NCBI RefSeq assembly: GCF_000772085.1 | Contig: NZ_CP009755.1 | Span: forward strand, 124,001-188,000 | Reading direction: 5' to 3' | Origin: Curtobacterium sp. MR_MD2014 | GTDB lineage: Bacteria; Actinomycetota; Actinomycetes; Actinomycetales; Microbacteriaceae | Length of the DNA: 64,000 nucleotides | Part shown: one piece after another, positions 1 to 64,000 of the stretch | Numbering within the stretch: position 1 is the first letter of the stretch | Layout of the letters: every line of letters starts with the position of its first letter | Program-made: the position numbers and the translations under genes | The notes under the pieces: generated by a model | What the model was told of the DNA's origin: nothing | What the model saw: the letters and a program-made list of their open reading frames with translations, nothing else | Databases searched by the model: none

Positions 1-117
1 GACACCGTCGCGTCCACGGGCCAGGACGGCGACGTCCCACCCCCGGGCCGCGAGTTCGCGGACGGTCGCCCGTCCGAGCCCTGCCGAACCACCGGTCACC
101 ACTGCCACGCGCGTCAT
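1..117 (-). CDS. Short-chain dehydrogenase/reductase, N-terminal fragment
   Basis: The first 39 codons of a gene that runs off the left edge. The N-terminus reads MTRVAVVTGGSAGLGRATV, which carries the TGxxxGxG dinucleotide-binding glycine motif of classical SDR oxidoreductases, followed by a second beta strand (WDVAVLAR). Substrate cannot be inferred from this part. A TACAAC box sits 7 bases before the ATG, so the transcript is probably leaderless. It is divergent from the membrane protein gene at 203. Confidence 0.8.
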   Translation of the reverse strand, partial: MTRVAVVTGGSAGLGRATVRELAARGWDVAVLARGRDGV

Positions 118-202
118 GCTGTCCGTTGTACGCGGGCTCGTCTCCGCACCGGTCCAGCCGCTGTCCCCCCGGCCGCCGGACGGCGTGGGGCAGGATGGCG
201 CG

Positions 203-826
203 GTGGAGACGGACGACGAGGAGCAGGCCGAGGAGGCACCTCCCGGCTGGGTGTTGCGGACCCCGACCCGGTACCGGGAGGTCCTCGGGTCACCGGTCCT
301 CGCACTCGTGCTGGCGGTCGTCGCCGTCCTGGTCGGGAGGACGTTCGGCGATGCGCTCGCCCTCGTCACCGGGGCCGTCGCCGGTGTACTCGGGATCGCG
401 TGCGCGGTGGTGCTCCTCGTCGCGGCGCTGCGGGCGTACCGGGAGCAGACGCGTGGCGCGTCGTGGGACCTGCACCGCGTGCGCGTCGTGGTCGGGGTCA
501 CCGCCGGAGCGGCGGTGATGGTCGCGAGTCTCGTCGTCGGGATCCCGATCGCGGCGTCGATCGGGATCGTCGGTGGCTTCTCGCAGATCAGTCGGTACGC
601 CCGATCCGTTCCACGCTTCGACCTCTCGGCCGTGGCCTGGGCGTTCCTCGGCGTGGTCGTGAGCTGCGCGGTCCTCGTCGTCCTGGGACTCGCGCTCCCC
701 GAGGGCACGGTGCTCCCCGGCTGGCGCGCGACGGCCTGGGTCGGTGGCGGCATCGCGGGAGCCGTGTTCGCCGCGGTGCTCGCCCTCGTGCACGCACAGC
801 GGGCAGGCCGAGCCCCGTCGCGGTGA
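203..826 (+). CDS. Unknown membrane protein, four predicted helices
   Basis: A 207-residue protein if the GTG at 203 is used; the open frame reaches back to 116, but that would overlap the divergent dehydrogenase start, so 203 is preferred. An acidic N-terminus (ETDDEEQAEEAP) precedes two hydrophobic segments around VLALVLAVVAVLV and VLGIACAVVLLVAAL, a charged middle containing a Trp-Asp-Leu-His patch, and two more segments near the middle and C-terminus. No family or catalytic motif is recognised. It converges with the PSD-like gene with only 48 bases between, in which no clear terminator is seen. Confidence 0.6.
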   Translation: METDDEEQAEEAPPGWVLRTPTRYREVLGSPVLALVLAVVAVLVGRTFGDALALVTGAVAGVLGIACAVVLLVAALRAYREQTRGASWDLHRVRVVVGVTAGAAVMVASLVVGIPIAASIGIVGGFSQISRYARSVPRFDLSAVAWAFLGVVVSCAVLVVLGLALPEGTVLPGWRATAWVGGGIAGAVFAAVLALVHAQRAGRAPSR

Positions 827-874
827 CGGGCGGCGGCAGCCGACCGTTCGTGGAGCCGACGTCGACCGGTTCCG

Positions 875-2146
875 TCAGTCGGACGACCGCCGCAGCGCCG
901 TCGCCAGGTGCGACCGCACCGGCAGGACCGCCGATTCCTCCTCCGGCGCCTGCGGCAGCGCTCCCAGCGAGAACGACTCGACGACGTCCGGCCCGAACAG
1001 CACGCACACCGACGACCCGCCGAACTGGAAGTACCCGAGCTCGTCGCCCTTGCCGACGTGCGCACCGTCCGAGATCCCCTCGCCGATCACGCACGAGGAG
1101 ACGTCGGACATCCCGATGAACACGACCGCGATCATCCCGATCGCGGGGTCGTCGGCGTCGATGAGCACGATCGCGCGGGTGGCGACGTGTGCCAGGTAGC
1201 CCTGTGACAGCTGCGGCTCGGCGGCGTCGGTGCCCTGCGACGAGGCCTCGGAGTAGTAGGTCCCCGGTTCGACCCAGGCGCGCAGGACCGTCCCGGCGAC
1301 CGGGCTGTGCCAGCGGTGGTACTCGAGCGCGCTGAGGAACGCCTGCCACACGGTGCCGTCGACGAACAGGTCGGCGGTCTCGTCGCCGGCGAGCAGCTCC
1401 TCGACCGAGTACGGCTCCGCCTTCGCCCAGAACGCGTCGAGCCGGTGGACGCGACTGGCGATCCGGTACGGGGTGGCTTCGCAGGGGCTCACCACGACCG
1501 CGTCGTCGTCGGGCGCGGCGACCGGGCGCTCGCCGTCCCGGAAGCGCCGCGTGAAAAAGTCGTTCCACGACCCGAAGCCCCAGTGCTCGGCGTCGGCATC
1601 GTGCTCGAACCGGTCCATGCCGACCGCCCGACGAGCGGCATCGCTGCACCACCCCGAGGGTGCGTCCACGAGCACCTCGAGGGACTTGTCGCTCGACAGG
1701 AAGTCGCACCACCCCTGCAGGATCGTCCGGAGCGCGTCGTTCACGCGCGGGTCCCGGTAGAAGGCGAAGCCCGCCGGGGTCGCCTTCGTCCAGTCGAGCA
1801 CCCCGTCGAGCGGCGTCATCACCATCTGCTCGTCGCTGTACTCGGGCGCGGTCGTGATGACCTCGTCGACGAGCTCGAGCAGCTCCCCGAACGACTCGAG
1901 GTGCCGGTCCTGGTACTCGCGACCGGCGGGGACCTGCTCGATCATCTGGTGCGCGTGCATCCGCAGCACGGGGTCGCCCTCGACGAGGTCGCGGAGGGCC
2001 GAGACCGCCGGGTGCAGGGCCCGGTCGGGGTCGCGCTCCTGGTGGCGTTCGCGACGCCCGCGGAGCCAGGCCTCGAGCCCGCTCTGGTCCTGCGGGAGCC
2101 ATCCCGCGCGGCGTCGGACGTCCTGCTGCTGCGATGCACCGGTCAC
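875..2146 (-). CDS. Phosphatidylserine decarboxylase-related protein (PsiD-like architecture)
   Basis: A 423-residue protein. The C-terminal half has the PSD fold signatures: a core strand pattern GTVLRAWVEPGTYYS, the segment IGMSDVSSC, and near the end the self-cleavage site GGSS within FQFGGSSVCVLF; PSD enzymes cut before the serine to form a pyruvoyl group. The N-terminal 200 residues match the extra domain of the soluble PSD-like decarboxylases rather than membrane PSD, so an amino-acid decarboxylase activity is as likely as phospholipid synthesis; this is inference. The start chosen is GTG 2146 because a TAGCCT box lies 7 bases upstream (leaderless); GTG 2164 is the alternative. No phospholipid gene is adjacent. 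Confidence 0.75.
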   Translation of the reverse strand: MTGASQQQDVRRRAGWLPQDQSGLEAWLRGRRERHQERDPDRALHPAVSALRDLVEGDPVLRMHAHQMIEQVPAGREYQDRHLESFGELLELVDEVITTAPEYSDEQMVMTPLDGVLDWTKATPAGFAFYRDPRVNDALRTILQGWCDFLSSDKSLEVLVDAPSGWCSDAARRAVGMDRFEHDADAEHWGFGSWNDFFTRRFRDGERPVAAPDDDAVVVSPCEATPYRIASRVHRLDAFWAKAEPYSVEELLAGDETADLFVDGTVWQAFLSALEYHRWHSPVAGTVLRAWVEPGTYYSEASSQGTDAAEPQLSQGYLAHVATRAIVLIDADDPAIGMIAVVFIGMSDVSSCVIGEGISDGAHVGKGDELGYFQFGGSSVCVLFGPDVVESFSLGALPQAPEEESAVLPVRSHLATALRRSSD

Positions 2147-2227
2147 GCGGAGGAGGCTACCCACCGCCCACCGTGACGGTCCCAGGAGCCGCCCCGCCCC
2201 TCCCGGCCGGCACGATCGGCACGACAG

Positions 2228-3010
2228 TCAGCGTCCCCGCCCGAACCGCGTGGTCACCCCCGGCGAGTACAGCACCGAGTCCGGCTCCAGTCCGGACAGT
2301 CCGAAGGGCAGCCCCGCAGCCGCCACCAGGTCGTCCCGCAGCGACACGAGGGACGCCCGGTGCAGCGGCCACGACTCGTGCTCGTTCGGCCAGTAGCGCG
2401 TCGCACCGACCCGCCGCACGTGCATGCCCCACCGTGCCGTCAGGAACGTCTCGAGGGGCGTCGGCTCGTCGACCGCGTCGCCCACCCGGACGTCGAAGGT
2501 CGACCGCAGGTGCGTCCCGTGCCGACGCATCGCGTAGCCCACCCGGCCGTCGGTCTTCCGGATCGCCGCGTGCGCCCACCAGTACGGCAGGCCCGTCGCG
2601 ACCCGTGCGCCGATCGTCGGCAGGAGCTTCCCGGCGTCCAGCGACAGGAACGCGACGCCTCGACGGCCCTGGTCGTCGCACGTGTAGACGCGCACGTTGA
2701 CCTCGACGAAGTCGCCGACACTGCTGGCCCGTCCGAGCCCGCCGAGCGGCGGGAAGCGCGTGTCCGTGAAGCGGAACCCGATGAGGCCCACCCAGGTGGT
2801 CGCGCCGTCGTCCGTCCCGTCCGGCGCCATCGTGTCCGGGTGCGCTCCGGCGGGCAGCAGCGGTGCCACCGCCGACACGTCGACGCGCCAGTGCACGAAG
2901 ACCACGTCGAGCCAGTCCTGCGAGATCCACGGCGTCCCGCGCAGGGGCGGTGCCTCCGGCGAGACGGCCGGGAGGCCCGGCTCGCCCCCGCCCCGCTGTC
3001 CGGCGGTCAC
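2228..3010 (-). CDS. DUF2071 (YqjF-like) family protein
   Basis: A 260-residue protein. Family features: an N-terminal [13 protein letters not shown] segment, LPAG at the first turn, a central GLIGFRF strand, [21 protein letters not shown], and the late [12 protein letters not shown] strand; these match acetoacetate-decarboxylase-fold DUF2071 proteins, whose substrate is not known. GTG 3010 is chosen because its bases overlap the TGA of the upstream nitroreductase gene (GTGA), giving translational coupling; the open frame continues further upstream only through the nitroreductase gene and is not used. The pair forms a two-gene operon. Confidence 0.85.
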
Positions 3011-3837
3011 GAGACGGTCCCGTCGGTCGCGCGGGCAGCGTCCGGCGCGTCGTCCCACCCCTGCTGCGGGGTGGCGCAGGTCCCGCGGAACACGTACTGC
3101 GACGGGCGCTTCCGTTCGTTCGACACCCAGTCGATGGCGGGACGTCGACGCTCCGGCGGCAGGTAGCCGATCCGGTAGACGGCCATCAGCTCGAGCTCCG
3201 GCGGCACCGCGAGGAGCCGCTCGACCTCGGCCCAGGCCTCCTCGACCTCCATCGGGAAGGACACGAACTGGATCCCGAGGCCGAGCTCGGTCGTCGCGAG
3301 CCAGACGTTCTCCATCGCCGCGCCCATGCTGAACACGGAGTAGAAGGCGTTGCGCGCCTCCTTCCGGTACTCGTCGCGGTCGAGCATCACCCCGAGCAGG
3401 AGCGGCGACCCGGCGACGAGCTTCCGGTTCTCCTCGCCGAGGGTCTGCGGTACCCGGAGCGTGTTCATGAGGAGCTGCCCGCGCTTGGTGAACACCTGCT
3501 TCGTGAAGGGCTTGAGCGGTCCCGGCAGCTTGTCGAACAGCATCCCGTCCCGACGTTCGTCCATCTCGGCCTGCGAGAACCGGAAGTACGGACGGTAGCG
3601 CGTGAAGAACGACCCCTCGGCCATCGTCTGCGTCATCGACCGGCCGCTGATGTCGGCGATGCGGTCGATGGTGTCGCGCTCCTCGACGATGACGAAGCGC
3701 CACGGTTGGCTGTTCAACTGCGAGGGTGCACGTCCTGCGAGCTCCATCAGCAGCCGCTGGTGCTCCTCGGACACCGGGTCGGGCAGGAACGCGCCGTTGG
3801 TCGTGCGCCGGCGTCGGATGGCCTCGAAGAGCTCCAC
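3007..3837 (-). CDS. Nitroreductase family flavoprotein
   Basis: A 276-residue FMN-dependent oxidoreductase. The N-terminus [17 protein letters not shown] is the classic nitroreductase opening that supplies the Arg residues contacting FMN phosphate; [15 protein letters not shown] follows, the second FMN segment. The C-terminal part includes [22 protein letters not shown], the usual conserved helix. Length is slightly above the usual 190-250 because of an insert around residues 85-130. It likely reduces nitro or quinone compounds with NAD(P)H in the cytoplasm. It is first in an operon with the DUF2071 gene, which it overlaps by four bases. Confidence 0.88.
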
Positions 3838-3864
3838 TGCATCCCTCGTGTCTCGTCGTCGCGG

Positions 3865-4236
3865 TCAGCGCCGTGCGAGCAACGCCCCCAGGTAGGACGG
3901 TGCGGCGGCGACCGCGACTCTCCAGTGTGCTCCGGAGCGGGGGTTCGTGCGTGGAGCGAGGGCGAGGGGGACGAGCGCCGGCAGCAGGAACAGTGCGGAG
4001 CGGTCCCGTGTCCAGGCCGGGGTGGTCGCGGCGACCCCGGTCAGCGTCGCGGTCACGACGAAGAGGCCGTGGTGCACGACGCGGAGCTTCTCCGTGCGGA
4101 TGACCCGGACCGCGACCGCGGTGCCCCAGAGGCAGTTCGCGACGTACGCGGCGGCGGCTGCGGCGACCAGGCGCCGGGCCGCCGGCGGACGCGTGGGAGT
4201 GGCGCCGCGCCTCCCGGCCGTCCTCCCGATTCCCAC
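3865..4236 (-). CDS. Small four-helix membrane protein of unknown function
   Basis: About 123 residues from GTG 4236 (the frame is open to 4311, but codons upstream look like non-coding sequence). Four hydrophobic stretches follow one another: LVAAAAAAYVANCLWGTAVAV, a segment around LFVVTATLTGVAA, FLLPALVPLALA, and the C-terminal WRVAVAAAPSYLGALLA. A Trp-Gly in helix 1 and His-His before helix 2 are the only notable polar residues. No family is recognised. It lies downstream of, and in the same direction as, the AsnC-type regulator. Confidence 0.5.
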   Translation of the reverse strand: MGIGRTAGRRGATPTRPPAARRLVAAAAAAYVANCLWGTAVAVRVIRTEKLRVVHHGLFVVTATLTGVAATTPAWTRDRSALFLLPALVPLALAPRTNPRSGAHWRVAVAAAPSYLGALLARR

Positions 4237-4347
4237 GACCGCGACCCTACGCGCGGGACGCTCGCAAGACGCAACGTGGGCGCTCCCTCGGACCGCTGTG
4301 CCGCTGCGCACCGTCGCCGACGTTGCGTTCCGCGGAGGAGACGGGGG

Positions 4348-4785
4348 CTACGCGGACTCGCGGGAGACGAGCTTCGACAGGACGATGGCGCTGCGGGTGT
4401 GGTCGACCTGCGGGGCCAGGCGCACCCGGTCGAGCGCGAGCTCGAGCGCCGGCAGGTCACGGGAGCGCATGTGCACGACGGCGTCGGCGCTGCCGGTGAC
4501 GGTCCCGGCGTCCACGACCTCGGGCACGGTGTCGAGCAGCGTACGGAGCTCGTCGGGGGAGACGGTGCCGCGGCAGTACAGCTCGACCCAGGCCTCGGTC
4601 CCGCGGTCCTCGACCGCGGGGTCGACCTTGATCGTGAAGCCCTGGATGACCCCGTCGGCGACCAGGCGGTCGACCCGACGCTTGACCGCCGACGCGGAGA
4701 GGCCGACCACCGACCCGATGTCGCCGTAGCCGGCTCGGGCGTTCTCCCGGAGCTGGTCCAGGATGCGGTGGTCGAGCGTGTCCAT
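4348..4785 (-). CDS. Lrp/AsnC family transcriptional regulator
   Basis: A 145-residue regulator. Residues 1-50 form the AsnC winged helix-turn-helix (LDHRILDQLRENARAGYGDI, then LSASAVKRRVDRLVADGVI); residues 65-140 form the RAM ligand-binding domain, with the typical strand VVHMRSRDLPALE. It is divergent from the DDAH-like and rocD genes, and the same AsnC/DDAH/rocD neighbourhood is known in mycobacteria, so control of arginine or ornithine use is the natural reading. A TACGAT box ends 8 bases before the ATG, so the mRNA is probably leaderless. Confidence 0.9.
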   Translation of the reverse strand: MDTLDHRILDQLRENARAGYGDIGSVVGLSASAVKRRVDRLVADGVIQGFTIKVDPAVEDRGTEAWVELYCRGTVSPDELRTLLDTVPEVVDAGTVTGSADAVVHMRSRDLPALELALDRVRLAPQVDHTRSAIVLSKLVSRESA

Positions 4786-5020
4786 GTTCGTCGATCGTAC
4801 GCGGGGTTCTTGCGAGCCAGGTGCGTCCGACGCAGGAATCGTGCGTCACCCGAACGGGTGCCATGCGCTCGTGGACGGGGTACTGCACCGATCGGACCGT
4901 TCGTGTCAGACTGCTGCTGGCGTCGACCTGGTCCGCTGCGGTGAGTGAGCCTGCATCTCATCGGAGTGCTTCATCCGTGGTGGTTCCTGGCAGACTCGGG
5001 CCCCGGTCCCAGGAGGACTG

Positions 5021-5908
5021 ATGTCGAACACCGCAACCGAACCGCAGGCCGCACCGGCCCGTGTCGCCACGAAGCGCACGATCCTGATGTGCAAGCCGAC
5101 GCACTACACGGTGAGCTACCGGATCAACCCGTGGATGCACCCCGAGGAGCCGACCGACACGTCGAAGGCCGTCGAGCAGTGGCAGTCGCTCGTCGACGTC
5201 TACGAGCAGCTCGGCTTCGACATCTCCTACATCGAGCCGATCGAGGGCCTGCCGGACATGGTCTACGCGGCCAACGGCGGCTTCGTGCTCGACGGCGTCG
5301 CGTACGGCGCGAAGTTCCAGTACCCCGAGCGCCAGCCCGAGGGACCCGCGTACATGGACTGGTTCCGCAGCGCCGGCCTCACCGTCGCCGAGCCCGAGGA
5401 GACCAACGAGGGCGAGGGTGACTTCCTGCTGATCGGCGACACCATCTTCGCCGGCACCGGCTTCCGCTCCGACAGCACCTCGCACGAGGAGCTCGCCCGC
5501 ATCTACGGCCGCGAGGTCGTCACCCTCAAGCTCATCAACCCGAGCTTCTACCACCTCGACACCGCCATCGCCGTGCTCGACCCGGAGCCCGACGCGACCG
5601 GCCGTTCGAACATCGCCTACCTGGAGAGCGCCTTCGACGAGCCCTCGCTGGCGATCCTGCGCGAGCGCTTCTCCGACGCGGTCATCGCGACCGAGGAGGA
5701 CGCCGCGATCCTCGGCCTCAACTCGTACTCCGACGGCTACAACGTCGTGATCGCATCGCGTGCGACGACCTTCGCCGAGCAGCTGCGTGAGAAGGGCTAC
5801 AACCCGATCGGTGTCGACCTGTCCGAGCTGCTGCTCGGCGGCGGCGGCGTGAAGTGCTGCACGCTCGACCTGCACCCCGTCGGCACCGGCACCTCGGTCG
5901 CGCGGTAA
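5021..5908 (+). CDS. Dimethylarginine dimethylaminohydrolase-like amidinohydrolase
   Basis: A 295-residue pentein-fold enzyme. Visible catalytic elements are the acidic loop EGEGDF (about 131-136), the histidine in SFYHLDTAIAVL (H178) and the C-terminal nucleophile region GGGGVKCCTLDL (C279/C280). These fit the DDAH/arginine deiminase family, which hydrolyses the guanidino carbon of arginine or methylated arginine. The dicysteine leaves the exact nucleophile open. The start ATG 5021 has the site CAGGAGGA seven bases upstream. rocD follows after two bases, so both proteins are probably made together and turn arginine-derived compounds into glutamate semialdehyde; whether the substrate is arginine or dimethylarginine cannot be told. 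Confidence 0.85.
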   Translation: MSNTATEPQAAPARVATKRTILMCKPTHYTVSYRINPWMHPEEPTDTSKAVEQWQSLVDVYEQLGFDISYIEPIEGLPDMVYAANGGFVLDGVAYGAKFQYPERQPEGPAYMDWFRSAGLTVAEPEETNEGEGDFLLIGDTIFAGTGFRSDSTSHEELARIYGREVVTLKLINPSFYHLDTAIAVLDPEPDATGRSNIAYLESAFDEPSLAILRERFSDAVIATEEDAAILGLNSYSDGYNVVIASRATTFAEQLREKGYNPIGVDLSELLLGGGGVKCCTLDLHPVGTGTSVAR

Positions 5909-5910
5909 CC

Positions 5911-7182
5911 GTGAGCACCGCGACCGGAGCCGGCACCCACGCGGGTGCCGGCGCGTCCGGCGACGCCACCGTAGCCGGTGGTGCCACCGCCGCCGCGCTC
6001 GCCGTCGAGGACCGCTCCCTCGCCCACAACTACAGCCCGCTGCCGGTCGTCATCGCGTCCGGCCAGGGTGCGTGGGTGACCGACGTCGACGGCAAGCGCT
6101 ACCTGGACGGACTCGCCGCGTACTCCGCGGTGAACTTCGGCCACGGCAACCCCCGGCTGCTCGACGCCGCCCGGGCCCAGCTCGACCGGGTGACCCTGAC
6201 GAGCCGCGCGTTCGTGAACGACCGGCTCGGACCCTTCGCCGCCGCTCTGGCATCGCTGACCGACACCGAACTCGTGCTCCCGATGAACACCGGGGCCGAG
6301 GCCGTCGAGTCCGCGATCAAGGTGTCGCGCGCCTGGGGCTACCGCGTCAAGGGCGTGCCGGCCGGGCAGGCCACGATCATCGTCGCGTCCGGGAACTTCC
6401 ACGGGCGCACCACCACGATCGTGTCGTTCTCGGACGACCCCTCGGCCCGCGAGGACTTCGGCCCGTACACGCCGGGCTTCCGCACGGTGCCGTACGGCGA
6501 TGCAGCGGCGCTGCGGGAGGCGATGGACGAGACCGTCGTCGCCGTCCTGCTCGAGCCGATCCAGGGCGAGGGCGGCGTGGTCATCCCGCCCGAGTCCTAC
6601 CTGCCCGAGGTCCGCGCGGTCTGCGACGAGTTCGGTGCGCTGTTCGTCGCCGACGAGATCCAGTCCGGGCTCGGGCGCACCGGGCACACCCTGGCCGTCT
6701 CGCGTGTCGGTGTCCGACCCGACCTGATCACGCTCGGCAAGGCCCTGGGCGGCGGCATCGTCCCGGTGTCGGCCGTCGTCGGCTCCCGCGAGGTGCTCGG
6801 CGTCCTGCGTCCCGGCGAACACGGATCGACGTTCGGCGGCAACCCGCTCGCGGCCGCCGTCGGGTCCGAGGTCGTCGCGATGCTCGGCGAGGGCACGTTC
6901 CAGCAGCGCGCGCTCGACGGCGAACCGCTGCTCCGTGGGCTGCTCGACGAGCTCGTCGGGCACGGGGTCGTCTCGCACCGGGTCGCCGGACTCTGGGCGG
7001 GGATCGACATCGACCCCGCGCTCGGCACCGGCAAGGAGATCGCGCACGACCTGGCCGACCGCGGCGTGCTCGTGAAGGACACGCACGGGTCGACGATCCG
7101 CTTCGCGCCGCCGCTCGTCGTCACCGACGACGAGGTGCGTCTGGCGATCGGGACCCTCGGCGAGGTGCTGGCCGCGCGATAG
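5911..7182 (+). CDS. rocD: Ornithine aminotransferase
   Basis: A 423-residue class III PLP aminotransferase. Landmarks: NTGAEAVESAIK (PLP phosphate loop), GNFHGRTTT, the acidic VADEIQSG that contacts the pyridine nitrogen, and the Schiff-base lysine K277 in LITLGKALGGG. The family moves the delta-amino group of ornithine to 2-oxoglutarate. GTG 5911 is chosen, two bases after the DDAH-like stop; the frame is open further upstream but only inside that gene. The N-terminal 30 residues are Gly/Ala/Thr-rich and longer than usual. Transcription probably ends at the palindrome at 7196-7241. Confidence 0.93.
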   Translation: MSTATGAGTHAGAGASGDATVAGGATAAALAVEDRSLAHNYSPLPVVIASGQGAWVTDVDGKRYLDGLAAYSAVNFGHGNPRLLDAARAQLDRVTLTSRAFVNDRLGPFAAALASLTDTELVLPMNTGAEAVESAIKVSRAWGYRVKGVPAGQATIIVASGNFHGRTTTIVSFSDDPSAREDFGPYTPGFRTVPYGDAAALREAMDETVVAVLLEPIQGEGGVVIPPESYLPEVRAVCDEFGALFVADEIQSGLGRTGHTLAVSRVGVRPDLITLGKALGGGIVPVSAVVGSREVLGVLRPGEHGSTFGGNPLAAAVGSEVVAMLGEGTFQQRALDGEPLLRGLLDELVGHGVVSHRVAGLWAGIDIDPALGTGKEIAHDLADRGVLVKDTHGSTIRFAPPLVVTDDEVRLAIGTLGEVLAAR

Positions 7183-7195
7183 ACGCGACCACCCG

Positions 7196-7241
7196 ACGGA
7201 CGGGAGGCGCGGTGCCAGCGGGTGCCGCGCCTCCCGTCCGT
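7196..7241. repeat. Palindromic repeat type 1, copy a (terminator-like)
   Basis: A 46-base near-perfect palindrome with 17-base arms (ACGGACGGGAGGCGCGG and its complement) 13 bases after the rocD stop. The same sequence recurs at 25364-25409, 31285-31328 and 32386-32423, each time just after a protein gene. It forms a strong hairpin but lacks a T-run, so it may act as a factor-independent terminator of the GC-rich type, an mRNA 3' stabiliser, or a mobile palindrome. Confidence 0.85.
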
Positions 7242-7308
7242 TGCGCTCGGCCGCGCCCGCGTCGCCCACCGCGCCCGCGTCGCTCACCGCGCGCGTCAGC
7301 ACCCGTCC

Positions 7309-7368
7309 GCACAACCGGAGGCACGTCGCGCCACGCGATTCCGTTGCGCGACGTGCCTCCGGTTGTGC
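7309..7368. repeat. Palindromic repeat type 2, copy a
   Basis: A 60-base element with perfect 22-base arms (starting GCACAACCGGAGGCACGTCG) around a 16-base centre. A second copy lies at 10408-10467. Copy a is embedded in short GC tandem repeats (7245-7300 and 7375-7440) between rocD and the convergent epimerase gene. Confidence 0.85.
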
Positions 7369-7442
7369 ACCGGCGCCTCGCGCTGTGCGCCGTGCGCCGC
7401 GCACGTCGCGCCGTGCGCCGCGCGCGTCGCACCCGCCCCGCG

Positions 7443-8438
7443 TCAGCGCACCTGCCAGCGCTCGACGAGCTGGTCCATCAGCCCGTCGAGGTGCTCGTCC
7501 GTCACCTGGCGCGACGGGTCGGCGTCGAACCACGCGACGATCTCCCGCGCCCCCTGCCGGATCGACGTCGTCTGCGCGAACTCGGGCACGAGCGTCTGCA
7601 CCTTCGTGTTGTCGAAGACCGAGGTGTTCGCCTTGTCTCCGAGCAGGCTCGCGCCCCAGTCGGCGTCGAGCGCGTCGATCGCGTCGGCCGGGACGTGCAC
7701 GAGCTGCAGGTCCTCGACCCCCGCGGCCGCCGCCAGCTCGTGGGCGATGCGGTCCCAGGTCGGGGCCTCGTCGCCGGTGATGTGGAACGCCTCGCCGATC
7801 GCCTCGGCACGGTCGAGCAGCCCGACGAACCCGACCGCGAAGTCCCGCGCGTGCGTGATCGTCCACAGCGAGCTGCCGTCGCCGGTCACGACGATCGGCT
7901 TCCCGGCGCGCATCCGTCCGAGCACCGTCCACCCGCCCGAGAACGGCACGAGGGTCTCGTCGTAGGTGTGCGACGGCCGGATGATCGTCATCGGGAAGTC
8001 GTCCTCGCGGTACGCCTTCGTGAGCAGGTCCTCGCACGCGATCTTGTCGCGGGAGTACTGCCAGAACGGGTTCTTCAGCGGCGTCGACTCGGTGATCGGC
8101 AGGTGCGTCGCGGGCGTCTGGTACGCCGAGGCCGACGAGATGAAGACGTACTGGTTCGTCCGACCCGTGAACACCTCGATGTCCCGCTGCACCTGGTCGG
8201 GCGTGAAGGCCACGAAGTCGATGACGACGTCCCAGTGCTGGTCACCGATCGCGGCTTCCAGCGCGGTGCGGTCGGAGACGTCTGCCTGGAGGCGCGTCAC
8301 GGCATCCGGGATCGGCCGCTTGTCCGTCGCGCCCCGGTTGAGCACGGTGACGTCGTACCCCTGCTCGACGGCTTCGCGGACGCACGCGGCGCTGATGATG
8401 CCGCTGCCGCCGATGAACAGCACGCTCGGTCCCGACAT
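7443..8438 (-). CDS. NAD-dependent epimerase/dehydratase family protein
   Basis: A 331-residue extended SDR protein. The N-terminus MSGPSVLFIGGSGIISAACV carries the GGxGxI nucleotide-binding motif (here GGSGII). FISSASAY gives the catalytic Ser region and WQYSRDKIACE provides the YxxxK pair (Tyr-Ser-Arg-Asp-Lys). The C-terminus ends in a helical segment without membrane character. Substrate unknown; related proteins include sugar nucleotide and chloroplast RNA-binding-like reductases. ATG 8438 is preferred because AAGGGAG lies just upstream. Confidence 0.85.
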   Translation of the reverse strand: MSGPSVLFIGGSGIISAACVREAVEQGYDVTVLNRGATDKRPIPDAVTRLQADVSDRTALEAAIGDQHWDVVIDFVAFTPDQVQRDIEVFTGRTNQYVFISSASAYQTPATHLPITESTPLKNPFWQYSRDKIACEDLLTKAYREDDFPMTIIRPSHTYDETLVPFSGGWTVLGRMRAGKPIVVTGDGSSLWTITHARDFAVGFVGLLDRAEAIGEAFHITGDEAPTWDRIAHELAAAAGVEDLQLVHVPADAIDALDADWGASLLGDKANTSVFDNTKVQTLVPEFAQTTSIRQGAREIVAWFDADPSRQVTDEHLDGLMDQLVERWQVR

Positions 8439-8496
8439 GGATGCTCCCTTGCTCCCGGCGGTGCCGCTGTGCACCGCGCCCCTGCGATCCTGCCCC

Positions 8497-9162
8497 TCAT
8501 CCGCTGGGTCGGGCGTCGAGGACCGCGCTGAGCGACGTCACGTCCGCCGCCCACTCGGCGGCGGCGGGGTGGATCCAGCCGAGCAGCTCGAGCGCATCGT
8601 CGAGGTCGCGGTGGAGGTCCCGCTGGTGGATCGGTTCGTGGTGCGCGGCGCGGTTCCGGACGAAGTGCAGCTGTTGCATGCGAGCCCGGACCTGTCGCTG
8701 CCGTGTCAGGACGTCGGCCGGACCACAGGGGAAGGCGCGGTGCAGAGCCGGCGTCCAGAGCGACGTGAGGTAGCGGGATTCGACCAGGTACCGCCAGAAG
8801 CCGAACGAGAGCTCCGCCAGGACCCGACCGTGCACTTCCGGGCGCCGCCCACCGCGCGTCGCTCTGGCCCGTGCCTTCGCCAGGTCGCGGCGTCCCGGTC
8901 CGTCCAACGGCGCGACGTCGAACCACGTCGCCTCTCGACGCCGAGATCTTGCCCAGCGCCGCAGTTCGGTGTCCATGGCGTTCCTTGCCACGACCTCGAC
9001 GACACCGGTCAACTCCGTCACGGCTGCAGCAGCCCGCATGTTCCACTCGTAGAGCCGGAGCGCTCCCGCCACCCGCCCCGCAGATCGCTCGTAGGACGCC
9101 AGCCGCTCCCTGGTGAGCACCTCGACGAGCGCGTCGTCGCGTGTGACCTGCCGTCCTTCCAC
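8497..9162 (-). CDS. Abi family (AbiD/AbiF-like, Abi_2) HEPN protein
   Basis: A 221-residue protein. It matches Abi_2 landmarks in order: an early helix with RLYEWNMRAAAAV, the segment VVARNAMDTELRRW, FGFWRYLVE, the TPALHRAFP strand, and the C-terminal HEPN motif RNRAAHHEPI (R-x4-H/HH), the presumed RNase active site. Family members abort phage infection or act as toxins. GTG 9162 is chosen because GGAGGGGG lies seven bases before it; the frame is open to 9228. Its promoter region is shared with a divergent small RNA candidate starting near 9192, which could be its antitoxin or guide partner; Abi-type HEPN proteins are known to associate with conserved structured RNAs. Confidence 0.82.
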   Translation of the reverse strand: MEGRQVTRDDALVEVLTRERLASYERSAGRVAGALRLYEWNMRAAAAVTELTGVVEVVARNAMDTELRRWARSRRREATWFDVAPLDGPGRRDLAKARARATRGGRRPEVHGRVLAELSFGFWRYLVESRYLTSLWTPALHRAFPCGPADVLTRQRQVRARMQQLHFVRNRAAHHEPIHQRDLHRDLDDALELLGWIHPAAAEWAADVTSLSAVLDARPSG

Positions 9163-9180
9163 CGACGATCCCCCTCCGTG

Positions 9181-9250
9181 TAGCATCGTTCCCGAAGACC
9201 CCGGAACGATCACTGGCCTCGGCCACATCGCCGGGGTTTCGTCTTGCCCC
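9181..9250 (+). ncRNA. Candidate small structured RNA divergent from the Abi gene
   Basis: A TAGCAT -10 box (9181-9186) opens a short unit. The outer stem ACCCCGG (9198-9204) pairs with CCGGGGT (9231-9237) and is followed by TTTCGTCTT; an inner hairpin TGGC-CTCG-GCCA lies at 9214-9225. Alternatively ATCGTTCC (9185-9192) pairs with GGAACGAT (9203-9210), leaving ACCCC in a loop that could pair downstream as a pseudoknot. No reading frame of use is present. Position next to an Abi HEPN gene suggests an abiF-type RNA; a simple attenuator or terminator is the alternative. Confidence 0.5.
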
Positions 9251-9370
9251 GAGCAACTGATACTTCACGGTAGCGGCTCCGGAGTGAACGGTGGAGGCGG
9301 CACGGTCGACGCGGACTACCGTCACGGGTCGGGGCGCACCGACGCGCTCCACGACAGGAGTGACACGCAC

Positions 9371-10381
9371 ATGGAGTACCGCTACCTCGGCAACTCGGGC
9401 CTCAAGGTCTCCGAGATCACCTACGGCAACTGGCTCACCCACGCATCCCAGGTCGAGAACGACGCGGCGATCGCCTGCGTCCGGGCCGCGCTCGACGTCG
9501 GCATCTCGACGTTCGACACCGCCGACGTCTACGCGAACACCGGCGCCGAGACCGTCCTCGGCGAGGCGCTCAAGGGGGAGCGGCGCCAGTCCCTCGAGAT
9601 CGCCACGAAGGTCTTCGGTCCGACCGGCCCGAAGGGGCACAACGACACCGGGCTGAGCCGGAAGCACATCCTCGAGTCGATCGACGGCTCGCTCGAGCGG
9701 CTGCAGACCGACTACGTCGACCTGTACCAGGCGCACCGCTTCGACCACGAGACGCCGCTCGAGGAGACGATGCAGGCCTTCGCCGACGTCGTGCGGCAGG
9801 GCAAGGTTCTGTACGTCGGCGTCTCGGAGTGGACCGCGGACCAGCTCCGGGCCGGTGCCGAGCTCGCGAAGGACCTCGGGTTCCAGCTCATCTCGAACCA
9901 GCCGCAGTACTCAGCGCTCTGGCGGGTCATCGAGGGCGAGGTCGTCCCCGCGTCGAAGGAGCTCGGGATCTCGCAGATCGTCTGGTCCCCGATCGCGCAG
10001 GGCGTCCTGACGGGCAAGTACCAGCCCGGTCAGCCGCTGCCCGAGGGCTCGCGCGCCACTGACGACAAGGGCGGCGCGAAGATGATCGAGCGCTTCATGA
10101 ACGACGAGACGCTCTCGGCGGTGCAGGAGCTGAAGCCGATCGCGGACGAGCTGAGCCTGTCGATGGCGCAGCTCGCGGTGGCCTGGGTGCTGCAGAACGA
10201 GAACGTGGCGTCGGCGATCATCGGTGCCTCGCGTCCGGAGCAGGTGCACGACAACGCCGGCGCTGCCGGGGTGCAGATCCCCGCGGAGCTGATGTCCCGC
10301 ATCGACGACGCCCTCGGGTCGGTCGTCGAGCGCGACCCGGCGAAGACGAACGACAGCAGCCCGAAGACCCGCGAGGCCTGA
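9371..10381 (+). CDS. Aldo/keto reductase (potassium-channel beta-subunit-like clade)
   Basis: A 336-residue NADPH-dependent reductase. MEYRYLGNSGLKVSEITYGNWLTH is the typical first strand; FDTADVYANTGAE holds the catalytic Asp/Tyr; EIATKVFG holds the catalytic Lys; DLYQAHRFDHETPLEETM holds the catalytic His region; the C-terminal segment VASAIIGASRPEQ binds the cofactor. The clade includes the Kv-beta/YghZ-like reductases acting on small aldehydes. ATG 9371 has AGGAG nine bases upstream. Palindrome type 2 copy b follows the stop. Confidence 0.92.
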   Translation: MEYRYLGNSGLKVSEITYGNWLTHASQVENDAAIACVRAALDVGISTFDTADVYANTGAETVLGEALKGERRQSLEIATKVFGPTGPKGHNDTGLSRKHILESIDGSLERLQTDYVDLYQAHRFDHETPLEETMQAFADVVRQGKVLYVGVSEWTADQLRAGAELAKDLGFQLISNQPQYSALWRVIEGEVVPASKELGISQIVWSPIAQGVLTGKYQPGQPLPEGSRATDDKGGAKMIERFMNDETLSAVQELKPIADELSLSMAQLAVAWVLQNENVASAIIGASRPEQVHDNAGAAGVQIPAELMSRIDDALGSVVERDPAKTNDSSPKTREA

Positions 10382-10407
10382 GGCTGCGGAGCCGCAGCGG
10401 TCCCGCT

Positions 10408-10467
10408 GCACAACCGGAAGCACGTCGCGCCAGGGAAGTCCGTGGCGCGACGTGCTTCTCGTTGTGC
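10408..10467. repeat. Palindromic repeat type 2, copy b
   Basis: A 60-base element with 25-base arms carrying two mismatches (CCGG against CGAG near the outer end), otherwise the same as 7309-7368. It sits 27 bases after the aldo/keto reductase stop and before the terminator of the convergent tRNA operon. Confidence 0.85.
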
Positions 10468-10517
10468 GCGCGCAGGTCGAGCCGCCGAAGTGCGACGAGC
10501 GACGGCCGGGAACGCAA

Positions 10518-10547
10518 AAGAGCCCCTCACTCTCGTGAGGGGCTCTT
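10518..10547 (-). terminator. Terminator of the tRNA-Glu-Asp-Phe operon
   Basis: AAGAGCCCCTCAC and its complement around a TCTC loop; read on the minus strand it ends in TTTT. It lies directly after tRNA-Phe. Confidence 0.9.
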
Positions 10548-10552
10548 CACCG

Positions 10553-10625
10553 TGGCTGGACACGGCATCGATCCGTGGACCTTTCGATTTTCAGTCGAAC
10601 GCTCTACCAACTGAGCTATCCAGCC
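10553..10625 (-). tRNA. tRNA-Phe (anticodon GAA)
   Basis: A 73-nt cloverleaf with acceptor GGCTGGA/TCCAGCC, D-arm AGCTCAGTTGGTAGAGC, anticodon loop CTGAAAA and discriminator A. The 3' CCA is not encoded. Last gene of the three-tRNA minus-strand operon. Confidence 0.97.
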
Positions 10626-10629
10626 GTGG

Positions 10630-10703
10630 CGACCCTGACGGGACTTGAACCCGCGACCTCCGCCGTGACAGGGCGGCACGCTAACCAACTGCGCTACAGG
10701 GCC
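10630..10703 (-). tRNA. tRNA-Asp (anticodon GTC)
   Basis: A 74-nt cloverleaf with acceptor GGCCCTG/CAGGGTC, anticodon loop CTGTCAC and T-loop GGTTCAAGTCC. CCA is encoded (10627-10629). Four bases separate the mature 3' discriminator region from tRNA-Phe. Confidence 0.97.
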
Positions 10704-10753
10704 ATATTGTGTTGTGTTCGGTGTCGTACTGCTGCTTGCTCACTCACGTGGAG

Positions 10754-10826
10754 TGACCCCAACGGGATTCGAACCCGTGCTGCCGCCGTGAAAGGGCGGT
10801 GTCCTAGGCCACTAAACGATAGGGCC
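10754..10826 (-). tRNA. tRNA-Glu (anticodon TTC)
   Basis: A 73-nt cloverleaf with acceptor GGCCCTA/TGGGGTC, anticodon loop CTTTCAC and T-loop GGTTCGAATCC. CCA is not encoded. First gene of the operon. Confidence 0.97.
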
Positions 10827-11081
10827 GCAAGCTGCGCCGTGCGCTACCGGGAGTCAAGCATACGGACGCTCTGCGTGATGCACAAATCGAGTGCCCCCGA
10901 GCGTGCATCCCCGGCGTGTCGCGCCGTCCCCGTGGGCATCGGTCGGGCGCTCGGTGCGACCATCATGGGCGGCCGAGGCCCTCGCTCGGGGGTGTCCCTG
11001 CCGTGACCCGTGTTGTTACTGTTGCGTCTGTTGACAGTGTGGCGTGCCCGAGCCTCGCCGCACCGTTACGAAACCGAGACC

Positions 11082-12365
11082 ATGTCGCCTGCACCCCACC
11101 GCATCCCCCGCCCCCGCTCCCGCCGCCGCGTGATCGCCGCCGCGGTCGCCGTCGTGCTCTCCGCCGGGGCACTCGCCGCGGTCGGCCCGGTCTCCGCGGC
11201 ATCGGCTGCTGGGTACCCCAGCTGGTCGGACGTCGAGCAGGCCAAGGCATCGAAGGACGCCCAGCAGGCCAAGGTCACCGAGATCAAGGCGCTCCTGCAG
11301 GACCTGACCGCGAAGGCATCGGCCGCGCAGCAGGAGTCCGAGGCAGCCGGCACGGCCTACCAGACGGCGCAGACGAAGTACGACGCGGCGACGCTCGAGC
11401 AGCAGACGCTGCAGCACCAGGCGGACGACGCCGACCGCACCGCGAAGCGTTCCGAGGAGCAGGCCGGCCAGCTCGCCGCGCAGCTCGGTCGCGCGAGTGC
11501 GAACGACGTGACGACCGACATCCTCACGCACCCGTCCGACTCGGGTGACCTGCTCTACGAGCTCGGCGCGATGTCGAAGCTCACGGAGCAGGCCGACGGC
11601 ATCTACTCGCAGGCCTCGCAGGACCGCGGTGTCGCCCAGGGCCTCGCCGACCGCGCCGAGCAGGCGAAGGAGGCCCTCGGCACCCTCGCCGACGCGGCCC
11701 AGGCGAAGATGCAGGCGGCCCAGGACGCCGCCGACCGGGCACAGACCGCGGTCGACGCGCAGGCGGACAACAAGGCCCGCCTCGAGGCGCAGCTCACCCT
11801 GCTGACCACGAACGCGAAGGACGTCGAGGCCGAGTACGACAAGGGCGTCGCTGCCGAGAAGGCCCGTGAGGCGGCCCGGGCTGCGGCGGCCGCGAAGGCT
11901 GCCGAGCAGGCGGCCGCGACGGGCCAGGGCGGCTCCGGCGGCGGGGCCCCGAACTCCTCCGGGTGGGTCCGTCCCGCCGGCGGGTACCAGACGAGCCCGT
12001 ACGGCTACCGCGTCGACCCGTACACCCACTACCGGGCACTGCACGCCGGCGTCGACCTCGCGCCCGCCTGCTACGCCCCGATCTACGCCGCCCACGCCGG
12101 CACGGTGACGTTCGCGGCCAACGGCGGCGGCTACGGCAACGAGGTCGTCCTCGACAACGGCGGCGGCATCTCCACCGCCTACGGGCACATCGTCGACGGC
12201 GGCATCCTCGTCTCCGTCGGGCAGCACGTCGAGGCCGGACAGCAGATCGCGAAGATCGGCTCGACCGGTTGGTCGACCGGATGCCACCTCCACTTCGAGA
12301 CCCGGGTGAACGGCTCCGCCGTCGACCCGGTCCCCTTCATGGCAGCGCGGGGGATCTCGGTATGA
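11082..12365 (+). CDS. Secreted coiled-coil M23 (LytM/LysM-type) endopeptidase
   Basis: A 427-residue exported protein. An Arg-rich n-region and hydrophobic VIAAAVAVVLSAGALAAVG form a signal peptide ending near SAASA. Residues about 50-290 are a long Ala/Gln/Glu-rich coiled coil, as in EnvC/RipA-type cell-division hydrolases. The C-terminal 130 residues are a peptidase M23 domain with zinc ligands HAGVD and HLHFE. It cleaves peptidoglycan cross-bridges or activates other hydrolases outside the membrane. ATG 11082 is the first start that keeps the Arg-rich n-region; the ribosome site is weak. The next gene has the same coiled-coil layout, so the two work as a pair. Confidence 0.9.
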   Translation: MSPAPHRIPRPRSRRRVIAAAVAVVLSAGALAAVGPVSAASAAGYPSWSDVEQAKASKDAQQAKVTEIKALLQDLTAKASAAQQESEAAGTAYQTAQTKYDAATLEQQTLQHQADDADRTAKRSEEQAGQLAAQLGRASANDVTTDILTHPSDSGDLLYELGAMSKLTEQADGIYSQASQDRGVAQGLADRAEQAKEALGTLADAAQAKMQAAQDAADRAQTAVDAQADNKARLEAQLTLLTTNAKDVEAEYDKGVAAEKAREAARAAAAAKAAEQAAATGQGGSGGGAPNSSGWVRPAGGYQTSPYGYRVDPYTHYRALHAGVDLAPACYAPIYAAHAGTVTFAANGGGYGNEVVLDNGGGISTAYGHIVDGGILVSVGQHVEAGQQIAKIGSTGWSTGCHLHFETRVNGSAVDPVPFMAARGISV

Positions 12366-12398
12366 GCAACAGCGCCGTCGAGAGGCCCTGAGCGAGAC

Positions 12399-13844
12399 AT
12401 GAAGCCCTCCACCCTGTCCGGCTGCACCGCGGTCGTCGCCGTCCTCGGCATCGGTCTGTCGGTCGTCCTCGCCGGTCCCGCCCAGGCAGCTCCCTCGGCC
12501 CCGAGCTGGGACGACGTGCGCCAGGCGAAGGCCGACACGGCGCAGGCCCAGACGACGGCGGACGAGCTGAGTGCCCGGCTGCAGACGCTGCAGGACGCCG
12601 CGGACAGCGCCGAGGTCTCCGAGCTCCAGGCGGCGCAGGACTACGCGATGGCGGTGTCGCAGCAGCAGGAGGCGCAGGCGTCCCTCGACGACCTGACGGC
12701 GCAGGCGAAGCGTGCCGAGCGGCGGGCGGACGAGTCGGCGGCCCAGGTCGCCGGGCTCGTGGTCGAGCTCTCCCGCACGGGCGGCGGTGACCTGTCGACC
12801 TCGATGCTCGTCGACGCCTCGGACGCGAAGGACCTGCTCTACCGCGTGGGAACGGTCTCGCACCTGTCCGAGCGTTCGGCCCGTGTGCTCGCACAGGCAC
12901 AGACCGACCAGAACACCGTCGAGTCGATCGCCGCGCAGCAGTCGGCGGCGACGAAGGCCCTCGCCGCAGCGACCACGAAGTCCGAGCGTGCCCTCGACGA
13001 CGCCAACGACGCGTCCGCCTCGGCTCGTGCCCGGGTGCAGCAGCAGCAGGACGAGCAGTCCGAGGTGCTCGACCAGCTGGCGTTCCTCAAGGGGACGAGC
13101 AAGGCGACCGAGACGGCGTACTGGAACGAGCAGCAGGCGAAGCGGGCCGAGCAGCAGCTCGCTGCCAGGACCGCCGCCGCCTCCCGTGACACGGCACCCA
13201 GCGCCGGCGACTCCGGTGGCAGCAGCGACCCCGCGTCGCCGTCCGTGCCGTCGCGCCCGAGCACGAACCAGCCGAGCACGACGCAGCCGAACACGAGCCC
13301 CTCGCGCCCGAGCACGAGCCCGTCGCGCCCGAGCACGACGCAGCCGAACACGACCCCGTCACGTCCGGCTCCCGCGCCCGCGCCCGCGCCGGCCCCTGCG
13401 CCGGCGCCGGCCCCCGCTCCGGCCCCCGCACCGGCACCGGTCTCGAGCCCGTCGAAGGCCGCCGGCGCCATCGCGTTCGCCCGTGCCCAGCTCGGCAAGC
13501 CGTACGTGCTGACCGGCGCGGGTCCGAACACCTGGGACTGCTCCGGCCTGGTGATGATGGCGTACAACTCGCAGGGCATCGCGACCGGCGGGCACAACGT
13601 CGTCTGGCAGTACAACCACTTCGCGTCGATCGGCCGGCTCGTCCCGCTGTCGCAGCGCCAGCCGGGCGACATCCTCTTCTACTCGTCGAACGGCAGCGTC
13701 TCCGGCGCCTACCACGACAGCATCGTCACGAGCTACGGCACGATGGTCGAGGCCGCCCGCCCCGGTGTCGGCGTGGTCGAGCGCGGCATCTGGTTGCCGA
13801 ACCAGCTCCTGCCGTACGTCGCCCGCCCGAGCGGCTCGCTCTAG
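12399..13844 (+). CDS. Secreted coiled-coil NlpC/P60 cysteine endopeptidase (RipA-like)
   Basis: A 481-residue exported protein. Signal peptide residues 1-30 (hydrophobic TAVVAVLGIGLSVVLAG, cleavage near AQAAP). Residues 35-250 are coiled coil, parallel to the preceding gene. A linker of Pro-Ser-Thr repeats follows, then an (AP)n tract. The C-terminal NlpC/P60 domain has the nucleophile C381 in WDCSG and H439 in AYHDSI. It hydrolyses D-Glu-DAP type (or equivalent) peptide bonds in the wall and probably acts in daughter-cell separation. It begins 33 bases after the M23 gene. Confidence 0.93.
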   Translation: MKPSTLSGCTAVVAVLGIGLSVVLAGPAQAAPSAPSWDDVRQAKADTAQAQTTADELSARLQTLQDAADSAEVSELQAAQDYAMAVSQQQEAQASLDDLTAQAKRAERRADESAAQVAGLVVELSRTGGGDLSTSMLVDASDAKDLLYRVGTVSHLSERSARVLAQAQTDQNTVESIAAQQSAATKALAAATTKSERALDDANDASASARARVQQQQDEQSEVLDQLAFLKGTSKATETAYWNEQQAKRAEQQLAARTAAASRDTAPSAGDSGGSSDPASPSVPSRPSTNQPSTTQPNTSPSRPSTSPSRPSTTQPNTTPSRPAPAPAPAPAPAPAPAPAPAPAPAPVSSPSKAAGAIAFARAQLGKPYVLTGAGPNTWDCSGLVMMAYNSQGIATGGHNVVWQYNHFASIGRLVPLSQRQPGDILFYSSNGSVSGAYHDSIVTSYGTMVEAARPGVGVVERGIWLPNQLLPYVARPSGSL

Positions 13845-13937
13845 CCCGAGCGACCGGCCGGCGACCGGCGACCGGCACCGGCACCGGCGACCGGTGACCG
13901 ACGACCGACGACCGGAGTCCGAGCGACCGGCGACCAG

Positions 13938-13991
13938 CACGAACGACAGCGCCCGCGCTCCCCTCGGGGAGCGCGGGCGCCGTCGTTCGTG
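13938..13991. terminator. Bidirectional terminator between NlpC/P60 and ppa
   Basis: Long inverted repeat (CACGAACGAC plus GCGCCCGCGCTCCCC and complements around TCGG) between two convergent genes. It is preceded at 13852-13935 by a tandem GACCGGC-type repeat. Confidence 0.75.
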
Positions 13992-13997
13992 CGAGCG

Positions 13998-14489
13998 TCA
14001 GTGACCGGCGGGCACGTACGCGGCCTGGCCGGCCTGCACGATCGCCTCGGCCTCCGCGGCGTCGCCCCAGCCGTCGGCCTTGACCCACTTGTTCGGCTCG
14101 AGGTCCTTGTAGCGCTCGAAGAAGTGCGCGATCTCGGCCTTGGTCTGCTCGTCGACGTCCGAGATGTCCTGGATGTGCTGCCAGCGCGGGTCCTTCGCGG
14201 GGACCACGAGGACCTTCGCGTCGTTGCCGGCCTCGTCGCTCATCTTGAAGACACCGACGGGGCGGACCTTCACGCCGACGCCCGGGAACACCGGGTACTC
14301 GAGCAGCAGGAGCGCGTCCACGGGGTCGCCGTCGTCGGCCAGCGTGTTCTCGAAGAACCCGTAGTCGGTCGGGTAGACGAAGGACGTGAACAGCACGCGG
14401 TCGAGGTACACACGACCGGTCTCGTGGTCGACCTCGTACTTGTTGCGGCTGCCCTTGGGGATCTCGACGACGACGTCGTACGCGGTCAT
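13998..14489 (-). CDS. ppa: Inorganic pyrophosphatase, family I
   Basis: A 163-residue soluble enzyme. The metal-binding signature DDGDPVD spans residues 52-58, preceded by the conserved [19 protein letters not shown] at the N-terminus binds phosphate. It hydrolyses pyrophosphate to drive biosynthesis. Length and order match bacterial hexameric enzymes exactly. It is divergent from tilS with a 51-base spacer. Confidence 0.97.
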
Positions 14490-14540
14490 GGTGCGCTCCT
14501 GGTCTCATGTGCGGGAAGAAAGCGCGGCTAACGTTACCGG

Positions 14541-15560
14541 GTGAACACTCCGCGTCCCCGGTTGGACCCGGCCGTCGCCGCGACCCGGCTGGCGGTCCGG
14601 ACGCTCCTCGCCCAGGCTCGTGACGAGGGGCTGCTGCACCGCGGCGACCTGGTCACGGTCGCGCTGAGCGGGGGAGCGGACTCGCTCGCGCTCGCCGCGG
14701 CCACCGCGTTCGAGGCACCGAAGCAGGACCTGCGGGCCGGCGCGGTCGTGGTCGACCACGCGCTCCAGGCGGGCAGCGAGGCGGTGGCGAGCCGTGCCTC
14801 CCGGACGGCCGCGTCGGTGGGTCTCGACCCGGTGACGGTCCGCAGGGTCGCGGTCGGCACGGACGGTGGTCCGGAGGGCGCCGCCCGGGAGGCACGGCAC
14901 GCCGCCGTCGCGGAGGTCGCCGCCGACACCGGGTCACCCCTGGTGCTGTTCGGCCACACGCTCGACGACCAGGCCGAGACCGTGCTGCTGGGCCTGCTGC
15001 GGGGCAGCGGGCCGGACGCGCTGTCCGGCATGCCGCCGCTCGCGCGACGCGCGACCGGGCCGGCGTACGGCCGGCCGCTCCTCGGTGTCCGCCGGCACAC
15101 GACCCGGCAGGCGGCGGTCGCCGCGGGCCTCGTGCCGTGGGACGACCCGCAGAACGACGACCCCGCGTACGCACGGGTGCGCGTCCGGAGCACGCTGATG
15201 CCGGCGCTCGAGCGGGAGCTCGGCGCGGGGGTGCCCGAGGCGCTCGCCCGCACCGCCGAGCAGCTCCGCGAGGACGCCGCGGCACTCGACCACTTCGCCG
15301 AGGAGATGGCGGAGGACCTCGCCGAGCACTCCGAGGCAGGCATCTCGCTCTCCGTGCCGGAGCTGCTGGCGAACCCGCCGGCGCTCCGGCAGCGACTCGT
15401 CCGCCTGGCGGTCGAGGGGGAGTTCGGCGTGACGCTGTCCCGCACGCAGACGCTCGAGGTCTGCCGGCTCGTGACCGACTGGCGCGGGCAGGGCCCGGTC
15501 GACCTGCCGGGGGTCCGGGCGTCGCGCGAGGGCGAGCGCATCGCGTTCGCCGCCCGTTAG
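14541..15560 (+). CDS. tilS: tRNA(Ile)-lysidine synthase
   Basis: A 339-residue N-type ATP pyrophosphatase. The PP-loop SGGADS is at residues 43-48; VVDHALQ and the segment FGHTLDDQAETVLLGLLRGS are the other active-site landmarks. It converts C34 of tRNA-Ile(CAU) to lysidine. The length fits the short actinobacterial form without the extended C-terminal domain. GTG 14541 follows a TAACGT box by 6 bases, suggesting a leaderless message. hpt follows after 9 bases. Confidence 0.95.
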   Translation: MNTPRPRLDPAVAATRLAVRTLLAQARDEGLLHRGDLVTVALSGGADSLALAAATAFEAPKQDLRAGAVVVDHALQAGSEAVASRASRTAASVGLDPVTVRRVAVGTDGGPEGAAREARHAAVAEVAADTGSPLVLFGHTLDDQAETVLLGLLRGSGPDALSGMPPLARRATGPAYGRPLLGVRRHTTRQAAVAAGLVPWDDPQNDDPAYARVRVRSTLMPALERELGAGVPEALARTAEQLREDAAALDHFAEEMAEDLAEHSEAGISLSVPELLANPPALRQRLVRLAVEGEFGVTLSRTQTLEVCRLVTDWRGQGPVDLPGVRASREGERIAFAAR

Positions 15561-15569
15561 AGTGCTCTG

Positions 15570-16121
15570 GTGGAACTCTCCGACGTCCAGGCAGACCTGT
15601 CCGAAGTGCTCTTCACCCCCGAGCAGATCGACGAGAAGCTCGCCGAACTCGCCGCGGTGGTCGACCGTGACTACGCGGGGAAGGACCCGCTGCTCGTCGG
15701 CGTGCTGAAGGGCGCCGTCATGGTCATGGCGGACTTCTCGCGGCACCTCAAGATGCAGGCGCGCATGGACTGGATGGCGGTCTCGTCGTACGGCTCCGGC
15801 ACGAAGTCGTCCGGCGTCGTGCGGATCCTCAAGGACCTCGACACCGACCTGCACGGCCGCGACGTCATCATCGTCGAGGACATCATCGACTCCGGCCTGA
15901 CGCTGTCCTGGCTGAAGCAGAACCTCGAGTCCCGCGGTGCCGCGAGCGTCGAGATCGTCGCGCTGCTCCGCAAGCCCGAGGCCGCCAAGGTCGAGGTCGA
16001 CGTGAAGTACGCCGGCTTCGAGATCCCCGACGCGTTCGTGGTCGGCTACGGCCTGGACTTCGACGAGCGCTACCGCAACCTGCGCGGCATCGGCGTCCTC
16101 GCGCCGCACGTCTACTCCTGA
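15570..16121 (+). CDS. hpt: Hypoxanthine phosphoribosyltransferase
   Basis: A 183-residue purine salvage enzyme. VLKGAVMVMADFSRHL is the first PRPP-contact loop, and VIIVEDIIDSGLTLSWL is the PRPP signature (EDIIDSG). C-terminal FVVGYGLDFDERYRNL holds the base-contact Asp. It makes IMP and GMP from free bases and PRPP. GTG 15570 is preceded by TAGAGT (15558-15563), which overlaps the tilS stop codon, so hpt may have its own leaderless promoter in addition to readthrough. The tilS-hpt-ftsH order is widespread. Confidence 0.96.
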   Translation: MELSDVQADLSEVLFTPEQIDEKLAELAAVVDRDYAGKDPLLVGVLKGAVMVMADFSRHLKMQARMDWMAVSSYGSGTKSSGVVRILKDLDTDLHGRDVIIVEDIIDSGLTLSWLKQNLESRGAASVEIVALLRKPEAAKVEVDVKYAGFEIPDAFVVGYGLDFDERYRNLRGIGVLAPHVYS

Positions 16122-16286
16122 GGCCCGCCGGGCCGTCCGGACCACGGGCGGCCCGTACGGCTCCCTCCGGGCACAGGTGGAGTTCGCCCGCAGAGGACAC
16201 CCATTCTCGCCACAGAGTCACCGCCGTATGCTGACCTCCACGCAACTCCGGCAGAGAAAGGTGTCGGGCCATCGCGCCCGGATCAC

Positions 16287-18275
16287 ATGAACTTCAAGCG
16301 CATCTTCCGCGGCCCGTACCTCTACGTGCTCATCGCGCTGGTCGGCATCTTCATCGGCTGGAGCGTGATCGCACAGTCCGGCACGCAGCAGATCGACACC
16401 CAGAAGGGTCTCGAGCAGCTCGCCGACGGCAAGGTCTCGTCCGTGGTCGTCAACTCGACCGAGCAGCGCGTCGACCTGACCCTCAAGGACGGCAACGCGA
16501 AGGAGCAGTTCTACTACTCCACGCCGCGTGGCGAAGAGGTCGTCTCGGCCGTCAACGACGCGAACCTGCCCGACGGGTACAACGACGTGGTGAACCAGGG
16601 CAACTGGTTCCTGTCGCTCCTCGGGATCATCCTGCCGTTCCTCATCATCGGCGCCCTGTTCTGGTTCCTGCTCTCGAGTGCCCAGGGCGGCGGCTCGAAG
16701 GTCATGCAGTTCGGCAAGTCGCGCGCGAAGATGAACAACAAGGAGAACCCGCAGGTCACCTTCGCCGACGTCGCCGGTTCGGACGAGGCGATCGAGGAGC
16801 TCCACGAGATCAAGGAGTTCCTGCAGGAGCCCGCGAAGTTCCAGGCGGTCGGCGCGAAGATCCCGAAGGGCGTGCTGCTGTACGGCCCTCCCGGCACCGG
16901 CAAGACCCTGCTCGCACGCGCCGTCGCGGGCGAGGCCGGCGTGCCGTTCTACTCGATCTCCGGTTCGGACTTCGTCGAGATGTTCGTCGGTGTCGGTGCG
17001 AGCCGCGTCCGTGACCTGTTCGAGCAGGCCAAGCAGAACGCCCCCGCGATCGTCTTCATCGACGAGATCGACGCCGTGGGCCGCCACCGTGGCGCCGGCA
17101 TCGGCGGTGGCAACGACGAGCGCGAGCAGACGCTGAACCAGCTCCTCGTCGAGATGGACGGCTTCGACGGCAAGACGAACGTCATCCTCATCGCGGCGAC
17201 GAACCGCCCCGACGTCCTCGACCCCGCGCTCCTGCGTCCGGGCCGCTTCGACCGCCAGATCGGCGTCGACGCCCCGAGCCTGCAGGGCCGCAAGCAGATC
17301 CTCGAGGTGCACGCGAAGGGCAAGCCGCTCGCTGCGAGCGTCGACCTCGAGCTCCTCGCCCGCAAGACGCCGGGCTTCACCGGTGCCGACCTGGCGAACG
17401 TCCTCAACGAGGCCGCCCTGCTCACCGCCCGGTCGAACGCGCAGCTCATCGACAACCGCGCCCTGGACGAGGCCGTCGACCGCGTCATGGCGGGTCCGCA
17501 GCGCCGCACGCGCATCATGTCCGACCAGGAGAAGCTGATCACGGCGTACCACGAGGGTGGTCACGCCCTGGCCGCCGCCGCGATGCGCCACACCGACCCG
17601 GTGACGAAGATCACGATCCTGCCGCGTGGTCGCGCCCTCGGCTACACGATGGTGCTCCCGCTCGAGGACAAGTACTCCGTGACCCGCAACGAGCTCCTCG
17701 ACCAGCTCACCTACGCCATGGGTGGCCGCGTCGCCGAGGAGATCGTGTTCCACGACCCGACCACGGGTGCGTCGAACGACATCGAGAAGGCCACGTCGAC
17801 CGCACGCAAGATGGTCACCGAGTACGGCATGAGTCGTGCCGTCGGTTCCGTCAAGCTCGGGTCGGGCTCGAGCGAGCCGTTCGTCGGCCGCGAGATGGGC
17901 GGCAGCAGCGGACGCGACTACTCGGAGAACATCGCCGAGACGGTCGACGCCGAGACCCGTGCCCTGCTCGAGGCGGCGCACGACGAGGCCTACCAGGTGC
18001 TCAACGACAACCGCGACATCCTCGACCGCCTGGCCGGCGAGCTCCTCGACAAGGAGACGCTGGACGCGCCGGAGCTCGTCGAGATCTTCAAGGACGTCCG
18101 CAAGCTCCCGGAGCGCCCGCAGTGGCTCTCGAGCGACCGTCGTCCGGTCTCGAACCTGCCCGCGATCGAGTTCCCGGGCAAGGCTGCGTCGACCGCGGCG
18201 GAGCAGGGCGACACCGAGTCGTCGTCGAAGCCTCGTCGTCGCCCGTTCGGCAACCCCGGTATCGCCCCCGCGTAG
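16287..18275 (+). CDS. ftsH: ATP-dependent zinc metalloprotease FtsH
   Basis: A 662-residue membrane AAA+ protease. Helix 1 is near residues 9-27, the extracytoplasmic domain follows, helix 2 is near 108-130 ([20 protein letters not shown]). Walker A GPPGTGKT is at 200-207; Walker [11 protein letters not shown]; the second region of homology [19 protein letters not shown] is complete. The zinc motif HEGGH is at 422-426. It degrades membrane and some regulatory proteins. It heads the folate operon: folP starts 6 bases after its stop. Confidence 0.98.
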
Positions 18276-18281
18276 GCCGGC

Positions 18282-19286
18282 ATGACCGACCTGCCGACGA
18301 GACGCTCCCGTCGCCTCGCCGAGGCGGACCGCGCCCGTGCCGCCGAGCACGAGGCGCGGACCGCCGCGGCGGAACTGCCGACGGTCGCGATCGACCTCCG
18401 TGCGCCGGCACCGGTGCCCGAGATCGTGACCGGCCGGCGGCGTGACCGCGCGTCGAGCGGCAGCGCCGGCGGACCGGACGACCGCACGCGGGTGATGGGC
18501 ATCCTCAACGTCACGCCGGACTCGTTCAGCGACGGCGGCCTGCACCTGGCGGTCGACGCCGCGATCGCGCACGCCCGCGACCTCGTCCGCGCAGGAGCGG
18601 ACCTGGTCGACGTCGGCGGCGAGTCGACCCGACCCGGTGCCGAGCGGGTGCCCGTGGCGGTCGAGCAGCAGCGCGTCCTGCCGGTCGTCCGGCAGCTCGT
18701 GTCCGAGGGCATCGCGGTGAGCGTCGACACCATGAACGCGTCGACCGCCGAGCGCGCGGTCGAGGCCGGCGCCGCGATCGTCAACGACGTCTCGGGCGGC
18801 CTCGCCGATGACGACATGGCGAGGGTCGTGCGCGACACCGGTGCCGGCTTCGTCGTGATGCACTGGCGTGGGCACAGCGACCGGATGCACCGGAACGCCG
18901 AGTACGCGCACGCGGTCGAGGAGGTCCGGCGCGAGGTCGAGCTCCGCGTCGCCGAACTGATCGTCCTCGGAATCCGCGAGGAGCAGGTGGTCATCGACCC
19001 CGGCCTCGGCTTCGCCAAGCACGGCGCCCAGAACTGGGAGATCCTGGCCGGGTACGAGCGCTTCGCCTCGATCGGCCTGCCGGTGCTCGTCGCCGCCTCT
19101 CGCAAGCGGTTCCTCGACGGTGTCGGCAGTGCTGCCGGCGCACCGCCGCGCGACCGCGACCTCGCCACCGCCGCCATCAGCCTGCTCGCCGCCGAACGCG
19201 GCGCGTGGGGGGTGCGCGTACACGACCCCGCACCGACCCGTGCGGTGCTCGACGTCTGGGATGCCTGGAGGGCAGCACGATCGTGA
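18282..19286 (+). CDS. folP: Dihydropteroate synthase with an N-terminal extension
   Basis: A 334-residue protein. The enzyme core starts near residue 68 with MGILNVTPDSFSDGG, then DVGGESTRPGA, SVDTMNAS, NDVSGG, PGLGFAK and ASRKRFLDG, all the DHPS substrate loops. It joins p-aminobenzoate to dihydropterin pyrophosphate. The first about 65 residues (TRRSRRLAEADRARAAEHEA and a Pro-rich part) are extra, charged and helical, and are not part of the fold; a downstream start is possible but no good GTG/ATG lies close to the core. folE, which usually sits between ftsH and folP in relatives, is absent. The stop overlaps folB (GTGA). Confidence 0.94.
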   Translation: MTDLPTRRSRRLAEADRARAAEHEARTAAAELPTVAIDLRAPAPVPEIVTGRRRDRASSGSAGGPDDRTRVMGILNVTPDSFSDGGLHLAVDAAIAHARDLVRAGADLVDVGGESTRPGAERVPVAVEQQRVLPVVRQLVSEGIAVSVDTMNASTAERAVEAGAAIVNDVSGGLADDDMARVVRDTGAGFVVMHWRGHSDRMHRNAEYAHAVEEVRREVELRVAELIVLGIREEQVVIDPGLGFAKHGAQNWEILAGYERFASIGLPVLVAASRKRFLDGVGSAAGAPPRDRDLATAAISLLAAERGAWGVRVHDPAPTRAVLDVWDAWRAARS

Positions 19287-19672
19287 GGGACACCATCCGA
19301 CTGACCGGGGTCCGTGCCCGGGGGAACCACGGCGTGTTCGACCACGAGCGCGCCGACGGCCAGGACTTCGTCGTCGACGTCGCGGTCGAGGTCGACGCCC
19401 GTGTGTCGTCGGGGTCCGACGACCTGGCCGACACCGTGCACTACGGGGTCGTCGCCGAGCAGGTCGTGGCCGAGATCGAGGGCGGGCCCGTCGACCTCAT
19501 CGAGACCCTCGCCGAGCGCATCGCGTCCGCGGTCCTCACCCACCGGGCGGCGCTCGCGGTCGAGGTCACCGTGCACAAGCCCCAGGCGCCGATCACGGTG
19601 CCGTTCTCCGACGTCTCGATCACGATCCGCCGCACCCGCGGTGGATCGGTGTCCCACGAGGAAGAAGAGTGA
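19283..19672 (+). CDS. folB: Dihydroneopterin aldolase
   Basis: A 129-residue enzyme from GTG 19283, which overlaps the folP stop. IRLTGVRARGNHGVFDHER gives the active-site segment; DTVHYGVVAEQV and LIETLAERIA carry the catalytic Tyr and Glu; VTVHKPQAPI holds the catalytic Lys. It splits 7,8-dihydroneopterin to the hydroxymethyl pterin used by FolK. The stop again overlaps the next start (GTGA). Confidence 0.95.
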   Translation: MRDTIRLTGVRARGNHGVFDHERADGQDFVVDVAVEVDARVSSGSDDLADTVHYGVVAEQVVAEIEGGPVDLIETLAERIASAVLTHRAALAVEVTVHKPQAPITVPFSDVSITIRRTRGGSVSHEEEE

Positions 19673-20202
19673 GCCGGGCAGTCATCGCCCTCGGTGCGAA
19701 CCTCGGGGACCGCGGGAGCACCCTGCGGGCCGCGGCGCAGGCGATCGCGGCCGTGCCGGGCATCCGGCCGGTGGCGTCGAGCCACGAGGTCGAGTCCGTC
19801 GCCCTGACGCTCGACGGGCTCGACGACAGCAAGCCCCGGTACCGCAACGGCGTCGTCGTGGTGGAGACCGACCTGGCGCCGCACGACCTGCTCGACGCCC
19901 TGCACCGCATCGAGGACGACCACGGACGCACCCGCGAGGTCCGCTGGGGCGACCGCACCCTCGACCTCGACGTGATCGCCGTCGACGACCTGCTGATCGA
20001 CTCCGGGACGCTCACCGTCCCGCACCCGCGGGCGGGGGAGCGCGCGTTCGTGCTCGCACCGTGGCTCGACGCCGACCCGGACGCGGTCCTGCCCGGCGCC
20101 GGACGCGTCGCGGACCTGCTCGACGGACTCGGCGACGACACCGAGCGCGTCGACGAGCCCCGGCTCTTCGACGCCGTGCCCGGGTCGGGGTCCGCCGCGT
20201 GA
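19669..20202 (+). CDS. folK: 2-amino-4-hydroxy-6-hydroxymethyldihydropteridine pyrophosphokinase
   Basis: A 177-residue HPPK. AVIALGANLGDRGSTL is the N-terminal signature, YRNGVVVVET the pterin strand, and WGDRTLDLDVIAVDD the metal and ATP signature; PHPRAGERAFVLAPW closes the fold. It pyrophosphorylates the pterin made by FolB for FolP. GTG 19669 overlaps the folB stop; the frame runs further back only inside folB and folP. Confidence 0.95.
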   Translation: MSRAVIALGANLGDRGSTLRAAAQAIAAVPGIRPVASSHEVESVALTLDGLDDSKPRYRNGVVVVETDLAPHDLLDALHRIEDDHGRTREVRWGDRTLDLDVIAVDDLLIDSGTLTVPHPRAGERAFVLAPWLDADPDAVLPGAGRVADLLDGLGDDTERVDEPRLFDAVPGSGSAA

Positions 20203-20687
20203 ACCCCACCCGCGCCTCCACCCTGATCAGCGTCGCGGTCGTCGCCGTCGTCGCCGGGTTCGCGCTCGACGCCGTCCTGGCCTCGCGCCAGGCGCCCACC
20301 CTGCTGCTCTCGACGCCCCTCGGCGTGACGCTCGCGCTGATCGGCGTCGCGGTCGTCGCGATGGCTCGACCCGTGCGCCGCCACGCCCGCGACGGCGCGA
20401 CCCGGCAGCACCCCGTCGACCCGCTCTACGCCACGCGCGTGGTCGTCCTGGCGAAGGCCTCGAGCCTGGCCGGTGCGCTCTTCGGGGCGTTCGCGGCCGG
20501 GCTGTTGCTGTACCTCCTGACCAGGTCGGCCCTGCCGCCGCTAGGCTCGGTCCTGCCGAACGCCGTCGCGGTCGGGGGCGGTCTCGTGCTCGTGGTGTGT
20601 GCGCTCGTCGCCGAGCGGATGTGCATGGCGCCGCCACCGGGCGACGACGACGACGACCTGCCGCGGGGTGGGACGACGGCGAACTGA
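20199..20687 (+). CDS. DUF3180 family membrane protein
   Basis: A 162-residue membrane protein starting at GTG 20199, in a four-base overlap with folK. Four helices: LISVAVVAVVAGFALDAVL, GVTLALIGVAVVAMA, SSLAGALFGAFAAGLLLYLL and VAVGGGLVLVVCALVAER, with the charged DPLYATRVVVLAKASS loop between helices 2 and 3 that marks DUF3180. The C-terminus is Asp-rich. DUF3180 genes follow folK throughout actinobacteria; the function is not known. Confidence 0.88.
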   Translation: MNPTRASTLISVAVVAVVAGFALDAVLASRQAPTLLLSTPLGVTLALIGVAVVAMARPVRRHARDGATRQHPVDPLYATRVVVLAKASSLAGALFGAFAAGLLLYLLTRSALPPLGSVLPNAVAVGGGLVLVVCALVAERMCMAPPPGDDDDDLPRGGTTAN

Positions 20688-20709
20688 CCGACGACCGCAG
20701 GAGGCCGTG

Positions 20710-21231
20710 ATGCCGCTGGAACGACTCGACGAGCCGGGCCTCGGCCTGACCGGGACCACGTGGACGCGGGTGTCGCCGAAGCTCGTCTGGACGGAGCTCG
20801 TCAGCACGATCGTGGTCGGGGTCGTCGTGACCGCCGGGTGCGTGCTCTTCGCGGTGCTCTTCGGCGGGTTCGGGGGCGCCGCCGGCACGGTGTGGAGCTG
20901 CGTCGCGATCGTGGTCGCCCTCGTCGCGCTGGTCACCGCCGTCCTGACGCCCCGTCGGGTCCGAGCGATCGGCTACGCCCTGCGCGACGACGACCTCGTG
21001 CTGCGCCGCGGGCTCATGTGGCAGCGCTTCACCGCGGTGCCGTACGGCCGCATGCAGCTCGTCGACGTGAACCGCGGACCGCTCGACCGGATCCTCGGGC
21101 TCAGCGAGCTGAAGTTCGTCACCGCGGCCGCCGCGACCAACGTGCGGATCCCGGGCATCCCCGCCGCCGACGCCGACGAGCTGCGCGACCGGCTCGTCGA
21201 GCTCGCCGAGTCCCGCCGCGCCGGGCTCTAG
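20710..21231 (+). CDS. bPH2 (YdbS-like) membrane protein
   Basis: A 173-residue protein with two N-terminal helices (around STIVVGVVVTAGCVLFAVLF and VAIVVALVALVTAVL) and a bacterial PH domain: RAIGYALRDDDLVLRRGLMWQRFTAVPYGRMQLVDV is the YdbS signature. The ATG at 20710 is preferred over GTG 20707 because AGGAGG (20699-20704) is then at a usable distance. It is paired with the larger three-domain bPH2 protein downstream, as YdbS is with YdbT; the pair has been linked to envelope function only indirectly. Confidence 0.88.
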   Translation: MPLERLDEPGLGLTGTTWTRVSPKLVWTELVSTIVVGVVVTAGCVLFAVLFGGFGGAAGTVWSCVAIVVALVALVTAVLTPRRVRAIGYALRDDDLVLRRGLMWQRFTAVPYGRMQLVDVNRGPLDRILGLSELKFVTAAAATNVRIPGIPAADADELRDRLVELAESRRAGL

Positions 21232-21240
21232 GGAGTCGTC

Positions 21241-23004
21241 GTGACGTTCCGACCCGGACCGCCGCCGCCCGCGCCCCCGCGGCGTGGCGATGCTGCCGCT
21301 GCCGCTCCGCTGACCGACGGCGAGTGGCACCGCCTGCACCCGCTGACGCCGCTGCTCAAGGGCGGCATCTTCCTCATCGTGATCCTCGGGTACGTGCTCA
21401 ACAACCTGCGGGACCAGCTCCTCGAGTTCTTCGTCCCGGGCGGCGCACCGCAGGACGACGGCGACCCGGTCCGCTACGTCTGGGAGCACGGCGCCGTCGG
21501 CTGGGTGCTGCTCGGGGTGGTCGTGCTCCTGCTGGTGCTCTTGGGGCTCTTCACCGTCTCCTGGCGGATGCACGAGTTCCGCGTGACCGGCGACGTGGTC
21601 GAGGTCCGCTCGGGCGTGCTGTTCCGCAGCCACCGCAAGGCGCGGCTCGACCGGATCCAGGGCATCAACATCTCGCGGCCGGTGGTCCCGCGGATCTTCG
21701 GGACGGCGAAGCTCGAGATCGCCCAGGCCGGCAACGACGCCAACGTGCAGCTCGCGTACCTGGGTGCGCGGGCAGCCGACGACCTCCGGCAGCGCATCCT
21801 CGTGCTCGCCTCCGGCGCGCAGGACGACGAGGAGACGGCCCGTCGCGACTCGAACGGCGTGCTGCAGGACCGTGTCGGCGAGCTCTTCTCGCCGGAGCTC
21901 GACCCCGCCGCCGTGCACGCGACGCGCATCGTCAAGGTGCACCCCGGACGCCTGATCGCGTCGATGCTGCTCTCCGGGACGACGGTGTTCTTCGTCGTGG
22001 TGATCGTCGCGATGATCGTCAGCATCGCGATCACGGGTGAGTACGGCATCCTGATCGGTCTGTTCCCGGTGGTGATCGGTGCCGGCGGCTACACCGTCCG
22101 GAAGTTCTCGCGCTCGCTGCAGTACACGATCGCCGAGACCCGCGACGGCATCCGGATCGGCTTCGGTCTCGTCTCGACGTCGAACGAGACGCTGCCGCCC
22201 GGGCGCATCCACGCGGTGAGCGTCGCGCAGCCGCTGCTCTGGCGTCCGTTCGGTTGGTGGGACGTCCGCATCAACCGTGCGACGAACGCCGGCAACGGGG
22301 CGTCGAACAACCAGCAGGTGTCCTCGATCGTGCTGCCGGTCGGTCGCGCCGAGGACGTCCGCGAGGTCCTCGACATCATCCTGCCGGGGCTCGTCGGCAC
22401 CGCGGTCGCCGGACCGACGGCGTCGCGCGAGGAGCTCCGCGAGGGCTCGTCCGAGGCGGTCAACGTCGTCGACGACAGCCTCACGACGACGGGGGACCGC
22501 GGCGGGTTCGTGCACTCCCCGCGTCGCGGCGCCTGGCTCCGCCCGTTCTCGTTCCGCCGCAACGGCTACCGCTTCGTGCAGGGCGCGGTGCTGCTCCGTC
22601 TCGGAGCCGTCTGGCGCTCGCTCGTGATCGTGCCGCTGCCGCGCGTGCAGAGCGTCAAGGTCGAGCAGGGGCCGCTCGAGCGGGTGCTCCGGCTCGCGAC
22701 CGCACACGTCCACACCGTGTCCGGTCCCGTCTCGGCGCGGATCGGCGCGCTGGACGCGCTCGACGCCCAGCGCCTCTGGTCGGAGAGCGCGCACCGCGCC
22801 GTCGAGGCCGCGGCGGTCGACACCACGCACCGCTGGCGCGCCCGGGAGGCCCGCCGCACCCCCGCCACACACGCCCCGGACGGACAGGTGGTGGCGACCG
22901 CCGCCGACGCAGCTCCCACGGGAACGTGGCGGGCCGACGGGGGGACGCAGGCCGTGCCTCCCGGCCGCTGGTCCGACGTGCCGCCGCCCGGAGCGCTCCG
23001 GTGA
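21241..23004 (+). CDS. YdbT-like protein with repeated bPH2 domains
   Basis: A 587-residue protein starting at GTG 21241, 10 bases after the YdbS-like gene. Two N-terminal helices (IFLIVILGYVLNNL; VLLGVVVLLLVLLGLF) lead into bPH2 domain 1 (HEFRVTGDVVEVRSGVLFR). A second pair of helices near residues 240-280 precedes domain 2 (YTIAETRDGIRIGFGLVS), and a third domain follows (NGYRFVQGAVLLRLGAVWRS). A Pro-rich N-terminal tail faces the cytoplasm. The stop overlaps the DUF2520 gene. Confidence 0.88.
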   Translation: MTFRPGPPPPAPPRRGDAAAAAPLTDGEWHRLHPLTPLLKGGIFLIVILGYVLNNLRDQLLEFFVPGGAPQDDGDPVRYVWEHGAVGWVLLGVVVLLLVLLGLFTVSWRMHEFRVTGDVVEVRSGVLFRSHRKARLDRIQGINISRPVVPRIFGTAKLEIAQAGNDANVQLAYLGARAADDLRQRILVLASGAQDDEETARRDSNGVLQDRVGELFSPELDPAAVHATRIVKVHPGRLIASMLLSGTTVFFVVVIVAMIVSIAITGEYGILIGLFPVVIGAGGYTVRKFSRSLQYTIAETRDGIRIGFGLVSTSNETLPPGRIHAVSVAQPLLWRPFGWWDVRINRATNAGNGASNNQQVSSIVLPVGRAEDVREVLDIILPGLVGTAVAGPTASREELREGSSEAVNVVDDSLTTTGDRGGFVHSPRRGAWLRPFSFRRNGYRFVQGAVLLRLGAVWRSLVIVPLPRVQSVKVEQGPLERVLRLATAHVHTVSGPVSARIGALDALDAQRLWSESAHRAVEAAAVDTTHRWRAREARRTPATHAPDGQVVATAADAAPTGTWRADGGTQAVPPGRWSDVPPPGALR

Positions 23005-23693
23005 GGGCCGGACGACTCGGCGTCGGCATCGTCGGCGCGGGCCGGGTCGGACCGGTGCTCGGGGCGGCCCTGGCGAACGCCGAGCACGCCGTCGTCGGTG
23101 TGACGGCCGTCTCCGACGCGGGCCGCGACCGCGCCGAGGCGATGCTCCCCGGTGCCCCCGTCCTCGCGACCCCCGACCTGGTCGAGCGCAGCGAGCTCGT
23201 GCTGCTCGCCGTCCCGGACGACCAGCTCGCCGGACTCGTGCAGGGCCTGGCGGACGCCGGGATCTGGCAGCCGGGCCAGCTCGTCGTGCACACCAGTCCG
23301 GACCACGGTGTCGACGTCCTGCGGCCCGCCCTGTCGGCCGGCGCGATCCCGCTCGCGATCCACCCGGCGATGGCGTTCACCGGCACGAGCGTCGACCTCG
23401 CCCGGCTCCGGGACGCCCACTGCGCGGTGACCGCCCCGGCGCCCGTGCTGCCGATCGCCCAGGCGCTCGTGGTCGAGATGGGTGCGGAGCCGTTCGTCGT
23501 GTCCGAGCAGGACCGGCCGGCGTACGCGGATGCCGTGCGCGCCGCGGTGTCGTTCTCGACCGCCATCGTGGACCAGTCCGCCGGGACGCTGTCCGGCATC
23601 GGCGTCGAGCGCCCCGGACTCGTGCTCGGCGCCCTCGTGCGCTCGGCCGTCGACAACGCGCTGGCCGCGGCCGACGGTCGGGCGGACCACTAG
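23001..23693 (+). CDS. Rossmann-fold oxidoreductase with DUF2520 domain
   Basis: A 230-residue protein from GTG 23001 (GTGA overlap). LGVGIVGAGRVGPVLGAAL is a GxGxxG NAD(P)-binding strand-helix; LLAVPDDQLA is the second Rossmann element; IHPAMAFTGT starts the DUF2520 C-terminal dimerisation domain. Homologues lie beside panC and have been suspected to act in pantothenate or folate metabolism; panC is absent here. It ends at 23693, followed by a GC hairpin-rich gap before lysS. Confidence 0.87.
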   Translation: MRAGRLGVGIVGAGRVGPVLGAALANAEHAVVGVTAVSDAGRDRAEAMLPGAPVLATPDLVERSELVLLAVPDDQLAGLVQGLADAGIWQPGQLVVHTSPDHGVDVLRPALSAGAIPLAIHPAMAFTGTSVDLARLRDAHCAVTAPAPVLPIAQALVVEMGAEPFVVSEQDRPAYADAVRAAVSFSTAIVDQSAGTLSGIGVERPGLVLGALVRSAVDNALAAADGRADH

Positions 23694-23813
23694 CGCCCGC
23701 TCCCCGCCGACACCCGGCGGGCCCTGCACGCCGCTGGGGGCCACGAGGACGGGCGGGAGCGGAGCGGCCGGTACCATCGGTGCATCCCCACGACCCCATC
23801 GGAGCCGCACAGC

Positions 23814-25349
23814 ATGACCGACGAGACCGCATCCGCCACCGAGCCCTCGGGCGACGGCCCCTCCGCCGAGGAGCTCGCCGCCGCCGAGACCAGCGAACAG
23901 CGACAGGTGCGGCTCGACAAGCGGGCGAAGCTGCTGGACGCCGGCATCGAGGCGTACCCGGCCGAGCTGCCGATCACCACGACGATCCCCGCCGTCCGCG
24001 AGCAGTACGCGCACCTCGAGACGGGCGAGGAGACGCAGGACGTCGTCGGGCTCGCCGGGCGCATCGTGTTCTCCCGCAACACCGGCAAGCTCTGCTTCGC
24101 GACGCTGCAGTCCGGTGACGGCGCCCGCGTGCAGGCGATGGTCTCGCTGGCCGAGGTCGGCGACGAGGCCCTGGCCCGCTGGAAGGAGTTCGTCGACCTC
24201 GGCGACCACGTCTTCGTGCACGGCCGTGTGATCTCCTCGCGTCGTGGCGAGCTGAGCATCATGGTCGACGAGTGGGCGATCGCGGCGAAGGCGATCCTGC
24301 CGCTGCCGAACCTGCACAACGAACTGAACGAGGAGACCCGGGTCCGCCAGCGGTACCTCGACCTGATCGTCCGCGACCAGGCCCGCGAGACCGTCCGCGC
24401 CCGTGCTGCCGTGATGTCCTCGCTGCGACAGACGTTCACTGGACACGACTACCTCGAGGTCGAGACCCCGATGCTGCAGACCCAGCACGGCGGCGCCTCG
24501 GCCCGACCCTTCGTCACGCACTCGAACGCCTTCGACACCGAGCTGTTCCTGCGCATCGCGCCGGAGCTCTTCCTGAAGCGCGCCGTCGTCGGCGGGATCG
24601 ACCGGGTCTTCGAGATCAACCGGAACTTCCGGAACGAGGGCGCCGACTCGTCGCACTCGCCCGAGTTCGCGATGGTCGAGGCGTACCAGGCGTACGGCAA
24701 CTACGAGCAGATGGCCGACCTGACCCAGGAGCTCGTGCAGAACGCGGCGAAGGCCGTCACCAGGGGCTCCCTCGTCGTGACGCTCGCCGACGGTTCCGAG
24801 TACGACCTCGGCGGCGAGTGGGCCCGCATGGACATGTACGGCTCGCTGTCCGAGGCCGCCGGGCGGGAGATCACCCCGGAGACCCCGCTGTCCGAGCTGG
24901 TGGCGCTCGCCGAGGCCGAGGGCGTCGAGGTCGCGCACGCCACCCACGGCAAGTACGTCGAGGAGCTGTGGGAGCACTTCCACGGGGACGACCTGCACGC
25001 GCCGACCTTCGTGATGAACTTCCCGGTCGACACCTCGCCGCTCACCCGCGAGCACCGCACCCGTCCCGGCGTGGTCGAGAAGTGGGACCTGTACGTCCGC
25101 GGCTTCGAGCTCGCGACGGCGTACTCCGAGCTCGTCGACCCCGTCGTGCAGCGCGAGCGTTTCGTCGAGCAGGCGAAGCTCGCCGCCGGCGGTGACCCCG
25201 AGGCGATGCGCGTCGACGAGGACTTCCTGCGCGCACTCGAGCACGCCATGCCGCCGTCGGGTGGCATGGGCATGGGGATCGACCGCCTGCTCATGGCGAT
25301 CACCGGCCTCGGCATCCGCGAGACGATCCTGTTCCCGCTGGTGAAGTAG
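23814..25349 (+). CDS. lysS: Lysyl-tRNA synthetase, class II
   Basis: A 511-residue enzyme. The N-terminal OB-fold anticodon domain ([19 protein letters not shown]) is followed by class II motif 1, motif 2 ([20 protein letters not shown]) and motif 3 ([13 protein letters not shown]). It charges tRNA-Lys. An Ala/Glu-rich 30-residue N-terminal extension is present. A TACCAT box at 23772-23777 and a 30-base leader precede the ATG. Palindrome type 1 copy b starts 15 bases after the stop. Confidence 0.97.
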
Positions 25350-25363
25350 GGACGCGACCGGAG

Positions 25364-25409
25364 ACGGACGGGAGGCGCGGTGCCGGCTGGCACCGCGCCT
25401 CCCGTCCGT
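25364..25409. repeat. Palindromic repeat type 1, copy b
   Basis: A 46-base perfect palindrome: 21-base arms (17 bases shared by all copies plus TGCC/GGCA) around a four-base centre. It follows lysS. Confidence 0.88.
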
Positions 25410-25462
25410 GCGGCACTCGTCGCGGGCAGGTGGCGGTCACCGGGGCGAGGTACGATGCTCCG

Positions 25463-25666
25463 GTGCCAGATGGAGTCGTGACCGGGATCATCTTCGCCGT
25501 GACGCCGACCGTCGTCGTCGGCCTGATCTTCTGGTTCGTGATGCGCGCGATCATGCGGGCCGACCGCACCGAGCGGTCCGCGTACGCCAAGGTCGAGGCC
25601 GAGGAGCGAGCGCGCTTCGAGCGCGAGCACGGCCGCCCGGCCCCCGCGCCGAGCTCGGCGGAGTAG
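25463..25666 (+). CDS. Small single-helix membrane protein
   Basis: 67 residues from GTG 25463. One helix (TGIIFAVTPTVVVGLIFWFV) is followed by a charged cytoplasmic tail (MRADRTERSAYAKVEAEERARF). TACGAT at 25451-25456 lies 6 bases before the start, indicating a leaderless message and fixing this start over the upstream ATG of the same frame. Function unknown; homologue-like microproteins after lysS are common in relatives. Confidence 0.7.
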   Translation: MPDGVVTGIIFAVTPTVVVGLIFWFVMRAIMRADRTERSAYAKVEAEERARFEREHGRPAPAPSSAE

Positions 25667-25720
25667 CCCTCCCCGGCAGTCCGTCACCACCCGTTCACCG
25701 ACGGGTGCTGCAGTGACGTG

Positions 25721-25864
25721 GTGACCGCACGTCCCTCCCCGTCGTGGACCCCCTCGGACCCGGCTGACCTCGACCCCGAGGACGCCTTCGGGCACTCCGT
25801 CCTGCCCGACGCCGCACGTGACGCGGTCTGGCAGGACGATGACGACGACGACGTCGACGTCTGA
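25721..25864 (+). CDS. Acidic microprotein, 47 residues
   Basis: From GTG 25721 the frame reads MTARPSPSWTPSDPADLDPE and ends in a DDDDDDVDV tail. Codon use is typical of the genome (third positions G/C). It has no helix or known motif. It is followed by a second acidic microprotein, and both precede the same strong terminator, so they may be co-transcribed. Confidence 0.45.
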   Translation: MTARPSPSWTPSDPADLDPEDAFGHSVLPDAARDAVWQDDDDDDVDV

Positions 25865-25938
25865 GCGCCCGGCGTCGGTCACCGACCGTTCACCCGGTCG
25901 TCGCCGGGCGGTCGTCCGCGCGGGTGAGCATCGTCCGC

Positions 25939-26070
25939 ATGTCCATCACGCACGTCTTCACCGGCCGCAGCCTCGTCGGCGACATCGAGAGCGAGTACGA
26001 CGAGTTCGACCTCGACGCCGACCTCGAGGTCGCCGAGCGACGGGACGGGTGGCTCGAACCCTCCTGGTGA
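25939..26070 (+). CDS. Acidic microprotein, 43 residues
   Basis: From ATG 25939 the frame starts MSITHVFTGRSLVGDIESEY and continues with DEFDLDADLEVAERRDGWLEPSW. About one third of residues are acidic. GTG 25924 is an alternative start. The terminator at 26092-26139 begins 21 bases after the stop, which supports a real transcript here. Function unknown. Confidence 0.5.
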   Translation: MSITHVFTGRSLVGDIESEYDEFDLDADLEVAERRDGWLEPSW

Positions 26071-26091
26071 CACCGGGCCCCTGCGCTCTTC

Positions 26092-26139
26092 GGGGTACGG
26101 CACCCGGATCACGACGATCCGGAACGCCGTACCCCTTTT
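26092..26139 (+). terminator. Strong nested-stem terminator
   Basis: Outer stem GGGGTACGGC/GCCGTACCCC encloses an inner stem CCGGATC/GATCCGG and is followed by TTTT (26136-26139). It ends the microprotein unit and isolates the sigma factor gene. Confidence 0.9.
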
Positions 26140-26416
26140 CCGTGTCCGTTCGGCGCAGCGGCGCGGGGTACACGCTTGCGATCGTCGATGAAACATCCCT
26201 GCAACACCGGAAACACGGCGACATCCCCTTGTGCGCGGGCATCGGACGGGGCCATGCTGACACCAGGCCTGTACCCCGCGGGGGACAGTTCTGCGGGTGA
26301 AGCACGACGTTCCCTGGGAATCGATCCGATCGGTTTGTGGGGTACACCTCGGGACCGCTTTACTCGTCAACACCCCCCACCGAGGCCATCACCGTCGAAC
26401 CGCAGGGAGAGTCACC
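26140..26416 (+). promoter_or_regulatory. Upstream region of the sigma factor gene, possible stress-sigma promoter
   Basis: 277 bases without a gene. GTTC (26148-26151), a 14-base spacer and GGGTAC (26166-26171) resemble the GTTT-N14-16-GGGTA promoters of sigma-F/sigma-B type factors, which would fit control of a sigma factor. A second GGGGTACAC occurs at 26338-26346. The ribosome site GGGAG lies at 26405-26409. No reading frame is convincing. Confidence 0.35.
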
Positions 26417-27490
26417 ATGACGATCGCGACCGCAGCACCGAAGACGACGACCACTGGCACCACCGCGCGCCGCAGCAAGAAGGCAGCAGCCGCGAAGACC
26501 GCCGTCACCGCGGTGGAGACCACCACGCTCGACGCCGTCGAGGTCGAGGCCGACGAGCAGCTCGCGGGTGTCCGCGGCGCCTCGGTCGACCAGGTCGGCG
26601 ACTACCTGCGCCACATCGGGCGCCTCTCGCTCCTGACCGCCGAGGAAGAGGCGGACATCGCCCGCCGCATCGAGGTCGGTCTGTTCGCCGAGGAGAAGCT
26701 CGCCACCGAGGCCGGCATCGACAAGACGCTGCAGCGCGAGCTGCGGTGGCTCGTCCGCGACGGTGAGCGCGCCAAGGAGCGCATGATCACCTCGAACCTC
26801 CGACTCGTCGTGAGCATCGCGAAGCGGTACTCGCAGCGCGGTCTGCCGTTCATGGACGTCATCCAGGAGGGCAACCTCGGTCTGGTCCGCGCGGTCGAGA
26901 AGTTCGACTTCACGCAGGGCTACAAGTTCTCGACCTACGCCACCTGGTGGATCCGCCAGGCGATCTCGCGTGGTCTCGCCGACAAGGCGCGCACCATCCG
27001 CATCCCGGTGCACACCGTCGAGCTCATCAACAAGATCTCGCGCACCGAGCGTGACCTGACCGTCGACCTCGGCCGCGCGCCGATGCCCGACGAGGTCGCC
27101 GCCGAGCTCAGCATGAGCACCGAGGAACTCCTCGACCTCAAGGGCCGCTCGCACGAGCCGGTGTCGATCCACACCGTCGTCGGTGACTCCGACGACAGCG
27201 AGCTCGGCGACTTCATCGAGGACGAGGACGCCGCGAGCCCGAACGAGCTGACCGAGACGACCCTCCTGCACCGAGACATCCGGTCGATCGTCTCCGAGCT
27301 GCCGACCGACGAGGCCAACGTCATCCGCATGCGCTACGGCCTGGACGACGACAAGCCGATGACGCTCGACGAGATCTCGAAGATCGTGCACACCACGCGC
27401 CAGGCGGTCAGCCGCGTCGAGTCGCGTGCCAAGCTGCGCCTGTTCGCGAAGGCCGTGAGCCAGGACATGCAGCTGTACCTGACCGACTGA
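26417..27490 (+). CDS. RNA polymerase sigma-70 factor, group 2 (SigB/HrdA-like)
   Basis: 357 residues. A Lys/Ala/Thr-rich N-terminus is followed by region 1.2 (DYLRHIGRLSLLTAEEEADI), region 2 (NLRLVVSIAKRY, DVIQEGNLGLVRAVEKFD, FSTYATWWIRQAI), region 3 and region 4 (VIRMRYGLDDDKPMTLDEIS, then the HTH TTRQAVSRVESRAKLRL). The short N-terminus and region 4 wording fit a stationary/stress sigma rather than the principal RpoD, though a principal role cannot be excluded. ATG 26417 has GGGAG eight bases upstream. Confidence 0.88.
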   Translation: MTIATAAPKTTTTGTTARRSKKAAAAKTAVTAVETTTLDAVEVEADEQLAGVRGASVDQVGDYLRHIGRLSLLTAEEEADIARRIEVGLFAEEKLATEAGIDKTLQRELRWLVRDGERAKERMITSNLRLVVSIAKRYSQRGLPFMDVIQEGNLGLVRAVEKFDFTQGYKFSTYATWWIRQAISRGLADKARTIRIPVHTVELINKISRTERDLTVDLGRAPMPDEVAAELSMSTEELLDLKGRSHEPVSIHTVVGDSDDSELGDFIEDEDAASPNELTETTLLHRDIRSIVSELPTDEANVIRMRYGLDDDKPMTLDEISKIVHTTRQAVSRVESRAKLRLFAKAVSQDMQLYLTD

Positions 27491-27576
27491 GGTCAGCAGG
27501 CTTCGGCCGGCGCGTGAGCGTCGGCACGGGGAACCGGGTCGTCCTGTGGGAAGACGGGCCGGTGGGGTGATGGGAC

Positions 27577-27605
27577 GGCCCGTCCAGGCACTGCCTGGGC
27601 GGGCC
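27577..27605. terminator. Hairpin between the convergent sigma and NAD kinase genes
   Basis: GGCCCGTCCAGGCA pairs with TGCCTGGGCGGGCC with one G-T pair and a one-base centre. It lies between two convergent genes and may serve both. Confidence 0.65.
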
Positions 27606-27654
27606 ACTTCGCTGTCCGGGGCGCTGCGGTCCCGCCCTGTCATTGCCTGGGCCG

Positions 27655-28587
27655 CTAGTCCTCGATCTCGCGGCCGAGCTTCTGGCGCAGGTCCTGCGGG
27701 ATGAGCTCGATGAGCTGGTCCGGGCGGACCGGCAGGTCGAGCAGGCTGAGCTTCACCCGGCCGGTGCGTCCGTGCCGCTCGGCGTCCAGGCGCACCACGC
27801 TGCCGGCGTCCTTCCGCAGTCGGATGTCGATCTGCGCGCCGGTGGCGACCTCGCCCACGACGAGGCCGTCGACCTCGAGGGCCGCGCTCCGGGTCCCCTC
27901 GGCGATGTCGAAGCGGTAGCGCTCCCGTGCCGCCAGGACGACGGCGCGGTCGATGCCCGCCATCGGGGCGACCGGCGTCACCACGGAGCCGGAGAGCGCC
28001 GGGGAGAGCACGGGGCCGCCGGCCGCGTAGTTGTACGCGGTGGACCCCGCGGGGGTCGCGGCGACGATGGCGTCCGCACGGTAGTACCCGTAGCCGAGCC
28101 CGTTCACGCTGAGGTCGGCGGACACCTGCCCGGCTCCCGGCCGTCGCACGATCGTCAGGTCGTTGAACGCCAGGTAGTCCGTCCGCGCCCCACCCCACGA
28201 CAGCCGGGCCTCGAGTGCGTGGTGCGGTTCGAGCTGGTACTCGCCGGCGGACAACCGGTCGAGGGCGGCCTCGAGCTCGGGCGGCTCGATCTCGACCAGG
28301 AAGCCGACGTTGCCGTAGTTCACGCCGAGCACGGGCACCGGACGCTTCGCCACGAGCCGCATCGCACCGAGCATCGTGCCGTCCCCACCGAGCGCGACGA
28401 CGAGGTCGACCTGGTCGGTGAAGTCGTCGTCGCCGATCACCTCGACGTCGCCGCCGATGCGCTGGGCGTCCGCCCGCCGGGCGACGAGCCGGCCCAGTCC
28501 GGAGGCGTTCCACCCCTGCAGGGTCGCGATCGACTCCTGCACGTTCTTGGTGGGGTGGACGACGAGTCCGACGACGGGCTGCTCCAT
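27655..28587 (-). CDS. nadK: NAD kinase
   Basis: 310 residues. The ATP-binding GGDGT motif is at 67-71 (VVALGGDGTML); GVNYGNVGFL and the segment NDLTIVRR carry the NAD-contact residues; ATPAGSTAYNYAAGGPVLSP is the second signature. It phosphorylates NAD to NADP. ATG 28587 is preceded by TACGAT and 6 bases (leaderless), which decides against the longer frame reaching 28722. Confidence 0.96.
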   Translation of the reverse strand: MEQPVVGLVVHPTKNVQESIATLQGWNASGLGRLVARRADAQRIGGDVEVIGDDDFTDQVDLVVALGGDGTMLGAMRLVAKRPVPVLGVNYGNVGFLVEIEPPELEAALDRLSAGEYQLEPHHALEARLSWGGARTDYLAFNDLTIVRRPGAGQVSADLSVNGLGYGYYRADAIVAATPAGSTAYNYAAGGPVLSPALSGSVVTPVAPMAGIDRAVVLAARERYRFDIAEGTRSAALEVDGLVVGEVATGAQIDIRLRKDAGSVVRLDAERHGRTGRVKLSLLDLPVRPDQLIELIPQDLRQKLGREIED

Positions 28588-28754
28588 GCCCAGATCGTAA
28601 CCGTCCGGGCCTGGTCGACGGCAGGTGCGGAGGTCGCGGGCCACCGGGCGAAGAGAGGTCACGCCCACGGCGAACAGGGGCAGCCCTGCGGGGGTCCGCT
28701 GGTTAGTCTCGATGTACGTCACCGAGCTCCCACGAGCCCGGCAAGGGAGAGCAC

Positions 28755-31271
28755 ATGTTCGAGAGATTCACCGACCGAGCCCGTCGTGTTGTCGTCCTCG
28801 CTCAAGAAGAAGCGAAGATGCTCAACCACAACTACATCGGCACCGAGCACATCCTCCTCGGCCTCATCCACGAGGGCGAGGGCGTCGCCGCCAAGGCGCT
28901 GGAGTCGCTCGGCATCTCGCTCGATGCCGTCCGCGAGCAGGTCCAGGACATCATCGGGCAGGGCCAGCAGCAGCCGACCGGGCACATCCCGTTCACGCCG
29001 CGCGCCAAGAAGGTGCTCGAGCTGTCCCTGCGCGAGGCGCTGCAGCTCGGCCACAACTACATCGGGACCGAGCACATCCTGCTCGGCCTCATCCGCGAGG
29101 GCGAGGGCGTCGCCGCCCAGGTCCTCGTCAAGCTCGGTGCGGACCTGAACCGCGTCCGTCAGCAGGTCATCCAGCTCCTGTCCGGGTACCAGGGCAAGGA
29201 AGCGGTCGCCGTCGGCGGCGAGCAGCAGCAGAACGCCCAGCAGGGTTCGCAGGTCCTCGACCAGTTCGGTCGGAACCTCACCCAGGCGGCGCGCGACGGC
29301 AAGCTCGACCCGGTCATCGGGCGCGAGAAGGAGATGGAGCGGGTCATGCAGATCCTCTCCCGCCGTTCCAAGAACAACCCCGTCCTGATCGGTGAGCCGG
29401 GCGTCGGCAAGACCGCGGTCGTCGAGGGCCTCGCCCAGGCGATCGTCAAGGGTGACGTCCCGGAGACGCTGAAGGACAAGCAGCTCTACTCGCTCGACCT
29501 CGGGTCGCTCATCGCCGGGTCCCGCTACCGCGGTGACTTCGAGGAGCGCCTCAAGAAGGTCACGAAGGAGATCCGTACCCGCGGCGACATCATCGTCTTC
29601 ATCGACGAGATCCACACGCTCGTCGGTGCCGGTGCTGCCGAGGGCGCGATCGACGCCGCGTCGATCCTCAAGCCGCTCCTCGCCCGCGGTGAGCTGCAGA
29701 CGGTCGGTGCGACCACGCTCGACGAGTACCGCAAGCACTTCGAGAAAGACGCCGCACTCGAGCGTCGCTTCCAGCCGGTGCAGGTCAACGAGCCGTCGCT
29801 GCCGCACGCGATCAACATCCTCAAGGGCCTCCGCGACAAGTACGAGGCGTTCCACAAGGTGTCCATCACCGACGGCGCGATCGTCGCCGCGGCGAACCTG
29901 GCGGACCGCTACGTGCAGGACCGCTTCCTGCCGGACAAGGCCATCGACCTGATCGACGAGGCCGGCGCACGCCTCCGCCTGTCGATCCTGTCGGCGCCGC
30001 CGGAGCTCCGCGAGTTCGACGAGAAGATCTCGACGGTCCGCGGACAGAAGGAAGCCGCGATCGAGGAGCAGGACTTCGAGAAGGCCGCGAGCCTGCGCGA
30101 CGAGGAGAAGAAGCTCCTCGGCGAGCGTCTCCGCCTCGAGAAGCAGTGGCGTGCGGGTGACGTCGCCGCGTCCGGCACCGTCGACGAGGGCATCATCGCC
30201 GAGGTCCTGGCGCAGGCCACGGGCATCCCGGTGTTCAAGCTCACGGAGGAGGAGACCTCGCGTCTCGTCTTCATGGAGAAGGCCCTGCACGAGCGCGTCA
30301 TCGGTCAAGAGGAAGCCATCTCGGCCCTCTCGAAGACGATCCGCCGCACCCGTGCCGGTCTGAAGGACCCGAACCGCCCCTCGGGCTCGTTCATCTTCGC
30401 CGGCCCCACGGGCGTCGGGAAGACCGAGCTCGCCAAGGCGCTCGCCGAGTTCCTGTTCGACGACGAGGGCGCGCTGATCTCCCTCGACATGTCGGAGTTC
30501 GGTGAGAAGCACACGGTCTCGCGACTGTTCGGTGCCCCTCCCGGGTTCGTCGGCTTCGAGGAGGGCGGCCAGCTCACCGAGAAGGTGCGCCGCAAGCCGT
30601 TCTCCGTGGTCCTGTTCGACGAGATCGAGAAGGCCCACCCGGACATCTTCAACTCGCTGCTGCAGGTCCTCGAAGAGGGTCGTCTGACCGATGGTCAGGG
30701 CCGCGTGGTCGACTTCAAGAACACCGTCATCATCATGACCACGAACCTCGGTTCGCAGGGCATCGCTGGTGGCCCGGTGGGCTTCCAGGTCGAGGGTGAC
30801 TCGGCCGTCGGCTACGACCGCATGCGCTCGAAGGTGAACGAGGAGCTCAAGAAGCACTTCAAGCCCGAGTTCCTGAACCGTGTCGACGACACGATCGTGT
30901 TCCCGCAGCTCTCGCAGTCCGAGCTGCTGCAGATCGTGGACCTCTTCGTGAAGCGCCTGGCGGACCGCCTGCTGGACCGCGACATGACGGTGGAGCTGAC
31001 GCTCGCCGCCAAGGAGCAGCTCATCAAGGTCGGCTTCGACCCGGCACTCGGTGCTCGTCCGCTGCGTCGCGCGATGCAGCACGAGGTCGAGGACCAGCTG
31101 TCCGAGCACATCCTGCAGGGTGAGCTGAACGCGGGCGACCACGTGAAGGTCGACTTCGTGGACGGGAAGTTCGACTTCGAGACCGGGCGTCAGCCGGGTC
31201 GCGAGGAGGTCCTCGCCGGGGCTCCCGCGGTCGAGTCCGCGGAGACCCCGCAGGGCGAGATCGAGTCCTAG
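28755..31271 (+). CDS. clpC: ATP-dependent Clp protease ATPase subunit ClpC
   Basis: 838 residues. Two N-terminal Clp_N repeats both contain [17 protein letters not shown] module 1 has Walker A GEPGVGKT (213-220); a UVR-containing middle domain ([20 protein letters not shown]) follows; AAA module 2 has GPTGVGKT (550-557). It unfolds substrates for ClpP. The promoter box TAGTCT lies at 28704-28709 and AAGGGAGA precedes the ATG. No CtsR gene or McsA/B is nearby. Palindrome type 1 copy c follows the stop. Confidence 0.98.
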
Positions 31272-31284
31272 GACCGGTTCCACT

Positions 31285-31328
31285 CGGACGGGAGGCGCGG
31301 TGCCGGCTGGCACCGCGCCTCCCGTCCG
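31285..31328. repeat. Palindromic repeat type 1, copy c
   Basis: A 44-base perfect palindrome, the same as copy b except at its outermost bases, 13 bases after the clpC stop. Confidence 0.88.
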
Positions 31329-31393
31329 TTCGTGGTCGCGGATCCGTGTGCGGGTTCCGGCGTGCGCTGCGGACGCGACCCCCGGGCGGGGGG

Positions 31394-31508
31394 TACCGTT
31401 GTTCGTGCGAGGGTTCCCCCCAACACCTCGCGACCGACGTCCGGCTGGTTCCCCCAACAGGTCGGACGTCAGTGGCCCCGGTCTCCCCCCGACCGGGGCC
31501 ACTTCTCG
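31394..31508 (+). ncRNA. 6C small RNA (B11-like)
   Basis: A -10 box TACCGT (31394-31399) is followed by three C-loop hairpins. Hairpin A has arms GCGAGG (31407-31412) and CCTCGC (31426-31431) with a CCCCCC loop. Hairpin B has arms GACGTCCG (31436-31443) and CGGACGTC (31463-31470) with a CCCCC loop flanked by GTT/AAC. The terminator has 13-base arms (31471-31483 and 31491-31503) around TCCCCCC, then TTCT. Paired stem-loops with runs of about six C in the loops define the actinobacterial 6C RNA, which is thought to act on mRNAs by C-rich loop pairing. No protein frame competes. Confidence 0.85.
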
Positions 31509-31524
31509 TTCCGGTGAGTGTCCG

Positions 31525-32334
31525 TCAGCCGAGCGTCGCGGCGAACTCCCTGACGGCGCGCTCCCAGCGCTCCGGGTCCTCGTTCCACTCGAGCGTGTGC
31601 CGGGCGTGCGCGAAGGTCTCGACCCGGGCACCGCGGGCGCGGTGCGTCTCGACGTCGGCCGCTGCCACGAGGGCATCGGCCGTCGAGTGCAGCAGGAGGG
31701 TCGGCGTGCGGTCGTCCTGCCAGCGGGTGACCGTGAGGGGGTAGGGCACCCCGGCGAGGCGGCTGAGACCCGGTGTGGTCGCGATCCGTCCCGCGACCAC
31801 ACCGACGGCCGCCGGGAAGCGCGCGGTCGTCACGGTGCCGCGCAGGGCCGACCGGACGTCGAGGAGCGGTGCGACCCCGACGATGCCGTCGACCGGCGTG
31901 CGTGCCGCCGCGGCGGAGGCGGCGAGGGCGCCGGCGGACCAACCCTGCAGCACCACCCGTTCGGCGCCGCGGGCACGCGCGGCGTGCGCGGCGGCGGCGA
32001 CGCGATCGACCGCGGCGGGATCGAGGGAGCGCAGCGGCAGGTCGGACGTGTCGACCACCTGGTTGGAGGCGCCGAGCTCCCGCCAGACGCGCAGGCCACG
32101 CAGGACCTGCTGCGGGCCGAGCGACTGCCCGTGCACGTGGACGACGTGGGTGCGCCCGACGACGCCGTCCGGTTCGGTGCCCGGGACGGACCGCTCGTCG
32201 GCGTACACCAGCTCGGACTCCGGGGGCACGAACGGTGCGGGGCGGAGGAGCCGGCGTGCGGCGGCGGCCCCGAGGGCGACGCTGCCGGCGGTGGCGATCA
32301 CGGTGCCGGTGACGGCGGTGCGGACGAGCTGCAT
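31525..32334 (-). CDS. Alpha/beta hydrolase, membrane-anchored or secreted
   Basis: 269 residues. The N-terminus has one hydrophobic segment (TAVTGTVIATAGSVALGAAA). The hydrolase core shows HVVHVHGQSLGP (oxyanion strand), the nucleophile elbow GWSAG, LLLHSTADALV (acid) and FAHARHTLEW with the catalytic His. Substrate unknown; the fold is typical of serine esterases and peptidases. It converges with the 6C RNA, 20 bases apart. Confidence 0.78.
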   Translation of the reverse strand: MQLVRTAVTGTVIATAGSVALGAAAARRLLRPAPFVPPESELVYADERSVPGTEPDGVVGRTHVVHVHGQSLGPQQVLRGLRVWRELGASNQVVDTSDLPLRSLDPAAVDRVAAAAHAARARGAERVVLQGWSAGALAASAAAARTPVDGIVGVAPLLDVRSALRGTVTTARFPAAVGVVAGRIATTPGLSRLAGVPYPLTVTRWQDDRTPTLLLHSTADALVAAADVETHRARGARVETFAHARHTLEWNEDPERWERAVREFAATLG

Positions 32335-32385
32335 GGTGTCCACCCTGCCAGGGCGACGTGTGCGTGCGGTCCCCTCCACAGCGGA

Positions 32386-32423
32386 ACGGGAGGCGCGGTG
32401 CCAGCCGGCACCGCGCCTCCCGT
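32386..32423. repeat. Palindromic repeat type 1, copy d
   Basis: A 38-base palindrome matching the inner part of the other copies, placed 17 bases after the stop of the minus-strand SRPBCC gene. Confidence 0.85.
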
Positions 32424-32440
32424 CCGTCGTGCTGCGGGTC

Positions 32441-32893
32441 CTAGGCCTGCACGTCGCCGCGCCAGCCCGGCTCGGTCGGGGCGTTCTCGACGCGCTCCTT
32501 GTAGTTCTGCAGGTCCTTCTTGACCGCGTGGCCGCCGACACCGACGGCGGAGCCGAGCTTCTCGAGGAAGCCCGACGGCTCCCAGTCGATCTGCGCGGTG
32601 ACGCGGGTCTCGTTGTCGGACAGTTTGTGGAACGTGACGACGCCCGCGTGGTCGGTGTCGCCGTCCTTGACGGTCCACGCGACGCGCTCGTCCGGGTGCT
32701 GCTCGGTGATGACGGCGCGGAACTCGCGCTCCTGACCGGCGACCTTGACGGTCCAGTCGGTGGTCTTGTCGTCGACCTGGACGATCTTCTCGACCTCGTC
32801 GAGGAAGTGGGGGAACTCCTCGAACCGGGTCCACTGGTCGTAGGCCTGGCGGACGGGGACGTTGACGTCGACGGTCTCGATGATCTGGGGCAT
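32441..32893 (-). CDS. SRPBCC (polyketide cyclase/START-like) family protein
   Basis: 150 residues. IETVDVNVPVRQAYDQWTRFEEFPHFLDEVEKI is the characteristic first strand and helices of coenzyme Q-binding/START-like proteins, and the long C-terminal helix (LEKLGSAVGVGGHAVKKDLQ) closes the cavity. Such proteins bind hydrophobic ligands; the ligand here is unknown. A GAAGGAG site precedes ATG 32893. Confidence 0.85.
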   Translation of the reverse strand: MPQIIETVDVNVPVRQAYDQWTRFEEFPHFLDEVEKIVQVDDKTTDWTVKVAGQEREFRAVITEQHPDERVAWTVKDGDTDHAGVVTFHKLSDNETRVTAQIDWEPSGFLEKLGSAVGVGGHAVKKDLQNYKERVENAPTEPGWRGDVQA

Positions 32894-33003
32894 GGTCGCT
32901 CCTTCGTTTCGTCGTGCTCTTCGGGTTCGTGACCGACGCTATGCCGGTCCGGCTGGAGGGTCCCCAGGGCAGTGTCCCCCTGCTGCGCCGTATGCTCGAC
33001 GGG

Positions 33004-33546
33004 ATGAGTGGCAACGGGAAGCACGCGTTCGACGAACGGGACGAGCACGGCATCCGGGTGCGCCCGGCCCTGGCCTCGGACGTGCCGCACATCCAGCGGC
33101 TCATCGCTCCGTACGTCGACCGGCGCATCCTGCTCGGCAAGGAGAACGTCGCGCTCTACGGCTCGATCCAGCAGTTCCGGATCGCCGAGGGGCCGGACGG
33201 CACGCCGATCGGCTGCGGTGCCCTCGCCGTGTTCTGGGACGACATCGCCGAGGTCCGCACGCTCGCGCTCGACGCCGACTGGATCCACAAGCGGGTCGGC
33301 CACCGGATGCTCGAGGCGCTCGAGCACGACGCCCGGGAGCTCGGCGTCGCCCGCATCTTCTGCCTGACGTTCGAGGTCGAGTTCTTCGCGAAGCACGGGT
33401 ACCTGGAGATCGGCGAGCAGGTCGTGTTGCCGGACGTGTACGCCGAGCTCGTGCGCTCGTCGGACGAGGGGGTCGCGGAGTTCCTCGACCTCGCCCGGGT
33501 GAAGCCGAACACGCTCGGCAACACCCGCATGTTGAAGATCCTCTGA
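33004..33546 (+). CDS. argA: Amino-acid N-acetyltransferase (short actinobacterial ArgA)
   Basis: 180 residues of GNAT fold. IRVRPALASDVPHIQRLI, RRILLGKENVALYGSI, GCGALAVFWDDIAEVRTLAL and the C-terminal GVAEFLDLARVKPNTLGNTR match the short N-acetylglutamate synthases of actinobacteria, which start arginine synthesis from glutamate. ATG 33004 follows TATGCT (32992-32997) by 6 bases, so the message is leaderless; a longer in-frame start at 32914 is rejected. No other arg genes are adjacent. Confidence 0.85.
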   Translation: MSGNGKHAFDERDEHGIRVRPALASDVPHIQRLIAPYVDRRILLGKENVALYGSIQQFRIAEGPDGTPIGCGALAVFWDDIAEVRTLALDADWIHKRVGHRMLEALEHDARELGVARIFCLTFEVEFFAKHGYLEIGEQVVLPDVYAELVRSSDEGVAEFLDLARVKPNTLGNTRMLKIL

Positions 33547-33685
33547 CCGGGATCCGCTGACCGGGATCCTTCGGTTGGTCGGGGGCCACTGATCGGCGAT
33601 CCGCTGCCTGTGGATTGCTGACGCGTTCGGTGACGCATCGGCGTCGCGTCGCTGCGGAGAGACCCGTTCGCCCTACCCTGTGCGC

Positions 33686-34384
33686 ATGTCGTCGTTCCGT
33701 CACCCTGTCGGACCCGAGTCGTCCGGTGTCTACTGGCGTCGTCGCGCGCTCGTCGCCGGCGTGCTGCTGCTCGTCGTCGTGGTGGTCGTGCTGATCGTGG
33801 TCGGGCGGGGGAGTGGGGCCTCGTCCGCGTCGGCGCCGGGGGCCTCGCCGTCGGCTGGCGGTGGAGCCGCGTCCGACGGCTCCGTGGCCGCGTCCGGGGC
33901 GGCGTCCGCACCCGCTGGTGACGGCTCCTCGTCAGCCCCGTCGGCGTCCGCCACGGCACCCGCTTCGGCCTCCGGTGACGCCACGACGTGCTCCGAGGAC
34001 CAGATCGAGCTCACGCCGGTCGTCGACAAGGGCACCTACGGGCCGACCGAGGACCCGCAGATCGCGATGTCGATCACGAACACCGGCTCGGACTCGTGCC
34101 ACATGGACCTCGGCTCGGCGCAGCAGGTCCTGACGATCAGCTCCGGGCAGGAGCAGTACTGGTCGTCGAAGGACTGCCAGACGGGCGGGACGAACCAGGA
34201 CGTCACGATCAAGGCGGGGCAGGAACTCACCACGCCGGCGATCGCCTGGGACCGCACGCGCTCGTCGACGACCACGTGCGACGGTGCTCGGCCGTCGGTG
34301 CCCGGTGGCGGGGCGAGCTACCACCTGCAGGTGTCGGTGGGGGACCTGGAGTCGAAGGAGTCGGCGCAGTTCGTGCTGAACTGA
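33686..34384 (+). CDS. Single-pass membrane protein with a secreted C-terminal domain
   Basis: 232 residues. One helix (ALVAGVLLLVVVVVVLIVVG) is followed by a low-complexity Ser/Ala/Gly/Pro linker of about 60 residues and a 120-residue extracytoplasmic beta-rich domain with four cysteines (TTCSEDQIELTPV; SDSCHMDLG; KDCQTGG; TTTCDGARP), likely two disulfides. The layout is shared by conserved actinobacterial envelope proteins of unknown role. TACCCT lies 6 bases before ATG 33686. Confidence 0.72.
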   Translation: MSSFRHPVGPESSGVYWRRRALVAGVLLLVVVVVVLIVVGRGSGASSASAPGASPSAGGGAASDGSVAASGAASAPAGDGSSSAPSASATAPASASGDATTCSEDQIELTPVVDKGTYGPTEDPQIAMSITNTGSDSCHMDLGSAQQVLTISSGQEQYWSSKDCQTGGTNQDVTIKAGQELTTPAIAWDRTRSSTTTCDGARPSVPGGGASYHLQVSVGDLESKESAQFVLN

Positions 34385-34403
34385 GCTGATACGCCGCGCG
34401 TGC

Positions 34404-34475
34404 TAGCCTGAACGCAAGTGGATTGGGAATGCCCGATCGGCGTCCGACCCCCGGCTCTGCCGGGGGTTTTCGCTT
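34404..34475 (+). ncRNA. Candidate DUF3800-associated small RNA
   Basis: A -10-like TAGCCT (34404-34409) starts a 65-base unit. Hairpin 1: GATTGGG (34421-34427) pairs with CCCGATC (34432-34438) with one G-T pair around AATG. A linker GGCGTCCGA follows, then a terminator: ACCCCCGGC-TCT-GCCGGGGGT with TTTT (about 34448-34473). It converges with the DUF3800 gene, whose stop is at 34498. Structured RNAs beside DUF3800 genes are a described class; that this belongs to it is inference. Confidence 0.55.
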
Positions 34476-34497
34476 GTCCGGAGCGGGGTCCCGCTGC

Positions 34498-35229
34498 TCA
34501 GGGGTAGACCTTCAGTCCCCACCCAGCGACGGAGCCGCCCGGAGACTTCGGCATCCGTTGCAGGATTCGTTCCCAAGCCCGGTTCGTCCTGTCCGGGTGC
34601 AGAAGGTGGGTGCCGATCGGCCTGGCTACGAGATCAGCCAGCTGCAGACCGGTGCTGTTCGCTTGTTTGTGGGCGATGCAGAAGCGGAAGGTCTCGGGCA
34701 TGCCGCGCATCTTGGTTCGTCGCATGATGCGGTCGAACTCGTCCTCGAGCTCTCGATCCTCCAACCGTCCGCGGCTCTCGAACACGACCGTTGTCTCGCG
34801 GCGGGAGACGCCCCGAGCCTGCAGCTGGAGGAAGACCCGCTCAAGACCGTACTCGAGTGCGACGTGGTACGGGCTCGTGTCCAGCCCGACGCGATCCCGG
34901 AACTCGGTCTTCCTGATCGCCGTGGCCACGACGCCGAACCGTTCTTCGAAGAGTTGATCGATGCGGCTCATGAAGGCCGCCCTCGTCTCGGCGTTGAGCA
35001 GGATGTCGAAAGGCGGCTTCGACTGGCGAATCTCGCGTTCGTGCAACACGACCATGTCGTGGTTGAAGAAGTCGAACTTCAGGCGTTGCACCAGCGGTAC
35101 GATCCGGTCGACGTAGAGGTCAATGGGGAAGATCGAGAAGGCGAGCACGAACATCGGGTAGTCCGGGTTGATGCTGGTGAGACTGTGATCCCCGCTCTCG
35201 TCGACGTAGACCACGAAGCCGCTCCCCAT
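34498..35229 (-). CDS. DUF3800 family protein (RNase H-like fold)
   Basis: 243 residues. Family markers are the N-terminal VYVDESGDHS (catalytic-type D-x-S/D acidic pair), the central HEREIRQSKPPF helix, ESRGRLEDRELEDEF, and the C-terminal LQLADLVARPIG. The fold resembles RNase H and transposase nucleases, and members are frequent in defence islands. ATG 35229 is preceded by TATGCT and 8 bases (leaderless). The neighbouring convergent RNA at 34404-34475 is the likely partner. Confidence 0.85.
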   Translation of the reverse strand: MGSGFVVYVDESGDHSLTSINPDYPMFVLAFSIFPIDLYVDRIVPLVQRLKFDFFNHDMVVLHEREIRQSKPPFDILLNAETRAAFMSRIDQLFEERFGVVATAIRKTEFRDRVGLDTSPYHVALEYGLERVFLQLQARGVSRRETTVVFESRGRLEDRELEDEFDRIMRRTKMRGMPETFRFCIAHKQANSTGLQLADLVARPIGTHLLHPDRTNRAWERILQRMPKSPGGSVAGWGLKVYP

Positions 35230-35369
35230 GAAACGGCAGCATATCAGCAGGCGTCCCCTGCGCTCGTGCGCCGATGGTCTGCGTCTCAAGGGGCTGCGGC
35301 GCGCCCGGCACGTCATCCAAGTGACGCACTCCGCGCCGGGAGCTGTCCACGCTGCGTCATGCTGACAGA

Positions 35370-35537
35370 GTGTCGGATCAAGGAATCGTGCGGGAGTCAG
35401 CCTCGGCCTACGAGCGTGATCACGGCGTCGAGCCGGTGAAGATCGCGACGCTCAAGGGGCTCCGGAAGCGCGCGAAGCGCGGTCTGTTCGAGCCCGCGGA
35501 CGACACGATCTGGTCGGACGGCGTCCGGAGCGAGTAG
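35370..35537 (+). CDS. Small basic protein, 55 residues, unknown
   Basis: From GTG 35370: MSDQGIVRESASAYERDHGV then EPVKIATLKGLRKRAKRGLFEPADD. A basic helix (LKGLRKRAKRGL) lies in the middle. CATGCT 7 bases before the GTG suggests a leaderless start. Codon third positions are strongly G/C, as in real genes here. Function unknown. Confidence 0.5.
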   Translation: MSDQGIVRESASAYERDHGVEPVKIATLKGLRKRAKRGLFEPADDTIWSDGVRSE

Positions 35538-35574
35538 CGGCGCTGCTGCCGAGGGGCTGCTCCCGCACCTCCTC

Positions 35575-35688
35575 CTAGAGCTGCTCCTCGACTGAACCCG
35601 GTTCGAGTCCGGTCATGAAGTCGTCGAGGAACGTCTGCATGTCGAACGGCTGCGCGCTGTCTTCCGGTCCGTGGTGCGTGGAAGTCAT
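35575..35688 (-). CDS. Microprotein, 37 residues
   Basis: From ATG 35688: MTSTHHGPEDSAQPFDMQTF then LDDFMTGLEPGSVEEQL. TAGCGT precedes the ATG by about 7 bases. Directly upstream is a perfect palindrome (35707-35727), so it may be a regulated peptide. Low complexity makes the coding claim tentative. Confidence 0.4.
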   Translation of the reverse strand: MTSTHHGPEDSAQPFDMQTFLDDFMTGLEPGSVEEQL

Positions 35689-35706
35689 GCCACCACGCTA
35701 CGTCAC

Positions 35707-35727
35707 ATTGCTAGGTCGTCTAGCAAT
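35707..35727. promoter_or_regulatory. Perfect palindromic operator-like site
   Basis: ATTGCTAG-GTCGT-CTAGCAAT. Arms of 8 bases spaced by 5 fit dimeric regulators such as MarR or PadR types. It lies about 20 bases upstream of the microprotein start, where a repressor would block its promoter. No such regulator gene is adjacent in this window. Confidence 0.5.
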
Positions 35728-35739
35728 TTGTCCGGAAGC

Positions 35740-35818
35740 GGCGTTGCCCGGAGGCGATGCTTCCTGGCGGCGAGGCTGCTCGGAGGCGTCCCTGCCCGGA
35801 GGCGACGCTGCCTGGACA
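35740..35818. repeat. Degenerate tandem repeats downstream of cspA
   Basis: Three imperfect copies of a unit like TGCCCGGAGGCGAYGCT followed by TCCTGG or GCCTGG. Non-coding as far as can be seen. Confidence 0.45.
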
Positions 35819-35821
35819 TGC

Positions 35822-35857
35822 GAACGGGCCCGCCGTCCGAAGACGACGAGCCCGTTC
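35822..35857 (-). terminator. Hairpin after cspA
   Basis: GAACGGGC pairs with GCCCGTTC around a 20-base loop containing a smaller GTC/GAC stem, 14 bases after the cspA stop. Confidence 0.55.
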
Positions 35858-35870
35858 CGAGCAGCTGAGG

Positions 35871-36077
35871 TCAGCCGATGACCGAGATGTTCTCGGCCTG
35901 CGGGCCCTTGCGGCCCTCGGTGATCTCGAATTCGACCTTCTGGTTCTCCTCGAGCGACTTGTAGCCGTTGCCAGCGATCGCGGAGAAGTGCGCGAAGACG
36001 TCGGCGCTGCCGTCGTCCGGAGCGATGAAGCCGAAGCCCTTTTCGTTGTTGAACCACTTGACGGTGCCAGTTGCCAT
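35871..36077 (-). CDS. cspA: Cold shock protein, CspA family
   Basis: 68 residues, full-length CSD fold: [20 protein letters not shown] carries RNP1 (KGFGFI), and DVFAHFSAI carries RNP2 (VFAHF). It binds single-stranded nucleic acid and melts mRNA structure. AAGGAAA precedes the ATG. A long untranslated leader (over 200 bases to 36300) is available upstream, as is typical for thermoregulated csp genes. Confidence 0.97.
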
Positions 36078-36420
36078 GATGGCGTTTCCTTAACTTTCTT
36101 GCCAGGCCACGTTCGTTGCCTGTCTTGCGAGACGGCTCTTGCTGCCGCCGATCCACCGACGGTTGTCGTCAGATCAGTGCGTCCCGCGGGCATGGGCCGG
36201 TGGGACGGGTTCGGGGCCAGGCGACCTGGGAAGATCAGTGACCGATGGCGCTCGAAGGTGCAGAGCACCGGAAGAACGATGGACTCCCGCCGAAGCGGTT
36301 GAGACCAACCTACCGTGCTGTGGCCGCAATGGAAGAGGCAGCGCCCACTTCTGTGCAGGATCTCCGCCTCGCAGCCGTTCCTGTTCGCCGTCGGCGTGCA
36401 GATCTGGTGGACTAGGGGTG

Positions 36421-36804
36421 ATGGCAGACAAGGAACAGCGCTTCCGGAGCGAGCAGCTCGAGGAGGCCCTCGCGAAGCAGGACGTCGCCGCGGTCGCGTT
36501 CGCCCTGCGGAACGACATCGTGATCGTCCCCCGGCTCGTCACCGGCAAGAAGGACATGCAGGTCCGCGTCTTCGGCCGCGAGGGCTCGGACAAGCGCATC
36601 CTGCTGCTCTTCTCGTCCGCCGATGCGTACACCGCGATGGTGCCGGACGAGAAGGTCCGCCAGGTCATGGTCTACGACGGGCCGCGGCTCGACGAGTTCC
36701 TGGCGGCGCACCTCGACTCGCTCGAGGGCGTGTTCTTCGACATCGCCGGGCCACACACGATGCAGGCGGCACCGGCGGACCTGCTGGCGGCGCTCCGCGC
36801 GTAG
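36421..36804 (+). CDS. SseB-like N-terminal domain protein
   Basis: 127 residues. The frame QLEEALAKQDVAAVAFALRN, VVIVP-like IVIVPRLVTGKKDMQVRVFG, LLLFSSADAYTAMVPDEKVR and DGPRLDEFLAAHLDSLEGVFFDIAG follow the alternating pattern of SseB/YwqJ-type domains, which are found in secretion and unknown cytoplasmic proteins. The match is by pattern only. GTG one codon upstream is an alternative start. Confidence 0.6.
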   Translation: MADKEQRFRSEQLEEALAKQDVAAVAFALRNDIVIVPRLVTGKKDMQVRVFGREGSDKRILLLFSSADAYTAMVPDEKVRQVMVYDGPRLDEFLAAHLDSLEGVFFDIAGPHTMQAAPADLLAALRA

Positions 36805-36877
36805 GCGCGGGCCTGGGCGGCGTCGGTTCGCTCTGGAGGCGCGACGCGCGCCCGTCCTGCGGCTCGCCACGGGCGAT

Positions 36878-36958
36878 CGGTCCGGTCCGGCCTGGTCCGG
36901 TTCGGTCAGAGCTGGTCCGGTCCGGTCCGGTCAGGGCCGTCGGTGCCGGTTCCGGTCA
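36878..36958. repeat. GGTCCGGT simple-repeat tract
   Basis: About 80 bases built from GGTCCGGT, GGTTCGGT and TCAGAGCT units downstream of radA, including three perfect GGTCC units in a row. Probably slippage-generated; it contains no gene. Confidence 0.6.
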
Positions 36959-38317
36959 GAATGCGCGGTCGAGCTCGCGTTCACGGACCGACTGCGTCAG
37001 CGAGAACGCGACGCGCAGCGCCTCGCGCAGGTGCTCGGCGTCCGCGCCGAGCACGGTCGTGAACCCGAGCCGCGAGGCCTCGTTCGCCCGCTGCTTCGCG
37101 CCCGTCGCCGGACGGATCTCGCCGGCCAGACTGATCTCGCCCACCGCCGCCAGTGTGTGCGGGTACGGACGGTCCCGCGCAGCGCTCGCCAGGGCCAGCG
37201 CGATCGCCAGGTCGGCGCCAGGCTCGGTGAGCTTCATCCCGCCGACCGTCGAGACGTAGACGTCCGCATCGGACAGCTTGAGGCCGGCGCGTCGTTCGAG
37301 CACGGCGAGCAGCATCGCCACGCGTGACGCGTCGACGCCGTTCACGACCCGGCGCGGCTGCGGAGCCGAGCTCGGCACGACGAGCGCCTGCACCTCGACC
37401 GGGAGCGCACGGCGTCCTTCGAGTGCCACGGTCACGCACGTGCCCGACACCGGGGTGCCGTTCCGCGACATGAAGAGTCCGCTCGGGTCCGGGACCTCGT
37501 GGATGCCGTCGCCGGCCATGTCGAAGCAGCCGACCTCGTCTGTCGGGCCGAAGCGGTTCTTGAGCGCCCGGACGAACCGGAGCGCGGTCTGCCGGTCGCC
37601 CTCGAAGTGGCAGACGACGTCGACCAGGTGCTCGAGCAGTCGCGGACCCGCGATCGTGCCGTCCTTCGTGACGTGGCCGACGATGAGGACGGGCAGCGAC
37701 CGCTCCTTCGCCACCCGGATCAGGGTCGAGGCGACCTCGCGCACCTGGGAGGTGCCGCCGGCGATGCCGTCCACGGTGCTCGACGAGATCGTCTGCACGG
37801 AGTCGGCGATGACCAGGTCCGGTTGCACCTGGTCGATCTGGCCGAGGATGACGCCGAGGTCGACCTCGCTCGCCAGGTAGAGCTGGTCGTGCATGGCGTT
37901 CGTGCGCTCGGCGCGGAGTCGGACCTGGTCCACTGACTCCTCGGCGCTGACGTAGAGGACCCGCTTGCCGGTCGCTGCCGCACGGGAGGCGACCTCGAGC
38001 AGCAGTGTCGACTTGCCCACGCCCGGCTCGCCGGACAGCAGTACGGCGGCCCCGGGCACGATGCCGCCGCCGAGCACGCGGTCGAACTCGCCGATCCCGG
38101 ACGTCCACCGCTGGACCCCCGTTCCGCGGGCCTCGGTGATCGGTCGGGCCACGCGCGCTCCAGCGACGGAGACGGCAGCGGGCCCGCGCGAGCTCGCCGC
38201 GGCCGCCGTCGTGTCCTCGACCGTGCCCCACGCCTGGCACTCACCGCAGCGGCCGACCCACTTGATGCTGGTCCACCCGCACTCGGTGCAGCGGTAGAGG
38301 GACTGGGTGCGCGCCAT
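36956..38317 (-). CDS. radA: DNA repair protein RadA
   Basis: 453 residues. The N-terminal zinc finger has C10, C13, C24 and C27. The RecA-like ATPase has Walker A GEPGVGKST (96-104), and the RadA-specific KNRFG motif is at 253-257. The C-terminal Lon-like domain starts near 290. It is a DnaB-type helicase that drives branch migration in recombination. TAGCCT lies 6 bases before the ATG, so it has its own leaderless start although the SGNH hydrolase gene ends only 9 bases upstream. Confidence 0.97.
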   Translation of the reverse strand: MARTQSLYRCTECGWTSIKWVGRCGECQAWGTVEDTTAAAASSRGPAAVSVAGARVARPITEARGTGVQRWTSGIGEFDRVLGGGIVPGAAVLLSGEPGVGKSTLLLEVASRAAATGKRVLYVSAEESVDQVRLRAERTNAMHDQLYLASEVDLGVILGQIDQVQPDLVIADSVQTISSSTVDGIAGGTSQVREVASTLIRVAKERSLPVLIVGHVTKDGTIAGPRLLEHLVDVVCHFEGDRQTALRFVRALKNRFGPTDEVGCFDMAGDGIHEVPDPSGLFMSRNGTPVSGTCVTVALEGRRALPVEVQALVVPSSAPQPRRVVNGVDASRVAMLLAVLERRAGLKLSDADVYVSTVGGMKLTEPGADLAIALALASAARDRPYPHTLAAVGEISLAGEIRPATGAKQRANEASRLGFTTVLGADAEHLREALRVAFSLTQSVRERELDRAF

Positions 38318-38326
38318 GGCTCGAGG

Positions 38327-39382
38327 CTAGAGCGCCCCGCCGACACCGCGGTGCCGCGGAGCATGCCGGCCGTGACCGGTGTCCTCGCCGTGCTCGTCGT
38401 CGGCGCCGCGCTCGTCGTCCTCGTCGTGCGCGGGTGTCCGGTCGTGGCCGCCTGGCTGCTCGGGCAGGGGGATGCCGCCCGTCATCCGCTGCCGCAGCCG
38501 CTCCACGCGACCGGGTCGGCCGCCGTGGTCGAGCTCCGTTGCGTGCTCGACGTCCTGCTCGGCCCGGGCGCTCGCGACGGCGCCGGCCTCGCGTCCGAGG
38601 TCCTCGGCCTCGCGAGCGGACAGGTAGTGCCGGATCGCGGCGACGGTGTCCACGCGGGCATCGACCGCGGGCTCGAAGGCGCTCGCCCAGATCTCGTACC
38701 CGCGGTCGTTCGGGTGGAACAGGTCGCCGTAGCTGTTGAAGAAGGTCCGACGGAGCCCGACGCGCTTCGTGATGACGTGGAGCGGCGCCACGGTCAACCC
38801 GAGTTCGGTGGCCACACGGTGCACGATCTCGTTCGCCACGGCGACCTTGCGCTCGCGGTCGGGCACGAACATGCACGGGAGCTCGGCGACGATCGCGTGC
38901 GAGGGCACGGCGCTGTAGATCGCACGGATGTTCCGCTCGAACTTGTCCGGGTGGAAGTCCGCGATGTCGTTCGCCCCGATCGACACCGTGCAGATGTCCG
39001 GCGAGTACTGACGCAGTTTCGGGAGCTGGTCGTGCTTCGCACCCCACGTCGTCGCGCCCGAGACGCTGAGGTTCACCACCCGCACCGACATGCGCGATCG
39101 GTGCCGGATGCGGCGTGCCAGGAGGCCGACGTACCCGCGCCCCGGAGCGGTCGCGCCGACGCCCTGTGCGGCGGAGTCGCCGATCGCGAGGTACGTCAGC
39201 TGGCCCTCGTGCTGCAGGCGCTCCCGCCACCAGTCGGCGTGCACGGGCAGCATGTCGACCACGCGCTGGGATGCGGCTCGCTGCCCGCGGATCCCCGCTC
39301 GGGCGCCGAACGCGCCACCACCCACGACGGCGAGCCCGCCGATGACGGAGGTGAGCAGGGCGACGAGGGTGCGGGTCTTCAT
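38327..39382 (-). CDS. SGNH/GDSL hydrolase with a charged C-terminal tail
   Basis: 351 residues. A signal anchor (TLVALLTSVIGGLAVVGGGA) precedes the hydrolase: block I AIGDSAAQG with the nucleophile Ser, block II Gly, block III GAND, block V HPND with catalytic Asp/His. It is probably an extracytoplasmic esterase or lipase. The last 100 residues are rich in His, Asp, Glu and Arg (DEDDERGADDEHGEDTGHG), which is unusual and may bind metal. TACGGT precedes the ATG by 7 bases. Confidence 0.82.
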   Translation of the reverse strand: MKTRTLVALLTSVIGGLAVVGGGAFGARAGIRGQRAASQRVVDMLPVHADWWRERLQHEGQLTYLAIGDSAAQGVGATAPGRGYVGLLARRIRHRSRMSVRVVNLSVSGATTWGAKHDQLPKLRQYSPDICTVSIGANDIADFHPDKFERNIRAIYSAVPSHAIVAELPCMFVPDRERKVAVANEIVHRVATELGLTVAPLHVITKRVGLRRTFFNSYGDLFHPNDRGYEIWASAFEPAVDARVDTVAAIRHYLSAREAEDLGREAGAVASARAEQDVEHATELDHGGRPGRVERLRQRMTGGIPLPEQPGGHDRTPAHDEDDERGADDEHGEDTGHGRHAPRHRGVGGAL

Positions 39383-39522
39383 GCCGGAGACCGTACGCGG
39401 GCTCGCTCACCCTGGGCTCTGCCGAGGCTGGCCCGTGGATGGACGGCGGGACAGCGCCGGCTGTGAAGGGGAGCGGCCGGTGGTGGTCGTGAGCACCGCC
39501 GGAGTCGTGTAAACTCTTTCCC

Positions 39523-39609
39523 GGTACCGTGTCCGAGCGGCCGAAGGATCATGTCTCGAAAACATGTGTGGGGGCAACTCCACCGTGGGTTCAAATCCCA
39601 CCGGTACCG
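39523..39609 (+). tRNA. tRNA-Ser (anticodon CGA)
   Basis: An 87-nt class II tRNA with acceptor GGTACCG/CGGTACC, anticodon loop CTCGAAA, a long variable arm (GTGGGGGCAACTCCACC region) and T-loop GGTTCAAATCC. CCA is encoded at 39610-39612. It marks the left side of the accessory region; tRNA-Ser genes are frequent integrase targets. Confidence 0.97.
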
Positions 39610-39615
39610 CCACAG

Positions 39616-39641
39616 AAAACCCCCGTTCACGCGGGGGTTTT
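39616..39641 (+). terminator. Terminator of tRNA-Ser
   Basis: AAAACCCCCG and CGGGGGTTTT arms around TTCA, giving an intrinsic terminator 4 bases after the encoded CCA. Confidence 0.9.
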
Positions 39642-39949
39642 CTCGCTTCTGAGGGTGCCCGTGGTGCGTCTTTGGTGCAGATCGTGCGCAGGACGTCCTG
39701 AGCTGTGTCGCCGCTCGCGCGACGCAGGCGCAGGCGCAGGCGACCTTCGTCCGGACGTTCTGTCGGAGTTAGATCCGTGCGCTTATCCAGCGGGCAGACA
39801 TGCAGCGACGGCTAGGGAAGGACCCCAGAACCACCGGCCACCGTGGCACTGGGTTGTACCTGAAGAAGACGCCCGAGTATCGGATCCCGTGTCCGCGTGG
39901 CGCCGTTCGCACCACAGGTGATGACGGATGATCGTGCGAGTATCGGGGG
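39642..39949. other. Gene-free stretch at the left edge of the accessory region
   Basis: No convincing gene. GGTGCGTCTTTGGTGCAG (39664-39681) is an imperfect direct repeat of the kind found at integrase arm sites, and AGGCGCAGGCGCAGGCG is a short tandem repeat (39727-39743). GAGTAT near 39938 could be the -10 box for the gene at 39950. Confidence 0.4.
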
Positions 39950-42331
39950 ATGGCTCACCTTCTGGACTCTGCGAAGCTCGACGGACCTCATGCCGCACGC
40001 ATCAGTGCTCGGCCTGAGCGCATCGCTGTGCCACTTGACGCATCAAAGCAGGACGCCTTTAGACAAGCCGTTGAAGTGGAGTGTCAGGTTTGGGGTGGCG
40101 CAGCCAACGCTCTCCTGCCGGTGACGGCTGAGGGAGAAATCCCTGATTACTATCGGGGAGTGCTTCCTGGGTCGCAGATAGACCGAGTGGTTGGCGCCGG
40201 ACACGACCCGGAGATGTTGCTTCGAGATCTGCAGATAACAGGCGACCCACGCGATCTATCACGATCCCAGCTTGCCGTAAGCCTATTTGAGTACCAAAAT
40301 CAGAAGAAGTTCCCGCCACTGGAAGTTGTGCGCCTTGAAGCGGATGACCCCTGGAGAGATGTTTATTCCGCATGTTTGGGCCTTCTCCCGGACCACCCAA
40401 ACGCTGGTCTAATCTATTCCGGCGGCTGGCTACCTGACCTCGCCTTTGAGGATTTTCTGCAGGTTCGGCGGAGGGACGTGGAGGGGTCACTGGCGGATTT
40501 GATTTCGCGGCTCCGGCCGAAGGAGCCGATGTTGACGCCCCGCCAAGTCTCTATGGCTCGATTGTCCTATGCGAACACGGCCAGTAGTTATATCCGCACG
40601 GACAAGATCACCCTGCCTGACCCTGGTTTCGCGCGACGGGATGCGGGGCCGAACATCGTAGTCGTGTGCACGCCCGGGTCGAATGAGGATCTCGCTCTCT
40701 TGTGGAACTTGAGGGCAGCGCACGGAGACAATTATGTCACACCTCTCGGTATCCCTTCCGATGCGTTTACCGCGGAAGCAATACAGGAGATACTCTCCTC
40801 TCCAGGCGTGGCGCATCACGGCTTTGCCGTGTCATCTCTCTACGTCACAAGTGTGAGTGTCGATCAGGAAGTTCTGACGCAAGTTCTGATGGGCGTGTCG
40901 GGGGTAGCTGTCCGCCCTGCAGTCGACCTCTTGATGTTTGGAACTGTGTTTGGTTTGAGCCGGGATGAAATTCTCGTCTGGAAGGAGGGTCGGGCGTCTT
41001 ACAAGCCACTAGATGAGGCCTCGTACTACAACGTTCTAGGGACGAGAAACGTCAACGATCTGCTAGTGATGCATTATGACGTTTCACTAGATTCTGCCCC
41101 ACTACCTCAGAGCAGCGATTATCGCGTCGATCCGTACAACGGCTCATTCTACAACAATGCCCATACCGTCTGGTCCTCGCCTAGGTCCGGTTTCTCCATT
41201 AGCACCCTGCAATGGCCGTCTCGTGAGCTTGTTGCGAACAGCCTGGCGGCGATTCGCGGCTTCAAGCTCAGGGAGTCGGCGCCGGGTATTGCGGCCCGCA
41301 TTTTTATCGACATGCTCGGCGGACTGCCTGAAGCTCACATGCTTTGCCATGCGCCTTTGCTGCGACTTCTCGAGGAGATGGCGGCGCGGCAAGGCTTTCC
41401 TTGGTACAAAGCTGGCCTTCGACGACGGGGGATCGAAGTGTCGCCGATTGATGCGGTGGGAGGGTCCATCGATGAGCTCCCAGAGCGCTCTTTCCATGAG
41501 TTCAAACGAGTTCTCGGAAACAGTGATTTTGCGTCAAGATACTGGTTAGCGTGGGCAGAGAGGGCGAACGTACTAATCAAGGGGTTCCCGCTACAATGTC
41601 CGAACTGCGGTGCGAAGCAATGGATACCCGTCGGCAATTTCTCGCCCCCGATCGTCTGCCGAGGATGTACGGTCATCATTGAACGCCCTTTCGGTGACCG
41701 TACCTCCGTCGATTTCAAGTATCGATTGAGTGAGCAGGTGCGGCGCGTGTACGAGAGTGATGGAATGGGGCACATTCTCGTTGCTCGCTTCTTCTCTTTC
41801 CTATTCGACTTCGGCAGTCGTAGCGAGCTCATCGGCCTGCACCCCGGTATGAGCGTGAACCCGTCAAATGGCGGAGACGAGTTGGGCGAGGCCGACCTGC
41901 TGATGCTCACCCGCGGTGGGGACTTCGTACCCATCGAGGTGAAGCGAACTGCGTCTGGATTTACGCCGACGGAACTGGCTAAACTCTCTGCTCTGGCTGG
42001 AACGCTTAAGGCTCCTTGGAGTGGAGTCGCTGCTTGCCAGTACCGGTCCGAGGTAGATCTGGGTATGGACGAGTCGCTAGCGCTATTTAACAGTGATGGT
42101 TCTTATGATCGTGTATGGCTGACCTACGATCAGCTGCTTGAGGAGCATCCGATCTGGGCGTTAGGTGGTGATCCGTTCGAGTTGCGCTCGATGTCGCGAG
42201 ACGAAATTGATGTCAGGGAGGCCGCCTTCGTTACGATGTTGGTGACGCGGGCAAAGGAGAATCAGGGCGACTGGCTGACTTATTCCATGCTGCGAAGGAG
42301 AGGTGACAGCGCCATCGACCGAGGCGAATGA
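39950..42331 (+). CDS. Large unknown protein with zinc ribbon and PD-(D/E)xK-like C-terminus
   Basis: 793 residues, no family recognised as a whole. Residues 1-540 show no clear motif; NIVVVCTPGSNEDLALLWNL (about 238) may be a Rossmann-like strand-helix. A zinc ribbon is formed by CPNC (550-553) and CRGC (570-573). After it, GEADLLML (E647, D649) and FVPIEVKR (E663, K665) read as the acidic pair and ExK of a PD-(D/E)xK nuclease. It may therefore cut DNA or be a sensor with a nuclease end. Base use is strikingly poorer in GC than its neighbours, indicating recent transfer. Its stop overlaps the CoiA-like start (ATGA). Confidence 0.7.
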   Translation: MAHLLDSAKLDGPHAARISARPERIAVPLDASKQDAFRQAVEVECQVWGGAANALLPVTAEGEIPDYYRGVLPGSQIDRVVGAGHDPEMLLRDLQITGDPRDLSRSQLAVSLFEYQNQKKFPPLEVVRLEADDPWRDVYSACLGLLPDHPNAGLIYSGGWLPDLAFEDFLQVRRRDVEGSLADLISRLRPKEPMLTPRQVSMARLSYANTASSYIRTDKITLPDPGFARRDAGPNIVVVCTPGSNEDLALLWNLRAAHGDNYVTPLGIPSDAFTAEAIQEILSSPGVAHHGFAVSSLYVTSVSVDQEVLTQVLMGVSGVAVRPAVDLLMFGTVFGLSRDEILVWKEGRASYKPLDEASYYNVLGTRNVNDLLVMHYDVSLDSAPLPQSSDYRVDPYNGSFYNNAHTVWSSPRSGFSISTLQWPSRELVANSLAAIRGFKLRESAPGIAARIFIDMLGGLPEAHMLCHAPLLRLLEEMAARQGFPWYKAGLRRRGIEVSPIDAVGGSIDELPERSFHEFKRVLGNSDFASRYWLAWAERANVLIKGFPLQCPNCGAKQWIPVGNFSPPIVCRGCTVIIERPFGDRTSVDFKYRLSEQVRRVYESDGMGHILVARFFSFLFDFGSRSELIGLHPGMSVNPSNGGDELGEADLLMLTRGGDFVPIEVKRTASGFTPTELAKLSALAGTLKAPWSGVAACQYRSEVDLGMDESLALFNSDGSYDRVWLTYDQLLEEHPIWALGGDPFELRSMSRDEIDVREAAFVTMLVTRAKENQGDWLTYSMLRRRGDSAIDRGE

Positions 42332-43452
42332 CACAGATGGCGTATGACTCAGTCACCGGCGACATCGTCGGCGTTTGGATCTACGATGCGCGAGTGGGGA
42401 CGCCGGACCAAGACGCGCAGCACCTCGCCAGGTTCGTGCGCGGAGGCGAGCGGCGGTTCATCTACGGCGCACGGCGTCACGGCGCACCTGGGCTTGTACT
42501 ACTTCCCGAGAGAGCAGCCGAGGCCCGACGGGCACCGACGAAGAGCGAGCTGATGTGTCCGGTGCCAGGCTGCCCGATGCCGGACTTCACCACGGTCGAC
42601 CGGAGCAGGGCGGGTCGGCGGGATGGGTACCGACACCTGGCAACGAGTGTCGATCACGGCGCGGAGCGGATGCACCACGTGCTCGCGAAGGGGCTCCTGG
42701 CCCGGTGGGCCCGATGGGCGGTGCCCGGGGCCACCGGTATCGAGGAACACCCGTCGAATGATGCCCGCGAGCGGATCGCTGACGTCATGGTAAGACTGCC
42801 CGGTGGGGCGCAGTTCGCGCTCGAGGTGCAGTACTCCGCGCTCAGCGTTGAGGCGTGGCGAGAACGGCACGAGTCCTACCGGCGCGACGGCATCATCGAT
42901 GTGTGGCTCTTCGGCCACGCCGGCGCACAGTCACGGTGGCGAGACGGGGTGATGTACCTCAACGCTACCCAGCGGGAGATCGCGGCGTCAGGGGCACCGG
43001 TGCTTTGGATCAACCCGCTCACGGAGGAGGTCGCGTACGCGACGAGCACGGCGTGGTCGAGCGGGCGCGCGACGATCATTCCGCTGGAGGAGGGTCCGCT
43101 TCGCGTCGTGCCGCTGACGCAGTGGCGACTCCTTGAGGACGGGATGTTCACGCGGGAGCTCGTCGAACTCAGGGACACCACCGTTGCGCACCTGGCCCGT
43201 GAGGCAGCGGCCTCTGTCGCGCGGGCCGCCGACGAGGCCGCTCGACAGGCGTTGCGAGAGCAGATCGTCGTGGCACGGGAGCGCGATCACGAAGCGTGGT
43301 TGGCGAGCAGCGAGCGGGCTGCCGCGATGGCCGCGGTGGGGGGAGTGGCCAACGTGGCTCGCCGGCGAGGACCCGGTCGGTTCGCGGGTCTCGGGCGAGC
43401 GCTGGCGCTGGTTCCTCTGGTCGGAGGTGATCCGGCCAATCGCGAAGGATGA
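42328..43452 (+). CDS. CoiA-like nuclease-domain protein, frame as read
   Basis: 374 residues as the sequence stands. N-terminal Cys pairs (CPVPGCPMPDF) precede the CoiA domain: YRHLATSVDHGAERMHHVLAKGLL, then RIADVMVRLPGGAQFALEVQYSALSVEAW, where D and E-x-Q are the modified PD-(D/E)xK residues, then YRRDGIIDVWLFG. A long Ala/Glu/Arg helix follows. CoiA acts in competence, but CoiA-like domains also occur in defence loci. At a G6 run (43338-43343) the reading changes: the sense-bearing frame continues at +1 to 43945, so this frame's last 36 residues are probably artefactual. ATG 42328 overlaps the upstream stop, so translation is coupled. Confidence 0.75.
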   Translation: MTQMAYDSVTGDIVGVWIYDARVGTPDQDAQHLARFVRGGERRFIYGARRHGAPGLVLLPERAAEARRAPTKSELMCPVPGCPMPDFTTVDRSRAGRRDGYRHLATSVDHGAERMHHVLAKGLLARWARWAVPGATGIEEHPSNDARERIADVMVRLPGGAQFALEVQYSALSVEAWRERHESYRRDGIIDVWLFGHAGAQSRWRDGVMYLNATQREIAASGAPVLWINPLTEEVAYATSTAWSSGRATIIPLEEGPLRVVPLTQWRLLEDGMFTRELVELRDTTVAHLAREAAASVARAADEAARQALREQIVVARERDHEAWLASSERAAAMAAVGGVANVARRRGPGRFAGLGRALALVPLVGGDPANREG

Positions 43453-43945
43453 GCGCGTTCGCTCAAGCGACCTGCTCGCGAAGCTGGTCACACGATTTGG
43501 CGACGTCGTTGGGGTCGTCAAGCCAGGCGCACCGGGGGGATCCCTACGAGCGGCTGTGATCGCCATGCTGAGCGCGATGCAGCGGCCGAGCCTGGCGTCC
43601 CGGCATGAGCAGAAGCGCTTCGGTGTGAAGCGTTTCTGGTTCACGAGGGGCAGCGTTCGCGAGCCGCTGACGCCAGAGCAGCGTGCGGAGGTCATGCGGC
43701 GGGCGTCGGAGCGCGAGGCGAGCCTTGCTGGCGGCAGCGGAAGCACGACGTCGAGTACCGACTACCGGCGCGGCCCTGGCGCGTTCACGGGCAGCTCTCG
43801 GCGACTGCTCCCCGACCTGTCGCCTGTGTCGTCGACCTTCAGGGTGCCGGGACCGGGCGAACGCGCGTGCGCGCGCTGTGGGCTCCCGGTCGCGACGTTC
43901 CTCGTCGAACAGGGACTGCTGACGCATCCTGTGTGCTCGCGCTGA
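43340..43945 (+). pseudogene. Detached C-terminal part of the CoiA-like protein
   Basis: About 200 codons in the +1 frame relative to the CoiA-like gene: EWPTWLAGEDPVGSRVSGER, a basic central region (RHEQKRFGVKRFWFTRG), and a C-terminal CARCGLPVATFLVEQGLLTHPVC that looks like a small zinc finger. There is no start signal of its own. Removing one G from the G6 run joins it to the upstream frame to make one protein of about 538 residues. Confidence 0.7.
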
Positions 43946-44000
43946 GTCGGGTTCGCGCGACGGGCGGCGGCGGTGTGGGCGGGTGCTCACGCCCGAACGC

Positions 44001-44222
44001 TCAGTGCGCGGCGTCATACGCATCGCGCACGGTCTGCGCGATGCGTATGACGGCTGGAAACCTCCCAGGGGCGGCCGTCTTCCCGCCCGGGCCGGCGAAT
44101 CCGATCGTGACGTCCTCCCACGAGGCGAAGAGCGGATGCGGGTCGGGCTCGTCTGGTAGTCCGGTCAAGCTCGGCGCGACGACGACCGCATCACACCTGA
44201 TCGTTGCGAAGCCGCTGTTCTA
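44001..44222 (-). pseudogene. Fragment ending in an Lsr2-like tail
   Basis: An open frame without a start codon that ends RIAQTVRDAYDAAH, one residue different from the Lsr2 C-terminus at 46908 (RIAQSVRDAYDAAH). The residues before it (DEPDPHPLFASWEDVTIGFA) are not Lsr2-like. It may be a relic of a second lsr2 copy joined to other sequence by deletion. Confidence 0.55.
44013..44051. repeat. Perfect 39-base palindrome
   Basis: GTCATACGCATCGCGCA, a 5-base centre, and the exact complement. It overlaps the Lsr2-like tail and lies between convergent genes, so it probably acts as a terminator for both. Confidence 0.75.
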
Positions 44223-44403
44223 CTCGGCCGTGGACGATGTCCGTATAGCCAGACCGCTCGATCTCTCGCCGGATGAGGAGTCTGATGGACATGCCGGCAT
44301 CATGCTGACGGTCCCACCAGTCGAGCACTGAGGTGTCGACCTTCGGGATCGAGATCCGCTTGCGCTCGGACGTGCCGTCCGCGGCTTCCATCTTCGCCAT
44401 CAT
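44191..44403 (-). CDS. Small island-type protein, 70 residues
   Basis: From ATG 44403 (44400 also possible; AACAGGAC lies upstream): MMAKMEAADGTSERKRISIP then KVDTSVLDWWDRQHDAGMSIRLLIRREIERSGYTDIVHGR. The core RISIPKVDTSVLDWWDRQ...SIRLLIRREIE is of the kind seen in small ribbon-helix-helix-like proteins of plasmids and integrated elements, although no function is known. The frame's longer start (44535) is not supported. Confidence 0.55.
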   Translation of the reverse strand: MMAKMEAADGTSERKRISIPKVDTSVLDWWDRQHDAGMSIRLLIRREIERSGYTDIVHGRVEQRLRNDQV

Positions 44404-44612
44404 GTCCTGTTCCGATCGGGGATTCGCTCCCCAGTCTCCTGTCCTTCTTGGGCGACGTCGACCTGACGGGCCGGACTGATCCTGTTTGGCGCTGACATCT
44501 CGAGCGAAGAGAGCCACGGCGGAGAGTGTTGCCACCGAGATCGATCAGGGTCCTTCGTCATGTCAACGGCGTAAGCCGCACACGCCGGCCGACGGTCAGA
44601 CCCTCTGGCGAC

Positions 44613-44954
44613 CTAGGACATGAGCGTGGACGAGGCAAGCGTTCCCCTGGTCTCGAGGCGGTTCAACTGCTCGATCAGGCGTTCTCGTGAGATCGAGTAC
44701 AGCCGTGGCTCCTGAATTGCCGAGCCCACGCGGTGAACCACCTCGTAGCCGCGCTTCTCCACGGGAGCGAGGAACATCGCGACACTAGATGGAAGCTCGA
44801 AGTACCACGTGTCGTACAATCGCGCCGGCCCGAGGTGGCCGCGTCGCAGCGAAAGCCATCCTCGTAGCACCAGTACTTCGTCGAGTGCGCTGTCCAACCC
44901 GAGTTCGTAGTCGTCGTCATCGAATTCAGCATCGATTCCGTCTTCGAAGTTCAT
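44613..44954 (-). CDS. Unknown protein, 113 residues, third gene of a three-gene unit
   Basis: ATG 44954 has AGAAGGA upstream. An acidic N-terminus (FEDGIDAEFDDDDYELGLDS) leads to WLSLRRGHLGPARLYDTWYF and a C-terminal helix ending RLIEQLNRLETRG. No family is recognised. It is downstream of, and in line with, the genes at 45046 and 45282. Confidence 0.55.
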   Translation of the reverse strand: MNFEDGIDAEFDDDDYELGLDSALDEVLVLRGWLSLRRGHLGPARLYDTWYFELPSSVAMFLAPVEKRGYEVVHRVGSAIQEPRLYSISRERLIEQLNRLETRGTLASSTLMS

Positions 44955-45045
44955 CGGTGTTCCTTCTGAGAGTTTGCAGTCGTCATTATGGAGGCCGAGC
45001 ACAGAGGTGTCGCCGGCCACTGGGGACCGCTTCGCGGTCTCCCGC

Positions 45046-45285
45046 TTAATCGCCGACGTCGTCAATACCCAGGCGTCGAAGCGCGGGCCCGTACGCCTCG
45101 ATCTGAGACAGGAAGACAAGCTCGACCCAGTCGGAGATGTTGCCCCGCTCCTCGTCGGTCAGGTGCTCCCAAGAGCCGAAGGTGGCTCTGCCGGATGTCC
45201 GCAAATGCCCCGTGACTACTCGAGCGGTTTCTTGGATGTGAACTTGACGAAAATTGATCTCTTCTGAGCTGAGCGATGCGCTCAC
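45046..45285 (-). CDS. Unknown small protein, 79 residues, translationally coupled
   Basis: GTG 45285 overlaps the stop of the upstream gene (GTGA). The sequence SLSSEEINFRQVHIQETARV, TFGSWEHLTDEERGNISDWVELVFLSQIEAYGPALRRLG is helical and acidic. Not recognised. Coupling suggests a fixed ratio with the 216-residue protein upstream, as in toxin-antitoxin pairs. Confidence 0.6.
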   Translation of the reverse strand: MSASLSSEEINFRQVHIQETARVVTGHLRTSGRATFGSWEHLTDEERGNISDWVELVFLSQIEAYGPALRRLGIDDVGD

Positions 45286-45932
45286 CAGGCATCCCTGCTA
45301 TCGATAAGATTCAGGACCGCGGACACCGCGCCGCCCGCCCGTAACCACTGAGAAGGGGGCGTGGCGATGGCCGCCCGCAACGGGTCTTGTGGAGTCGCCA
45401 TAAACGCCGCGTCGCTCTGCCAACCAGCTCCGTCGGCCTCGAGGGACTCAAAAATCTCTGGAAGGTTGCGAATCGTCTTCGTCGGCGGATTGCGCGGGTC
45501 GAACTGCCAGTCGGGGAAACGCAGTTCCTCATTTAGCTTGATAGGAATCAGGTGTCGACTTGCGACTCGGCGAATAAGCTCCTCGTCATCGATCTGGAGG
45601 AAGGCTTTCGTCTCGTCAACGGAAAGGGTGGCGCAGACCGAGTTGAGCCACGTCTTAACGATCTTCAGGTGCAGGTCACCCCGGCCGATTGTCCTTGCTT
45701 CTTCGCGGATGGGGATCCCCAAGCTGGACGCCACGCCCTCGAGGAGGAGCTTCCAATCGTCGGCGGACAGAGATGGATCGGCTGGCTGCATCGATCGCAT
45801 GTACTGCGTCAGCGCTTCGACAAGCCATGTGCCGTCAACCTCGAGCCGAGCGACGGCCTGCGCGAAGCGCTCAATCGCCTCCCTTGTTGGCAGGTGCGAG
45901 GGAGCGGCTGGCGGCTCTGAGTGACCTTGCAT
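45282..45932 (-). CDS. Protein with an MbcA/ParS-like C-terminal pattern
   Basis: 216 residues. The C-terminal 80 residues (LRFPDWQFDPRN, LPEIFESLEADGAGWQSDAAFM, DPLRAAIATPPSQWLRAGG) follow the pattern of the Xre/MbcA/ParS antitoxin C-terminal domain, which binds RES-type toxins. The middle (DETKAFLQIDDEELIRRVASRHLI) could be an excisionase-like DNA-reading helix pair. No RES toxin is adjacent; the coupled downstream gene is different. ATG 45932 is used. Confidence 0.55.
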   Translation of the reverse strand: MQGHSEPPAAPSHLPTREAIERFAQAVARLEVDGTWLVEALTQYMRSMQPADPSLSADDWKLLLEGVASSLGIPIREEARTIGRGDLHLKIVKTWLNSVCATLSVDETKAFLQIDDEELIRRVASRHLIPIKLNEELRFPDWQFDPRNPPTKTIRNLPEIFESLEADGAGWQSDAAFMATPQDPLRAAIATPPSQWLRAGGAVSAVLNLIDSRDAW

Positions 45933-46328
45933 GGGCTGCAGCTTGCACGCTCAAGCCGGGTGCTGTCCAGTGCGCCGAAATTGGTTCTGATCTGGGCTTC
46001 TTATTTTCCCCACGTATACGAGGAAAAAACGCTCCGAAGCCATCGAGAGACGCTCCGGTGATCAGCCGCGAGGCGCACTCGTCGACTCACGAGGATTGGC
46101 CGGCGGTGCGGTTGCTGTAGCGGCAAGCGCTGGGTCGACCGAATAGCTGCGATAACTGTGATTCTCGTCGGCTTGGATCCGACCCCTTGAAGTGACATGA
46201 GGCTGAGCTGTTGCGGCCGAGTGCGGGCCGGGATCGTCCGCTTGGCAGCCCAAGATGTCGCGCGTCCGCAGACGGATGCTCCTGCTGTCGGGGACGCTCG
46301 TGGAGGCTCGGGGCCTACCGTCAGCGGT
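45933..46328. other. Gene-free stretch
   Basis: No gene seen. TTTTCC (46004-46009) and GGAAAA (46022-46027) frame a weak inverted repeat around CACGTATACG. A TACCGT box at about 46317-46322 serves the next gene. Confidence 0.4.
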
Positions 46329-46517
46329 GTGAACGACGACGAGCGTGAGGCCCTGCAGTGGCTCACCGTCGAGGAGCTTGCCGCGCGGCGCAGACGGCTG
46401 GTGCGTGACTACGACAGGGAGATCCGAGGAGGACACCCGGAGGCCCAGCGGATCGCGAGCATCGAAGCGGATGCGGAGGCGATTGCGGCCGTTCAGAAGC
46501 AGCGCCGCGAACTCTGA
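46329..46517 (+). CDS. Small helical protein, 62 residues
   Basis: From GTG 46329: MNDDEREALQWLTVEELAAR then RRRLVRDYDREIRGGHPEAQRIASIEADAEAIAAVQKQRREL. It is almost entirely charged helix, probably a coiled coil. TACCGT 6 bases upstream indicates a leaderless message. The stop lies one base before the SOS box of the next gene. Unknown function. Confidence 0.6.
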   Translation: MNDDEREALQWLTVEELAARRRRLVRDYDREIRGGHPEAQRIASIEADAEAIAAVQKQRREL

Positions 46518-46533
46518 TCGAACGTATGTTCGA
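46518..46533. promoter_or_regulatory. LexA-binding SOS box
   Basis: TCGAAC-GTAT-GTTCGA, a perfect match to the actinobacterial LexA consensus TCGAAC-N4-GTTCGA. It lies just upstream of a possible -10 (GATGAT, 46542-46547) and 20 bases before ATG 46554, a position that would block initiation. Confidence 0.88.
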
Positions 46534-46553
46534 TTGAGTGCGATGATGGGGCG

Positions 46554-46856
46554 ATGGGACAGAACCGCAGGCACGGCACCGACGTCTCGCGGAACGCGAT
46601 CAACGAGTCCCTGACGAGGCCTTCGCCGGTCTCGCTGTCCGAAGACGAGATCGGCCCGATGCCGGTCGTCGACGTCGTCGACGGGGACACCGTGGACGTC
46701 TGGCTCAGGTTCGTCGAGGTGCGCGTGCGGGAGCGGGCGGTCGTGACCGGCTACACGGACCGCGCCGTGCGGGTGGAGGTCTCCAGGCGCGACGGCTCGA
46801 CGTACCGGGTGTGGGTCTGGAGGGGCGCGGTGACCCGCGCAGGGAGGGAGCGCTGA
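46554..46856 (+). CDS. SOS-controlled small protein, 100 residues
   Basis: MGQNRRHGTDVSRNAINESL is a polar N-terminus; the rest is beta-rich: VVDVVDGDTVDVWLRFVEV, then RAVVTGYTDRAVRVEVSRRD and YRVWVWRGAVTRAG. The end pattern (wide aromatic beta hairpin with VWVW) suggests a small barrel. No family name is known to me. The LexA box makes DNA-damage induction very likely; the message is probably leaderless. Confidence 0.72.
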   Translation: MGQNRRHGTDVSRNAINESLTRPSPVSLSEDEIGPMPVVDVVDGDTVDVWLRFVEVRVRERAVVTGYTDRAVRVEVSRRDGSTYRVWVWRGAVTRAGRER

Positions 46857-46907
46857 ACGAGGCTCGTGGGGCCAGGGCTACGTGAGCACTCCTGGCCCCG
46901 CTCGAGA

Positions 46908-47258
46908 TCAGTGCGCCGCGTCGTAGGCGTCGCGGACGCTCTGTGCGATGCGACCGCGGGTGGAGACCTCGTAGCCATTGGCGTTGGCCCACTCGCGGAT
47001 CTTCGCGAGCTCGTCCGCATTCCCGCGAGGCTTCGAGGCAGACCCGGAAGAAGTGGGTCGAGAAGCGCTCGCGCCGACCTTGCGGGCTGCTGCGATGTAG
47101 TCGGAGAACGCCTCGCGGAACTTGTCCGCGTTGTCGTTCGACAGGTCGATCTCGTAGTTGTTGCCGTCGAAGCCGAAGTGCACCGTGGTGCCGGCGCCGT
47201 CCTGCAGCTCTTCGTCGGTGAGGTCGTCGACGAGGGTGGTGATGACTTTCTGCGCCAT
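46908..47258 (-). CDS. lsr2: Lsr2 family nucleoid-associated protein
   Basis: 116 residues. The N-terminal dimerisation domain (AQKVITTLVDDLTDEELQDG, VHFGFDGNNYEIDLS) is followed by a linker and the C-terminal AT-hook-like domain with a GYEVSTRGRI segment, where RGR enters the minor groove of AT-rich DNA. It silences foreign, AT-rich genes, which fits its place in a lower-GC island. A GGAGAAT site precedes the ATG. The island copy may be additional to a chromosomal one. Confidence 0.94.
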   Translation of the reverse strand: MAQKVITTLVDDLTDEELQDGAGTTVHFGFDGNNYEIDLSNDNADKFREAFSDYIAAARKVGASASRPTSSGSASKPRGNADELAKIREWANANGYEVSTRGRIAQSVRDAYDAAH

Positions 47259-47514
47259 GGTGATTCTCCTATTGCGGGGCTATTGCGCTCTCACTATGAC
47301 AGATGGTTGATCACTGTGGGAAATGAATAGTCGACGTGCGCGTTTCAGGGCATGTCGATCGAATGCGGCGGGCGAAGCTCGGAGTCGCCGTTGCGGAGGC
47401 CGTCGGGTCACCTGCGACTCGGTGGCACTGAATCGCTGCAGCGGGGCGCCGCGGCCTTCGTCGGGCACCGGCGCTCAGGCTCGCCGGTCAGTTCGACCTA
47501 CTCGAGGGTCTGCA

Positions 47515-48005
47515 CGGACCGGGTGTACCACTTTTGCGTTCAGAAACCGGTACAGGCCCACGAGGCAGCTTTCCCCAGGTCAAACCGGCTTTTGAGGGCT
47601 CGTGCAGGTGTGAGTCGTGTACCAGTTCTGAGCCGTGATTTTCGAGAACCGGTACCCCCCGTGAGCCCTACTTCCCTGATTTCTCAAGGAAGTAGAAGGG
47701 TAGAGAGGCAGTTTGTACCGGTTGTACCGGTTTCTGCGGACCTCTACGCGCGCATGCGCGCATGCGCGCACACGCACACGCACACGCACACGCATAGAGT
47801 TCCCTCGAAAAAGCGGTACAGCTGGTACAGGGCGTGCTTTCCCCTGATCAGATCCGGTTTCAGGCCGTCCTGCGTCGGGTACGCGAAGTGGAACACCGCG
47901 AGCCCAGGACCGGTGAGGCGGCCAGGACTCGCCGCCTGAACTGGGCTTTTCGTTGCGTCGTCGAGCGCGAGCGTGTACCGAGAAATCCGGTACAAACCGG
48001 TACGA
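47515..48005. repeat. GTACCGGT-type repeat cluster with a CA tract
   Basis: At least eight occurrences of GGTAC/GTACC in AACCGGTACA-like or TGTACCGGTT contexts, including the direct pair TGTACCGGTTGTACCGGTT near 47715 and AATCCGGTACAAACCGGTAC near 47985. A CGCATGCGCGCATGCGCGCA palindrome and six CACACG units lie at 47751-47791. No convincing gene overlaps this 890-base gap (47259-48146). The layout resembles iterons, but no replication gene is near. Confidence 0.55.
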
Positions 48006-48146
48006 GGAAGAATCCCCCGGGGAGCAGGCGCTCATCGTGGGTTGGTTTGTGTGGTCGACGCCGGCACGGCGTGTTCGCACGGGCTGGGCGCGCCACCCCA
48101 TGGTGACGTGTCCCGTTGCTCTGGCCGCCGTTGGCGGGTGAGCGCG

Positions 48147-48640
48147 TCAAGGTGGACTTGCCGCCCTCGGTCTGTCAGCAGCGGATGACTCGCCCAGTCC
48201 TCGCGATGTGGAAGATTCCATGAACTGCAGCCCCTGCGCCGCCTCGACGCGCGCGTGCGCTTCGTCGTCGATCGCGACTCGGACGACCTCGACGCCGCTG
48301 TCACGAAGTGCCGCGGTCAGCCACGCCTTCGGCCGCAACAGGTACTGCTCGACCTCGACGTCGATGACCGCGATGACGAGCCGCGCCGCCTCGAGCTTCC
48401 GGCCAGCCCAGAGGAGCTTGAAGGCGTCCGTCGGGAGCTTTTTCGGCTGCCCGCCTCGAAGCGCGCCGATGTGCGCGTACGCCTCGACGAGGACCCTCCG
48501 GTCCTAGGGTGCTCCGTCGAGCTCGACACGGACACCGTCGTCGAACTCGACGCGCGCCGGCGCCAGCAGCATCCCAACGTGCGCCGCGATCGCGGCGATG
48601 ATCAGCGGCTCGGCGTCGCGCTGAGCGAGGGAGTCGGATG
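48147..48640 (-). pseudogene. Unknown conserved-looking gene interrupted by an in-frame TAG
   Basis: One frame reads through PLIIAAIAAHVGMLLAPARV, EFDDGVRVELDGAP, then TAG at 48504-48506, and directly continues DRRVLVEAYAHIGALRGGQP, KKLPTDAFKLLWAGRKLEAA, VIAVIDVEVEQYLLRPKAWL, and VEVVRVAIDDEAHARVEAAQ. Both halves have normal coding bias, so this is one protein (about 160 residues) broken by a nonsense mutation. No start codon precedes the first half, so it is probably also 5'-truncated. The function is not known. Confidence 0.7.
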
Positions 48641-49284
48641 CGTGCGCTGGGCTCTCGGCCGCAGCGTACCGACTGGGGGCCGCCGGCACTGGTCGGTCAC
48701 GGCGCGGCCGACTGTGGGCCATATTTGGCCGTAGCGGGGCCGCAACGCTCCCTCTCGCTGTCGCTCGCTGGTCGCTGCGGACCGATCCGCCCACCTGCTG
48801 ACCCACACATGACCGCCAACCGGTCACAGCATGGCCATCCGACGCTGAACGCGTCCGGGTGGCCCTCTTTTCCTTCCATTTGCCGTCGAGGGAGCTTCGG
48901 CGGTCGCCTCGCGGCCCAGAGCAGGCCACCCCTGGGCAGCATTTGCCCACAATTGGATCAGCCGTGGCCAGGTACGGGGCACAGAAGCTCGGTGCTGAAC
49001 GCATCGGCTGAGGCTCCCATCGTGAGGGCGCCCGGTCGCGTGGCTGGATCTGAGCCTGACCTGTTGTCACGAGCCTCGTTCACGTCCACTCCACAGTCGT
49101 GCCCGATGGGGCGAAAGGAGAACCGCAGGGCGCCGCTGAAGCGGCGGCAGCGAGGCCCGTCATGGCGTCGTTCCTCCCCCGCGACGATGAGGTTACGGCG
49201 CTACGCGAGAGGTCTCCGCGATGCTCCGACCTGCGCTGCTTGCGAGGGCGAAGGCAGCCGCGTGCCCGCGTCTGCGTCGGGGTT

Positions 49285-49516
49285 GATCAGGTGCTGATCC
49301 GCAGGCTCCTCAGCCCCTGGCGTCGCTGCGCTCCATGGGTTGATCCCCGGCGTCACGACGCCCAGAACCGTGGATCAACCCAAACCCCGACTTTCCGGGG
49401 CAAACGGATGCCACTTGATCACCACCACCAGGCTTGATCCTTCGGATCTGGTGGTGATCAAGATGAGGCTGATCCATCCGTTTCCCCCGATCACAGCAGC
49501 AATCGTGACCTCGATC
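49285..49516. repeat. GATC-rich inverted-repeat cluster
   Basis: Eleven GATC sites in 232 bases. Two inverted repeats are embedded: GGGTTGATCC/GGATCAACCC (49337-49346 and 49372-49381), and CTTGATCACC...CTGGTGGTGATCAAG (49414-49462, with a 3-base bulge). Confidence 0.6.
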
Positions 49517-49738
49517 CGTCGCTGGAGCTCCGGATGCGAGTAGGAGAAGAAAAGGGCATAAGGGGAGGTGACGCCGAGCTGCGTTTCCAGTCCGCTTCGC
49601 GACCTGGAACCTTGCTCGTCGGTCGGCACAGCCGACACCTCTTCGGGAGCCCCTGAGACTCTCGCTGCGCTCGGTCTCCGGGTCCCCCTCACCACTCGTC
49701 GCTGCGCTCCTCATGGCCCTTACTGCGTCGCTACGCTC
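49324..49738. repeat. CGCTGCGCTC short repeats
   Basis: CGCTGCGCTC occurs at 49324, 49663 and 49700, and as CGCTACGCTC at 49729; a similar CCGCTCCGCTC is near 49798. Spacing is irregular. Confidence 0.55.
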
Positions 49739-50207
49739 CTTGCCCTCCGACGCCCCATCGGGGGCGTCCTTGGGTGCCTTCCGTCGGTGCCGCCCCTCCG
49801 CTCCGCTCCCCTACGGACACCGTCGGCTGACCACGCTCTTGCGAGGCGTGGACCCGGAACGGGCAATGGTGCGTCGGTGCTCCTGGCGCTGGCCGACACG
49901 ATCCGCTGAATGATTTCGGAAATGATTTCAGTGCAGTCGGATCTGAACCCAGAGCGGGCGTCTCACGCGTGCTCAGTGACCTCCGGCGAAGCCCTTGGCT
50001 TAGAAGCTGGTTGGTCGCGGGCGCGCTGTCGCAGCCTCAGACGCGTCCGAGGGGCATCGTCAGCTGCTTCATCCGCGTACGTTTGTCACCAACTGGCTGG
50101 ACGTGTATGGTCTGCTGCAGGTCTGAATGATTGAAAAGGGCCAGAGCCATTGACGGCTCGACGAGCAGGTACGCCAAGCAACCGTTAACAGGTTCGGCTA
50201 AACGGCC

Positions 50208-50233
50208 TCCTCGAAAGCATCGACTTTCGAGGA
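50208..50233 (+). promoter_or_regulatory. Hairpin overlapping the excisionase ribosome site
   Basis: TCCTCGAAA (50208-50216) and TTTCGAGGA (50225-50233) are perfect 9-base arms around GCATCGAC. The right arm contains the GAGGA ribosome site of the excisionase, 6 bases before its ATG, so the stem would hide it; a protein operator is the alternative. Confidence 0.6.
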
Positions 50234-50239
50234 GTACCC

Positions 50240-50467
50240 ATGTCTAAGGCCGCCCTTAGTCCTTCAGTTCAGACCGGCGACTTGCTCACTCCGGACGCCC
50301 TTGCTGCTCGGCTCCACGTGACGACCCGCAACTTGCGCCAGTGGCGTGTCACTGGGGCAGGCCCGCGATTCGTTCGAGTCGGACGATTCCCGCTCTACCG
50401 TCCGGAAGCCGTCGAGGCATGGCTTCTCGAGCAGGAGTACGCCAGCACCGCCGACGAACTGCGCTGA
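50240..50467 (+). CDS. Excisionase-like helix-turn-helix protein
   Basis: 75 residues. LLTPDALAARLHVTTRNLRQWRVTGAGPRFVRVGR is a MerR/excisionase-type winged HTH (helix-turn-helix followed by the GPRFVRVG wing), then YRPEAVEAWLLEQ. It directs integrase toward excision or represses the operon. The integrase gene starts after 3 bases. Confidence 0.88.
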   Translation: MSKAALSPSVQTGDLLTPDALAARLHVTTRNLRQWRVTGAGPRFVRVGRFPLYRPEAVEAWLLEQEYASTADELR

Positions 50468-50470
50468 TCG

Positions 50471-51562
50471 ATGGGAACAGTCAAGTCCTACGAGACGAAG
50501 ACGCGGGGCAAGCTTTACGAGGTCTGGTACACCAAACCTGATGGGACTCGCGGTCATGACCGCGGCTTCCGCCGCAAGACCGATGCCTTCAACTACCTCA
50601 ACACTGTCGAGGTGTCGAAGTTGCGAGGTTCCTACGTCGATCCAACGGATGCGCGAGTGACCATCGGCGAGCTCGGGAGAGCCTGGCTCGAGATGCACCG
50701 GTTCAAGCTCACCCAAAGTAGCTTCCACTCCGTTGAAAGCTGCTGGCGCGTGCATGTCGAACCAAAGTGGGGCGGGTACGCCGTAGGCCGAGTCACCAAG
50801 CGAGACGTCCAAACGTGGCTGAACGAACTCGGGCATTCGCTCTCGCACACCTCGGTGGCGAGGGCACGAGACCTGCTCGCTGGCATCCTCGATGAAGCCG
50901 TCGAGGAGAACCGGGTGGTGAAGAATCCTGCGCGCGGCCTCACAGTCAAGAAGAAACCGATCCCCGACGAGGTGTTCCTGACGCATCGGCAGGTCGAGGC
51001 GCTGGCTTCGGAGGCCAGGTATGGCGAGCTTGTCCGGCTACTTGCGTACACCGGGCTCCGATGGGGCGAGGCGACTGCCTTGCGGGTTCGTAGCGTTGAC
51101 CCCGGTCGACGTCGTCTGAACATCCGCGAGGGAGTGACGGAGGTGAACGGTCAACACGTCCTGGGCAGTGTGAAGTCGCATGAGCGGCGCTCCGTCGCAT
51201 TTCCTGACTTCCTCGACTCGGCTGTTGCCGCGGCCTGTCGAGACAAGCACCCCGACGATCGTCTCTGGTCGTCTTCGGCCGGAGGTTTCCTCCGGCCAGG
51301 GCACTCCAGTCAGGGATGGTTCGCGAAGGCCGTCCAGCGGACGATGGCGGCCGACGCAAGCTTCCGTCGAGTCACACCACATGACCTCCGGCATACCGCT
51401 GCGTCACTCGCGATCAGCGCTGGTGCCAACGTCAAAGTCGTACAGCGGATGCTGGGCCACAAGTCGGCGAAGGTGACTCTTGACACCTACGCGGCGCTGT
51501 TCCCCGACGATCTGGACAACGTTACCTCCGCGTTGAGCCGGCAACGAGCGGAACAGCTGTAG
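50471..51562 (+). CDS. Tyrosine recombinase/phage-type integrase
   Basis: 363 residues. An N-terminal arm-binding domain (KLYEVWYTKPDGTRGHDRGF) and SAM-like core-binding domain (TIGELGRAWLEMH) precede the catalytic domain with R197 (TGLRWGE), H304 and R307 (HDLRHT), H330 (LGHKS) and nucleophile Y340 (LDTYAALF). All key residues are present, so the enzyme should be active. The stop at 51562 is followed by a GTGGTCGTGCTCGTGGTCGT tandem tract. It is paired with the excisionase upstream. It very likely mobilised some or all of the accessory region; the att site is not identified. Confidence 0.95.
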   Translation: MGTVKSYETKTRGKLYEVWYTKPDGTRGHDRGFRRKTDAFNYLNTVEVSKLRGSYVDPTDARVTIGELGRAWLEMHRFKLTQSSFHSVESCWRVHVEPKWGGYAVGRVTKRDVQTWLNELGHSLSHTSVARARDLLAGILDEAVEENRVVKNPARGLTVKKKPIPDEVFLTHRQVEALASEARYGELVRLLAYTGLRWGEATALRVRSVDPGRRRLNIREGVTEVNGQHVLGSVKSHERRSVAFPDFLDSAVAAACRDKHPDDRLWSSSAGGFLRPGHSSQGWFAKAVQRTMAADASFRRVTPHDLRHTAASLAISAGANVKVVQRMLGHKSAKVTLDTYAALFPDDLDNVTSALSRQRAEQL

Positions 51563-52052
51563 CGGTGGTCGTGCTCGTGGTCGTGGTCGTGGTGGCGGCC
51601 GCGTCCGCGGGCGCGACCTCATCCGTCTTGATGCCCGAGCCCCATTGCAGGACACCGTCTCGCATAGGGCACCTTGCCGGAATCAGTTTCGGACCAGCTA
51701 TCTGAGACAGTCGGAGCCCCGGAAGTACGTGAACGGAGACAGACGACGCTCCGTCTCGGTGAACGACCGGCTACTGAGACGTCACGGAAAAGGCCGCCTT
51801 TTCGGATATGGATGCGGGACGGCGACGATCGGCGTGGCGTCGCGATGGACGGTGCGCCCGGCTGATCCTGGTGTCAGCTGCACCCGGGAACCTCGTAATG
51901 CTCGCGAACATCGAGGCACAGCGCCAAGACCTCGCGGAGATCCGGGCCGTCGGCAGGGAACGGCGATCGTGCGCCAGGGTTGAGGGTCGCTTCATAGCAG
52001 GGCAATCGTGCCCTCCCAGATTGCTACTGTCGACACGAGTCGAGAGGGCATC
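51563..52052. other. Gene-free stretch after the integrase
   Basis: Begins with a CGTGGT tandem tract (51566-51595). From 51677 a frame MPESVSDQLSETVGAPEVRE runs 63 codons from a TTG, too weak to call. A TACTGT box near 52024 may drive the next gene. No tRNA fragment or clear att duplication is seen. Confidence 0.4.
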
Positions 52053-52226
52053 ATGAAGCGCTACGAGTACGTCACTATCAATGTGTCTGGCGATGAGCCG
52101 AAGCACGTCGCGGCCTTCAACGAGACCATCAACCGTTACGCGGCAGAGGGATGGACGGTCGCGCAGATGGTTCGCCCGTCCGTCGTCGGTCCACTTGGGG
52201 TGCTCTTCGAGCGAGACGAAGCTTAA
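52053..52226 (+). CDS. DUF4177-like small protein
   Basis: 57 residues: KRYEYVTINVSGDEPKHVAA, then FNETINRYAAEGWTVAQMVRP. The alternation of a YEYVTI strand, a helix with N-RYAAEGW, and a final strand is the DUF4177/YdiU-small domain pattern. AGAGGG precedes ATG 52053. It ends one base before the HEPN-like gene, so they are co-translated, a pattern seen in toxin-antitoxin pairs. Confidence 0.7.
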   Translation: MKRYEYVTINVSGDEPKHVAAFNETINRYAAEGWTVAQMVRPSVVGPLGVLFERDEA

Positions 52227-52227
52227 G

Positions 52228-52803
52228 GTGGCTCGCACAGAACGCCCTACCCAGGCGATGTACGCCGCGATTGGACGCACGGCGGCGGAGTCGGCCCGGG
52301 TCGAGCAGAACCTGCGCGAGTTGTTCGCGCTCTTGATCGAGTCGCCTTACGGCCGGGTGCTCGCGGCGGGCGAGGACATCTCCCGGCTTCAGCAGATGTG
52401 CCTACGAGTCGCCCGCTACAACAAGAAGATCGCCGAGGCGCAGCTGGAACAGCTGATCGCGATTGACAGGGCGATCACCGCGGCTCGGCCGCAGCGCAAC
52501 TTCCTCGTGCACTCGGTCTGGTACCGGATGAAGACGCCCGGTGAGCACTACGGTGAGCGGAGCAGCCGGCCCGCCACCTCCCGAAACGGTGCATCGACGT
52601 CAGAGCACGCCGTTTGGACACTCGATGACGCGAGGGAAGTCGCGAACTACTACGAGAAGATCGCGGGGTATTTGGAGCGGTTCATAGACCAGACATTCGA
52701 GGGCGTTCGCATTCCGCTGGTGATGAGTCGCGCCCAGGAAGAGAACATCCGGGAGCGTTGGGAGAAGCTCATGGGCGATGCCTGGCAGCTGCCGAGCGAC
52801 TAA
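52228..52803 (+). CDS. HEPN-like helical protein
   Basis: 191 residues from GTG 52228, one base after the DUF4177-like stop. It is helical throughout: AAESARVEQNLRELFALLIE, LQQMCLRVARYNKKIAEAQL, then AARPQRNFLVHSVWYRM, where R-N-F-L-V-H is an RNxxxH HEPN active-site pattern, then a C-terminal helix DAREVANYYEKIAGYLER. HEPN proteins of this layout are RNases in toxins and defence. The family assignment rests on this motif and the helical context. Confidence 0.6.
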   Translation: MARTERPTQAMYAAIGRTAAESARVEQNLRELFALLIESPYGRVLAAGEDISRLQQMCLRVARYNKKIAEAQLEQLIAIDRAITAARPQRNFLVHSVWYRMKTPGEHYGERSSRPATSRNGASTSEHAVWTLDDAREVANYYEKIAGYLERFIDQTFEGVRIPLVMSRAQEENIRERWEKLMGDAWQLPSD

Positions 52804-52961
52804 ATCAGGTCCTCAGCCTTCGCTCGGCGGCGGCCTGGATGCCCGAGAGAGCCATTCGACGACGGTGGCGAGCGCGACCAGGGCTGATCGCTGCGCACTG
52901 GTCGATGCGTTCTCGAACGAGTGTGTCCGAGAGCGGATGCCTGGGCGGACGGTTCTGCGGT

Positions 52962-53252
52962 CTACAACCCCTTGCGCTTGTTGGTCTCCCAGTAGCCGAG
53001 TACCACGTCATCCTCCGGCAGCTCTCGTTCGACGAGCAGCAGCAGACGACGTCCTTGGCGTTCGTGGGAGCGCGCAGCCGCCTCAGTCGGCCAGCCAATT
53101 TCGATGCCGTAGTTCTCGTTGAAGTCGCGAGCCCATTCGAGAATCTCGCGCTCAAGTTGGGGCGAGAACGACGGCGTGCCAGCGTCGCAAGGGCCGTCGT
53201 CGTCCCACAGCGGCCAGTCGACGCTGTACTCGTTCATCAGCCGGTAGCGCAT
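52962..53252 (-). CDS. Unknown acidic protein, 96 residues
   Basis: MRYRLMNEYSVDWPLWDDDG then LEREILEWARDFNENYGIEIGWPTEAA and LLLLVERELPEDDVVLGYWETNK. Trp and acidic residues are frequent. The pattern is that of small conserved actinobacterial proteins found near mobile elements. Codon use is normal. No function is known. Confidence 0.6.
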   Translation of the reverse strand: MRYRLMNEYSVDWPLWDDDGPCDAGTPSFSPQLEREILEWARDFNENYGIEIGWPTEAAARSHERQGRRLLLLVERELPEDDVVLGYWETNKRKGL

Positions 53253-53348
53253 ACCCGCAGGATCGCACAGCAGGCAAAACGCCGTCCGGTGGCCGATCGA
53301 TCACAGGACAGCTCTGGCGCCGGTTGGAGAGGGCTGGGCGAATCGCTG

Positions 53349-53762
53349 TCAGCGATGATCGTCTCCGATCTGGGCGACGACGTGGAGATCAACACGGTTG
53401 CGACCGGCCCACTGCTGGACGTCGTTTGGTCGTCGGGCGACCAGGAGCTCCTGTACGTGCACGTCGTGAGCTGCGAGGTCGCGCCGGACCCGCGCACCGA
53501 ATCGGCCGAAGCGCACGATCGTCGCGACCGTCACTGCGCCCGACCCGATGATCAGGACCGGGAAGATCCAGGTCGGACCGATATGCATGAGCCCGAGGGC
53601 CCAAGCCAGCGCCCAGATCGTGAGTTGCGCGGGGAACGCGATGGCGAAAGAGAGCTTCCTGCGCGCGATCTCGACGGCGTAGCGATTGCCGAGCAGCGGA
53701 CGCCACGGTGCGGCGAGACGCTGGATTGCGCCCTTTGGTTGCTGGTATGACACGATGCTCAC
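53349..53762 (-). CDS. Unknown two-helix membrane protein, 137 residues
   Basis: From GTG 53762. Two helices follow a basic N-terminus: FAIAFPAQLTIWALAWALGL and WIFPVLIIGSGAVTVATIV, then a cytoplasmic basic tail (RFGRFGARVRRDLAAHDVHV). Not recognised. It is 21 bases downstream of another two-helix membrane gene on the same strand, so the two probably form an operon. Confidence 0.55.
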   Translation of the reverse strand: MSIVSYQQPKGAIQRLAAPWRPLLGNRYAVEIARRKLSFAIAFPAQLTIWALAWALGLMHIGPTWIFPVLIIGSGAVTVATIVRFGRFGARVRRDLAAHDVHVQELLVARRPNDVQQWAGRNRVDLHVVAQIGDDHR

Positions 53763-53783
53763 GCGCGCGGTGTGGCCGGTGGC

Positions 53784-54008
53784 TTATCGGCCGCTACGAT
53801 CCGGCGCTCGGAGAGCGCGCATGCTGCGGAACACCCAGATGTACGCAACGACGATGACTGCCGACAGGAGCACGATCACCACCGTCCAGATGAGCCAGTC
53901 GGAACGGTCCGGGTCGCCGAGCGCCCCGGAGACGAGCGTGCTGATCGCCATCGCGGGAAACAGCAGGCTGACCCAGATGAAGACCCAGCCCTTGGCGCGC
54001 TTCGACAT
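53784..54008 (-). CDS. Unknown two-helix membrane protein, 74 residues
   Basis: ATG 54008 starts MSKRAKGWVFIWVSLLFPAM. Helix 1 is VFIWVSLLFPAMAISTLVSG, helix 2 WLIWTVVIVLLSAVIVVAYI, with GDPDRSD between. A TAGCTG box lies about 10 bases upstream. The open frame to 54146 is not used because it lacks coding bias. Function unknown. Confidence 0.5.
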   Translation of the reverse strand: MSKRAKGWVFIWVSLLFPAMAISTLVSGALGDPDRSDWLIWTVVIVLLSAVIVVAYIWVFRSMRALRAPDRSGR

Positions 54009-54679
54009 CGTTGCCACACAGCTACAGTCCCATTCGCCTCGGTAGCTGTCGATTCGACGGTACTCAGGGTGATGCTGGCGGTCCCGATGAACCATGGGCC
54101 ACCGGTCGCCTCGCTGGTCAAGCGGGATTACGTTGCTGATCGTCAAGGCGCCTGTGACGCGGTCGAGGTATCCGTCTCATGCATTCGACTGATCTGAGGT
54201 AAGCGGTCACTCGTTCGCATCGCCTGGCTAGTTCGGAGCGGGCGTCCGTCGACAGGTGGTGAAGCTGGAGTGCGTCAGGCCGTCAGCGGACGGCCTGATC
54301 TGATCGTCCGCTGCGATGAGCGTGACTCGAATCTGAACACGGGTCGGGCGCAATCGGCATGGCCGACGCCGTACTGGTCCTCGTCACCAGCGGCTGCAGG
54401 CTGATCGCTGCGAGGTCGTTGCCAGAAGGATCTTTTGCGAGGTAATCGTTCCCGTGTCGACATCGCGCTAAGGAGCTGACATCGCCCCGCGCGTTTGGGC
54501 ACCGCGATGACAGTTCCAGCCACCGGTGCGTCTCCTCGGCCCGCGCATGAGGGACACCCGTTGGATGTGCCTCCGGGAGCGGCGCGTACGGTACAGGAGC
54601 GTCGTTGGACTGGGCGCGTCGGGGATGATTTTCACGGTCGCCGTCTTCTCAATCCCGCCTTGTCCCGCGGCGAGAGCGG
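54009..54679. other. Gene-free stretch
   Basis: 670 bases with no supported gene. The frame 54510-54683 has an ATG but no ribosome site and weak bias. No clear repeat or att-like sequence is seen. Confidence 0.35.
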
Positions 54680-54685
54680 TTGATC

Positions 54686-55000
54686 GTGCAGTACCTCCAT
54701 TACGGGCATACCCGCATCCTCGTCACCGACATGGTCGGCAAAGCGGTGCTGGCCTACAGCGCCTCGTTGGCGCAAGCCGCGGTCGCTGACACCGTCGCAG
54801 TGCCGACCGTTGATGATGCTGGACTACCGGTGACGGTGCAGGTCATGCTCGCTCCGGCGATCCCGATCCTGTTGGAGCCGGCGCCGGAGGACGCCCTCGA
54901 GGACGCAGGCGACCTCGCCGCGCAAGACTTCCTCACGGATGCGCGCTGGAGAATCAGCGCCCTTCCCCCAACCGGTCCCGATGCCCGGGACCGCAGATGA
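54686..55000 (+). CDS. Unknown protein, 104 residues
   Basis: GTG 54686 (TTG 54680 possible) reads MQYLHYGHTRILVTDMVGKA, VLAYSASLAQAAVADTVAVPTVDDAG, then VMLAPAIPILLEPAPEDALE. Two beta-hairpin-like N-terminal segments and an acidic proline-containing middle are visible. GC at third positions supports coding. Function unknown. Confidence 0.55.
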   Translation: MQYLHYGHTRILVTDMVGKAVLAYSASLAQAAVADTVAVPTVDDAGLPVTVQVMLAPAIPILLEPAPEDALEDAGDLAAQDFLTDARWRISALPPTGPDARDRR

Positions 55001-55252
55001 GTAGGCACACCAGAGGTGCCACGAAGAGCTGTAGCGGCTCCCGGGGGACCAGCAAGAAGCCTGTGCACCGTCAGCCCTCGTCTCGTACCGCGCGGTGACG
55101 TGACGGTGGTGAACAGCCGATTGCGCGCACCGGCGCTCAGGCGGTCCACTTGCGCGCGCCTGATACGGAGCCGAGCTGCATCGTTGTGCCCGCTGGGCAG
55201 GTCATTGGGCAGAGCCCGAGCGGATTGCTGCACATCGGAGATCGGAAGGCCC

Positions 55253-55432
55253 ATGGAAGCTGAGCCGGGAGGAAGCCCGGCCGAGACGATGGCGTTCGTG
55301 GTCGGTGCTCTGCGGGCACGAGGTCATGTCGTCGATGCGGACACCACTGACCGCATTGCACGGATCCTCGCCGGCGACCTGACCGCAGAGCGGGCGCGGG
55401 CCGAGATCGCTGCGAAGTATCGTCAGCGGTGA
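55253..55432 (+). CDS. VbhA-like antitoxin family protein
   Basis: 59 residues. ATG 55253 has GGAAGG upstream. After an N-terminal helix (AETMAFVVGALRARGHVVDA) the C-terminal half DRIARILAGDLTAERARAEIAAKYRQ follows the VbhA antitoxin pattern (I..G..T...A...I..K). VbhA proteins inhibit FIC-domain toxins. No FIC gene is adjacent in this window, so it may be an orphan or act elsewhere. Confidence 0.6.
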   Translation: MEAEPGGSPAETMAFVVGALRARGHVVDADTTDRIARILAGDLTAERARAEIAAKYRQR

Positions 55433-55490
55433 ACGGCCCGTCAGACCGCCGATCCGAGCCGGTTGTCGCCGTGATGTGGATGGCTGCCGG

Positions 55491-55706
55491 TTAGGTGCTG
55501 GTGGTCCAGCGGTGCCAGGCGTCGATTTGGTCTTGTGCGGCTTCGAGCGAGTGGTGGGTGCCGTGAACGGAGCCATCGAAGGTCACCGCTGTGTAGTCGC
55601 CTGCGGCGATGCCGGAGCCGACGACCGCTCCGGCATCGTCCGTCGCAGTCCACAGCTCCGTGTCATGTGAGCTCCAGTGCAACGGTGAGATCCGTTTTCC
55701 GCTCAC
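55491..55706 (-). CDS. Small protein coupled to the fatty acid desaturase
   Basis: 71 residues from GTG 55706, one base after the desaturase stop, so it is probably co-translated. SPLHWSSHDTELWTATDDAG, VTFDGSVHGTHHSLEAAQDQIDAWHRW. Two Trp-rich strands with a helix resemble small actinobacterial DUF-type proteins. Function unknown. Confidence 0.55.
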   Translation of the reverse strand: MSGKRISPLHWSSHDTELWTATDDAGAVVGSGIAAGDYTAVTFDGSVHGTHHSLEAAQDQIDAWHRWTTST

Positions 55707-55707
55707 G

Positions 55708-56817
55708 TCAGTGGATCCGCATCTGCGCGACCATCGGGCAGAAGAACGGGTCGCGGGCGCTGAGACCCACCCGGTTGAGGTACCGCACGACGATCCCGTA
55801 CGAGCGCAGCAGCGTGGTCTCGGTGTACGGCACGTCGAGGGTGTCGCAGTGGTCCCGCACCAGCAGCCGCGCCTGCCGGAGCGCCGGCCGTGGCATCGAG
55901 GGGAACAGGTGGTGCTCGACCTGGAAGTTCAGGCCACCCATCAGGGACGACACCCACCACCCGCCGCGGATGTTGCGCGAGGTCCGGACCTGGCGCGAGA
56001 AGAAGTCGACCTTCGCGTCGTGCGCGATCGTCGGCATGCCCTTGTGGTTCGGCGCGAACGAGGCGCCCATCATCACGCCGAACACGGCCAGCTGCACACC
56101 CAGGAACGCGCACGCCATCCCGAACGGCAGGAACCAGAACACCACCGTCAGGTAGATGCCGAAGCGGGCGAGGAGCAGGACGCCCTCGAGCCAGCGGTGT
56201 CGGACGTCCGCCTTGGTGCCGGTGCCCGTCAGGACCGAGGTCACGGCGTACCGGTGCAGGTTGACGCCCTCGAGCGTCAGCAGCGGGAAGAACAGCCATC
56301 CCTGGAAGCGCAGGAACGTCCGCATCAGCGGGCCCTTCGCCGCGGCGGCGTCATCGGGCAGGAAACGGATGCCGTCGGGGGCGATGTCCGGGTCCTTGCC
56401 CACGGTGTTCGGGTTGCCGTGGTGACGGGTGTGCTTGTTCATCCACCACGAGTAGCTCAAGCCCACCAGGAAGGTCCCGACCCAGCGGCCCGCGTGGTCG
56501 TTCCACTTCTGCGACGCGAACACCTGGCGGTGCGCGGCCTCGTGCGACAAGAACGCGAACTGCGTGAACAGCACGCCAAGCACCCCCGCGACGATCAGCT
56601 GGAACCACGAGTCGCCGAGGAACGAGAACGCGACCCACGCCAGGGCGAGGGTGGCGACGAGGCCGCCGAACAGCGACCAGTAGAAGCCGGTGCGGCGACG
56701 CAGGAGACCGTGGTCCTTGACCTGCGCGAGCAGCACCGAGTAGGTGGAGGTGCCGGAGCGGCCGCCGTTCCCGGGACGGGTGCGGGTGAAACCGGGGGCG
56801 AGCGGGATCGTCGTCAT
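55708..56817 (-). CDS. Membrane fatty acid desaturase
   Basis: 369 residues. Three histidine boxes bind the diiron centre: HEAAHRQ, HTRHHGN and QVEHHLFPS. Four to six hydrophobic segments (WSLFGGLVATLALAWVAFSF; LIVAGVLGVLFTQFAFLS; LEGVLLLARFGIYLTVVFWF) surround them. This is the acyl-lipid/omega-3 desaturase layout; it introduces a double bond in membrane acyl chains. ATG 56817 has AGAAGGT upstream; the frame is open to 56871 but without a site. Confidence 0.92.
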   Translation of the reverse strand: MTTIPLAPGFTRTRPGNGGRSGTSTYSVLLAQVKDHGLLRRRTGFYWSLFGGLVATLALAWVAFSFLGDSWFQLIVAGVLGVLFTQFAFLSHEAAHRQVFASQKWNDHAGRWVGTFLVGLSYSWWMNKHTRHHGNPNTVGKDPDIAPDGIRFLPDDAAAAKGPLMRTFLRFQGWLFFPLLTLEGVNLHRYAVTSVLTGTGTKADVRHRWLEGVLLLARFGIYLTVVFWFLPFGMACAFLGVQLAVFGVMMGASFAPNHKGMPTIAHDAKVDFFSRQVRTSRNIRGGWWVSSLMGGLNFQVEHHLFPSMPRPALRQARLLVRDHCDTLDVPYTETTLLRSYGIVVRYLNRVGLSARDPFFCPMVAQMRIH

Positions 56818-57320
56818 CGAGGACCGACCTTCTGGTGCTGAGCGATCCTTCGACCGGTCCGGAGAGTTCACGCATCCGCGCTTGCCGTCACGCTACGGCG
56901 CCGGGATGCATACCACCCGTGAGTCGGCAGGAACCTCCGCCCTCAAGCTGCGGTCTGCTGTCTCCACGGCAGCGGCTGCGCGGCTCCTGCTATCGAACAG
57001 GCCCAGGAGCCGGACGACACCGTCTTCCTGATGAGCCAACGCCCGAAATCCATCCCGCTGCGGCCGAACTCGGCCAACCGGATTCCCGACCTCGCCGATC
57101 GGCCATCCCCATCGGCCGCGTGCACAGAGTCGTGTGGTCATCCCCTGACCCTCCTCGTACGCAGATGGCCGGCAACAGAGGAACCGCCGGACGCGTCCGT
57201 CTGCAACCTGCATGCTGCGACCAACCGGCAGGAGGAGACTCATCTCAGACGGTTCCGACCACGATGCTCGCCGAAGCGCACGCATCCTGGCGGTCACCAC
57301 CGTCAACGGAAGCAGTCATC
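56818..57320. other. Gene-free stretch
   Basis: About 500 bases between divergent transcription units. No reading frame has a start plus ribosome site with coding bias on either strand. No obvious repeat. Confidence 0.4.
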
Positions 57321-57821
57321 ATGACCGGCCCATCCACAACCGCTGACCAGCACCTCGCCCTGACCAGCGTCGTCGCATCCGGCCTGCCGGCATCGCTCGG
57401 CACCGACGCCGCCGAACGGTTCTACGACGTCCCCGCAGTCTTCAACCGACGACCCAATCCTGAAGAGATCGCAGCGCTGGAAGGCTCCGGAAGTCACCAT
57501 TCGTTACAGCGCGCCGGCTACCCGGATGTGACGCTCGCTGTGCACGACCGGCGTCTGATCATCGGCAACACCAACCTCGGCCAACTCGAACGGGGCCTCT
57601 CGACCACCATCGCGAACCTGGTGCACCAGATCAGCAGCAACGCCCTCGCCACGATCCGCCAGTCACGAGCTGACGCGCAGACCGCGCAAGATGCACAACT
57701 CGCTCGCGCCCAAGACACCACCCGCGCAGCCGAACGCATCCACTTCACCCCCGACACGTCCATCACGCCTGACAACGGCGCGCCGAACACGGTCGCAGAG
57801 CCGAAGCCGGCAACCCGGTGA
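57321..57821 (+). CDS. Unknown protein, 166 residues
   Basis: ATG 57321: MTGPSTTADQHLALTSVVAS then LPASLGTDAAERFYDVPAVFNRRPNPEEIAAL. Middle part VTLAVHDRRLIIGNTNLGQLERGLSTTIANLVHQ suggests an alpha/beta fold; the C-terminal 50 residues are Ala/Gln/Arg and disordered. No family recognised. Runs in the same direction as the 79-residue gene at 57929. Confidence 0.6.
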   Translation: MTGPSTTADQHLALTSVVASGLPASLGTDAAERFYDVPAVFNRRPNPEEIAALEGSGSHHSLQRAGYPDVTLAVHDRRLIIGNTNLGQLERGLSTTIANLVHQISSNALATIRQSRADAQTAQDAQLARAQDTTRAAERIHFTPDTSITPDNGAPNTVAEPKPATR

Positions 57822-57928
57822 GCCAGCCTTCCCCGGCAGTGACGGTCTCTGCGGAACCGTCCAGGATGCGGCTCCGTCCGGATGGGCTGATCACCACCGG
57901 TTTGACGGCGGCGACGAAGGAGAACAGC

Positions 57929-58168
57929 ATGCCGGATCACGCAACCCACGTCACGCTCGACCCCGCCGGAGTACTGCGAACCCTCGTCCTCCAAGAGCCC
58001 GACCACCCAGACATCACCCTCACTCTCCGCGGAACCGCCCCAGAAACGCTGCAGTACAACGGGCGGATCTGGGCAGCCACCCACCACCGGCTCCATCGAC
58101 CAATGGCCCGCAACGGCTACCAGTACACGCTCCTGCAACCCCCGAAAGCTTCCCCGGAACACCCCTGA
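57929..58168 (+). CDS. Unknown protein, 79 residues
   Basis: ATG 57929 with AAGGAG eight bases before. HATHVTLDPAGVLRTLVLQE, PDITLTLRGTAPETLQYNGRIW, then ATHHRLHRPMARNGYQYTLL. Beta-rich, polar; the strand spacing suggests a small barrel. Not recognised. It is 107 bases after the preceding gene and may share its transcript. Confidence 0.6.
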   Translation: MPDHATHVTLDPAGVLRTLVLQEPDHPDITLTLRGTAPETLQYNGRIWAATHHRLHRPMARNGYQYTLLQPPKASPEHP

Positions 58169-58262
58169 CAGCTCCGTCGCAGACCGCCGAATCACCGGAA
58201 GGCGTGAAACGGTTCCAGCCGCGAGCAACGATGTCGGCGGTTGGCGGCATACTGACTCGCGG

Positions 58263-59231
58263 ATGCCGTCGGACAACCTGCCCCCAGTCGCCGTCGACCG
58301 CCGAGGTACGAATGTCGACGAAGCGGTCGCGTTCTACGAAGACGTCTACGCGAGCCAGGACATTCACATCGGCAAGCCCACCGCCGACGGATTCACATGG
58401 CGGTACCGCGCCGTCGGCGACGACGACGACGACGAGCTCACGCTGGGCACATCCGCTGTCGACGCGAACCGCTGGGGCACCATCGGCCAACACGGCACTT
58501 ACATCCTCGCCTGGACCACCACCCCGGGCATCGTCCTCGACGTCGACACGCGAGACGCGATCGCGATGCCACCGAACGTGCCCGTGATGTACCCATCGGG
58601 GCGCCCGTTCGAGTTCAACGCTGCGCCAGGTACCCAGCACATGATCCGCTTCGACGGCACCTTCCTCGAGAACGTCGCCGCAGCCCAGCTCGGCGCAATC
58701 CCCGGTCCGCTGCAGTTCCGGAACCTTCCCGACCCGGAACAACTCGAACGCCTCAGACAGGTGATCCGTGCGGCAGCACCCGAGCTGCTGCACTCCGGAA
58801 CGGGCCGGTGGCGACGAGCAGCTGTGAACATGCTTGTCGCAGAAGCAACAGTCGACGCTTTCCACGCCACCCCCGACGTCGACATCGTCTTCCACGACGG
58901 CCCAGCGACGATGCGCTTTGCGCAGGAGTGGATGGTCGCTAACGCTCATCGACACATCACCAGCACTGACGTCGCTCAGGCGGCCGGCATCAACGCCCGC
59001 GCCCTGCAAGCAGCCTTCCAACGCCACGCGGACACCACCCCCATGGCTTTCCTCCGCCAGATCCGGCTCCACCGGGTCCGTGCACAGCTCGTCGCCGGCG
59101 AAGCCCCAACGACCGTCATCGCAGACGTCGCACGAGGCTGGGGCTTCGGACACCTCGGACGATTCGCCAGCTACTACGCCGACACCTTCGGAGAACGACC
59201 ATCCGACACGCTCCGCAGACCGTCACGGTGA
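58263..59231 (+). CDS. AraC family transcriptional regulator
   Basis: 322 residues. The N-terminal ligand/AraC-arm region (about 1-200) resembles the AraC_binding_2 type; the C-terminal 100 residues carry two HTH units: TSTDVAQAAGINARALQAAF and the long helix with RRLRFASYYADTFGERPSDT-like sequence GHLGRFASYYADTFGERPSD. CATACT lies 9 bases before ATG 58263, suggesting a leaderless message. Target genes are not obvious; it is followed by a convergent LysR gene. Confidence 0.9.
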   Translation: MPSDNLPPVAVDRRGTNVDEAVAFYEDVYASQDIHIGKPTADGFTWRYRAVGDDDDDELTLGTSAVDANRWGTIGQHGTYILAWTTTPGIVLDVDTRDAIAMPPNVPVMYPSGRPFEFNAAPGTQHMIRFDGTFLENVAAAQLGAIPGPLQFRNLPDPEQLERLRQVIRAAAPELLHSGTGRWRRAAVNMLVAEATVDAFHATPDVDIVFHDGPATMRFAQEWMVANAHRHITSTDVAQAAGINARALQAAFQRHADTTPMAFLRQIRLHRVRAQLVAGEAPTTVIADVARGWGFGHLGRFASYYADTFGERPSDTLRRPSR

Positions 59232-59271
59232 CTCAGCAGCAACACAGAATTGGGTCCCGATAGCCGATTGG

Positions 59272-60177
59272 CTATCGGGACTGCTGAGCGCTATCGAGGA
59301 ATGCCATGACGGCGGGCCCCGGGTGGCCGGTCCAGATTGCGCGCAGCGATCGGATCAGTGGCGGGCCGAGCAGCGGTGCCCGGACGAGGGCACCGTCGGA
59401 GAGGTCGCTGCCGACGGTGCGGAGACTCATCACCGCGGGCGCGATGCCCGCCCGCGCGTTGGCGCGGATGATGCCCGTCGTCTCCAGCACCGCCGCTGGG
59501 ACGACCAGGCGGAGCCCAGCACGGTCGAGCCACGCCTCGACCGTGGCGCGGGTGCCGGACCCTTCCTCTCGGAGTAGCAGCGGCGTCTCCGCGAGGTCAT
59601 CCGCGGTGATGCCCGACGCGCTTGCCCACGGATGGTGCGGAGCGACGACGACGACGAGTTCGTCTTCGTCGACCACCAGCGAGGACAGGTCAGGTGGCGC
59701 AGCAGGGGTCTCCGCGAATCCGAGATCGGCAGCGCCGGAGCGAACGAGGTCGATCACGGCGGCGGAGTTCCCCGCGATCAGGCGCACCGACGCATCCGGC
59801 GCGATAGCCCGGTGGGCGAGCAACCATCCGGGCAGCAGCAGCTCGGCGATCGTCTGCGACGCTGCGACCACGAGGGATCCCGCGGGTTCTCGAAGCGCGG
59901 CGACTCCTGCTTCGAGCCGCCGGGAGGCCTCCAACACCGGGACGGCCAGGCCGAGCACCACTCGGCCTGCGTCGGTCAGCGCGGTCCCTGATGCCGTCCG
60001 GTGCGCCAGCGGCTGGCCGATTGCCTGTTCCGCGGCACGCAAGCGCGCTGACACCGCCTGCTGTGTCACCCCCAACACGTCGGCCGCTCGGGTCAACGAA
60101 CCGGTCTCCGCGACGCGGACGAGGACCTCGAGGGTGTCGAGGTCCAGAGTCCGGTCCGTCAGCCGCCGCAGTGCCAC
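59272..60177 (-). CDS. LysR family transcriptional regulator
   Basis: 301 residues from GTG 60177. The N-terminal HTH (LDTLEVLVRVAETGSLTRAA, DVLGVTQQAVSARLRAAEQA) and the substrate domain (SLVVAASQTIAELLLPGWLL; AGIAPAVMSLRTVGSDL) match the CysL/YwfK-like branch. It is divergent from the TDT transporter, which it very likely controls; the 70-base spacer must hold both promoters. The frame to 60249 is rejected because it overlaps the transporter start. Confidence 0.9.
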   Translation of the reverse strand: MALRRLTDRTLDLDTLEVLVRVAETGSLTRAADVLGVTQQAVSARLRAAEQAIGQPLAHRTASGTALTDAGRVVLGLAVPVLEASRRLEAGVAALREPAGSLVVAASQTIAELLLPGWLLAHRAIAPDASVRLIAGNSAAVIDLVRSGAADLGFAETPAAPPDLSSLVVDEDELVVVVAPHHPWASASGITADDLAETPLLLREEGSGTRATVEAWLDRAGLRLVVPAAVLETTGIIRANARAGIAPAVMSLRTVGSDLSDGALVRAPLLGPPLIRSLRAIWTGHPGPAVMAFLDSAQQSR

Positions 60178-60247
60178 AAGCAACCATTGTGCCCTGCCAA
60201 CGAGTTCGCCGTTCCAGAACCACGGGGCACACGCGCACGCTGGGTGC

Positions 60248-61405
60248 ATGTCCGCTCACCTCGCCCACGCACCCGCGACGTCCGAGCATGGTGTGCGCGA
60301 TCGGCGGTTGTTCCGGGAGTTGGAGCGGCCTGGTCTGATCGTGTCGAATCTGACCCCGAACTGGTTCGCGTCGATCATGGGCACCGGGATCGTCGCCGTC
60401 GCGGCCGCATCGCTGCCGCTGCAGTTCCCCGGTGTCCGGACGGCGGCGACGATCGTGTGGGCGATCGCGGCGGCCCTCCTGGTCGCCCTCACCATCGCGA
60501 CGGCCCTGCACTGGGTCCGCTACCGGAGCACCGCAGCGAAGCACCACCTCAACCCGGTCATCTCCCACTTCTACGGGGCACCGCCGATGGCGTTCCTCAC
60601 CGTCGGCGCCGGCACGATCCTCCTCGGTAAGGATTGGATCGGCCTTCCCGCCGCCGTCACCGTCGACTGGGTCCTCTGGAGCATCGGTACCGTCGGCGGA
60701 CTGTTCACGGCGGTCCTGGTGCCGTACCTGGCGTTCACCCGTCACGAGAACACGCCCGATTCCGCGTTTGGCGGTTGGCTGATGCCGATCGTCCCGCCGA
60801 TGGTGTCCGCCTCCACCGGCGCGCTCCTGCTGCCGTACGCGCCCGCCGGGCAGGCGCGGGAGACACTGCTGTGGTCCTGCTACGGCTTCTTCGGCCTCAG
60901 CCTCATCACGTCCCTGGTCGTGATCACACTGATCTGGAACCGGCTCGCGCAGCACAAGGTCGGCGCCGCAGGCATGGTCCCGACTTTGTGGATCGTGCTC
61001 GGACCGGTCGGGCAGTCGATCACCGCAGTGAACCTCCTCGCCTCAAACGCCCCCACCGTCGTCGACGCCTCCACCGCCCACGCACTGCTGGTCGTGGCGT
61101 TGGTGTACGGGTTCGCGATGCTCGGCTTCGCGCTGCTGTGGACCGTCATCGCCCTTGCCATCACCATCCGGACCGCCCGCGAGCACCTGCCGTTCAGCCT
61201 GACGTGGTGGTCGTTCACGTTCCCCGTCGGTACCTGCGTCACCGGCCTGAACGGCCTGGCCCTGCACTCCGGACTCACTGTCGTCGCCGTGCTCGCAGTC
61301 GTCTACTACGCCGGCCTCGTCGCCGCATGGATCACCGTCGCCGTCCGCACCTTCCACGGCTCCGTCATCCGCGGCACACTCCTCGCACCACCCAAGACAG
61401 CGTGA
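60248..61405 (+). CDS. TDT (TehA/Mae1/SLAC1) family transporter
   Basis: 385 residues with about ten hydrophobic segments. PNWFASIMGTGIVAVAA is the TDT signature of the first helix; HWVRYRSTAAKHHLNPVISHFYGAPPMA is the conserved loop; SLTWWSFTFPVGTCVTG lies in a late helix. Members export sulfite, tellurite, dicarboxylates or malate. The CysL-like regulator next to it favours sulfite or another sulfur anion; this is inference. Confidence 0.88.
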   Translation: MSAHLAHAPATSEHGVRDRRLFRELERPGLIVSNLTPNWFASIMGTGIVAVAAASLPLQFPGVRTAATIVWAIAAALLVALTIATALHWVRYRSTAAKHHLNPVISHFYGAPPMAFLTVGAGTILLGKDWIGLPAAVTVDWVLWSIGTVGGLFTAVLVPYLAFTRHENTPDSAFGGWLMPIVPPMVSASTGALLLPYAPAGQARETLLWSCYGFFGLSLITSLVVITLIWNRLAQHKVGAAGMVPTLWIVLGPVGQSITAVNLLASNAPTVVDASTAHALLVVALVYGFAMLGFALLWTVIALAITIRTAREHLPFSLTWWSFTFPVGTCVTGLNGLALHSGLTVVAVLAVVYYAGLVAAWITVAVRTFHGSVIRGTLLAPPKTA

Positions 61406-61510
61406 CGACCCTGGCGCGGATCAGCCTTGCGACCAGCCATAGGGCGTTACCAGGATCCATGACCGCGTCTCGGTAGCCGATGGCTGGCCGGACACCGCTG
61501 GGACCAGCTC

Positions 61511-62467
61511 CTACAGCGTACGTCCGGCATTGGCGGTGAGCCACGGGATCGGGTCGATGGGTGTGGTGCCGCCGGGCATGACCTGCAGGTGCAGGTGCGC
61601 ACCGGTGCTCGCGCCGGTGTTGCCGACGAGGCCAACGAGCTGCCCGACGGCGACGGTGTCACCTGGGCGGAGCGGCGAGGAGCCGAAGATCATGTGCGCG
61701 TACAAGGTGGACACAAGCCGACCGTCGATCTGATGGTCGATGATGACGTACTGCCCGTACTCGGGGTGCGTTGTCGACACTCGGACAGTACCGGCAGCGA
61801 CAGCTCCGATGGGGGTGCCGGCGCCGGGGGTAAGGTCCGCGCCCTGGTGAATCGACGAGCAGGTCGCACACGGGGCGCTTCGCGGGCCGAACGGTGAGCT
61901 GACGGTGATGGTTCCGGCGACGGGCCAGCGGATGTCGCCGGTGCCGGTGTTGACAATCGTGCCGCCCGTGGTCGTGGGAACGCTCTGCTTCGTCGAGGCC
62001 GGTGCGCCCCCCGTTGACGCGGCCTGCGAGGCGGGTGCGGTCTTGGTGATGACGGGCTTCGGGGCCGGCTTGGTGATCGTGTACCCGTCGCGGTCGACCG
62101 CGAGAGCCAACCCGGACGCGGTGAAGCTCTGCTCGGCGGTGGCAGGAGCGACACCGGGCACGACTGCCGCGGGGCCGGTCGTTGCCTGCGCGGGCAGCGC
62201 TGCGGCAGCGGTGAACAGCGCCATCGCGGCCGTGGCACCAGTGATCGGGACCGCGGCGAGAACGCGTGACCGCAGTGAGCGGACCGGTGTTGCGGGTGCA
62301 GTCGCGACGGTCGGCAGCGGCCGCAGTGCCGGCTGAGTAGCGGCAGTGATCGTCGCGGTTCGGGTGCGGCTGGCGGTCGGGGCTGCGGCGGCGCGTTCGG
62401 CGGCGAGGGCTTCGCGGCGCGTCCGGGGTGCGGGAGTCGTGGGGGTCTGGGGGTGCTGCTGAGGCAC
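61511..62467 (-). CDS. Secreted M23 family metallopeptidase
   Basis: 318 residues. The N-terminal 70 residues are disordered and Ala/Thr/Pro-rich, then one hydrophobic helix (VPITGATAAMALFTAAAALP) directs export. A Thr/Ser linker leads to the M23 domain: DIRWPVAGTITVSSPFGPRS, zinc ligand HQGADL, and HLHLQ. It cleaves peptidoglycan. The two Cys in APCATCSSIHQG next to the active site are unusual and could form a disulfide. It lies beside DUF305 and metal genes. Confidence 0.88.
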   Translation of the reverse strand: MPQQHPQTPTTPAPRTRREALAAERAAAAPTASRTRTATITAATQPALRPLPTVATAPATPVRSLRSRVLAAVPITGATAAMALFTAAAALPAQATTGPAAVVPGVAPATAEQSFTASGLALAVDRDGYTITKPAPKPVITKTAPASQAASTGGAPASTKQSVPTTTGGTIVNTGTGDIRWPVAGTITVSSPFGPRSAPCATCSSIHQGADLTPGAGTPIGAVAAGTVRVSTTHPEYGQYVIIDHQIDGRLVSTLYAHMIFGSSPLRPGDTVAVGQLVGLVGNTGASTGAHLHLQVMPGGTTPIDPIPWLTANAGRTL

Positions 62468-62606
62468 GGGCAGGCTCCAAGAGGGGTGGTGGCCGGCAGG
62501 CCGAAACGTGGGGTGGCCCGAACGCGGGTCGAGCGGGAAGGGGAGGGTGGGGCCGGTCGTGGGCCGCGGCAGGAAGGGGGGAGCCTGCCGCGACCCACGC
62601 CGGGGT

Positions 62607-63203
62607 TTAGAGGGACGCGAGCATGTCCTGCATCTGGGTGATCTGCTCGGTCTGGCTCGACACGATCGACTTCGCCATCGCGATGGCGTCGGTGTTCTTG
62701 CCCTTGTCGACTTCGGTCTTGGCCATGTCGACGGCGCCCTTGTGGTGCTGGACCATCTGCTCGAGGTAGAGCTTCGCGGCGTCCTTCGCGGACGCCTGGT
62801 CGAGGTCGCTCATGTCGGAGTCGGACATCATCCCGGACATGGAGTGCCCCATCCCGGAGTGCTCCGACTCGGTCGGCTCACCCCAGCCCTGCAGCCAGCT
62901 GGTGAGCTGCTTGATCTCCGGGGACTGCTCGGCCTTGATCTGCTTCGCGAGGGTGGTGACGTCGGTGTCGACGCCGGAGCCCTTGGCGAGGAGCATGTCG
63001 CTCATCTCGACGGCCTGCTTGTGGTGCGGCAGCATCATCTGCGCGAACATCACGTCCTGGTCGTTGTGCGCCGACGCCGCCGACGTCGACGAGGACGACG
63101 AGCCCGTGTCGGAGCCGCTGTTGCCGGTCGAACAGCCGGCGAGGGTGAGGCCGAGGGTGAGTGCAGCAGCGATTGCGAGTGTGCGCGTGGTGGTGGTGTG
63201 CAT
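62607..63203 (-). CDS. DUF305 lipoprotein
   Basis: 198 residues. Signal peptide with lipobox LAGC. The mature protein has two DUF305 modules: DVMFAQMMLPHHKQAVEMSDM and LYLEQMVQHHKGAVDMAKTE, each with a M..HH..A motif, plus Met-rich HSGMGHSMSGMMSDSDMSD between. These are typical of copper-associated secreted proteins. It lies in a metal gene block facing a CsoR-type operator region. Confidence 0.9.
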   Translation of the reverse strand: MHTTTTRTLAIAAALTLGLTLAGCSTGNSGSDTGSSSSSTSAASAHNDQDVMFAQMMLPHHKQAVEMSDMLLAKGSGVDTDVTTLAKQIKAEQSPEIKQLTSWLQGWGEPTESEHSGMGHSMSGMMSDSDMSDLDQASAKDAAKLYLEQMVQHHKGAVDMAKTEVDKGKNTDAIAMAKSIVSSQTEQITQMQDMLASL

Positions 63204-63310
63204 GGTTGGTCCGTTCCCGTGGATGCGTCAGGTGGTCCGGGCAGGCGGACGCCTCCCGGATCTGGGCATGCGGGAGCCACCCTTCGGGGGTGGGGTCCCG
63301 CAGGGGCGGA

Positions 63311-63766
63311 TCAGATGCGGATGATCTGCAGCGCCGTCAGCGACGGCGGTTTCGGTGCCGCGATGCGGCGCGGCAGCCGGTCGGCCAGCGCGAGCAGCCG
63401 CGCGATCAGGTGGAGGACACCGCCGGTCCGTGCACGTAGCAGCGCCCACGTGAACAGCGCGATCGTCAGCGCGCACGCCATCCCCATCAGCGAGCACATC
63501 AGCGCACACAGGCCGCTGTCGCAACCCGCGTCGGTGAGGACGGTCATCACCGCAGTCGCAGGAGCTACGTGCTCGGAGTGGCCGGCGGCCGCGACATGGC
63601 CGTGCTCGGCCGCGGCAGCGGGAGCCGCCATCGGATGCTCGTGGTCGGCGGTGTGCCCGGCCATCGTGTGCATCAGGACCGTGAACCCGACCAGCAGCAG
63701 CAATGCCAGCGTCGCCGTGGCCTGCAATAGCAGTCGGCGACGCGGGGTGGCGGTGGTGGTGAGCAT
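63311..63766 (-). CDS. His-rich membrane protein (DUF6153-like)
   Basis: 151 residues. N-terminal helix (LALLLLVGFTVLMHTMAGHT) followed by a His/Ala-rich part (AGHTADHEHPMAAPAAAAEHGH), a Cys-containing segment (CDSGLCALMCSLMGMACALT) as second helix, and a basic tail. His and Cys clusters point to metal binding; members occur beside DUF305 genes. Function not proven. Confidence 0.75.
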   Translation of the reverse strand: MLTTTATPRRRLLLQATATLALLLLVGFTVLMHTMAGHTADHEHPMAAPAAAAEHGHVAAAGHSEHVAPATAVMTVLTDAGCDSGLCALMCSLMGMACALTIALFTWALLRARTGGVLHLIARLLALADRLPRRIAAPKPPSLTALQIIRI

Positions 63767-63913
63767 CAGTCTTTCGAGCAGACGGGTGGAGTGAGCGTTT
63801 CTATGGTGCGGTACCCCGCGGGCGGCGGCAACCTGGTGTCCGGATTCACACCGAACCCGCCGCGACCGGACGAATCGGGAACACGGCGGAAGGTTCAGCG
63901 TTACAGCGCATGG

Positions 63914-63928
63914 TACCCCCCAGGGGTA
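63914..63928. promoter_or_regulatory. CsoR-type copper operator
   Basis: TACCCCC-CA-GGGGTA, extended by ATAC, matches the G/C-tract palindrome bound by CsoR repressors. It lies 41 bases before the ATG of the edge gene and upstream of the minus-strand metal genes. Confidence 0.75.
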
Positions 63929-63969
63929 TACGTGAACTGTTGGCGTCAGCGGCGTCGGATCGGAGCAGC

Positions 63970-64000
63970 ATGGACACGCACGAGCACCACCAGATGAGCG
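63970..64000 (+). CDS. N-terminus of a gene cut by the window edge, His-rich
   Basis: Reads MDTHEHHQMS after a GGAGCAGC site. A His-rich start after a CsoR operator suggests a copper-translocating P-type ATPase or a CopZ/CsoR-associated protein, but ten residues cannot settle it. Confidence 0.35.
   Translation, partial: MDTHEHHQMS

Follow-up and report, generated by a model that had tools for sequence, protein, structure and literature searches.

Can2, Card1 and Cdn1, which belong to type III CRISPR systems, are CARF nucleases of the DUF1887 type. Can2 and Card1 have a CARF domain at the N terminus, carry ExD/E and ExK residues in a C-terminal PD-(D/E)xK nuclease domain, and bind and are activated by cyclic oligoadenylate. 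The parts of PMC7969007 that deal with Card1/Can2-type nucleases present them as executors awaiting a type III CRISPR signal, and describe VC1899 of Vibrio cholerae, an orphan CARF nuclease with a chain of 380 residues, as uncharacterised and as having no type III CRISPR system; on this account, VC1899 shows that CRISPR-free members exist in the Can2/Card1 group. According to a portion of PMC12669027, CARF homologues are plentiful beyond CRISPR, which makes the finding described below less surprising. CBASS effectors, for their part, have a SMODS cyclase in the same genome.

Here we describe a gene in a 64,000-nucleotide stretch of the Curtobacterium sp. MR_MD2014 chromosome (the window), whose 793-residue product is predicted to hold a Card1/Can2/VC1899-type PD-(D/E)xK nuclease module in its C-terminal half. 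The protein is about twice as long as Can2, Card1 and Cdn1, from which it differs by an extra N-terminal region and a conserved four-cysteine motif, and we consider a defence role likely. The initial annotation had likewise proposed a zinc-ribbon PD-(D/E)xK protein with a probable part in defence, a view that our analysis supports, for the fold by prediction.

An unnamed family in a probable mobile island

The gene and its surroundings comprise the following features, in window positions:

39523..39612, + strand: tRNA-Ser (anticodon cga; ARAGORN), its 3' end being the likely integration site
39586..39617, + strand: left-hand copy of a direct repeat (32 bp, perfect), at the tRNA-Ser 3' end
39950..42331, + strand: solitary nuclease gene, 793 aa (open ORF)
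50471..51562, + strand: tyrosine recombinase (Phage_integrase, PF00589), between the repeat copies
66087-66118 (window-equivalent): right copy of the 32-bp direct repeat, 2.1 kb past the window end

The two tRNA-end copies bound a 26.5-kb chromosomal stretch that encloses the gene and is likely a mobile island. The 793-codon frame is open throughout, as first proposed, and occurs as one copy in the complete 3.44-Mb genome. Its G+C content is 56.8%, where the minimum of the same-length stretches sampled across window positions 1-39.4 kb is 64.9%. The description of the protein as unrecognised also stands, no model in the libraries searched giving it a name: Pfam and PADLOC yielded no match up to E = 1, and the single NCBIfam match, ribosomal S27e on the zinc ribbon, reached 11 bits against a cut-off of 70. 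Its sequence places the protein in an unnamed family marked by a conserved four-cysteine motif of the zinc-ribbon type. This family is rare and scattered in its occurrence and is absent from the phage records of the collection searched; among 21 relatives, 6 are split or truncated, so some copies are dead. Arthrobacter sp. MA-N2 and Streptomyces ossamyceticus are examples of organisms with an intact relative.

Could the gene then serve the island itself, by excluding rival elements or plasmids or by stabilising the island, or be a general DNA-repair nuclease? We regard this as improbable: a rare and scattered family is unlike a repair gene, the relatives sit among phage-defence genes, and the family's absence from the phage records searched also counts against it.

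Domain layout and predicted folds

The protein can be divided into the following parts:

39950..40954, + strand: N-terminal sensor-like half, residues 1-335 (putative function)
41309..41758, + strand: winged-helix-like module with inserted zinc ribbon, residues ~454-603 (structure model)
41597..41668, + strand: zinc ribbon, residues 550-573, with C550, C553, C570 and C573 (putative zinc binding)
41759..42184, + strand: predicted PD-(D/E)xK catalytic core, residues ~604-745
41888..41896, + strand: first motif, E647-x-D649 (alignment; predicted catalytic)
41936..41944, + strand: second motif, E663-x-K665 (alignment; predicted catalytic)

Both motifs singled out by the initial annotation are well kept among the 128 aligned sequences, the zinc ribbon at 550-573 (C550 and C553 in 126, C570 and C573 in 125) as well as the ExK site at 663-665 (E663 and K665 in 124). 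The model predicts a nuclease fold at 640-670, where its absence had been named as evidence to the contrary, and the strands bearing 646-654 and 659-665 fall within a PD-(D/E)xK-type core. The ExD/E and ExK residues of Can2 and Card1 thus have their equivalents here: the E647/D649 pattern matches E291/D293 of VC1899 and E276/D278 of Can2, and E663/K665 matches E302/K304 of TsuCan2, as these residues are given in the relevant passages of PMC7969007. In Foldseek, the best match of the 793-residue model is VC1899 (E 2.3e-5), to which the protein has no sequence match; the word zinc is absent from the main text of the VC1899 paper (PMC7969007). Nor did a profile of the family against PDB sequences give a significant match, leaving no sequence-level link to Can2/Card1, and the Pfam model Card1_endonuc (PF09002) found nothing in the organism's own genome, although this search gave a hit in only 1 of 14 control genomes, and that one below cut-off.

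These comparisons bear on whether we are looking at a restriction-type enzyme, in which foreign or modified DNA would be read directly by the N-terminal half together with the winged-helix/zinc-ribbon module and then cut by the nuclease, with no small-molecule signal involved. We hold this to be unlikely, if worth serious consideration. Fold matches to the Card1/Can2/Cdn1/VC1899 group lie well above those to restriction enzymes, with those of the EcoT38I, PaqCI and AspBHI kind giving a lower Z to the model than the Can2 group. Unlike such enzymes, the family has no recurring methyltransferase partner; indeed, no gene of any kind recurs beside its members in the loci compared. Moreover, the most constant residues (D247, W252, N253, R255 and S301, in 128/128 aligned sequences) all sit in the N-terminal half, in a modelled Rossmann-like alpha/beta unit at ~226-333, which is not a known DNA-reading fold.

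The CoiA-like neighbour

Two further features lie downstream:

42328..43452, + strand: CoiA-like ORF, 374 aa as listed (Pfam and similarity to relatives)
43340..43945, + strand: what is left of the C-terminal part of the CoiA-like gene, in a different frame (similarity to relatives)

The initial annotation had joined the two ORFs into one two-gene defence system, an idea to which we give almost no credence. It is true that the ORFs touch (ATGA), that both proteins belong by prediction to the PD-(D/E)xK superfamily, in which CoiA is listed in the part of PMC1913061 concerned, and that one CoiA-domain protein is among the phage-defence screen systems in the relevant section of PMC9519451. The second ORF matches CoiA_nuc (PF06054) at E 2e-8, scoring 35 bits where the cut-off is 20.3, in keeping with the proposed CoiA-like nuclease, but the gene is not intact: the part that resembles relatives starts at 42346 or 42394 and ends at 43317, beyond which the reading frame is disrupted. 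The relatives P0122, P0123 and P0125 (517-571 aa) match frame 1 up to 43317 and frame 2 over 43340-43942; P0128 likewise matches both frames, and P0133 frame 1 only. The claim of ATGA coupling holds for the overlapping ORF boundaries, but translational coupling is probably absent given the late start of the CoiA relatives, P0128 beginning at window position 42394 (GTG) and similarity in 18/18 other matching genomes at query residue 26 or later, although P0122 and P0123 remain similar up to 42346, which counts against a late start. The foreign composition ascribed to both genes likewise applies to the first only, the CoiA part having a G+C content of 69%, unlike the 56.8% of the nuclease gene.

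The two genes live apart in the loci compared, the very outcome that had been named as speaking against a pair. By tblastn at E <= 1, none of 25 family loci holds a CoiA relative and none of 21 CoiA loci (with flanks of up to 1.5 kb) holds the family. Within these loci, the pair as a conserved system is refuted, and the broken CoiA gene, a separate gene, is probably a chance neighbour of the nuclease rather than its partner.

What might switch the nuclease on

Phage-defence genes neighbour the relatives of the 793-residue protein according to PADLOC models. Overlap between related models inflates the counts, a single specificity subunit matching 97 of them, and control stretches also matched several models at E <= 1e-10. 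The controls were taken from arbitrary sites on contig 1 in each of 12 genomes, a different size rule governed the choice of their proteins, and ORFs were called by a crude method based on codon bias; the 39 in the comparison were non-randomly chosen, 23 of them having no match at 1e-10.

With somewhat more belief than doubt, we favour a nuclease of predicted Card1/Can2-type module that acts alone in defence and is switched on during infection via its N-terminal domain. We posit that the Rossmann-like domain, in which the D-x2-LLWNLR and TS motifs lie, would bind either a small molecule linked to infection or a component of the phage; that ligand binding would join two nuclease modules and complete the metal site, as described for Cdn1; that the winged-helix and zinc-ribbon module would hold nucleic acid; and that cleavage of DNA or RNA would keep the phage from spreading, perhaps with some harm to the cell itself. 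These four steps we infer and the folds are predicted, while sequence shows the family with its conserved cysteines and its ExD and ExK motifs, the integrase and the repeats on either side, the lack of a recurring partner in the loci compared, and no detectable Cas10 palm or SMODS domain in the organism's own genome. Ligand gating is deduced from the nuclease half, because the N-terminal half alone gave no CARF match: for residues 1-452, no match in Foldseek reached E <= 0.001, the matches listed include no CARF chain, and those of Rossmann type on 226-333 are weak.

Perhaps, then, the protein is a divergent Can2 that acts as a genuine effector, answering a signal of cyclic oligoadenylate or another cyclic nucleotide made elsewhere in the cell? 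The predicted nuclease module is as in Can2, and an alignment with CARF may extend into part of the N-terminal half, since four Can2/Card1 chains align in Foldseek with the whole model over 485-557 columns (though at rmsd 16-20 Å) and four VIA rows begin at model residue 73-74. The modelled strand and helix order at 236-351 would also permit a CARF-like unit, going by the order of these elements in CARF domains. Against this stand the missing CARF match of the N-terminal domain alone and the shortage of signal producers of the two cyclase types searched, SMODS and Cas10 palm. The Cas10 palm domain (PF22335) is absent from the organism's own genome and, among 22 genomes with the family, reaches E <= 1e-3 in two and exceeds the cut-off in one; SMODS (CD-NTase cyclase, PF18144) is found in 0/22, the organism's own included, in contrast to the genomes of CBASS effectors. 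We find this reading quite doubtful.

A bolder form of our favoured reading, which we offer tentatively, is that of a single-gene actinobacterial immune nuclease that both detects and executes, its Card1/Can2-type killing module being detached from CRISPR and governed instead by a new D-x2-LLWNLR/TS sensor of its own. A conserved, solitary family with a predicted Card1/Can2 module, defence-gene company and no above-cut-off Cas10 in 21 of 22 genomes makes a tractable case for the question of what activates orphan Card1/Can2-type nucleases. If the sensor does recognise a novel signal of infection, this family would add one more signal-receptor pair to bacterial immunity.

The nuclease gene and the stretch around it

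The nuclease gene is an open frame of 793 residues, present as a single copy in the complete 3.44-Mb genome. Most aligned relatives of its product open with the same N-terminal stretch (consensus MxxLLDxExLxGPH), so the start taken here is probably correct. The features considered here are:

39523-39612, tRNA-Ser, 337 bases ahead of the nuclease gene
39950-42331, + strand, nuclease gene
42328-43452, + strand, CoiA-like ORF (CoiA_nuc domain, E 2e-8)
46908-47258, - strand, Lsr2 protein (PF11774 and PF23359)
50471-51562, tyrosine recombinase

A perfect 32-bp repeat, made of the last 27 bases of the tRNA-Ser and 5 more, lies at 39586-39617 and again at genome position 190087 (locus L031, window-equivalent 66087-66118), and its copies bound a 26.5-kb stretch reaching 2.1 kb beyond the window end. 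As these copies flank a stretch with a tyrosine recombinase, the nuclease gene likely belongs to an integrated element and lies immediately within its left boundary. The gene for Lsr2, a xenogeneic silencer, also lies between the copies; a permease (ArsP_1) and a DUF4396 protein are encoded in the right part of the stretch. At 47750-47775 alternating GC-rich sequence forms an overlapping 20-nt palindrome, and the adjoining low-complexity stretch reads HTHTHT in one frame.

The initial annotation regarded both the nuclease and the CoiA-like gene as foreign in composition. This stands for the nuclease gene, whose G+C (56.8%) is below the lowest value among sampled same-length stretches of window 1-39.4 kb (64.9%), with a third-position G+C of 62% vs 92% in a host-type gene at 36956-38317; it does not stand for the CoiA-like ORF, which at 69% is near the 71% of window 1-39.5 kb.

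The CoiA-like gene as a neighbour

Similarity to the CoiA relatives P0122 and P0123 runs over 42346-43317 in frame 1 and then over 43340-43942 in frame 2, and P0125 shows the same shift with its first segment at 42427-43317. Judged from this shift, the listed 374-residue ORF has the wrong tail and the remaining protein is encoded in another frame, the break falling at 43317-43340; intact relatives have 517-571 aa. Directly downstream of the broken gene, at 44012-44052, is an inverted repeat whose perfect 18-nt arms are separated by 5 nt.

The four-base ATGA overlap of the two genes, initially read as coupling, is probably an accident of the junction, given that the relative P0128 starts at a GTG codon corresponding to 42394 and that similarity sets in at query residue 26 or later in 18/18 other matching genomes (12 of these at E < 1e-30). 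Contrary to a late start, P0122 and P0123 remain similar as far up as 42346; their residues upstream of that point bear no likeness to any of the three window frames, and hence not to the end of the nuclease gene.

Nor does the proposed pair recur. By tblastn at E <= 1, a CoiA relative was found in 0/25 nuclease-family loci (L002-L026) and the nuclease family in 0/21 CoiA loci (flanks of up to 1.5 kb on each side). Among genomes sampled from the same taxonomic family, the CoiA query matched in 19/396 (within the genus in 4/66, own genome counted) and the nuclease in 2/398; the genome studied here is alone among those listed in holding both. The CoiA gene is thus probably a chance neighbour.

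The nuclease family and its genomic company

Among 5.8 billion clustered proteins, of which the 7994 candidates with most words in common were scored, 147 relatives were found at E <= 1e-3, and among the best 120 of them P0117 alone contains a Pfam domain. Every named source organism is an actinobacterium. Besides the window protein, the alignment comprised 119 listed proteins and 8 distant locus proteins, 128 sequences in all; D247, W252, N253, R255 and S301 are present in all 128 and T300 in 127, whilst the zinc-ribbon cysteines are kept in 126 (C550 and C553) or 125 (C570 and C573), and the predicted catalytic residues in 123 (E647 and D649) or 124 (E663 and K665). At these cysteine and catalytic positions six rows deviate. 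In four of them, three of which are short entries, the departure consists mainly of gaps; the other two, P0045 (at D649) and P0117 (at several), carry substitutions. In P0117, an 826-aa protein of Microbacterium sp. NPDC008134, the N-terminal half is that of the family, but zinc-ribbon repeats (PF14311) stand where the nuclease module would be, possibly a module swap.

A scan of species genomes gave 21 named loci. In six of these (L015, the same locus as L029/L030, and L017, L022, L023, L024 and L026) the relative is damaged: five are split over two ORFs, and in one the match is confined to residues 1-400, so part of the family's copies are dead; such frequent breakage fits a costly gene or shifting selection.

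The family looks solitary, since, apart from shadow ORFs within the nuclease gene, no neighbour gene recurs in more than 3/26 loci (the window is one of the 26, and four have short flanks). Its company is one of defence genes. The 21 loci supplied 96 neighbour proteins; we picked 39 by size and position and compared each alone with PADLOC, and 16/39 matched at E <= 1e-10. At E <= 1e-50 at least 8/21 loci have a match:

Neighbours matching PADLOC at E <= 1e-50, by locus
L006: PDC-S02
L007: HEC-06
L011: Cas3-like
L013: PD-Lambda-1
L014: type IIG restriction enzyme and TmtA
L015: PDC-S37/Hhe-like
L025: type IIG
L026: type I R, S and M

There are weaker matches at L006 (a second gene), L009 (OLD-like ATPase), L024 (JetD-like), L010 and L018 (transposition protein), and a joint tally of all 96 neighbours across loci adds more strong ones, including GajA (E 4.4e-203). 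The 96 neighbours matched 434 models at 1e-5 vs 37 for 94 proteins of 12 control stretches, counts inflated by related models; the controls were arbitrary contig 1 stretches from which the largest ORFs were chosen, ORFs were called crudely throughout, and the best E-value among the control matches listed is 1.3e-45. The safer comparison is of loci with a match at E <= 1e-50, 8/21 vs 0/12 controls, although the 39 neighbours are a non-random choice.

Signal, proposed mechanism and relatives by predicted fold

The family, its motifs, the repeats with the integrase, the absence of a partner in the loci compared, the defence company and the absence of Cas10 and SMODS in the own genome are observations; the nuclease module is predicted to be of the Card1/Can2 type, as in the CARF nucleases of type III CRISPR. 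The N-terminal domain would gate the nuclease, perhaps through dimer closure as described for Cdn1, whilst the winged-helix and zinc ribbon may contact nucleic acid, and the outcome would be protection against phages. If the protein is ligand-gated, its ligand is probably not the product of a Cas10 or SMODS enzyme, since across 22 genomes with the family, several of them drafts, a Cas10 palm domain scored above cut-off in one (that of L022; below cut-off in that of L006) and SMODS in none; the genome studied here has no Cas10 palm domain. The strongest competing reading is an enzyme of the restriction type, which would read DNA directly. The odds of these readings overlap, as a gene that excludes plasmids may stop phages too.

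The predicted fold and active site of the nuclease would give the protein a mode of action like that of the Can2 group; sequence, length, the four-cysteine motif, an unconfirmed CARF and the missing Cas10 set it apart, and we do not class it as a member. CARF homologues outside CRISPR are reported to be abundant (PMC12669027) and an orphan nuclease, VC1899 of Vibrio cholerae, is already on record (PMC7969007). Novelty is therefore claimed for the nuclease family, its sensor and its setting, and it would be novelty in kind only if the sensor proves to be so.
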